28,290 bases of DNA. It comes from an uncultured Actinomycetes bacterium (GTDB lineage: Bacteria > Actinomycetota > Actinomycetes > Mycobacteriales > Nakamurellaceae). The stretch lies in NCBI GenBank assembly GCA_937926105.1, contig CALANS010000110.1:1-28290 (forward strand), given 5' to 3'. Under the pieces are notes generated by a model, which was given only the letters and a program-made list of their open reading frames with translations, did not search any database and was not told where the DNA came from. A program made the translations under genes and the position numbers. Positions 1-28,290 of the stretch are shown here, piece after piece (positions within the stretch are counted from its first letter, which is position 1; each line of letters begins with the position of its first letter).

Positions 1-140
1 AGGAACATGCCTATCGGCACGCGGGTCGTTCGCGTGAATGGCGAGCAGCCGGTTGCTGACCGGTGTGCAGCCGCTTCAATGCGAAAATGGCAGGCCGCCT
101 CGGGGCCGGCATATCGGAGGTCTCGGCAGAGACAGTGGAG

Positions 141-839
141 TCAGCTTGCGGCGTACCTGCGCCCAAGTTCTTTTGGCGTGAGCCAGGGGCGCGCCCGATG
201 AATCATCCTGTGGCAGTTCGAGCAGAGTAGCGCGAGATCCTCAAGTCGGGTCATCACAGGCCCCGACGCATGCAGCGGAAGAATGTGGTGCACCTCGATG
301 TAATCTTGGCCAAGGTCGCCGTAGTGCCGGGCGAAATCAAACCAACAAACCTCGCATGCTATGGCGGCGCCAGCCGCCCGCGCCGCGGCGATCTTCTGTG
401 CACGAAGCGCTGCGCTCCGCTCACGTCTCAGGTGTAGCGCGGCTAGGACCCTGCCCTCGTGTGCTGCGAGCTCAGCGAGGTCGAGGTCTGATGCCACCTC
501 TGCGGTGATCTGTTCCCGGATCGATGCGGCCAAGTCGGCCATTCGGCGAGGTGCAGCGATGAACTGGCGCAGGACCTGAGAGTCAAGATGTCCACCGCGT
601 GTCGGTACCCCTTTGTAGTCTGGGTGCTGGGTCGCGATATCAAACGTCTTGCGTTGCACGCTGTTTGGGCTCCGGAAGCTTCCCGGTCGACCATCGAACT
701 CATGGAACGACGCCGATCGAAGAAGCTGAGACAGCTCGATCACTTCCGCATTGTGGACGCGAAGGCCGTTCCATCCATGCCTCGCGACAAGGTCAGTCGC
801 CAGCACGAGCTCGTCGTAAATCCAATTTAGCTGAGCCAT
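141..839 (-). CDS. McrA-like HNH endonuclease
   Basis: This 232-aa protein is a probable HNH nuclease of the modified-DNA-cutting McrA type. The C-terminal third has the full zinc-HNH signature: a first pair CEVC, then IEVHHILPL, then LALLCSNCHRMIH, giving two CxxC pairs and the catalytic His-His...Asn...His set. The N-terminal 100 residues (WIYDELVLATDLV, then FRSPNSVQRKTFDIA) resemble the head domain found ahead of HNH in ScoMcrA-like enzymes of Streptomyces; this is from memory of the family. The ATG at 837-839 begins MAQLNWIYDELVLA, which fits the usual N-terminus. It lies 46 bp downstream of vsr on the same strand, so the two probably share a transcript. Restriction of 5-methylcytosine DNA next to a 5mC methyltransferase would be self-harmful unless context-specific, so its role here may differ. 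The family call is solid; the substrate is inferred. Confidence 0.85.
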   Translation of the reverse strand: MAQLNWIYDELVLATDLVARHGWNGLRVHNAEVIELSQLLRSASFHEFDGRPGSFRSPNSVQRKTFDIATQHPDYKGVPTRGGHLDSQVLRQFIAAPRRMADLAASIREQITAEVASDLDLAELAAHEGRVLAALHLRRERSAALRAQKIAAARAAGAAIACEVCWFDFARHYGDLGQDYIEVHHILPLHASGPVMTRLEDLALLCSNCHRMIHRARPWLTPKELGRRYAAS

Positions 840-885
840 GGGAATGATCCTGCCGTACGCAGGCCGCGTAGAGGTTCGGTCGCCC

Positions 886-1350
886 TCAGCTGCTCAGCCT
901 GTGTTGGCGTAGGGATTCATATGTCCTGGATATCAGGTCGGAAGCGACGCCCGCTGGTTCGTGCTCCCAGATGCGCAGGACGGTCGCCTCTGCCGCTGCC
1001 AGCTGAACGTTGGTCTCAAGGTCGCGCGAGCGGTTTTGTGCGATCTTGGTCCGCCAGAATTCGGAGTTGGTCTTGGGCATCACGAAGTGGTCTGGGCAGC
1101 CGTGCCAGAAGCACCCGTCTACGAACACGTATAGTCCGACGCGGGTGAAGGTAATGTCGGCGCGGCGCCTTCGGTCGAACGGCAATGGTTGGTCGACGCG
1201 GAAGCGGAGGCCGCGGCGGTGAAGCAATGTACGTATGGCTAGTTCTGCTTTGGTGTCCCGCCGCCGGTTGGCGCGCATGACGTTGCGGACGGCGTCAGGT
1301 CGCATGACGCGCGATGGTGAAGCGATGTCGGTGGCGGCGTCTACCGTCAT
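886..1350 (-). CDS. vsr: Very short patch repair endonuclease Vsr
   Basis: A 154-aa Vsr nuclease. Vsr nicks 5' of the T in T:G mismatches left by deamination of 5-methylcytosine and normally accompanies Dcm-type methyltransferases. The core motifs are clear: RADITF carries the metal-binding Asp, YVFVDGCFWHGCPDH carries the conserved His and Cys residues, and NSEFWRTKIAQNRSRD is the usual C-terminal helix. I chose the ATG at 1348-1350 (MTVDAATDIASPSRVMRP) because it gives normal family length and the conserved MRANRRRDTKAE start of the fold. A longer reading to 1548 adds low-complexity sequence and overlaps the divergent ATPase gene. It is divergent from the ATPase at 1413 with 62 bp between, and precedes the HNH gene on the same strand. 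Confidence 0.93.
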   Translation of the reverse strand: MTVDAATDIASPSRVMRPDAVRNVMRANRRRDTKAELAIRTLLHRRGLRFRVDQPLPFDRRRRADITFTRVGLYVFVDGCFWHGCPDHFVMPKTNSEFWRTKIAQNRSRDLETNVQLAAAEATVLRIWEHEPAGVASDLISRTYESLRQHRLSS

Positions 1351-1412
1351 GTGCGGAGTGTCCGCCGGATTGTTGGGCGCCACGGTGTCATTATGTTCTG
1401 CGGAGGTGTGTC
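1351..1412. promoter_or_regulatory. Divergent intergenic region vsr / ATPase 1
   Basis: These 62 bp separate the vsr start from the first ATPase start. On the plus strand TTGTTG (1370-1375), a 16-bp spacer and TATGTT (1392-1397) look like a weak -35/-10 pair. A transcript from it would begin almost inside the GGAGG Shine-Dalgarno at 1402-1406, so the assignment is doubtful. The GGAGG lies 6 bp before a TTG codon and decides the ATPase start. Confidence 0.3.
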
Positions 1413-2705
1413 TTGGCGGATGAGTGGCAGTACTTCGATGTTGCACCGTCCGCTGCGCGCCTGACTGGGTCACTACGCGACATCGGCTATGACTTCCAGA
1501 CCGCGGTCGCGGATATCGTGGACAACTCGATCGCCGCCGGCGCGACACGCGTGGATGTGGGCCTCCGCTTCGAGCCGAACGCGTCCTTCGTCCTGATCTC
1601 GGACGACGGCTGCGGCATGCGGCCGGCTGACGTCCTAGAGGCGCTCCGGTTCGGCAGCCGACGCGGGTATGCGCGCAACGAGTTGGGCCGGTTCGGCCTC
1701 GGGCTGAAGACGGCGTCGTTCTCGCAGTGCCGCCGTCTGACGGTCGTCAGCCGGCACACTCCAACGAGGTCGACTGGCACCGTTCGTACGATCGATCTCG
1801 ATTTCATCGAGCGGTGTGATGCGTGGGCGGTCCTCGCCGACGAGTCGGGTAGGGCCGTCGATAGGGCAAGGGAGATCCTGCGGGACGGACCAGGCACGGT
1901 GGTGGCTTGGGAGAAGCTTGACCGGGTGCTGCCGAATAGGTTCGCCGAGTCCGGGTGGGGTCGCCGACGTCTCGATTCGCTGGCTCGCAGAACTGCGGAG
2001 CACCTGGGCATGGTCTTCCACCGGTTCATCTCCGGCAGCCACGGTGTGTCCCCGGTGACGATCTCGGTGAACGACGAGAAGCTTGAACCGTGGGATCCGT
2101 TCGCTACAGCGGAGGCGGCGACGGTAGCGCTCGAGCCTGAGATCTTCGAGGTAGAAGTCGGCGGGAGTTCGTCGGACGTGCTGTTTCGTGGCTACGTCCT
2201 GCCACCGAGGGACCGGTTCTCGACGGCGGAACAATTCGAGCGCATGTCCGGCCCGCTGAAGTGGAATCGGCAGCAGGGCCTCTACATCTACCGAGCGGAC
2301 CGCTTGGTCCAGTACGGCGGTTGGAACGGGATGCGTGGCATCGACGAACACACGAAGCTCGCCCGCGCATCGATCGACTTCGACACCGACCTGGACGAGG
2401 CGTTCCAGATCAACGTGGCCAAGATGAGCGTCGTGCTGCCCGCGGCGCTCAAGCACATGGTCGAGCGACCGGTCCACGAGCTCTGCATGCGCGCGGATTC
2501 GGCCTACCGGCAGGCGAATTCGACGACCGCTGAGCGGAAGCCGTCCACGAAATCCGGCACGGCCGATGGTGTGGGGCTCAGGGAGATCGGTGTCGCCATC
2601 AAGGCGGCGCTGATGGAGGGCGCCAACGACCTGCCGGCGTTCCGCACCGCTCTCGCCGTCTTACGTGACCGCAATCCGGACCTTGCCGCCCGGCTCGGCA
2701 TCTGA
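1413..2705 (+). CDS. MORC/MutL-type GHKL ATPase (paralogue 1)
   Basis: A 430-aa GHKL (Hsp90/MutL/histidine kinase fold) ATPase of the prokaryotic MORC-like group found in restriction-associated clusters. The ATP-lid motifs are in order: N-box AVADIVDNSIAAGA near residues 31-44, DDGCGM at 64-69, and GRFGLGLKTASFS at 92-104. A second S5-like half follows with WDPF, QQGLYIYRADRLVQYGGW and DEHTKLAR. The TTG at 1413 is preferred: GGAGG sits 6 bp upstream and the protein starts just before the ATPase fold, whereas the longer reading adds a Cys/Arg-rich stretch unlike any domain. The N-box carries Asp where MutL and MORC usually have the catalytic Glu. It ends 1 bp from the convergent methyltransferase. 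The role as an ATP-driven clamp or remodeller of the system is inferred from relatives. Confidence 0.85.
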   Translation: MADEWQYFDVAPSAARLTGSLRDIGYDFQTAVADIVDNSIAAGATRVDVGLRFEPNASFVLISDDGCGMRPADVLEALRFGSRRGYARNELGRFGLGLKTASFSQCRRLTVVSRHTPTRSTGTVRTIDLDFIERCDAWAVLADESGRAVDRAREILRDGPGTVVAWEKLDRVLPNRFAESGWGRRRLDSLARRTAEHLGMVFHRFISGSHGVSPVTISVNDEKLEPWDPFATAEAATVALEPEIFEVEVGGSSSDVLFRGYVLPPRDRFSTAEQFERMSGPLKWNRQQGLYIYRADRLVQYGGWNGMRGIDEHTKLARASIDFDTDLDEAFQINVAKMSVVLPAALKHMVERPVHELCMRADSAYRQANSTTAERKPSTKSGTADGVGLREIGVAIKAALMEGANDLPAFRTALAVLRDRNPDLAARLGI

Positions 2706-2706
2706 C

Positions 2707-4611
2707 TCAATGACGCCGCGCGGCCGCGCACCACGCCGCCAAAGGGCATTCATCGCACCGGGGATCCATTGGTGTGCAAACGTCATTGCCCAACTCGATC
2801 AGTGCTAGTTGTGCGACGCGTGCATTGATCCCGAAGCCGATCACCTTGGCGACAGCCAATCGGCCGTCGCTGTTGCGGTTCTTCCTGCCCAGCGGGTTGG
2901 CTTGGAACCTGCTGACGACTCGCAGCGCTCCGGCGGTCGCGACCACCGGTTCCTCCGAGGCGGTGATCACAAGCTGGGCCAACACAGCGACCGCCTGCGG
3001 CAGGATGTGGTCGGCCACCAGAGCATCCAGATCCTCGACCGTCGCAAACGGCCTGTCGCACATGGCACGGGCAACCTCCACGAGGGCCCGAACTCGATCG
3101 GCACGGTCCACCCACGACAGGATCTCGGTCAGCCGCTCTGTATCAATCAGAGCATCGCGCGGAGTCGCGTAGCCCGCAAGCAGCGGCCAGATAGATGCCA
3201 CCGTCGTCATCGACAGGCGATCCAAGACGAGTTCGCCCAGAACCACGTGCCACGGTGAGCTGCCATGCAGCCACGGCGTCGACGATCGAACCCTCACGCG
3301 GAACCAGTTCGCGAGCGCCGAGCTCAGTCGCTCGCTCGACGGCGGCCAGTCACCCTCCCCGCTCAGCGCCGCTAACACCCCGCGTCCGATTGCGGCGCCA
3401 AGCCGTGGCGGCACCGCATTGCCGATCTGGCGGAACGCGGCACTCGGCGGCCCAGCGAACCGGAACCAATCCGGGAACGTCTGCAGACGCGCCGCCTCAC
3501 GCACCGTCAGGGTGCGGTTCTGCTTCGGATGGATGTACCAGTAGCCATCCTTCGCGATGTGCGCGGTGATTGTGCGTGACACATCATTATCCGACAGGCG
3601 CTTGTACTTGTCGTCGAAGATGTCGTCGCGGTAGCGCTTGAGCTCGTCGGGCAGGTCCGAGTAACGACTCTCCGCATCGAGCAGCTCGAATGCCCGCTCG
3701 TCATCCGGCCGAACCGGACGGGTGATGTGGTCGAAGACCTTCGCTCGGTCCTCTTCGGAAACGCCTTCCCGCATCGCCCGCTGAAACGACGTTCGCGGCC
3801 CGCGATAGGCGGCGAACCCGTCGGATCCGCCCTTCGGCCGCCAACCACCCTCGACCTCGGGCAGATCCGAGATCGCGATCTCCACCGTAACCTTGCGCGG
3901 ATCTTCCTGCGGCCACACGAACGGCGACCCGTCACGGACGGCGACAAAGATCAGTCGCTGACGGAACTGCGGTACCCCATAGCGCCACGCGTCCACCACT
4001 CGCTGCTGCACGCTGTAGCCGAGGCGCTCCAATTCGAAAACCATGCTGCGCAGGATGAACATCTCCCGGTCCAGCGCCATATCCGGCACGTTCTCCATGA
4101 TCACGGCGCTCGGGCGCGCCAGCCGCGCGACCTCGAGGTACGACCGCCAAAGATCCCGCCGCTTGTCATGGGGATCACGCATGCCCTCGCGCACCAAGTG
4201 CCGCATCCCTGACCGACCGGCTTTCGAGAACGGCTGACACGGCGGACCGCCCGCGAGGACATCGATGCGGTTCGCCTTGAGGATTCGGGCTACCCGCTCG
4301 ACGACATCGGCATTACCCAGATCCCAGTCGATCGCCATCCCTCGCACGTGATGACGATGCGTCTCCAACGCCTCGCGGTCGTGATCGGCGCCGAGAACCA
4401 CGTGCATACCAGCCTGTTCTAGGCCCAAGCTCAGCCCACCGGCACCGCAAAATAGGTCAGCAGCTAGCACCGCATCCGGATCCACCCGCCTGATTCGCTG
4501 GCACAGACGTGACAGCTCAGCCTCAGTCTCGCAATGATCCGGGTGCGGCTCTAGCCTGATGTACGGGCCTCGAACCTGTCTGAAAGCGGGCACACGCACA
4601 TTTGAAGACAT
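2707..4611 (-). CDS. C5-cytosine DNA methyltransferase fused to HhH-GPD/FeS domain
   Basis: A 634-aa two-part protein. Residues 1-420 are a Dcm-type C5 methyltransferase: motif I DLFCGAGGLSLGL (52-64), motif IV GGPPCQPFSKAG with catalytic Cys125, motif VI MENVP (172-176), motif VIII QFRQRLIF (215-222), and late motifs LTVREAARLQTFP and QIGNAVPP (395-402). Residues 430-634 match the helix-hairpin-helix GPD glycosylase fold of EndoIII/MutY: PWHVVLGELVLDR, then the region around LP (537), and a C-terminal Cys612-x6-Cys619-x2-Cys622-x5-Cys628 cluster with exactly the Nth [4Fe-4S] spacing. The catalytic Asp segment (VVDxN in active enzymes) reads VVATAGALRVVSR, and the GxG of the hairpin is absent, so glycosylase chemistry is probably lost. 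It presumably methylates the host so the neighbouring ATPase/Z1/nuclease genes spare self DNA. It is convergent with ATPase 1 and divergent from ATPase 2. Confidence 0.9.
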   Translation of the reverse strand: MSSNVRVPAFRQVRGPYIRLEPHPDHCETEAELSRLCQRIRRVDPDAVLAADLFCGAGGLSLGLEQAGMHVVLGADHDREALETHRHHVRGMAIDWDLGNADVVERVARILKANRIDVLAGGPPCQPFSKAGRSGMRHLVREGMRDPHDKRRDLWRSYLEVARLARPSAVIMENVPDMALDREMFILRSMVFELERLGYSVQQRVVDAWRYGVPQFRQRLIFVAVRDGSPFVWPQEDPRKVTVEIAISDLPEVEGGWRPKGGSDGFAAYRGPRTSFQRAMREGVSEEDRAKVFDHITRPVRPDDERAFELLDAESRYSDLPDELKRYRDDIFDDKYKRLSDNDVSRTITAHIAKDGYWYIHPKQNRTLTVREAARLQTFPDWFRFAGPPSAAFRQIGNAVPPRLGAAIGRGVLAALSGEGDWPPSSERLSSALANWFRVRVRSSTPWLHGSSPWHVVLGELVLDRLSMTTVASIWPLLAGYATPRDALIDTERLTEILSWVDRADRVRALVEVARAMCDRPFATVEDLDALVADHILPQAVAVLAQLVITASEEPVVATAGALRVVSRFQANPLGRKNRNSDGRLAVAKVIGFGINARVAQLALIELGNDVCTPMDPRCDECPLAAWCAAARRH

Positions 4612-4798
4612 GACTCGAGTCTATTCAGCGATTACGACATCCTTGCTCTCTGACCCAGGGGCTGGCAACGTTTTATCCCAATTGCCTCGGGTAGGGATCG
4701 ACAATCTGAGTAGACGGCCAGCTAAGGTACGTGAAAAGGGAAGGACCCTGGGGGCGACCGCTCCGGCCTCGACCCTTGGTCGACGCTGAGGACGTGAC
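4612..4798. promoter_or_regulatory. Divergent control region, methyltransferase / ATPase 2 operon
   Basis: These 187 bp are the only space for promoters of both the methyltransferase and the ATPase-Z1-DUF4420-AIPR operon. The segment is less G+C-rich than its surroundings. The perfect 10-bp palindrome GACTCGAGTC (4612-4621) abuts the methyltransferase start codon and could be an operator or a methylation-sensitive site; that is speculation. I found no -35/-10 pair good enough to name. GAGG at 4787-4790 is the likely ribosome site for the GTG at 4799. Confidence 0.4.
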
Positions 4799-6286
4799 GT
4801 GGATCGGATGCAGCAAGCCTGGGACATCGCCGATCCTCGCCCGCAGTCGCTGATCGAGTCTCTGCGCGCGTTCGGATACTCCCCCGAGTCGGCGATCGCC
4901 GACCTTGTCGATAACAGCATCTCCGCTGGAGCAAGAAGCATCCAACTAAGGTTTGAGTGGAAAGGTGCGCAATCGACGGTCACAGTCTCCGACGATGGCT
5001 GTGGGATGTCCGAGGCAGTGCTCGTCTCGGCAATGACCCTCGGCAGTATGAGCCCGACCGCAGACCGAGACGCGTCCGACCTTGGCAGGTTCGGCCTCGG
5101 GCTGAAGACAGCGTCGTTCTCGCAGGCCCGTGAAGTCACGGTTGTCTCCGTTATCAGAGGCGGCCACGCGGCGACGCGGCGGTGGGATCTCGATACGGTG
5201 GTCGAGTCGGGCGAATGGCGGCTGCTCAGGGCCGGCGCGCGCGGCGTTGCCGTTGTAGAGCCGCCCTCAACGGGCGGCACCACGGTCGTCTGGTCGAAGA
5301 TGGACCGGCTCGTCGGCGCGGTCGATGCATCAGACATACACGCCCACAAGACGTTCTTAGATATGATCTCGCGGGTTCAAGGTCACTTAGAGGCGACGTT
5401 CCAACGCTTCCTGAGCGGGCAGGATCGAGTTCGGATCTCGATCAACGGGTGCGAGATTGAACCGTGGGACCCATTCATGACTAAGCATCCGGCGACGCAG
5501 CAGCTGGATGTTGAGGAAATTCCCTATAAGGGATATGTCATCACCGTGAGACCATACGTGCTACCGCACCGTAGCAAATTGAGCGATGCGGAGATCGCCA
5601 CGGGGCAGGGCACATCTGGCTGGACGCAGCAACAGGGTTTCTACGTGTTCCGGTCCGATCGTCTGCTTATGCAGGGCAGTTGGCTGGGTTTGGGGCTGAC
5701 GAAGGATGAGCACACCAAGCTGGCGCGCATCTCCGTCGGCTTCCCCTCCGCGCTCGACCATGAATGGCAGGTGGATGTCAAGAAATCAACCGCTCGTCCA
5801 CCGGCTCTCTTAAAGGATTCCCTCAGGCGCATCGCTCGGGCCACTCGAACCAGTGCTGAGAAGATCTACCGCCACAAGGGGCGGATCACAGCTCGTCGGA
5901 ACAGTCAACCGTTCGTCTTCGCATGGAACGAGCGGATGGGCCGCAATGGCGCGGTTCGCTACGAAGTGAATCGGAATCATCCGATTATCGTCGCCGCGCT
6001 GGATGCAGCAGGCAGCAACCGGCACGTGTTTGATCGCGCGATTCGACTCATCGAAGAGACCGTGCCGACGTCGCTGATCGGACTTTCCATAGCCCAATCG
6101 ATTGACAACCAGCTGGTCCCGTTTGATGAGGCCCAGAAGGACCTCAGGCCCCTCATCGAGCAAGCAATGGGCATCTACACCAGAGGGGGTATGTCCCGTC
6201 TCCGCGCGTTGGACACGATCGCGAATATCGAACCTTTCGCGAACTACCCGGCGCTGCTGCAAGCGCTCAGGGAAGAGGAGTCATGA
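4799..6286 (+). CDS. MORC/MutL-type GHKL ATPase (paralogue 2)
   Basis: A 495-aa GHKL ATPase, paralogous to the 430-aa ATPase at 1413. Motifs: N-box AIADLVDNSISAGA (32-45), DDGCGM (65-70), and GRFGLGLKTASFSQ (96-109). The later segments WDPF, QQGFYVFRSDRLLMQGSW and DEHTKLARISVGF mirror those of paralogue 1. As in the paralogue, Asp replaces the usual N-box Glu. An extra C-terminal 80 residues after the S5-like half distinguish it. The start is GTG at 4799 (ATG at 4808 is an alternative), with GAGG 8 bp upstream. The stop overlaps the Z1 start as ATGA, so it is the first gene of a coupled four-gene operon. In MZA-like systems this is the MutL component; that role is inferred. Confidence 0.88.
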   Translation: MDRMQQAWDIADPRPQSLIESLRAFGYSPESAIADLVDNSISAGARSIQLRFEWKGAQSTVTVSDDGCGMSEAVLVSAMTLGSMSPTADRDASDLGRFGLGLKTASFSQAREVTVVSVIRGGHAATRRWDLDTVVESGEWRLLRAGARGVAVVEPPSTGGTTVVWSKMDRLVGAVDASDIHAHKTFLDMISRVQGHLEATFQRFLSGQDRVRISINGCEIEPWDPFMTKHPATQQLDVEEIPYKGYVITVRPYVLPHRSKLSDAEIATGQGTSGWTQQQGFYVFRSDRLLMQGSWLGLGLTKDEHTKLARISVGFPSALDHEWQVDVKKSTARPPALLKDSLRRIARATRTSAEKIYRHKGRITARRNSQPFVFAWNERMGRNGAVRYEVNRNHPIIVAALDAAGSNRHVFDRAIRLIEETVPTSLIGLSIAQSIDNQLVPFDEAQKDLRPLIEQAMGIYTRGGMSRLRALDTIANIEPFANYPALLQALREEES

Positions 6287-9078
6287 GCATTTACGACACC
6301 ACACGGCAGATGGCCATGCCTCTGATCGACCTTGCGATCGAACTCCGCACGGCTGTCACAACTGACCTGATACGCGAGAAGGTCACGCTATGCGCCACCA
6401 TCATCAAAGGTGAGAATCCCGATGACCGGTTGGATGTCGAGCGGCTGGTGCGGGCGCTCGAGGCCGAGTACAACGTGCACGTGGGTGCGTGGAATTCGCT
6501 TGTGGACGACACCAATCATGTGCCGTGGCTTGATGGGCATATCGCGGCGAAGCAGGATTGGAAGTTCTGGGATCGATACTCACGATTCCTGAAGGGTGCC
6601 CACGGGCTGCCCATACCCGCAGTCCGCAGGCTCGACGAGATCACTGATGACGTGCTCGGCCGGCTTGAGGACCCGAAGCGTGAGGGGCCCTGGGACCGGC
6701 GTGGCCTTGTCGCCGGCCAAGTCCAGTCAGGCAAGACGGCAAACTATATTGGGCTGATCGCAAAGGCGATCGACACGGGCTACAAGCTCATCGTGGTTCT
6801 CGCCGGCATCCACAATAGCCTCCGAAGCCAGACCCAGGCACGGATAGACGAGGGAATCCTGGGCTTCGACACGAGGAGCTCCCGTCGCTGGGACCAAGTG
6901 CATGAATCGAGTCTTATCGGAGTAGGGAAGCGCGGCGCGGCGGTGCTTGATGTCGTCTCGTTTACCTCATCCGATCAGAACGGCGACTTCAAGCTGAACA
7001 TCGCCAAGCAGATGGCGATCGCTCCAGGAGGGGCGACACCGATCGTCCTAGTGGTGAAGAAGAACAAATCAATCCTGACTAACCTTTTCAAGTGGGCAAC
7101 AAGACTCAAAAAGGAAGAGGACCTGACCACCGGTGAACTCCGCGTCAGGGGTGTCCCCGTACTGATGATCGACGACGAAGCGGACCACGCGTCGGTAAAT
7201 ACGAAGGTGCAAGCAGACGACCCAGAATCGGATCCCTCTGTAATCAACGGACTCATCAGGCAGTTCCTCAACACATTTGACCGAACGGCCTATGTCGCCT
7301 ACACAGCGACGCCGTTCGCGAATATATTCATCGACCCTGATGCGAGCCATCAGGGCAGCGGTGAGGATCTGTTCCCGCGTAGCTTCATCGTTAATCTGCC
7401 AACCCCGAGTACGTACACGGGCCCGGAGAGGGTTTTCGGGCTGCGCGAGGATGTGGAGAACGCAATCGATGAGGTCGGCGCCCTCCCCATCACCCGTCCG
7501 ATCACTGACTACGAGGCGTGGCTCCCGGACAAGCACAAATCAGGTGACAACGTTGGCGGGGAACTACCAGAGTCCTTGAGGGATGCGATCGTCTTTTTCC
7601 TCATGGCAGGCGCAGTGCGGCGGCTTCGAGGTCAGGGATCCAAACACCACTCAATGCTCGTCCACGTCACCAGGTTCACGAATCTGCAAAAGCAGGTGAA
7701 AGACCAGGTGCAGGAATTCCTCCGCGAAGTGACGCAACGACTCGCCTACGGGGAGGGCTCAGAGACCCGCTTGAGGCTCCGTGTTGAGAGGCTGTACACG
7801 GACCTAATCCAGACGACCGAAGACATGCACCTCGCTCAGGATCTCGAAGGGCTGATTGGACCGGTACCAGCCCTCGACGAGATGTGGCGCGACATGCACG
7901 CAGCGGCGGTGAAGACCCACGTTCACCTCATCAATGGCAACTCGGCTGATGCCCTCGAATATGTCGATCATGCCGATGGGACGAGTGTGATCGCGATCGG
8001 CGGCGACAAGCTGTCACGGGGGCTGACCCTTGAGGGCCTCAGCGTCTCGTACTACCTGCGCGCCAGCCGCATGTACGACACATTGATGCAGATGGGCAGG
8101 TGGTTCGGCTATCGACCAGGATACCTTGATGTCTGTCGCCTTTTCACGACAAAGACGCTAATCAGTTGGTATGAGCGCATCACAGCTGCGGCCGCGGAGC
8201 TACAAAGCGAGTTCGACGCCATGGCTGCCGTCGGCAGGACGCCGGAGGACTTCGGGCTGAGGGTGAGACAACACCCCGACGGGCTGCTCGTCACCTCGCC
8301 GACGAAGCTGAAGGCGGCTCAGAAGATCAGTATCTCCTTCAGCGGCTCGATCTCCGAGACTGTGACCTTCCGCGGCGCGGATCGGCAGCGGAACCTGTCA
8401 GCTCTCAGCGACTTGGTCTCAGGCCTCCGGCGCGAAGAACGAGCCCGCAAGGGAATGATTCTATTCAGACACGTTAATCCCTCCCGCGTGATGACGTTCT
8501 TCGAGCATTACCACGCGGATCGCGCCGCGTACAAGGCGCAACCAAAGGCACTATTGGACTACATCGCGGCGCGTGTCGCGGATGACGAGTTGACGAATTG
8601 GACGGTGATGCTGGCAAGCGTCGACGGCCGAGCTACCTGGCCGGTGGATGGGGTCGACGTCGGGCTCACGGAACGGACCAGCCACAATTCAACCCCGCAA
8701 TCCGATCGCTACACCATCCGACGCGTCGTGAGCACCAGCCACCAGCTGCTCGAACTGCCTCGCGGATCTGCCGCTTGGGACGAAGCACTGCGCGGCACAA
8801 TCGGCTCGTGGGAGAACAACACGAGCCGAACGCGCAGTAGTAAGAGACCCGAAGAACCGTCCGGCCTTTGGGAACGAAGGGTTCGCGACAACCGCGTCGG
8901 GCTTCTGCTGCTCTATATGCTTGATCCAGCGCAATGGCGCGAGGATGAACGTGGCAAAACACCATTCGTCGGTTTCGCTGCATCATTCCCAGTTTCCGGG
9001 CGCGCGCAGCCTAAGGCGTACCAAGTAAATGCGGTCACACTCCGCGAGTTCGGTTGGGACGATGACGACGAGGACTGA
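6283..9078 (+). CDS. Z1-domain superfamily II helicase/ATPase
   Basis: A 931-aa Z1-family protein, a divergent SF2 helicase-like ATPase tied to MORC/MutL-type restriction clusters. Walker A is GQVQSGKT (145-152), Walker B is MIDDEADHAS (near 295-302), and a motif-III-like YTATPFANIF follows near 338-347. The Z1 core then has GGDKLSRGLTLEG (near 573-585) and the arginine-finger segment QMGRWFGYRPGY (near 604-615). It starts at an ATGA overlap with ATPase 2 and overlaps the next gene by 17 bp. It probably translocates on or remodels DNA for the adjacent nuclease. The family call is firm; the reaction is inferred. Confidence 0.93.
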   Translation: MSIYDTTRQMAMPLIDLAIELRTAVTTDLIREKVTLCATIIKGENPDDRLDVERLVRALEAEYNVHVGAWNSLVDDTNHVPWLDGHIAAKQDWKFWDRYSRFLKGAHGLPIPAVRRLDEITDDVLGRLEDPKREGPWDRRGLVAGQVQSGKTANYIGLIAKAIDTGYKLIVVLAGIHNSLRSQTQARIDEGILGFDTRSSRRWDQVHESSLIGVGKRGAAVLDVVSFTSSDQNGDFKLNIAKQMAIAPGGATPIVLVVKKNKSILTNLFKWATRLKKEEDLTTGELRVRGVPVLMIDDEADHASVNTKVQADDPESDPSVINGLIRQFLNTFDRTAYVAYTATPFANIFIDPDASHQGSGEDLFPRSFIVNLPTPSTYTGPERVFGLREDVENAIDEVGALPITRPITDYEAWLPDKHKSGDNVGGELPESLRDAIVFFLMAGAVRRLRGQGSKHHSMLVHVTRFTNLQKQVKDQVQEFLREVTQRLAYGEGSETRLRLRVERLYTDLIQTTEDMHLAQDLEGLIGPVPALDEMWRDMHAAAVKTHVHLINGNSADALEYVDHADGTSVIAIGGDKLSRGLTLEGLSVSYYLRASRMYDTLMQMGRWFGYRPGYLDVCRLFTTKTLISWYERITAAAAELQSEFDAMAAVGRTPEDFGLRVRQHPDGLLVTSPTKLKAAQKISISFSGSISETVTFRGADRQRNLSALSDLVSGLRREERARKGMILFRHVNPSRVMTFFEHYHADRAAYKAQPKALLDYIAARVADDELTNWTVMLASVDGRATWPVDGVDVGLTERTSHNSTPQSDRYTIRRVVSTSHQLLELPRGSAAWDEALRGTIGSWENNTSRTRSSKRPEEPSGLWERRVRDNRVGLLLLYMLDPAQWREDERGKTPFVGFAASFPVSGRAQPKAYQVNAVTLREFGWDDDDED

Positions 9079-10054
9079 GCTAGCCAAGATCTGGAGAGAA
9101 CTTGCGCGCGATACTGGCGGCCATGGATCGGTGCGAAGACGAGTGTTACCGGGGCTCGCGCATGACGTGTTCATCGGCGAGAACCGCCCTGATCGTCAAC
9201 GTGTGCTTATGCTGCAGATCCACGAGCGCCATGATGTGTCGCAGAGGCGACGGCCGTCATCACGTGGGGTTGTCATCGACGTTGATGCGTCTCGCCCTGA
9301 CGGCGTCGACATTCGGCTTGCGTCAACCACGTACGACAATGACTCGCTCTTCATGGAACTAACAGCGGATGTCATTGGCGTGATCGCGTCCAACCCCACG
9401 GCCGGCTTGGCGGCGCGTGTTTTGAATCGGATAGCGGCTTGGCAGCGCTTCTTCGCGACGCGCCCTCACGAGTTCAGCGCCGAGCAAGCAGCCGGGCTTT
9501 TCACCGAGCTGCACGTACTTGAATCGCTCCTCATACCCGCGATCGGTCCAAGCCGCGCAATCGCGGCATGGACGGGTGCCGATCCGGCAATACAAGACTT
9601 TCAAACTGAGCGCGCCACCATCGAGGTGAAATCGTTCCGCGGCACGGGCTCTGGACGCCTGACGATCAGCTCCGAGCAACAGCTCGACACAGCAGGCTCG
9701 GCTGACCTGTACGTGGCATACATTCGTATCGACCAGCGATCCGACGGTCCTGGCGCATCGATCCCTGATGCGATCAACCGCATTCGAACGACCATCATGA
9801 AAGATCAAGCCGCGGTATACGCGTTCGGGGACCGAATAGTCGCTTATGGTTGGACCGATGCTATCGCCGAATACCGCACCGAGCGATTCGAGGTGCGATC
9901 AAGCGAGTATTTCCATGTCGCCGACGGGTTCCCACGCATAATCGTCGACATGCTGCCACTCGGTGTCGGAGCCGTTTCTTACAGTATCGACAGAGCGGCG
10001 ATCGAACGATTCCTCGCCTCTCCACAGGATCTTACCCGAGCGCTCAGGAACTGA
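9062..10054 (+). CDS. DUF4420 PD-(D/E)XK nuclease
   Basis: A 330-aa protein of the DUF4420 (PD-(D/E)XK motif) family, the expected restriction nuclease of this cluster. The catalytic core is visible as Glu149 in LFTELHVLE, Asp179 in IQDFQTER and Glu188-Val-Lys190 in ATIEVKSFRG, a standard PD-(D/E)XK layout. The ATG at 9062 is preferred over a 9029 start because MTTRTELAKIWRELARD is the natural beginning of the fold; it overlaps the acidic tail of Z1 by 17 bp. Two bases separate its stop from the AIPR ATG. It probably cuts DNA recruited by the ATPase and Z1 proteins; this is inferred from family and context. Confidence 0.9.
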   Translation: MTTRTELAKIWRELARDTGGHGSVRRRVLPGLAHDVFIGENRPDRQRVLMLQIHERHDVSQRRRPSSRGVVIDVDASRPDGVDIRLASTTYDNDSLFMELTADVIGVIASNPTAGLAARVLNRIAAWQRFFATRPHEFSAEQAAGLFTELHVLESLLIPAIGPSRAIAAWTGADPAIQDFQTERATIEVKSFRGTGSGRLTISSEQQLDTAGSADLYVAYIRIDQRSDGPGASIPDAINRIRTTIMKDQAAVYAFGDRIVAYGWTDAIAEYRTERFEVRSSEYFHVADGFPRIIVDMLPLGVGAVSYSIDRAAIERFLASPQDLTRALRN

Positions 10055-10056
10055 CC

Positions 10057-12114
10057 ATGACAGACCAGCTTGTGGACTACCTCCACGACCTTCAGCAGCA
10101 GGTCACACTCGCGGCGTCGGTCGAGGGCAGTGAGCAAGGGCTCACCGAAGCCTTCACCTACTACATGGTCGATATTCTCACCGATGCGGGTGAGCTCGAA
10201 GACGCGGATGTCGCGACCTACCAATCCGTGGGGGCGCGGGCGTCGGGCTTCAGCCTCAGCGAGGACGAGAGCACCCTATGGCTGTTGCTGGCGGACTACC
10301 GCAGCGATATCGACGTCCAGAGCCTGACCAGGACTGATCTCGATATCCACTTCCGGAGAATGACCGCCTTCCTCGAGCGAGCCAGGGACGGTCTTTGGCG
10401 TCAGCTTGAGGAATCGGCGCCGAGCTGGGATATGGCGCACCGGATCTCGAATGCGTGGGATCAGGTGGGCGAGATCCGGATGGTACTGCTCACGAACAGC
10501 GCGCTCAGAGCGCCAATCGGCGACGCCGTGGACCTCAATGGACGCACGGTCATTCACTCGGTCTGGGACCTTGACCGCCTCCACAAGCTCGCGTCAAGCG
10601 GCCGTGCTCAGGAGCCAATATCGATTAACCTGATGGAGCTTTGGGGAGAGCCCGTCGCATCTTTGGGACCCGAGGGTGCGCCCGGTATTTACGATACATA
10701 CCTTCTCATGCTGCCCGGGGAACTGCTCGCAAAGATCTATGAGATCCACGGGCCAAGACTGCTCGAGCTCAACGTCCGGTCCTTCCTCCAAGCGCGCGGA
10801 AAAGTCAATCAAGGCATCCAGCGCACGATCAGCAATGAGCCCGACCGGTTCCTAGCATACAACAACGGAATCTCAATGACGGCGTCCTCCGTGGAAGTGT
10901 GCGACCTCCCATCCGGCGGTCGAGCGGTCGCCGCGATATCGGACCTACAGATCGTCAATGGCGGACAGACAACGGCCTCACTCCACTACGCGAAGGTGAA
11001 GAACAAGGCTGACCTCTCGCGGGTCTTCATCCAGGCCAAACTATCCGTCGTTGATCCGGACCGGCTCGACGACCTAGTCCCGAAGATCAGCGAGTTCGCT
11101 AACAGTCAAAACAAGGTTAACCTGGCCGACTTCAGAGCCAACGATCCGTTCCACGTGGAGGTCGAGCGCCTGTCGCGGACAATTTGGGCACCAGGCAAGT
11201 CTGGAACCGGGGATATGACTAGGTGGTTCTACGAACGGGCACGTGGCCAGTACGCGGACGCCTACGCGCGAGAACGAACACCGGCCAGACAACGACAATT
11301 CAGAGCCACACATCCGCAAAGCCAGAAATTCACGAAGACAGATCTTGCGAAGTTCGAGAACACCTGGGACCAGCTCCCATGGCTTGTCGCGTGGGGCGCG
11401 GAAAAGAACTTCCGCGAGTTCACACTGCAGCTAGCAAAGCGCGGCGCCTCATTCAAACCGGACCAACACTACTTCGAACGACTCATCGCGAAAGCCACGA
11501 TCTTCCGTCAGGCCGAGAAGATCATCGGCTCGCTACAGCTCGGTGGCTACAGGGCCCAAACCGTCACATACACGCTTGCAAAGCTGTTCCATGAGACGGG
11601 GCAGACCATAAACCTTGCCGCCATCTGGCGTACGCAAACGATTACCCCGGCATTCGCCCACGCCATCGCAGATCTCGGACCGAGGGTCCACGCTGCTCTC
11701 TTCGATACCGCCGGATCCCGAAACATAAGTGAGTGGGCGAAGAAGGAGGAATGCTGGAAGTCAGTACTCGACATCGCCTGGCAGATACCCACCGACCTAC
11801 GCCCAGAACTCGTCTCGTCACGGGTGCGAACTCGCACGACATCGGCTGAGAGCATCGGCGAACAGATGAACGACGAGGAAGTCGCCGCAACCAGGGACGT
11901 CCTAGCGGTGGCAGGGAATACGTGGAAGGCGCTGAGCGGATGGGCCAAAGAGACCAACTCACTCCAAGGCTGGCAACGAAGCATCGCATTCAGTATTGGA
12001 CGCATAATCGGCGCAGGAAAGGTTCCCTCGAGGAAGCAGATCGTCCAAGGAGCACGGATCCTTGAGGAAGCGCGCAGACTGGGTTTCCGAGCCTTGGAGG
12101 AGCCTTCCGAGTGA
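10057..12114 (+). CDS. AIPR family abortive-infection protein
   Basis: A 685-aa AIPR (abortive infection phage resistance) protein. The conserved block lies at roughly residues 255-470: RFLAYNNGISMTAS, DLQIVNGGQTTASLHYAK, KISEFANSQNKVNLADF, TRWFYERARGQY and QKFTKTDLAKFENTW. The N-terminal 200 residues are helical and less conserved. The ATG at 10057 follows the nuclease stop by 2 bp. The stop TGA (12112-12114) overlaps a GTG at 12111 that opens a further small reading frame. AIPR is the usual last gene of MutL/MORC-Z1-DUF4420 clusters; its biochemical activity is not established to my knowledge. Confidence 0.92.
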   Translation: MTDQLVDYLHDLQQQVTLAASVEGSEQGLTEAFTYYMVDILTDAGELEDADVATYQSVGARASGFSLSEDESTLWLLLADYRSDIDVQSLTRTDLDIHFRRMTAFLERARDGLWRQLEESAPSWDMAHRISNAWDQVGEIRMVLLTNSALRAPIGDAVDLNGRTVIHSVWDLDRLHKLASSGRAQEPISINLMELWGEPVASLGPEGAPGIYDTYLLMLPGELLAKIYEIHGPRLLELNVRSFLQARGKVNQGIQRTISNEPDRFLAYNNGISMTASSVEVCDLPSGGRAVAAISDLQIVNGGQTTASLHYAKVKNKADLSRVFIQAKLSVVDPDRLDDLVPKISEFANSQNKVNLADFRANDPFHVEVERLSRTIWAPGKSGTGDMTRWFYERARGQYADAYARERTPARQRQFRATHPQSQKFTKTDLAKFENTWDQLPWLVAWGAEKNFREFTLQLAKRGASFKPDQHYFERLIAKATIFRQAEKIIGSLQLGGYRAQTVTYTLAKLFHETGQTINLAAIWRTQTITPAFAHAIADLGPRVHAALFDTAGSRNISEWAKKEECWKSVLDIAWQIPTDLRPELVSSRVRTRTTSAESIGEQMNDEEVAATRDVLAVAGNTWKALSGWAKETNSLQGWQRSIAFSIGRIIGAGKVPSRKQIVQGARILEEARRLGFRALEEPSE

Positions 12115-12137
12115 AGGCGCGGACCGTCGCCCAGCGC

Positions 12138-12199
12138 ACATCGGTGGGTCGCCGTAAGCGAACGCAGTCTATGCCCAGTTCGAGAGGACCGCGCTGGAA
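12138..12199 (+). repeat. 62-bp target-site duplication, left copy
   Basis: This segment begins ACATCGGTGGGTCGCC and is repeated without mismatch at 13840-13901, exactly abutting the two ends of the IS. Very long duplications are a known property of IS1634/IS1549-type elements. Confidence 0.93.
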
Positions 12200-13839
12200 C
12201 CTGACTTTTATCACGGGGGTGTGATCGGGGCCACGTTAGCGCCTTGAGCTGCGGTTCTGTGTGTGCTTCTCGCGGGATTTGGGCACTAGCCGGTCGGTTT
12301 GTAGGGTCTGGTTCATGGTGCATGTGCGCACGGTGCGGACGTCGTCGGGGGCGACGGCGGTGCAGATCGTGCACTCGAATCATTACGGTAAGCGGGATAT
12401 CGAGCACATCGGCTCGGCGCATACCCCTGCCGAGGTCGAGTTGCTCAAAGTGGTTGCTCGGCAGCGGCTCTCGGCAGGCCAAGGCGAGTTCGATCTGGGG
12501 CTGGATACCACGCCAGTGGGTCCGAAGCCGCAGATCGTCGGCTCGCGTGCCGCGCTGTTGTGGGGTGCGATCTCGCGGGCGTATGCCGCGTTGGGCCTGG
12601 CCGACGCTTGCGGCGGTGATGACGTGTTCTTCGGCCTGGTTGCCGCCCGGATCATCGAGCCGACCTCGAAGTTGGACTCGCTGCGTGTGATCGAAGAGGT
12701 CGGCATCAAGCCGCCGTCGTATCCGACGATCAACCGCAGGCTTCCGGTCTACGCCACCGACGAGTTCCGCGGTGGAATCTCGGCGGCGCTGTCGAAAAGC
12801 GCGAAGATCGGCCCTGCGTCTCTGGTTTTGTATGACGTGACGACCTTGTATTTCGAGACCGACAAGGCCGATGATCTGCGTGTTCCCGGCTTCAGCAAGG
12901 AACGCCGCTTGGAGCCGCAGATCGTGGTGGGCCTGCTCGCGGACGCCTCCGGCTTCCCGCTGGAGGTGACCGCTTTCGAGGGAAATAAGGCGGAGACTCT
13001 CACGATGCTGCCGGTGATCCGCCGGTTCATGAAGGCCCACCGGCTGACGGATGTGACGGTCGTGGCCGATGCAGGCATGGTCTCGGATGCGAACAAGAAA
13101 GCACTCGAGGCCGAAGGCTTGTCGTTCATCATCGGTGAGCGGGTCCCGAAGATGCCCTACGCGGTCCAGTCGTGGAAAGACGCCCACCCCGGCGAAGAGT
13201 TCGCCGACGGGCAGGTTTTCACCCAGCCCTGGCCGGCAGGGCCCACAGACGGCCGCCGGGATCACGCGATCTACTACCAATACCGCGCCGATCGGGCCCG
13301 CCGCACCCTGCGCGGCATCGACGAGCAGATCAAGAAAGCCCAGGCCGCGATAGGCGGCAAGGCGGCGATCAAACGGAACCGGTTCGTGACGATCACCGGC
13401 GGCAAACGCTCCTTAAACACCGAGTTGGAGGCCAAAGCACGGGCGATCGCCGGCATCAAGGGCTATATCACCAACCGGCTCGACCTCACGGCCGAGCAGA
13501 CCATCGCCGCCTACCACCAGCTCTGGCATGTCGAGAAGGCGTTTCGCATGTCCAAGCATGATCTGCGGGCCAGGCCGATCTATCACCGCACGAAGGAATC
13601 GATCGACGCGCACCTGACCGTCGTGATCGCAGCCATGGCCGTCGCGCACTTCATCGAGACCGAAACCGGCTGGAGCATCAAGAAATTCGTCCGTGCCGCC
13701 CGCCGCTACCGCACCATCGACATCGAGATCGCAGGCCACACAATGCCTCTCGATCAAAAGCCACCCGACGACCTCGCCACCGCGCTCACCGCCATCACCG
13801 CCGCCGCCACGAATGGACACTAGCCTGATAAAAGTCAGG
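12200..13839 (+). mobile_element. IS1634-family (IS4 superfamily) insertion sequence, 1640 bp
   Basis: The ends are 14-bp perfect inverted repeats, CCTGACTTTTATCA at 12200-12213 and its complement at 13826-13839. They are flanked by the 62-bp direct repeats. One intact DDE transposase fills the element. It sits just past the AIPR stop and separates the defence operon from whatever followed. Perfect ends and duplication suggest a recent insertion. Confidence 0.93.
12315..13823 (+). CDS. IS1634-family transposase
   Basis: A 502-aa DDE transposase with the IS1634/IS1549 layout. Asp174 is in VLYDVTTLYFE, Asp252 in TVVADAGMVS, and Glu407 in the YHQLWHVEKAFRMSK signature (Y-x6-E-x2-FR-x2-K) typical of the IS4 superfamily. 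The ATG at 12315 (MVHVRTVRTSSG) is the natural start; an upstream GTG at 12261 would add an unlikely Cys/Arg/Trp stretch. The gene ends 3 bp before the right inverted repeat. It looks full length and intact. Confidence 0.93.
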   Translation: MVHVRTVRTSSGATAVQIVHSNHYGKRDIEHIGSAHTPAEVELLKVVARQRLSAGQGEFDLGLDTTPVGPKPQIVGSRAALLWGAISRAYAALGLADACGGDDVFFGLVAARIIEPTSKLDSLRVIEEVGIKPPSYPTINRRLPVYATDEFRGGISAALSKSAKIGPASLVLYDVTTLYFETDKADDLRVPGFSKERRLEPQIVVGLLADASGFPLEVTAFEGNKAETLTMLPVIRRFMKAHRLTDVTVVADAGMVSDANKKALEAEGLSFIIGERVPKMPYAVQSWKDAHPGEEFADGQVFTQPWPAGPTDGRRDHAIYYQYRADRARRTLRGIDEQIKKAQAAIGGKAAIKRNRFVTITGGKRSLNTELEAKARAIAGIKGYITNRLDLTAEQTIAAYHQLWHVEKAFRMSKHDLRARPIYHRTKESIDAHLTVVIAAMAVAHFIETETGWSIKKFVRAARRYRTIDIEIAGHTMPLDQKPPDDLATALTAITAAATNGH

Positions 13840-13901
13840 ACATCGGTGGGTCGCCGTAAGCGAACGCAGTCTATGCCCAGTTCGAGAGGACCGCGCTGGA
13901 A
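13840..13901 (+). repeat. 62-bp target-site duplication, right copy
   Basis: Identical to 12138-12199. Its downstream flank (GAACACCAGC) continues the interrupted small reading frame. Confidence 0.93.
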
Positions 13902-14020
13902 GAACACCAGCAGCGAGATCCAGCACCGTCATGTTTGACGAGAGAACTCGGCAGAATTACAACTGACTGCACAAATCAATGTTTGCTTTGAAGATTCGAT
14001 AGACCGATTGGAGACCCAAT

Positions 14021-14467
14021 ATGGGGAGCGAGCGCCGCAAATCCGCCGATATAACCTCACCGATCTCGCGGCGCCGGCTACAAGACGCCTTAGAGCACGA
14101 AGGATTCGGGTACCACGTCGGAACTGACGGAAATCTAACGATTTCCATGGGCGTTGGAACAGTGTCCGTCGGAATCGATGAAGGGCAAAGTGTACTTCTG
14201 AGCCTTCAGGGGTTCTGGGAAGGAGATGTAAAGAAGGACAGATTCGACGTGGCGGTCAGATTGTGTAATGCCTGGAATTCTCAGAAGATTTGGCCGCGTG
14301 GATTCGTGTTCCCCAGTGCAAAAGCAGGTATTTTCCACATTGGATGTGACGTCACAGTTCCGTTTGGTTTCGACGGAGCAACCGATGGGCAGCTTTGCGA
14401 GTCGATTCAGATTATCGCTGGTGCTATGGCATTGTTTCTTTCGCACATAGATATGTCACTTGGCTGA
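14021..14467 (+). CDS. YbjN domain-containing protein
   Basis: A 148-aa protein resembling the YbjN / type III secretion chaperone-like fold. Typical segments are ISRRRLQDALEHEGFGYHV near the start, a beta-rich middle, VRLCNAWNSQKIWPR and a C-terminal helix ending FLSHI. The ATG at 14021 has GGAG about 8 bp upstream. Its base composition is clearly more A+T-rich than the surrounding genes and it stands alone between two mobile elements, which suggests separate acquisition. Function in this family is poorly known. Confidence 0.7.
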   Translation: MGSERRKSADITSPISRRRLQDALEHEGFGYHVGTDGNLTISMGVGTVSVGIDEGQSVLLSLQGFWEGDVKKDRFDVAVRLCNAWNSQKIWPRGFVFPSAKAGIFHIGCDVTVPFGFDGATDGQLCESIQIIAGAMALFLSHIDMSLG

Positions 14468-14492
14468 TACTCTGGACTGACCGATGGCCAAA

Positions 14493-14862
14493 GGGACTGC
14501 TGCACGGTCAGGTGACAGTGGTTAGTCATGCAGCCTAAGTGGCTGGCGTGATCATGATTGCTTCGAATTCGATGGGGGTCGAGCAGCCGAGCCGGGCTTG
14601 TCGTCGGCGGTGGTAGGTGCGTTCGATCCAGGTGACGATCGCGATGCGCAGCCGTTCCCGGGTCGTCCAGGAGCGCCGGTTGAGGACGTTCTTCTGCAGG
14701 AGGGCGAAGAACGATTCCATGGCGGCGTTGTCCCCGGCCGCGCCGACCCATCCCATGGATCCGACTAGGTCGTGATATCGCAAGGCGCGCAGGAATTTCG
14801 CGAACGAAATTGGCTCCCGCGGTCCGAGTGGACCACGCAGCCGGCGACGTCACCGCGGCGGG
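14493..14862 (-). pseudogene. IS3-family transposase remnant (C-terminal integrase core)
   Basis: Only the end of an IS3-type orfB remains. One frame carries VVHSDRGSQFRSR and the next carries YHDLVGSMGWVGAAGDN, AMESFFALLQKNVLNRRSW and IERTYHRRRQARLG up to a TAG at 14535-14537. The two halves are out of frame by one base at the TTT run 14796-14798 (the complement should read AAAA). The sequence beyond the stop, TGTCACCTGACCGTGCAGC on the minus strand ending near 14493, resembles an IS3 terminal repeat. The 5' two thirds of the element are missing. Confidence 0.75.
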
Positions 14863-15053
14863 CGGCAGCGCTGGTGATCGCGGCGACGGCCAGCTCGGCG
14901 TCCGCAGCGGCGCCGCAGGTGATGAGTTCGGACCACTCGATCTCGTTCGCCGGCGCGGAGATCAACGTCGTCGCGCAGGATTCCAACAAGATGGCCAAGT
15001 CGCTGCAGCAGGAAGCGAAGCTGGCGCGGCTGGTCCGGCCGACCTGGCACTGA
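14856..15053 (+). pseudogene. 3' part of a small secreted-protein gene, cut by IS remnant
   Basis: The plus-strand frame reads RRAAALVIAATASSASA, the end of a signal peptide with a likely Ala cleavage site, then a mature part of about 50 residues ending LARLVRPTWH. Third codon positions are almost all G or C, so this frame was coding. The start codon and signal n-region are missing where the IS3 fragment abuts near 14856. I recognise no family for the mature part. Confidence 0.5.
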
Positions 15054-15072
15054 TCTTGGGCACAAAAAAATA

Positions 15073-15106
15073 CCCCTCCCGGCGCCCCGAAGGGCGCCAG
15101 GAGGGG
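15073..15106 (-). terminator. Rho-independent terminator of the leftward operon
   Basis: A 7-bp stem (15073-15079 with 15100-15106), a C/A mismatch and a further 7-bp stem enclose a short loop. On the minus strand it is followed by TATTTTTTT. It lies 22 bp past the stop of the gene ending at 15128. Confidence 0.9.
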
Positions 15107-15127
15107 TCGAGGTGTGGCTAGTCGCGA

Positions 15128-16177
15128 TCACCCACTGAAATCGGGCCGGACGGGCACGCCCCGCGGCCGCATGAACAGCGACCGGAAGCCGACCGCCCCT
15201 TGCCCTTTCGGATCAGAGTGGTAGGCGACACGGTCGACCTCGTACTCACCGTAGAGGTTGAAGTACTTCTCCGCGCGCGTCTCCGGATGCAGGCTGGCCG
15301 GGTCGAAGATGAAGTTCTCGACCGGCTCCGTGCACACGTACTCGTCCTGCTCGATGGCGCTGACGTACTCCCTGATTTCCGCACCGCTTCGACCGAACGC
15401 CTCCGGGCGACACCAGGTGCAATAGTCCAGCGCCGCTCCCCCGGCACCGTTCATCGAGTCGGTGGCGATCGCTGCGAGGACGCCGTCCTCGGACGGCGCG
15501 TGGCCGCCCACCCACTCACGGATTGTGTTGGCCATGACGTTGTCCCACAGGCTCGCGATCGGGGTCGGATCCTCGACGAGCTCGGCCCGCAGTGCGGCGA
15601 TCGCGCCGATGAGATCCGGCCACAGCGGCGAGTCGAAACCGGTGTACATGTAGTCGACGTCGAACGTCTCGGTCTCCGAGGCGACCGGGACCGCGCCGAG
15701 GCAATGCCGATCCTCAAGCGACAACCCGGAGTAGCCGCCGTCGTCCCATTCCAGATGCGCGGATTCGGCCGCCTCCGTGAAGTCGACCCAATCACCGCAC
15801 TGCCAAAGGGCACAGTCGGGATACCACTCCTCGAAACAGCGGAAGTACTCGCCCACCGGCGTCCACAACATTGTCGGGCGCGACGATCCCGGCAGGATAA
15901 CGACGGTGCGCTTGACCACCCGCCGCGGCGCCGGCCGCCGCCGGCGTTCCGCTCTGCCCGCCGCTACCGCCATCGCCGCAGCCACCGGCTCGCGCGGGCC
16001 GGCGGCTGCGGCATAGGGGTTGTCGATCGCGTACGGATTCGACCTCGCGGCGTACGGGTTCGACCGCGCGGCGTACGGGTTGTCGGCGGCCAGCGCGGCG
16101 TACGGGTTGTCGATGACCTGGATTCCGGCCAGCGGGTCGACGCGAACGGCCTCGCGGAGCCTCGTGCGCGTCGGCAT
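15128..16177 (-). CDS. Hypothetical protein with NPYA repeats
   Basis: A 349-aa protein of unknown function. Residues of roughly 20-60 contain five NPYA motifs spaced by DN, ARS and LAAD linkers, then an Ala/Arg-rich linker. The remainder is an acidic, aromatic-rich domain (FEEWYPDCALWQCGDW, LEWDDGGYSGLSLED, VDYMYTGFDSPLWPD). The ATG at 16175-16177 lies 2 bp after the DUF4192 stop, indicating translational coupling. It is the last gene before the terminator at 15073. It has no signal peptide and no recognised catalytic motif. The same kind of protein is, as I recall, seen as an unnamed gene in actinobacterial mobile elements. Confidence 0.8.
   Translation of the reverse strand: MPTRTRLREAVRVDPLAGIQVIDNPYAALAADNPYAARSNPYAARSNPYAIDNPYAAAAGPREPVAAAMAVAAGRAERRRRPAPRRVVKRTVVILPGSSRPTMLWTPVGEYFRCFEEWYPDCALWQCGDWVDFTEAAESAHLEWDDGGYSGLSLEDRHCLGAVPVASETETFDVDYMYTGFDSPLWPDLIGAIAALRAELVEDPTPIASLWDNVMANTIREWVGGHAPSEDGVLAAIATDSMNGAGGAALDYCTWCRPEAFGRSGAEIREYVSAIEQDEYVCTEPVENFIFDPASLHPETRAEKYFNLYGEYEVDRVAYHSDPKGQGAVGFRSLFMRPRGVPVRPDFSG
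16014..16112 (-). repeat. Degenerate tandem repeat coding NPYA units
   Basis: Five copies of a GCGTACGGGTT-like unit (GCATAGGGGTT in the first copy), at spacings of 18-30 bp and often preceded by CG-rich linkers, encode the NPYA motifs near the N-terminus of the 349-aa protein. All spacings keep the reading frame. Confidence 0.8.
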
Positions 16178-16179
16178 GG

Positions 16180-17001
16180 CTAGTGAAGTTCCGCGAGCGT
16201 GTCGAGGTACTCCGGCGACATGCCCGCGGTCAGGGCTGCCCGGAGCAGGATCGCGAGCCGGTGGCCGGGATCGACGCGCAGCGTCCGGTCGAGCGCCGCG
16301 CCGGCCAGCGCGCCGTTGCCCTGCCGGTAGGCGATGATCGCCGTCACGATCGCGAGGTTCGCGACGACCAGCCGGGCTTCCGCCGGCTGCGTCTCGTCGC
16401 CGAGGCAGTCGTCCATCGCGCCGCGGCAGGCCGCCAGCAGGACGGGCAGCGCGTTGTCGCGGTCCCGCATGCACTCGCCCACGTACCGATCTCGCTCCTC
16501 CGGGGTGCGCAGCCGGTTCAACACCTCGGGCATGGGCGGCGCGCCCTTGAAATGCTCGACGCGGGCCACCAGCGCCGCCCGGTCGTCCTCGATGACCATG
16601 CCGGTAGCCACCGCGGCGGCGTGCAGCTGCGTGTCGATCGGCTGGGCACTGTTGCCGACGTGCAGGATGCCGATGACGCCGATCCCGGCCGCGCCGAGCG
16701 CCCCGACGAGCTGCTCCGTGTCGGTGGTACGTCCGTACGTGACGATGTACGTCTGAGCGACGCCGCCGAAGAGGAGAGCCACCGTGGTGGCGGCGGCGAC
16801 CTCCAATGGGGACGTCTCGAACTCGTCGAGATCCGTGCGCGATACCGGGCCGACGCGGAGCGTTCCGCTGCGCCGTGGGACCGGAATCAGCCCGGCGACG
16901 ACGACCGAGTCCGCGGGATGGAAGCCGAGCACCGCGGGGATGGCGGACAGGATGCCGTCGCTGCCGTGCAGTCGGACGGTTTCGGGTTCGGCGGTGGTCA
17001 T
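16180..17001 (-). CDS. DUF4192 domain-containing protein
   Basis: A 273-aa protein matching the actinobacterial DUF4192 family, with the characteristic opening VRLHGSDGILSAIPAVLGFHP, DSVVV, the central VAYG-like YIVTYGRTTDTEQL and the C-terminal AYRQGNGALAGAALDR ... GHRLAILLRAAL. The ATG at 16999-17001 is preferred because AAAGGA lies about 10 bp upstream and it overlaps a preceding TGA as ATGA. A longer frame to 17049 lacks a good ribosome site. The function of the family is unknown; it recurs on actinobacterial plasmids and integrative elements. Confidence 0.88.
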   Translation of the reverse strand: MTTAEPETVRLHGSDGILSAIPAVLGFHPADSVVVAGLIPVPRRSGTLRVGPVSRTDLDEFETSPLEVAAATTVALLFGGVAQTYIVTYGRTTDTEQLVGALGAAGIGVIGILHVGNSAQPIDTQLHAAAVATGMVIEDDRAALVARVEHFKGAPPMPEVLNRLRTPEERDRYVGECMRDRDNALPVLLAACRGAMDDCLGDETQPAEARLVVANLAIVTAIIAYRQGNGALAGAALDRTLRVDPGHRLAILLRAALTAGMSPEYLDTLAELH

Positions 17002-17261
17002 GGTGGTGTGTCCTTTCGATGGGGGTGCGGCCGAAAAGGGTTCGGCCAAGAGGGGCGGCTGCCGCGATCAGCAGCCGGTATTGCAGGCGGCGCAGGAGCT
17101 GCCGCTCGCCGCGGTGACGAAGGATCGTCAGGCGCAGCCACGACGCGTTCAGGGCCAACTTGTTGTGGACCGCGACCCACTCGTCGCGGCCCCACGGCAG
17201 GTAGTCCGCGAGCGATGGTGAACGCCAACGCGATGCCCGTGAGGTAGATGAGCGTGATCAT
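16998..17261 (-). pseudogene. Small gene with conflicting reading frames (probable frameshift)
   Basis: The ATG at 17261 overlaps the upstream stop (ATGA) and opens a hydrophobic start, MITLIYLTGIALAFTI. This frame then becomes Pro/Arg-rich with poor third-position G+C, and ends in a TGA overlapping the DUF4192 start. From about 17210 a neighbouring frame becomes clearly protein-like (DYLPWGRDEWVAVHNKLALN, then SWLRLTILRHRGERQLLRRL) with nearly all G/C third positions. It has no start codon of its own and no stop before the downstream gene. Removing one base near CGCGGAC joins the two into a membrane-anchored protein of about 75 residues or more. This could be a real mutation, a sequencing indel or +1 frameshifting. 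Confidence 0.5.
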
Positions 17262-17608
17262 GAGGCCCTCCGTCCGGTGTGCGGCACGGTCCCGGTGATC
17301 GCCCAGCTGTCGTCGTTCCGCAACAGGGCAATCGAGCGGAAATGCGCCCGGCCATCGTGACGCACCGGGGTGACGATCATCCGGTCTCCGGTGGTGGGCA
17401 CCCGCTCGTCGTCCGGCCAGTACCGACCGCGGCGATCGCAGCAGCCGAGGAATCCCTTCCGGGTGGCCTCGGCCATGTTTTCGACGAGGAACGCGGCGCC
17501 GCGCGGGCTGGACGCGAAGATCAGGTACGGCGACATCGCTTCGGCGAGAAAGCCGTTGCCCCGACGCAGAACCGGCATGACGAGGTAGAAGGAACGTTTC
17601 GTTGGCAT
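17258..17608 (-). CDS. Hypothetical protein, 116 aa
   Basis: Begins MPTKRSFYLVMPVLRRGNGF at the ATG 17606-17608, with AAAGGAG 6 bp upstream. No recognised domain is seen. It contains a hydrophobic-aromatic first half, a CC pair (GFLGCCDRRGRYWPDD) and a basic tail. The stop overlaps the next start as ATGA. It is the first gene after the hairpin at 17633-17689, whose T-run ends only about 8 bp before the Shine-Dalgarno. Confidence 0.75.
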   Translation of the reverse strand: MPTKRSFYLVMPVLRRGNGFLAEAMSPYLIFASSPRGAAFLVENMAEATRKGFLGCCDRRGRYWPDDERVPTTGDRMIVTPVRHDGRAHFRSIALLRNDDSWAITGTVPHTGRRAS

Positions 17609-17632
17609 CGGTGCTCCTTTCGGGCACGAAAA

Positions 17633-17689
17633 AGCCCGCCCCACCGGCGCATCTCGTCACGGTGACGGAACGCGCCGGTGGGGCGGGCT
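17633..17689 (-). terminator. Terminator-like hairpin directly before an SD
   Basis: An 18-bp perfect stem (17633-17650 with 17672-17689) encloses a loop with its own small palindrome (CGTCACGGTGACG, 17655-17667). On the minus strand it ends in TTTTTCG. It lies 18 bp past the stop of the membrane peptide gene and immediately precedes the AAAGGAG of the next gene, leaving no room for a promoter in between. Confidence 0.9.
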
Positions 17690-17706
17690 GGGTGATCTGC
17701 GGGGTA

Positions 17707-17907
17707 CTACTGACTGGCGGCGTCGATGACGTGTATGCGGCCCGCCGGCTTGCGCGCGAGCGGCCAACCGACCGCGACGGCCGCGGCGATGAGCACCGCG
17801 ACGACCAGAGTGCGGTCGGTGTTGGTCATCGTGCGGGCGCCGGCGGAGACCTGTCTCGCTCCGTCGACCAACTGACGTACGGCGTCATCGATGAGTGGTG
17901 TCGTCAT
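17707..17907 (-). CDS. Small single-pass membrane protein
   Basis: A 66-aa protein starting MTTPLIDDAVRQLVDGARQV at ATG 17905-17907 (GGAAG upstream), overlapping the previous stop as ATGA. One transmembrane helix (TLVVAVLIAAAVAVGWPLA) lies in the second half, followed by a short basic tail. It has no recognised family and is the last gene of its coupled trio before the hairpin at 17633. Confidence 0.72.
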   Translation of the reverse strand: MTTPLIDDAVRQLVDGARQVSAGARTMTNTDRTLVVAVLIAAAVAVGWPLARKPAGRIHVIDAASQ

Positions 17908-18176
17908 ATCTTCCTGCCTTCCTTGTTGATTTCGTGGACCTCGGTCTCGAGGACCTGCCAGCCCTCGGCCGCGAGATCCGGGTTGAGCATCCGTTCGGGA
18001 TGCGCGTCGTCGATGTGCTCGGCGCACGCGTACCAGTCGACGGAGCTGGTCTCGGTGCCGCCGGGCACCTCGCGCTGGATCACCAGAGCGAGGTAGTACG
18101 CCGCCCGCCAGGGAATCCCGCAGCCGCAGGCGTAGCTGGACGGGTGATAGCCCCGCCCGGAGGCCGGCTGGCTCAT
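17904..18176 (-). CDS. Hypothetical protein, 90 aa, Cys-containing
   Basis: Starts MSQPASGRGYHPSSYACGCG at ATG 18174-18176, overlapping the preceding stop (ATGA); its own stop overlaps the next start in the same way. The CGCG pair near residue 17 and the later WYACAEH could form a zinc site. The rest is acidic and helical. I recognise no family. Confidence 0.75.
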   Translation of the reverse strand: MSQPASGRGYHPSSYACGCGIPWRAAYYLALVIQREVPGGTETSSVDWYACAEHIDDAHPERMLNPDLAAEGWQVLETEVHEINKEGRKI

Positions 18177-19012
18177 CTCGCCGCCGCCAGCTGCTCCCGG
18201 TGTTCGGTGCACAGCCCGGTGGCGTCGTCCGTGGGGATCCCGCACCAGCCCTCCCAGCCGGTCGGCCCGGTCGGGTCGGTGTCCCACATCGGCGCGATCA
18301 CCCCGGCGTGCGTCTGCCACTTGCAGGGGTGCCACGACGGGTATTTCGGCGGATCCGCGGGGTCGTCGGCATGCTCGTCGATGTGCGCGTCGATGTGCGC
18401 GTCGATGATCGACTTGCATTCGGCGAGCGCGTAGCCGTCCGGCTCCTCGAACGTCTCGGAGCCGTAGAAGCCCCAGCAGGAGTCGAGCTGCTCGCCATCC
18501 GGCCCGGTGATGATGTAGCCGTAGACGTCGCCGGCGACCCAGGCGGCGAACTGCTCGAACGATCCGGTGATCGCCTCCGTGATCCGGTCGGGCGGCGTGC
18601 CCCACCTGGCGAGCTGCTCGGGCGTGGCGAACATCCAGCCGACCCAGCCGGAATCCCAGCCGCCCGGATCCATCCAGTGATGCTGGTCGCCGAGGTAGAC
18701 CTCGACCCCGCTGTGATCGATAGCGCCGATCGGCAGCACCACCGGCACGCTGTGGAAGACCCTCATCCAGCGGGCGATGATGGCCAGGCATCGCGAGCGC
18801 GAGTGCCGCTCGTTCAGCTCCTCCAGCGCGTCGTTCAGGCGCTCGGCCCAGTCGGTGTCGTTGGTCCAGCCCAAGTGCCGCTCCGCCTTGCGGTGCAGCA
18901 CCAGGGTGGGTTCGCAGTCCCACTCCTTGAGCGGGTTGCCGGCGTCACTGTCGTAATGGATTGCGATCGTGTAGCCGCGGTAGTCGATCGTGTCGACCAC
19001 TTCCAAGCCCAT
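18173..19012 (-). CDS. Conserved hypothetical protein, 279 aa
   Basis: Starts MGLEVVDTIDYRGYTIAIHY at ATG 19010-19012 with GAGAGGAG upstream. Conserved-looking blocks are EWDCEPTLVLHRKAERHLGW, HSGVEVYLGDQHHWMDPGGW, DSGWVGWMFATPEQLARWG and VYGYIITGPDGEQLDSCWGF. The layout (metal-like acidic core plus the DSGxVGW block) resembles an unnamed family I associate with plasmids and phages. A short tandem DNA repeat encodes DAHIDAHIDEH near residue 210. The last 60 residues have spaced Cys and His (HPCKW ... WCGIP ... LCTEH). It is the first gene of a coupled trio. Confidence 0.75.
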   Translation of the reverse strand: MGLEVVDTIDYRGYTIAIHYDSDAGNPLKEWDCEPTLVLHRKAERHLGWTNDTDWAERLNDALEELNERHSRSRCLAIIARWMRVFHSVPVVLPIGAIDHSGVEVYLGDQHHWMDPGGWDSGWVGWMFATPEQLARWGTPPDRITEAITGSFEQFAAWVAGDVYGYIITGPDGEQLDSCWGFYGSETFEEPDGYALAECKSIIDAHIDAHIDEHADDPADPPKYPSWHPCKWQTHAGVIAPMWDTDPTGPTGWEGWCGIPTDDATGLCTEHREQLAAAR

Positions 19013-19036
19013 GGGAACTCCTCTCAATACACGAAA

Positions 19037-19074
19037 GGGCGCCCCGCACCAACGAGTGTCGGTGCGGGGCGCCC
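19037..19074 (-). terminator. Terminator-like hairpin directly before an SD
   Basis: A 14-bp perfect stem (19037-19050 with 19061-19074) with a 10-base loop, followed on the minus strand by TTTCGTG and then the GAGAGGAG ribosome site of the 279-aa gene. Confidence 0.9.
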
Positions 19075-19092
19075 AGTGTCGAAAAACATCAA

Positions 19093-19104
19093 AGGCCCCG
19101 CACC
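19093..19104 (-). terminator. Left half of a terminator split by the transposon
   Basis: AGGCCCCGCACC here pairs (one C/A mismatch) with GGTGCAGGGCCT at 24810-24821 once the transposon and one GTCTG copy are removed. The loop of the restored hairpin is exactly GTCTG. On the minus strand it is followed by TTTGATGTTTTT. Confidence 0.8.
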
Positions 19105-19109
19105 GTCTG
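19105..19109. repeat. 5-bp target duplication GTCTG, left copy (right copy 24805-24809)
   Basis: GTCTG directly abuts each transposon end and forms the loop of the restored terminator hairpin. Confidence 0.85.
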
Positions 19110-19130
19110 GGCCTGTTCGGCTTTTAGTGT
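19110..19130. repeat. Transposon terminal inverted repeat, left
   Basis: Begins GGCCTGTTCGGCTTTTAGTG and is 21 bp identical to the complement of 24784-24804. The next six bases are only half matched, so the conserved end is short. Confidence 0.9.
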
Positions 19131-19312
19131 TGTTTTGGGTGTGCCTCGACCGGCCCTCTCGTACTCTTGACCTTGTTGGTTGAGAGCCGGGAAGGCCGGC
19201 TTCGTGTCTTGAAGGGGGGACCGGTGTCTGACTCGGTTGCCGGAGCGGCCCTGCTGCCCGCGGCGCGGCCACCGGCACGATGCTCGGCCAGCAAGTCTCA
19301 CCAGGAGGGCAA

Positions 19313-21540
19313 CTGACCACTTCCACCGACGCAACGAAGTGCCCGGACCCGCTGCACGACGGTAGCCGGATACGCCGAAGCGGGCTGCGCACGACCTCCG
19401 CAGGAACCCGGCAGCGCCTCGAATGCCTCGCTCAGGATGACGACAGACACTTCTTCCCCGTTCCAGCCGCAGGCACACAGCTGACCTCACTTGACCGCCC
19501 CCGCCGTGCCCGGAGCACTCTTCCTCGAAGGTCACCCGCCAGTGCATGTACGGCAACGGCGCCCGCAAGCGTCAGCGCTATCGCTGCGTCCCAACCGATG
19601 GCCACACTCCCCACACGTTCACACCACCCCTCACGCGCGAAGTCGTCGAAGTCGGCACCGACAAGTGCGCCACCTGCGATGAGCTGCTCTCCCCACACCG
19701 CGGCAGGCTGACCGGGGCCAGGCACACGCCGTGGACCTTGGCGCTGTATGCCCGCGCCCTGGACGACCTGTCGATGGGCGCGAGCTACGCGTCGGTGTCG
19801 CTGATGATGCCCGAGCATCGGGACCGCGCCAGCCGTCACCTGGCCGAACACCACGGCGGCGATGCTCGGCTCGATACTCGCGCGAGCGGGTCGGCCCGGT
19901 CGTACACGGCCGCACGTGGAAAGTCCGCCTGGCACCTGGCCGCGGATCTCGTCGAGCAGTACGCCCCACTGCTGTGGCGCGACGTCGACAAGCAGATGCG
20001 CGACCGCGACCTGGCCCAGCGCGCCGCGAACGACGAACTACTGGCCGCCTCCCCCGGCGCAGCCTTGGCGGCCCCCGTCACCTGGTTGCTGGACGAGCAG
20101 CCCGTCATCCTTTCCGGGCGGCGCCGCGGGGCAGAGCGGCGGCTGGAGCGCAACCAGTGGAACGTACTGGTCGTCGTCGAGGTCCGCTGGCACTGGGGAG
20201 ACGACCCGAAGAGCGTCCCAGATCGCGAGTACCGGCTCCGGCTCGCCAGGGCGTACCCGCGAGCCAACGAACAGGCTTGGCGGCTGGTCCTGGACGAACT
20301 CGGTGTCCGCCCGGACTTCGTCATCGCAGATAACGCGCCGGCTATCGCCAAGGCAGTCAGCTCCCAGTTCGGTGTCGGAGCGGTCGGTCTCATCCCGAGC
20401 CTGTTCCACATCCAGCGGAACCTCCGCAAAGCGCTGAAGGAGCTGCCCGGTGCGACGACGACTCTCGAAGGGCGCACAGTCCTCATCGCCCGGCTCGCCA
20501 AGCACCTGGACATCTGGGCCCGCGATGAACTGCTCAACCTCGGCCCGACCGACTCGTCGAAGTGGTGGGACGACCTCCTCGAGGCCGTCGCGGCACTGCC
20601 CGCCCCGGTCGTTGGAGTCCTGGAACAGCGCCGCGTCTACGAGGCGTCGCTCGCGCAGGCGCTGCCCATCCTGGCGCGCCAGCCGCAGCTGCCCGCATCG
20701 AACGCCGCAGTCGAGAACCGGATCCGGCCCGCCCTCGAGCCGTTCTTGGACAACCGCAAGCAGCTGTACCGCAACCTGGCCCGAACCAACTTCCTGTTCG
20801 ATCTCGCGGTCGCTCGCGCGCAGGGTGCGTTCACCGACCTCGACGAGGTCACCCGGCTGCTCCGGGAGGACAACGAAACAAGCCGGCGGCTGGGCCCCAG
20901 CGCCACGCACCTGACTGACGCTCAGCCACCCTCGCGGGCCGAAGGTGAACGCGCACCGGTGTACGCCTCGCTGCTCAACCCGCTGCTGGTCGCCGCACTG
21001 GCCATCACGCCGGTCGTGCGCGGCAAACGGATCCGCCAGGGCGAGCCGTACGTCGAGATGCACCCCGGCGTTCCCATCGACCCACACTCCACTGCCGTGC
21101 ACGGGTTCACCACCCAGGACGTCGCCCGCAAGCGCCGCTTCGCCTTCTACGCCCCCACGGTGCTCGCCGCGCTGAACGTCCCCGACGCCGTACTGGTGTG
21201 CCACACCGGCAGCGACGTCCGGGTCCTGCGCCGCGAGCTCGAGCGCCTCGACGAGGCCAAAGCCAGCGGCGACGCCACGGTCGCTGTGGGCCTGGCCGAC
21301 CTTCCGCTGTTGCCCATCATTGACACCAGCACACTGCCTCGGCTGCTTCAACTACCCGGTCTGGGCAACCGTGGCGTCATCAGCCTCGTGACCTTGTGCC
21401 AGCTCACCGGGGTCACCAACAGCGGAAGGTCGGCCAGGACGGTGGCGGCGATGGCGCTGATGATGCGCGCGCGCAGGCGTGGGCGTTGCGGCGCCGGAGC
21501 CGCAGAGCCATCAGGGTCGCGGCGACAGCGACCACGATGA
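19313..21540 (+). pseudogene. Zinc-ribbon DDE transposase fused to DnaQ-like exonuclease domain (one frameshift)
   Basis: The main open part (ATG 19546, 664 aa) holds a DDE core: Asp183 in TWLLDEQPV, Asp262 in VIADNAPAIAKAV, a SLFHIQRNL segment and Glu390 in NAAVENRIRPAL. Residues 471-620 resemble a DnaQ/DEDD exonuclease from its second strand onward: HPGVPIDPHSTAVHGFTTQD, VLVCHTGSDVRVLRRELER, IIDTSTL. The first acidic motif (DxE) is missing. Upstream, two zinc-ribbon halves lie in different frames: CPDPLH...LRTTSAGTRQRLEC (19340-19440), then CPEHSSSKVTRQCMYGNGAR (19507 on), joined by a -1 shift at the C5 run 19496-19502. AGGAGGG at 19303 sits 3 bp before CTG 19313, the likely start; ATG 19280 is an alternative. 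It may be functional if the shift is programmed. The last 40 residues are antisense to the MerT-like gene and uncertain. Confidence 0.75.
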
Positions 21541-21754
21541 CCGCCGCGGCAAGGAGGCGCGCATTGCCGGTGACGGCGCCGGTCACCGCGCCCAGTCCGC
21601 CCAGCCCAGCAGCGAGCAGCAGGCTCTGCCCGGCGCAGCAGACCAGCATGACGGCGGCGGCGCCCCAAACGAGGCGGCCGGTGCGGTCGCGGCCCTGCGG
21701 CGGCGGCTGCGGCTGCGACTCGCGGTGTTGCTCGGGTGTTGGGGTGTCAGGCAC
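21413..21754 (-). CDS. MerT-like mercuric ion transport membrane protein
   Basis: A 113-aa protein starting at GTG 21752-21754, overlapping the end of merA by 8 bp. Two hydrophobic helices follow a polar N-terminus: VWGAAAVMLVCCAGQSLLLA, with a Cys-Cys pair inside the membrane as in MerT and MerF, and LLAAAVIVVAVAATLMALRL. Together with its place behind merA this suggests inner-membrane Hg(II) uptake feeding MerA. The tail after LRLRRR is antisense to the transposase end and may have been altered at the module junction. The assignment rests on the CC-in-helix pattern and context, not on close similarity. Confidence 0.6.
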   Translation of the reverse strand: MPDTPTPEQHRESQPQPPPQGRDRTGRLVWGAAAVMLVCCAGQSLLLAAGLGGLGAVTGAVTGNARLLAAAVIVVAVAATLMALRLRRRNAHACARASSAPSPPPSWPTFRCW

Positions 21755-23171
21755 AGCAGGAGGTGGGGAGCTGGTAGCGGAACAGGCCGGCGGTCAGGCG
21801 CAGGCTTTCGGCCATGGTCAGGTACGGCGCCCACGTGTCGGCGACGTCGTCGACGGTCATCCCGGACCGGATGGCGTAGGTGGCCGCGAGCATCATCTCC
21901 CCGGCGCCGTCGGCCAGGGCGTGCACACCCAGCACCTGCCCGGTGGTCGCGTCGGCGACCACCTTGACCGCGCCGCGGGTGTCCCGATTAGCCAGGGCGC
22001 GGGGCACGTCGGCCAGGTCCAGGATTCGGCAGTCGCACGCGATGCCTGCCGCCAGCACCTCGCTCTCGGTCATCCCGGCCGACGCGAGCTGCGGGCGGGT
22101 GAAGACCACCGCCGGCAGCCCCGTGTAGTCCACCCGGGCGGTGGAAGGGGCGCAGCAGTCGTCCACGTCCTTCCCGGCGTCGGCGGCGTCCATGACGGCG
22201 GCCGCGTTGCGCGCGGCGACCCGTCCGCCGGCCGCGGCGACGTACACGTACTGCGGGCCGCCGGTGACGTCGCCGGCGGCGTACACCCGCGGGTTGCTGG
22301 TGGCCTGCCGCTCGTCAACCATCACGAAACCGGCCGCGTCGACGTTCACCCCGGCAGCGGGCAGGTCCAGGCCGTCGGTGCGCGGGCTGCGCCCGGTCGC
22401 GACCAGCAGCCGCTGCCCGCGCAGCTGGGCGCCTGAGGCGGTGGTCACGACTACACCGTCGCCGTCCTGGGAGACCCGAGTCGCGTGTTCGGGAGTGACG
22501 GTGATGCCGTCGTCGGCGAAGACCGCGGCCAGGGCGGCGGCGAGCTCGGGCTCGGCGCGGGGGGCCAGGTGCCCCACCAGGCTCACCTGGGCGCCGAGGT
22601 GGGCGAACAGCTGGGCCTGTTCCATGCCGACGTACCCGCCGCCGATAACGACCAGGGACTCGGGCAGCTCGGGCAGCTCCATCGCCGTGGTCGAGGTCAG
22701 CCAGTCCACCCCGTCCAGGCCGGGCAGGTCGGGGACGGCCGGTTGCGCGCCGGTCGCGACCAGGTAGGCCCGGGCCCGCAGGGGGCGCCCGTCCACGGCC
22801 AGGGTGTCCATGTCGGTGAACGTGGCCTGACCGGTGCGGATTTCGAATCCGTACGCGTCGGCGACGTCGGCGTACTTGGCCCCGCGCAGTCGCTCGACGA
22901 GCTCGTCCTTCTGCGCCACCAGCGCGCCCAGGTCCACCGGGCCGGCACTGGTCGGGACGCCGTCGTACGGGTGGGTCAGCGCGCCGTGCCGGGCCCCGGC
23001 GGCGGCGAGGAGCGTCTTGGAGGGGACGCAGCCGATGTTCACGCACGTGCCCCCCAGCAGGCCGCGTTCGACCAGGACCACGCCGCGCCCGGCCAGGCTC
23101 GCGGCGATTGCCGCGGACATCGCCGCACCGCCGCTTCCCACCACTGCCAGCTCGACGTCGTACTCGTGCAT
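21747..23171 (-). CDS. merA: Mercuric reductase MerA
   Basis: A 474-aa cytosolic flavoprotein reducing Hg(II) to Hg(0) with NADPH. FAD-binding VVGSGGAAMSAAIAA is at 10-24, the redox-active pair Cys43/Cys48 in GGTCVNIGCVPSK, and NADPH-binding VIGGGYVGME near 175-184. The second FAD motif is near VYAAGDVTG (297-304). In the dimerisation domain, APYLTMAE has the conserved Tyr450, and the C-terminus ends SCCA with the vicinal Cys472/Cys473 that hand over mercury. There is no N-terminal HMA domain, as is common in actinobacteria. An additional Cys pair (DDCCAP, 339-340) and CDC (379-381) are unusual. The start is ATG 23169-23171 with GGAGG upstream. It is divergent from merR. Confidence 0.97.
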   Translation of the reverse strand: MHEYDVELAVVGSGGAAMSAAIAASLAGRGVVLVERGLLGGTCVNIGCVPSKTLLAAAGARHGALTHPYDGVPTSAGPVDLGALVAQKDELVERLRGAKYADVADAYGFEIRTGQATFTDMDTLAVDGRPLRARAYLVATGAQPAVPDLPGLDGVDWLTSTTAMELPELPESLVVIGGGYVGMEQAQLFAHLGAQVSLVGHLAPRAEPELAAALAAVFADDGITVTPEHATRVSQDGDGVVVTTASGAQLRGQRLLVATGRSPRTDGLDLPAAGVNVDAAGFVMVDERQATSNPRVYAAGDVTGGPQYVYVAAAGGRVAARNAAAVMDAADAGKDVDDCCAPSTARVDYTGLPAVVFTRPQLASAGMTESEVLAAGIACDCRILDLADVPRALANRDTRGAVKVVADATTGQVLGVHALADGAGEMMLAATYAIRSGMTVDDVADTWAPYLTMAESLRLTAGLFRYQLPTSCCA

Positions 23172-23220
23172 GGTCTGCCTCCAGTTCACGTCCACGGATG
23201 TTCAGGGTCCACAATGGACG

Positions 23221-23242
23221 TTCCAGTGCAGGGGAAGGTCAA
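23221..23242 (-). promoter_or_regulatory. mer operator/promoter for merA
   Basis: On the minus strand a -35 box TTGACC (23237-23242) overlaps a dyad TTCC-N8-GGAA (23221-23236). This is the arrangement of MerR-family operators, which lie in an over-long spacer. The -10 would fall near 23211-23216 (CATTGT), about 20 bp from the -35. A second palindrome GTCCA-CAA-TGGAC sits just beyond it. Confidence 0.65.
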
Positions 23243-23269
23243 GCCCGAACCCGGAAACAGGAGGCAGTC

Positions 23270-23659
23270 GTGCTCATTGGCGAGGTGGCGACAGCGGGAG
23301 GCACCACCGCCAAGACGCTGCGGTTCTACGAGCAGGAGGGTCTTCTGCCCGAGCCGGGCCGTACGCCGGGCGGGTACCGCGACTACGACGGCGACGTGCT
23401 GGGCCGGCTCGACTTCATCCGCCGCAGCCGGACGGCCGGGCTGACCCTGGGCGAGATCCGCGAGATCCTCGACCTGCGCGACGGGGGCGCAGCTCCCTGC
23501 GAGCACGTCCAGGGGGTGCTGACCCGGCGGCTGGAGGACCTCGACGCCCAGATTGCCGAGCTGACCGTGCTGCGCGCCGCCGTCGCCGACCTGTGGGCCG
23601 GGGCCGCGACCGTCGAACCAGCCAGTTGCGACGCGGCCAGCGTTTGCCGGTACGTGTAG
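23270..23659 (+). CDS. merR: MerR-family mercury-responsive regulator
   Basis: A 129-aa MerR-type activator. The winged helix-turn-helix reads VATAGGTTAKTLRFYEQEGL, then PGGYRDY. The long dimerisation helix follows Cys77, and the C-terminus has Cys120 and Cys126. Three cysteines in this arrangement are what mercury-sensing MerR proteins use to bind one Hg(II) between subunits. The start is GTG 23270 with GGAGG 5 bp upstream. It is divergent from merA across a 98-bp gap holding the operator, so it likely represses its own gene and activates merA on mercury. Confidence 0.92.
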   Translation: MLIGEVATAGGTTAKTLRFYEQEGLLPEPGRTPGGYRDYDGDVLGRLDFIRRSRTAGLTLGEIREILDLRDGGAAPCEHVQGVLTRRLEDLDAQIAELTVLRAAVADLWAGAATVEPASCDAASVCRYV

Positions 23660-23740
23660 CCCTCGACCGCAGGTCGCCATGCCTGTGACGGTGCTGGGCT
23701 GACGCTGGTCACCGGTGCGCCGCCACGCCACGATGGGCAC

Positions 23741-24042
23741 ATGGAAGCAGCAGCGGTGATGCACGACCAAGCGGACAGCCCCACCTGCTGGTGCTGCGGG
23801 AATGCGTTCGACGAACACGACCTGTCCCGGCTCGGGTCGCACCCTGAGGTAGCGGTGTGCGGGCGATGCGCGCAGTGGCTGTACCGGCGTGCCCGAGCCA
23901 ACGCCGAGTCTGGTTCGCGTACCCCGGGTGTCCTGGTCCGCCGCGGGTTGGCCGCCGCCCGGCGTGGGGTGATGCGGGCCCGGCTGCAGGGCTGGCCCGT
24001 CCTCGGCCGCTTCTGCGTCGCCTGGACCAGCACCTGCCCTGA
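23741..24042 (+). pseudogene. Small zinc-ribbon protein, frameshifted near its end
   Basis: Starts MEAAAVMHDQADSPTCWCCG with a clear CxxC ... CGRCAQWLYRRA zinc ribbon (residues 16-48) and a basic helical tail. As read, the frame runs on to TGA 24074-24076 with an odd ending. One base inserted near 24011 restores GR-LLRRLDQHLP and a stop at 24040-24042 that overlaps the next ATG as TGATG, which looks like the original coupling. I recognise no function; it is a passenger downstream of merR. Confidence 0.6.
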
Positions 24043-24606
24043 TGGCTGGGCGAGATCGGGCGAGCCCGCAGGATGAGCCTGGTCACGCGATTGGCCGCGA
24101 CACCAACGCCGACAGCCTGAACTCGTGCCGCGAGGACCTGCGCGCACTCCTGGACACGGCGACACCAGAACAGCTGCGTGCGCGAAGCGACGGCACCAAG
24201 TGGACCAACGAGCAGCTCCTGTTCCACATGGTGTTCGGGTTCCTCATCGTGCGCCGCCTGCTCCCGCTCGTGCAGGTCATGTCCGCATTTCCGGCCTGGG
24301 TCGGGCGAGCCTTCGCCTGGTGCCTCGACAGCGCACGGGCGCCATTCCACTGGGTGAACTACGCAGGGTCCTGCGTCGGCGCCCTGGTGTTCAACCACGC
24401 CCGCATGGGCCCGCCTGTGCGACCACACCATCGACCACCTGCTCTCCAGCCTTCGGCGAGAACCCGATGAGCGATTGCGCGCAGGGATGCCGTTCCCGAC
24501 CACCTGGGACCCGTACTTCGAACCACACATGACCTTGGCAGCGGTGTACCCCTACCCGGCGCTTCACCATGCCCACCACCGCAGACAGCTCACCCTCGCT
24601 ACCTGA
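24042..24606 (+). pseudogene. DinB-like four-helix protein with +1 frameshift
   Basis: The frame from ATG 24042 contains CREDLRALLDTATPEQL, TKWTNEQLLFHMVFGFLIVR and NYAGSCVGALVFNHARMG, typical of DinB/YfiT-type metal-binding four-helix proteins (conserved His in LLFHMVFG). After GGGCCC at 24408-24413 the frame turns into a Pro-rich tail. Dropping one C gives GRLCDHTIDHLLSSLRREPD, EPHMTLAAVYPYPALHHAHH and a stop at 24604-24606, restoring the His-rich C-terminus of the family. The gene is therefore broken or mis-sequenced by one base. Its role in a mer transposon is unknown; thiol-related chemistry is known for some relatives. Confidence 0.7.
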
Positions 24607-24719
24607 TGGCGCAGGCGGCCGCACCAGCGATGCCCGACACGCCGACGACCGTCCCTGCGCACTGAACACCATCACGGGCGGGCACTCTTGGGCCGCTCGC
24701 AGGAGGCGCGCACGAAGAA

Positions 24720-24752
24720 GCGCGCCCCCGGTTCGATGAACCGAGGGCGCGC
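24720..24752 (+). terminator. Terminator-like hairpin near the right transposon end
   Basis: An 8-bp and a 6-bp stem separated by one C/A mismatch (24720-24734 with 24738-24752), with loop GAT. It has no strong U-run on either side (ATTCTGTG on plus, TTCTTCG on minus). It probably ends merR-side transcription. Confidence 0.6.
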
Positions 24753-24783
24753 ATTCTGTGCGCCATTTCCGCACCGTGAACCC

Positions 24784-24804
24784 ACACTAAAAGCCGAACA
24801 GGCC
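24784..24804. repeat. Transposon terminal inverted repeat, right
   Basis: The complement of 19110-19130 over 21 bp; the right GTCTG copy follows at 24805-24809. Confidence 0.9.
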
Positions 24805-24809
24805 GTCTG

Positions 24810-24821
24810 GGTGCAGGGCCT
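24810..24821 (-). terminator. Right half of the terminator split by the transposon
   Basis: GGTGCAGGGCCT pairs with 19093-19104 in the uninterrupted sequence. It lies downstream of the promoter at 24893-24921 on the minus strand. Confidence 0.8.
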
Positions 24822-24854
24822 GGTGTCGCTGTCGTTGCTGCCGGCGGTGTTCAC
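24822..24854 (-). other. Possible leader peptide start upstream of the split terminator
   Basis: GTG 24852-24854 on the minus strand follows CCGGAG and opens a frame beginning VNTAGSNDSDTRPCTQT. Without the transposon it would be 21 codons and stop at a TGA in the U-run of the terminator. An ATG one base earlier is followed at once by TGA. This would suit a ribosome-linked attenuator, but the frame is short and may be chance. Confidence 0.3.
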
Positions 24855-24892
24855 ATCGTCGTGCCCGTTACTCCGGTTCTGGCAACGCCTTA

Positions 24893-24921
24893 ACTATATC
24901 ACGAAACGCCAAGTGCTGCAA
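24893..24921 (-). promoter_or_regulatory. Strong sigma70-type promoter, leftward
   Basis: On the minus strand TTGCAG (24916-24921), a 17-bp spacer and TATAGT (24893-24898) match the -35/-10 consensus at 4 and 5 of 6 positions. It stands in the only AT-rich patch of the area. It faces the split terminator and, before transposon insertion, the 279-aa gene at 19012. Confidence 0.65.
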
Positions 24922-24933
24922 CGCTTTTCGCTG

Positions 24934-25221
24934 TTAGTCGAATGCGCTGGGGCCGACGTTCATGAAGTCCAGCCCCGCATTGAGATCGCCCGGTGCGTGC
25001 GCGAGGGCGGTGCAGATGTGCTGCCACTGCGCCGTGGGGATCGCAAGCTGCGTCGGTTCGATCTTCTCCTGCTCGTCGTACCAGGCGTAGCCGTAGATCA
25101 GCATGAGCGTCCCGGTGAGCCGGTCCGACGCCGTGAGCGTCTCATCGCCGGCAATCGCATCCAGACAGCGCATCACCGGCTCAGGCAGCGTCACCTCCCG
25201 GCGCGCCGCGGTGGCCGTCAC
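24934..25221 (-). CDS. Hypothetical protein, 95 aa
   Basis: Begins at GTG 25219-25221, overlapping the previous stop as GTGA. The sequence VTLPEPVMRCLDAIAGDE, LTGTLMLIYGYAWYDEQEKI, PTAQWQHICTALAHAPGDLN is acidic and helical without a recognised motif. It is the last gene before the promoter at 24893. Confidence 0.75.
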   Translation of the reverse strand: MTATAARREVTLPEPVMRCLDAIAGDETLTASDRLTGTLMLIYGYAWYDEQEKIEPTQLAIPTAQWQHICTALAHAPGDLNAGLDFMNVGPSAFD

Positions 25222-25652
25222 GACGCCACCGGGACGTGATTGGTGCCGATCTTGTCGGTGAGGGCGCTGCGCTCGTGCGGACCCAGCGCGCTGACCGCCT
25301 TCTCGTACAGCGCGATACCGGCGGCCCAGTCCTCGACGAATCCGTCACTGCTCAGGCCCTCGAGCGCGCCGCGGAGGAAGGCCGAAATGAGGATCGCCGT
25401 CACGACCTCGTCGTACGGCCGGTACCCTGTCTTGCAGAAATCCCACGCGCCATTCGGCACGATCTGGAACGACTCATAGTCGTCCGGCGCGACGCCGTTC
25501 AGCCGGATCCCGGTCGACGAGATCTCCGGCTCCCCGGTACTGTCCGGACCGGCCAACGGTACCGTCGTCGCGGCGAGGATCTTCGTGGTGTCGTTGACGA
25601 CGAGGCCGAGCGATTCGGCTTTGCTCGGCGTCCAGTAGTGCGTGTATCCCAT
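25218..25652 (-). CDS. MGYTHYW-type hypothetical protein, 144 aa
   Basis: The opening MGYTHYWTPSKAE is a hallmark of an unnamed family I have seen on plasmids and phages. Later segments are GIRLNGVAPDDYESFQIVPN, WDFCKTGYRPYDEVVTAIL and a helical C-terminus. The ATG 25650-25652 has AAAGGAG upstream, and the hairpin 25683-25711 lies just before that ribosome site. The stop overlaps the next start (GTGA). Function unknown. Confidence 0.82.
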   Translation of the reverse strand: MGYTHYWTPSKAESLGLVVNDTTKILAATTVPLAGPDSTGEPEISSTGIRLNGVAPDDYESFQIVPNGAWDFCKTGYRPYDEVVTAILISAFLRGALEGLSSDGFVEDWAAGIALYEKAVSALGPHERSALTDKIGTNHVPVAS

Positions 25653-25682
25653 CGGGATACTCCTTTCATGAGAAACCGAAAG

Positions 25683-25711
25683 GCCCCGGCGAGCGGGATG
25701 CTCGCCGGGGC
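25683..25711 (-). terminator. Terminator-like hairpin directly before an SD
   Basis: A 12-bp perfect stem (25683-25694 with 25700-25711) and 5-base loop. It lies 8 bp after the stop of the 285-aa gene and is followed on the minus strand by TTTCGGTTTC, with AAAGGAG only about 20 bp further. Confidence 0.9.
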
Positions 25712-25719
25712 TGCGGGTA

Positions 25720-26577
25720 CTACTCCTCGTAGTGCTCGACGTCGGTGATCTCGTCGATCTCGACGTCGTCGATCTCGACGCCCGAGTGGTCGTCGTCCAA
25801 CGCGAAGTCCTCGCGAATCGCATCCAGCAGCGCGTCCTCGCGGATGGAATTCCTGACCCACTCCTCGCTTGGCAGTCCGCGCCGCTGGGCCAGCGTCGCC
25901 GTGAACGTCACCTTGATCATCGCGGTCGCGGTGTACTTCTCCGCCCGGCGCTCGAGACCGAGCTCGCCGAGGGCCTGGTCGACGACCGAGCACCAGCCGT
26001 GCCTGACGGCGTACTCGGAAGCAACGTCCGCGACGCGCTCCTTGAACGCCGCGAGCTCGTGCTCCACGTTCTCCAGCCGCCGGATCGTGCTCCGCTGGGC
26101 CAGGATTCGCGCCGTCGCTGCGGCGCCCGCGTCGTCGGGGATGTTCGTCGCCGCGCGCAGTCGTATGCGGATCACGGACTCCTCGGCGGCCGTGATGACG
26201 GGGTCCGCGGAGGCGGTCTGCCCGGACGACTCCAGTGCCCATCGGATGTGACCGGCGACGTCGTCCTGCGTGAAGCCCTCGGCGATCAGCTGGCGACGCA
26301 GCACGGACGCCCCGACGCCGATTCGGACCGGAGCGGACAGCGTAGCGAACAGCTTCTCCTGGATCTTGTCGAAGTCGTCGCGGTAGACCCAGTAGCGGTT
26401 GCCGAGGACGGCGCCGAGTGCGTCTGTTACCCGCTCGGGGGTCGCCCCGTCGATGGGATCGAGCAGCTCGTGCACCCGGTCGATGCTGATCGAGTGGAAC
26501 CGCTCCGGAAAGCCGACCTTCAGCCAGGCCGGGCTGGCCTCGGTGTCGGTCGTTTCGGTTGGTGCGGTTGTGGTCAT
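25720..26577 (-). CDS. Hypothetical protein, 285 aa, coiled middle and acidic tail
   Basis: Starts MTTTAPTETTDTEASPAWLK at ATG 26575-26577 with AAAGGA upstream. An N-terminal helical part (VHELLDPIDGATPERVTDAL) is followed by a likely coiled coil (TIRRLENVEHELAAFKERVA) and a conserved-looking VVDQALGELGLERRAEKYTA ... TATLAQRRGLPSEEWVRNSI segment. The last 30 residues are very acidic (DDVEIDEITDVEHYEE). I recognise no family. It stands between two hairpins, so it may form its own unit. Confidence 0.8.
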   Translation of the reverse strand: MTTTAPTETTDTEASPAWLKVGFPERFHSISIDRVHELLDPIDGATPERVTDALGAVLGNRYWVYRDDFDKIQEKLFATLSAPVRIGVGASVLRRQLIAEGFTQDDVAGHIRWALESSGQTASADPVITAAEESVIRIRLRAATNIPDDAGAAATARILAQRSTIRRLENVEHELAAFKERVADVASEYAVRHGWCSVVDQALGELGLERRAEKYTATAMIKVTFTATLAQRRGLPSEEWVRNSIREDALLDAIREDFALDDDHSGVEIDDVEIDEITDVEHYEE

Positions 26578-26603
26578 GTGCTTGTTCCTTTACGGTGATA
26601 GAA

Positions 26604-26648
26604 AAGGCGCCGCCCGCCCCGACTTGGTCTCGGGACGGACGGCGCCTT
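26604..26648 (-). terminator. Terminator-like hairpin directly before an SD
   Basis: A 13-bp stem with one mismatch (26604-26616 with 26636-26648), followed on the minus strand by TTTTCTATC and then AAAGGA of the 285-aa gene. Confidence 0.87.
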
Positions 26649-26666
26649 CGGTCATGCTCGGCTGGG

Positions 26667-26834
26667 TCAGCGGACGCTGCCCAGGTCATCTCTCAAACGC
26701 TCGCGCACCCACGGCGGGTCGTAGTCGCGAAGCTCGCGGGTCATGCGCTCCCGCTCGGTGTGCGAGTAGCCCTGGGGGCGCCTGCACACCTCGCACGAGC
26801 CGGACGCGCAGCACTCGTACTCCTGGCCCGTCAC
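26667..26834 (-). CDS. 55-aa Cys-rich protein
   Basis: Starts at GTG 26832-26834, overlapping the DUF932 stop as GTGA, and ends at TGA 26667-26669, just before the hairpin. The peptide starts MTGQEYECCASGSCEVCRRP. Cys8, Cys9, Cys14 and Cys17 make a compact metal-site candidate, followed by a charged helix (SHTERERMTRELRDYDPPWV). Overlap and codon use support a real gene. Its function is unknown. Confidence 0.65.
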   Translation of the reverse strand: MTGQEYECCASGSCEVCRRPQGYSHTERERMTRELRDYDPPWVRERLRDDLGSVR

Positions 26835-28219
26835 GCCAGCTGGTAGGCGAGGTGCATGGCGTCGACGGCGCGGCCGCCGAGGTCGTGCGCGGCGTCCGGG
26901 TCGGCGACCGTCTGCGCGAACGAGGTGACCGCGTTCATCACGCCGCCGGTGGTGATCTGCCCGCCGATCAGGAAGTGCCGCAGGATGCCCTCGGCCTCCT
27001 CCTTGGAGAACGCGAGCTTCTTGCCGACGACCTCGATCGTCTTCTCCGGCTCGGAGATCTCCTTGCCGGACTGCTCGGTCAGCTCGGCGACCTTCGCGTC
27101 GAGGTAGTCGGCCGAGAGCACCGCCTTGACCACGTCGCGGGTCTGCGCCGTGACGTAGGCGAGTTCCTTGGACTGGGTGTCCTCGGACCAGGCAATGTGA
27201 CCGTCGTCCTGCTTCGCCCCGACGTGCGTGCGGGCGAACGCGTCCTTGGTCATGGTCAGGCCGTTAGAGCAGCGCAGCACCGTGATCTCGGGCGTGATCT
27301 GCCAGCGGCCGGCCCCGACCTCGGAGTTGGTCAGCAGGAACCCGGCGTGCACGATTGGCTCGGTGCCCGGCTCGAACATGCCGTGCGTCTGCTGATCGCC
27401 CAGCCCCCGGCGACCCTGCTCCCGCCACAGCTGACCGAGCCGAAGACGCTCGGCGTCGCTGATGCCGCGGCTGGCCCGCCGGTTGGCCTCGGCGCTCGTG
27501 TCGAACGGGCTGCGGTAGCCGGCCAGCAGCTCCGGCGCGGCCGTGAGGATCTCCGGCGCGGCGACGTGGACGTACATCTTCGTCTCCGACAGGTCGCCGT
27601 AGATCCTCAGCGATGCCGGGTCGACGCCGGCGTCCTGGATGCCCTTGAGCATCGCGAGGAGCCCGTCGATGTTGTCCAGCCGGGCGAACCGGTTGGAGAG
27701 CAGTGCCCGGGCGATGCCGACCCCGTTCTCGGGGCGGATCAGCCGGACGAAGAACGACCGCGGATCGGCCGGGACGCCCGACCGCTTCACCAGCGGCTCC
27801 TCACTTTGGACGGGCGGGCGGCTGAACAGCGGCTTGCGGCCGCGCAGCAGCCCGTTCACGTTGGCGTCCCACAGGTCCAGCCGGGCCGGGTAGGCGAGCT
27901 TGCCCTTCACGATCCGGCCGTGCCGAAGCCGCCGCAGGTAGGCGGTGTTGATGTCGAGCCGCTCGGCGATTTGGTCGTCGAAGATCTGCGTCGGCCAGTA
28001 GGAGGCGTTCGGATCGGTGAACCCGTCCTCCTCCAGGATCATCTCCTGGCCCTCGAGGACGAGCATCCCCTCCGTGAAGCGCAGCTTCTCGGCGGGCACG
28101 ATCAGGTCGATCTTGTGCGCCTGGTTGTGCTGCAGCACGCCCAGCAGGTCCTCGTAGTCCGCGTTGCGCAGGGTCGGCACGTAGGCCGTACCGGTGCGCT
28201 CCGTTGTTGCTGTTTCCAT
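26831..28219 (-). CDS. DUF932 phage/plasmid-like protein
   Basis: A 462-aa protein of the DUF932 (phage/plasmid-like, TIGR03299-type) family, common on conjugative elements and plasmids. Typical blocks: DDQIAERLDINTAYLRRLRH, RSFFVRLIRPENGVGIARAL, LSNRFARLDNIDGLLAMLKG, then HAGFLLTNSEVGAGRWQITP and VLRCSNGLTMTKDAFARTH. The C-terminal helical region ends TVADPDAAHDLGGRAVDAMH. The ATG 28217-28219 has AGGAGGG upstream, directly after the hairpin 28246-28270. Function is not established; the family supports a mobile-element origin for this leftward operon. Confidence 0.92.
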   Translation of the reverse strand: METATTERTGTAYVPTLRNADYEDLLGVLQHNQAHKIDLIVPAEKLRFTEGMLVLEGQEMILEEDGFTDPNASYWPTQIFDDQIAERLDINTAYLRRLRHGRIVKGKLAYPARLDLWDANVNGLLRGRKPLFSRPPVQSEEPLVKRSGVPADPRSFFVRLIRPENGVGIARALLSNRFARLDNIDGLLAMLKGIQDAGVDPASLRIYGDLSETKMYVHVAAPEILTAAPELLAGYRSPFDTSAEANRRASRGISDAERLRLGQLWREQGRRGLGDQQTHGMFEPGTEPIVHAGFLLTNSEVGAGRWQITPEITVLRCSNGLTMTKDAFARTHVGAKQDDGHIAWSEDTQSKELAYVTAQTRDVVKAVLSADYLDAKVAELTEQSGKEISEPEKTIEVVGKKLAFSKEEAEGILRHFLIGGQITTGGVMNAVTSFAQTVADPDAAHDLGGRAVDAMHLAYQLA

Positions 28220-28245
28220 GTTTGATCCCTCCTGGAATCGTAAAA

Positions 28246-28270
28246 GGCCCCGGAGGATTTCTCCGGGGCC
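28246..28270 (-). terminator. Terminator-like hairpin directly before an SD
   Basis: A 10-bp perfect stem (28246-28255 with 28261-28270), loop GATTT, then TTTTA on the minus strand and AGGAGGG of the DUF932 gene within about 10 bp. It would terminate a gene lying beyond the window. Confidence 0.88.
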
Positions 28271-28290
28271 AGTCTTAAATGCCGTGGTGA

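What the first reader, a model, noticed from the sequence alone, without database searches (positions are those of the whole stretch)
2707..4611. C5 methyltransferase fused to a catalytically altered HhH-GPD/[4Fe-4S] domain
Seen: full C5 methyltransferase motifs, then an EndoIII-like region ending in Cys612-x6-Cys619-x2-Cys622-x5-Cys628. The catalytic Asp segment reads VVATAGALRV instead of VVDxN, and the hairpin GxG is lost. Known: T:G mismatch glycosylases such as Mig.Mth accompany 5mC restriction systems to undo deamination. Inferred: the fusion once coupled methylation to repair, or now uses the dead glycosylase as a 5mC or mismatch reader, while Vsr next door does the repair.
Basis: partly seen in the sequence, partly recalled or inferred. 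Interest (0 to 1): 0.8.

Follow-up and report, generated by a model that had tools for sequence, protein, structure and literature searches.

The report
Methyltransferase carrying a rebuilt pseudo-glycosylase domain
A bacterial DNA-marking enzyme in a probable anti-phage island carries a fused domain that descends from an iron-sulfur DNA-repair glycosylase but has lost its catalytic residue while keeping its fold and gaining new conserved motifs, which suggests that a repair enzyme was re-used for a new job.

The parts
2707..4611 (-). Fused protein, 634 aa: C5 cytosine methyltransferase + pseudo-HhH-GPD tail
   Evidence: PF00145, TIGR01084; full-length AF2 pLDDT 90.2, pTM 0.89
3382..4467 (-). 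C5 methyltransferase domain (residues 49-410), conserved motifs present
2716..3330 (-). HhH-GPD-like tail (residues 428-632), MutY/Mig.Mth fold
3232..3234 (-). E460, column of the MutY E37 / Mig E42 acid; acidic in 87 of 105 fused tails
2968..3021 (-). Hairpin region (residues 531-548); GxG replaced by I-L-P
   Evidence: GxG in 3 of 105 fused, 118 of 120 free
2944..2955 (-). E553-E554-P555-V556, tail-only motif just before the lost Asp
   Evidence: acid-acid-Pro in 76 of 105 fused, 0 of 120 free
2935..2937 (-). T559, the column of the catalytic Asp
   Evidence: D in 0 of 105 fused (one row, L048, has a gap there), 120 of 120 free
2860..2880 (-). N578-x2-S581-D582-G583-R584, tail-only motif
   Evidence: N..[ST].GR in 95 of 105 fused, 0 of 120 free
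2728..2778 (-). Four Cys (612, 619, 622, 628) of the predicted [4Fe-4S] loop
   Evidence: all four in 103 of 105 fused
889..1479 (-). Vsr-type T:G mismatch endonuclease (stretch as scanned; the true start probably lies further in)
   Evidence: TIGR00632 8.6e-30; E. coli Vsr 1cw0 1.3e-11
1410..2702 (+). MzaB-like GHKL (MutL/MORC-type) ATPase, convergent with the fusion gene
   Evidence: MzaB-like match in 51 of 54 full-tail loci
4799..6286 (+). second MzaB-like GHKL ATPase
6283..9078 (+). [not shown]
9029..10054 (+). MzaD-like PD-(D/E)XK protein (DUF4420)
10048..12114 (+). MzaE-like AIPR protein

Best explanation
The tail is a repurposed glycosylase domain. A Mig.Mth/MutY-type glycosylase, most likely one coded beside a C5 methyltransferase, was fused to it once; the fused copy then lost the glycosylase Asp and the base-flipping elements, kept the fold and the four-Cys loop, and gained its own conserved surface (EEPV loop and N-x2-[ST]DGR helix). 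It now most likely works as a non-catalytic accessory domain of the methyltransferase: it steadies the enzyme on DNA and/or docks partners of the restriction system, while T:G mismatches that arise from deaminated 5mC are repaired by a separate enzyme, usually Vsr. Shown by computation: fold, homology, loss of the Asp, new motifs, constraint, context. Inferred: cluster occupancy, lack of glycosylase activity, the ancestor's neighbourhood, the accessory role and its partner.
For: Fold and homology. Asp 0 of 105 fused against 120 of 120 free; GxG 3 of 105 against 118 of 120; four Cys 103 of 105; tail-only motifs 76 and 95 of 105 against 0 of 120; DGN Asn 0 of 105. The 25 tails put in the tree form one clade, 100/100, apart from the MutY clade. 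Tail dN/dS 0.05-0.36 where computable among 82 pairs. The same fusion lies in MZA-like loci, in two DISARM-like loci (L046 and L057: SNF2 helicase of DrmD/BrxH type, DrmA, DrmB, DrmC), beside a double-GHKL histidine-kinase-like protein with a weak form of the tail (L049, L050) and in a DUF6339 operon (L048, L131), so it follows the methyltransferase and not one restriction effector. Vsr in 47 of 54 full-tail loci; L048, with no Vsr in the held stretch, carries a separate intact glycosylase directly after the fusion. Mean net charge -2.8 fused against +3.6 free. Full-length AF2 pTM 0.89.
Against: No experiment. Sis-HhH-GPD, with Ser in place of the Asp, is reported as an active glycosylase (PMC11754123), so loss of Asp does not prove inactivity; E460 (acid in 87 of 105) and R564/R568 (105 and 102 of 105) are kept. 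AF2 does not model the cluster, and I had no coordinates to measure packing or pocket geometry. Three of 54 full-tail loci show no MzaB-like match, so a fixed MzaB partner is not universal. Charge varies widely (-14 to +10). Many dN/dS pairs have dS above 1, so those ratios are rough. Three relatives (L054, L056, L058) have extensions without the Cys and without a profile match, so the domain can be lost or replaced.
Confidence: 0.55

Rival explanations
1. One reading: the inactive domain still binds 5mC or T:G mismatches at the methylation site and hands them to Vsr or to the MutL-like MzaB ATPase.
For: Nearest to Mig.Mth and MTase-adjacent glycosylases in the tree; Mig-like residues at 465 (R in 82 of 105) and 602 (L in 73 of 105) (Mig residues from PMC2714593 passages); Vsr and MzaB neighbours; R564/R568 kept.
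Against: Wedge LQQT, DGN Asn, HhH second Gly and LPWR Arg are lost in most tails and the domain is acidic on average; the DISARM-like loci L046 and L057 have the tail without a Vsr match in the held stretch.
Confidence: 0.15
2. Rebuilt enzyme: the domain is still a glycosylase (or lyase) that uses another carboxylate (E460, E553/E554 or D582) instead of the Asp.
For: Asp-less Sis-HhH-GPD is active through E134 (PMC11754123); acids at 553 (85), 554 (92) and 582 (95 of 105) are rare in free relatives (14, 9 and 8 of 120); R564/R568 kept.
Against: The column that I map to Sis E134 (540) holds an acid in 1 of 105; none of the new acids is invariant and 3 of 105 fused tails (L048, L049, L050) lack an acid at all four sites.
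Confidence: 0.13
3. Docking module for the GHKL ATPase next door: the tail recruits MzaB into the methyltransferase complex.
For: MzaB-like match in 51 of 54 full-tail loci, typically convergent with the fusion gene; GHKL proteins of another kind also beside L049, L050, L054 and L058.
Against: Full tails without an MzaB-like match in L046, L048, L057, of which L046 and L057 are DISARM-like. L054 and L058 have a GHKL neighbour but no recognisable tail; L049 and L050 have only a weak one.
Confidence: 0.12
4. Vestige: the tail is a decaying remnant kept only for solubility.
For: Lost catalytic and flipping residues; in most pairs the tail evolves faster than the methyltransferase.
Against: dN/dS 0.05-0.36; 103 of 105 keep all four Cys; tail-only motifs.
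Confidence: 0.05

Closest known systems
Mig.Mth (Mig.MthI) T:G mismatch glycosylase, 1kea
   Different: Fused to the methyltransferase; no catalytic Asp, no GxG, no DGN-type Asn; extra EEPV and N..[ST]DGR motifs
MutY adenine glycosylase
   Different: Far below the family cut-off (43.9 bits against 286.5); outside the MutY clade; catalytic set lost
Sis-HhH-GPD of Saccharolobus islandicus (PMC11754123, abstract and passages)
   Same: HhH-GPD with Fe-S loop and no Asp; Arg at +5 and +9 from that site
   Different: Reported active through E134; not described there as fused; the tails have an acid in 1 of 105 at the column I map to E134
[not shown]
   Different: The Mza matches lie under NCBIfam cut-offs; the word glycosylase occurs 0 times in the held main text of either paper
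DISARM DrmMII methyltransferase
   Same: Best PADLOC match of the MTase domain (3.2e-94); L046 and L057, with the tail, lie after DrmA-DrmB-DrmC genes
   Different: The matched model (468 positions) aligns to residues 37-419 and ends before the tail

Membership tests
HhH-GPD superfamily (fold) | All-helical HhH-GPD fold | tested here: met
   [not shown]
HhH-GPD superfamily (fold) | Hairpin LPGxG | tested here: not met
   GxG in 3 of 105 tails; the window has ILP
HhH-GPD DNA glycosylase (enzyme) | Catalytic Asp of the GPD loop | tested here: not met
   0 of 105 fused; 120 of 120 free
HhH-GPD DNA glycosylase (enzyme) | Base excision activity | not testable with these tools
   needs a bench assay
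[4Fe-4S] glycosylases (MutY/EndoIII/Mig) | C-x6-C-x2-C-x5-C loop | tested here: met
   four Cys in 103 of 105
[4Fe-4S] glycosylases (MutY/EndoIII/Mig) | Cluster bound | not testable with these tools
   needs iron content / EPR
C5 cytosine methyltransferase | PCQ, ENV and other conserved motifs, class I fold | tested here: met
MZA anti-phage system (strict) | Proteins reach NCBIfam Mza cut-offs | tested here: not met
   MzaB 247 and 418 against 850, MzaC 743 against 1500, MzaD 150 against 420, MzaE 421 against 1050 bits
MZA anti-phage system (strict) | Homologues of MzaB, C, D, E together | tested here: met
MZA anti-phage system (strict) | MzaA (sigma factor, PMC9523054) | not tested
   no MzaA search was made over the whole window; no MzaA model is in the rows shown for the eight proteins
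DISARM | DrmA, DrmB, DrmC genes beside the methyltransferase | tested here: inconclusive
   present in L046 and L057; in the window eight proteins around the fusion were scanned and only the methyltransferase matched a Drm model among the rows shown

The most novel reading that the evidence does not exclude
The tail is a re-engineered HhH-GPD active site or sensor: the E553-E554-P-V loop, R564 and the N-x2-[ST]-D-G-R helix form a new pocket on the old base-binding face. With it the methyltransferase could recognise the product of its own methylation (5mC or deaminated T:G) or a phage modification, and gate methylation or the restriction machinery through the iron-sulfur domain: a built-in self-check of the epigenetic mark.
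Probability: 0.15. Interest if true: 0.85.

Novelty: new variant of a known kind. Interest (0 to 1): 0.58.

Why it matters
It looks like a natural experiment in turning a base-excision enzyme into something else inside a probable phage-defence methyltransferase, with a sharp fused-versus-free contrast at the catalytic Asp and new motifs that give precise mutants to test. The source names that I saw call such proteins only cytosine methyltransferases, and Pfam's HhH-GPD model misses them (0 of 54). If the tail senses mismatches or 5mC it would link DNA marking, repair and immunity in one protein.

Tried and rejected
EndoIII as closest family: replaced by MutY/Mig. Asp shifted by one residue: rejected, because R564 anchors the column in 105 of 105 fused and 120 of 120 free. 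Asp kept in some fusions: none seen among 58 of the 64 genome-contig loci that have a profile-matching fused tail, 39 fused database proteins (37 distinct), one plasmid, and the fetched matches of four phylum samples (339, 396, 398 and 198 genomes; the last two gave no new fusion). Limits: at most 7-14 candidates per genome were scored; only the 30 best matches became loci and the rows below were not classified; the profile was built from 54 tails, all without Asp, though it finds Asp-bearing MutY proteins readily. Stand-alone dead tails: the alignment search gave fragments of fusions (P0039, P0040) and Asp-bearing glycosylases. CCWGG as target (from Vsr and my recollection of DISARM) was dropped: PMC9142583 (passages) names a motif YMT(mC)GAKR for Serratia DISARM; a TCGA core is my guess, untested. 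An HgiDII-type restriction enzyme beside L049, L050, L054, L058, which I had first supposed, was not borne out: the match to that family covers only the GHKL part (52-81 bits against 550), and in three of the four the protein ends in a histidine-kinase ATPase domain. ROS1-type 5mC glycosylases: only the Cys part matches (E 0.03).

Rows dropped before counts: L064, L043 and L052, all without a usable tail; alignment A1 also leaves out L009, L049, L050, L054, L055, L056, L058 and L063. From the fused/free count: identical sequences, L083 (split by TGA) and P0040. P0040 (335 aa, contig 1,757 b) has no MTase match and no Asp; its sequence keeps the last residues of the methyltransferase before the tail, so I took it as a broken fusion; counted as free it would be the one exception. 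L054, L056, L058 have extensions without a profile match and are not among the 105. The tree holds 25 fused tails; the free glycosylase of L048 was left out of it by de-duplication against a copy that I had excluded. The dN/dS summary of 11 pairs was hand-picked and is not used. A profile search for Vsr found 49 of 64 loci, the same number as before.

Not in print: eight literature searches were answered; I saw nothing on such a fusion in their listings. The library lacks most subscription papers.

Full report
Observation. The ORF at 2707-4611(-) encodes 634 aa. Residues 51-410 are a C5 cytosine methyltransferase (PF00145, E 1.5e-56) with its conserved motifs. The rest matches MutY (TIGR01084, residues 429-632, E 4.3e-10).

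The Asp. I collected fused tails (ORFs with both an MTase and a tail match) and free HhH-GPD ORFs found with the same profile, from 64 genome-contig loci, database proteins, one plasmid and samples of four phyla. After removing identical sequences, one ORF split by a stop (L083) and P0040 (a broken fusion), 105 fused and 120 free remain. The column that holds Asp in 120 of 120 free proteins holds T 47, G 20, N 18, S 9, A 5, R 2, K 1, Q 1, V 1 and one gap (L048) in the fused ones: 0 of 105. Arg five residues later is present in 105 and 120, which fixes the alignment. In the window the residue is T559.

What else changed. Lost in the fused tails: GxG hairpin (3 of 105 against 118 of 120), LQQT wedge (column 464: Q in 107 of 120 free, 0 of 105 fused; column 465: Q in 99 free, R in 82 and Q in 4 fused), DGN Asn (N in 113 free, 0 of 105 fused; G in 79 fused), LPWR Arg (column 448: R in 102 free, 3 fused; L in 82 fused). 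Kept: all four Cys (103 of 105), the MutY E37 column (acid in 87), R564 and R568 (105, 102). Gained: acid-acid-Pro at 553-555 (76 of 105, 0 of 120) and N-x2-[ST]-x-G-R at 578-584 (95 of 105, 0 of 120). Net charge of the domain is on average -2.8 in 104 fused and +3.6 in 71 free tails of the earlier set. The mapping to MutY pocket residues uses PMC2714593 (passages) and my own count.

Origin. In a tree of 96 rows the 25 fused tails form one clade (100/100). Fifty-eight free rows, MutY-type by my reading, form a separate clade (100/99). The fused clade is not nested in it; the rows nearest to its branch are Mig.Mth, eight glycosylases coded near a C5 methyltransferase and four cyanobacterial ones. 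That branch is long, the root is a midpoint and the bootstrap had not settled, so the exact sister is open. Free glycosylases with a C5-methyltransferase match in the same short fetched stretch keep the Asp: nine loci (in L100 the MTase match overlaps on the other strand) and five more. In Stenomitos (L048) a dead tail and an intact free glycosylase (LIDTNTVRI) are neighbours.

Selection. Among 82 pairs with 78-99.5% identity in the methyltransferase domain, tail dN/dS is 0.05-0.36 where computable and in most pairs above that of the methyltransferase domain; many dS values exceed 1. The tail evolves faster but is constrained.

Mechanism. The evidence fits a repurposed domain that serves the methyltransferase, with T:G repair left to Vsr or, in L048, perhaps to a separate glycosylase. 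Whether it contacts DNA, a GHKL ATPase or both is not shown. The strongest caution is Sis-HhH-GPD, an Asp-less HhH-GPD reported active through E134 (PMC11754123: abstract and passages). By the 18-residue spacing that I recall for EndoIII K120/D138, that site maps to column 540 here, acidic in 1 of 105 tails; but new acids at 553, 554 and 582 could do similar work.

Verdict.

Noticed in passing
L048:8992-11718: A dead fused tail and an intact stand-alone Mig-type glycosylase are coded in tandem (Stenomitos frigidus), with no Vsr match in the held stretch.
   Followed up: partly
L046:68-10917 and L057:65-10935: DISARM-like loci (DrmD/BrxH-type helicase, DrmA, DrmB, DrmC) whose C5 methyltransferase carries the same pseudo-glycosylase tail.
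   Followed up: partly
L049:7858-10065, L050:7246-9621, L054:5428-7626: Proteins beside the C5 methyltransferase with a MORC-like GHKL domain at the front and a histidine-kinase ATPase domain at the end; in L050 the next gene has a weak, sub-threshold response-regulator match. An unusual pairing of a DNA methyltransferase with a possible signalling kinase.
   Followed up: partly
L032, L035, L038, L047, L053: A second C5 methyltransferase on the opposite strand with a more decayed tail that keeps mainly the C-terminal half (RVAAR, TDGR, Cys loop).
   Followed up: partly
L131:256-5820 and L048:5382-10893: A cyanobacterial operon (two unknown proteins, DUF6339, methyltransferase with tail) on a Synechococcus plasmid and in Stenomitos; the first two L048 proteins have no Pfam match at E 0.01.
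   Followed up: no
window 12261-13823: DDE transposase (PF01609) directly after the AIPR gene, in keeping with a mobile island.
   Followed up: partly
window 21747-23195(-) and 23108-23659(+): Pyridine nucleotide-disulphide oxidoreductase resembling mercuric reductase (that name is my reading) beside a MerR-family regulator.
   Followed up: partly
window 141-839(-): HNH endonuclease with a weak PADLOC type IV restriction match; similar genes in 2 of the 54 full-tail loci (L023, L038).
   Followed up: no
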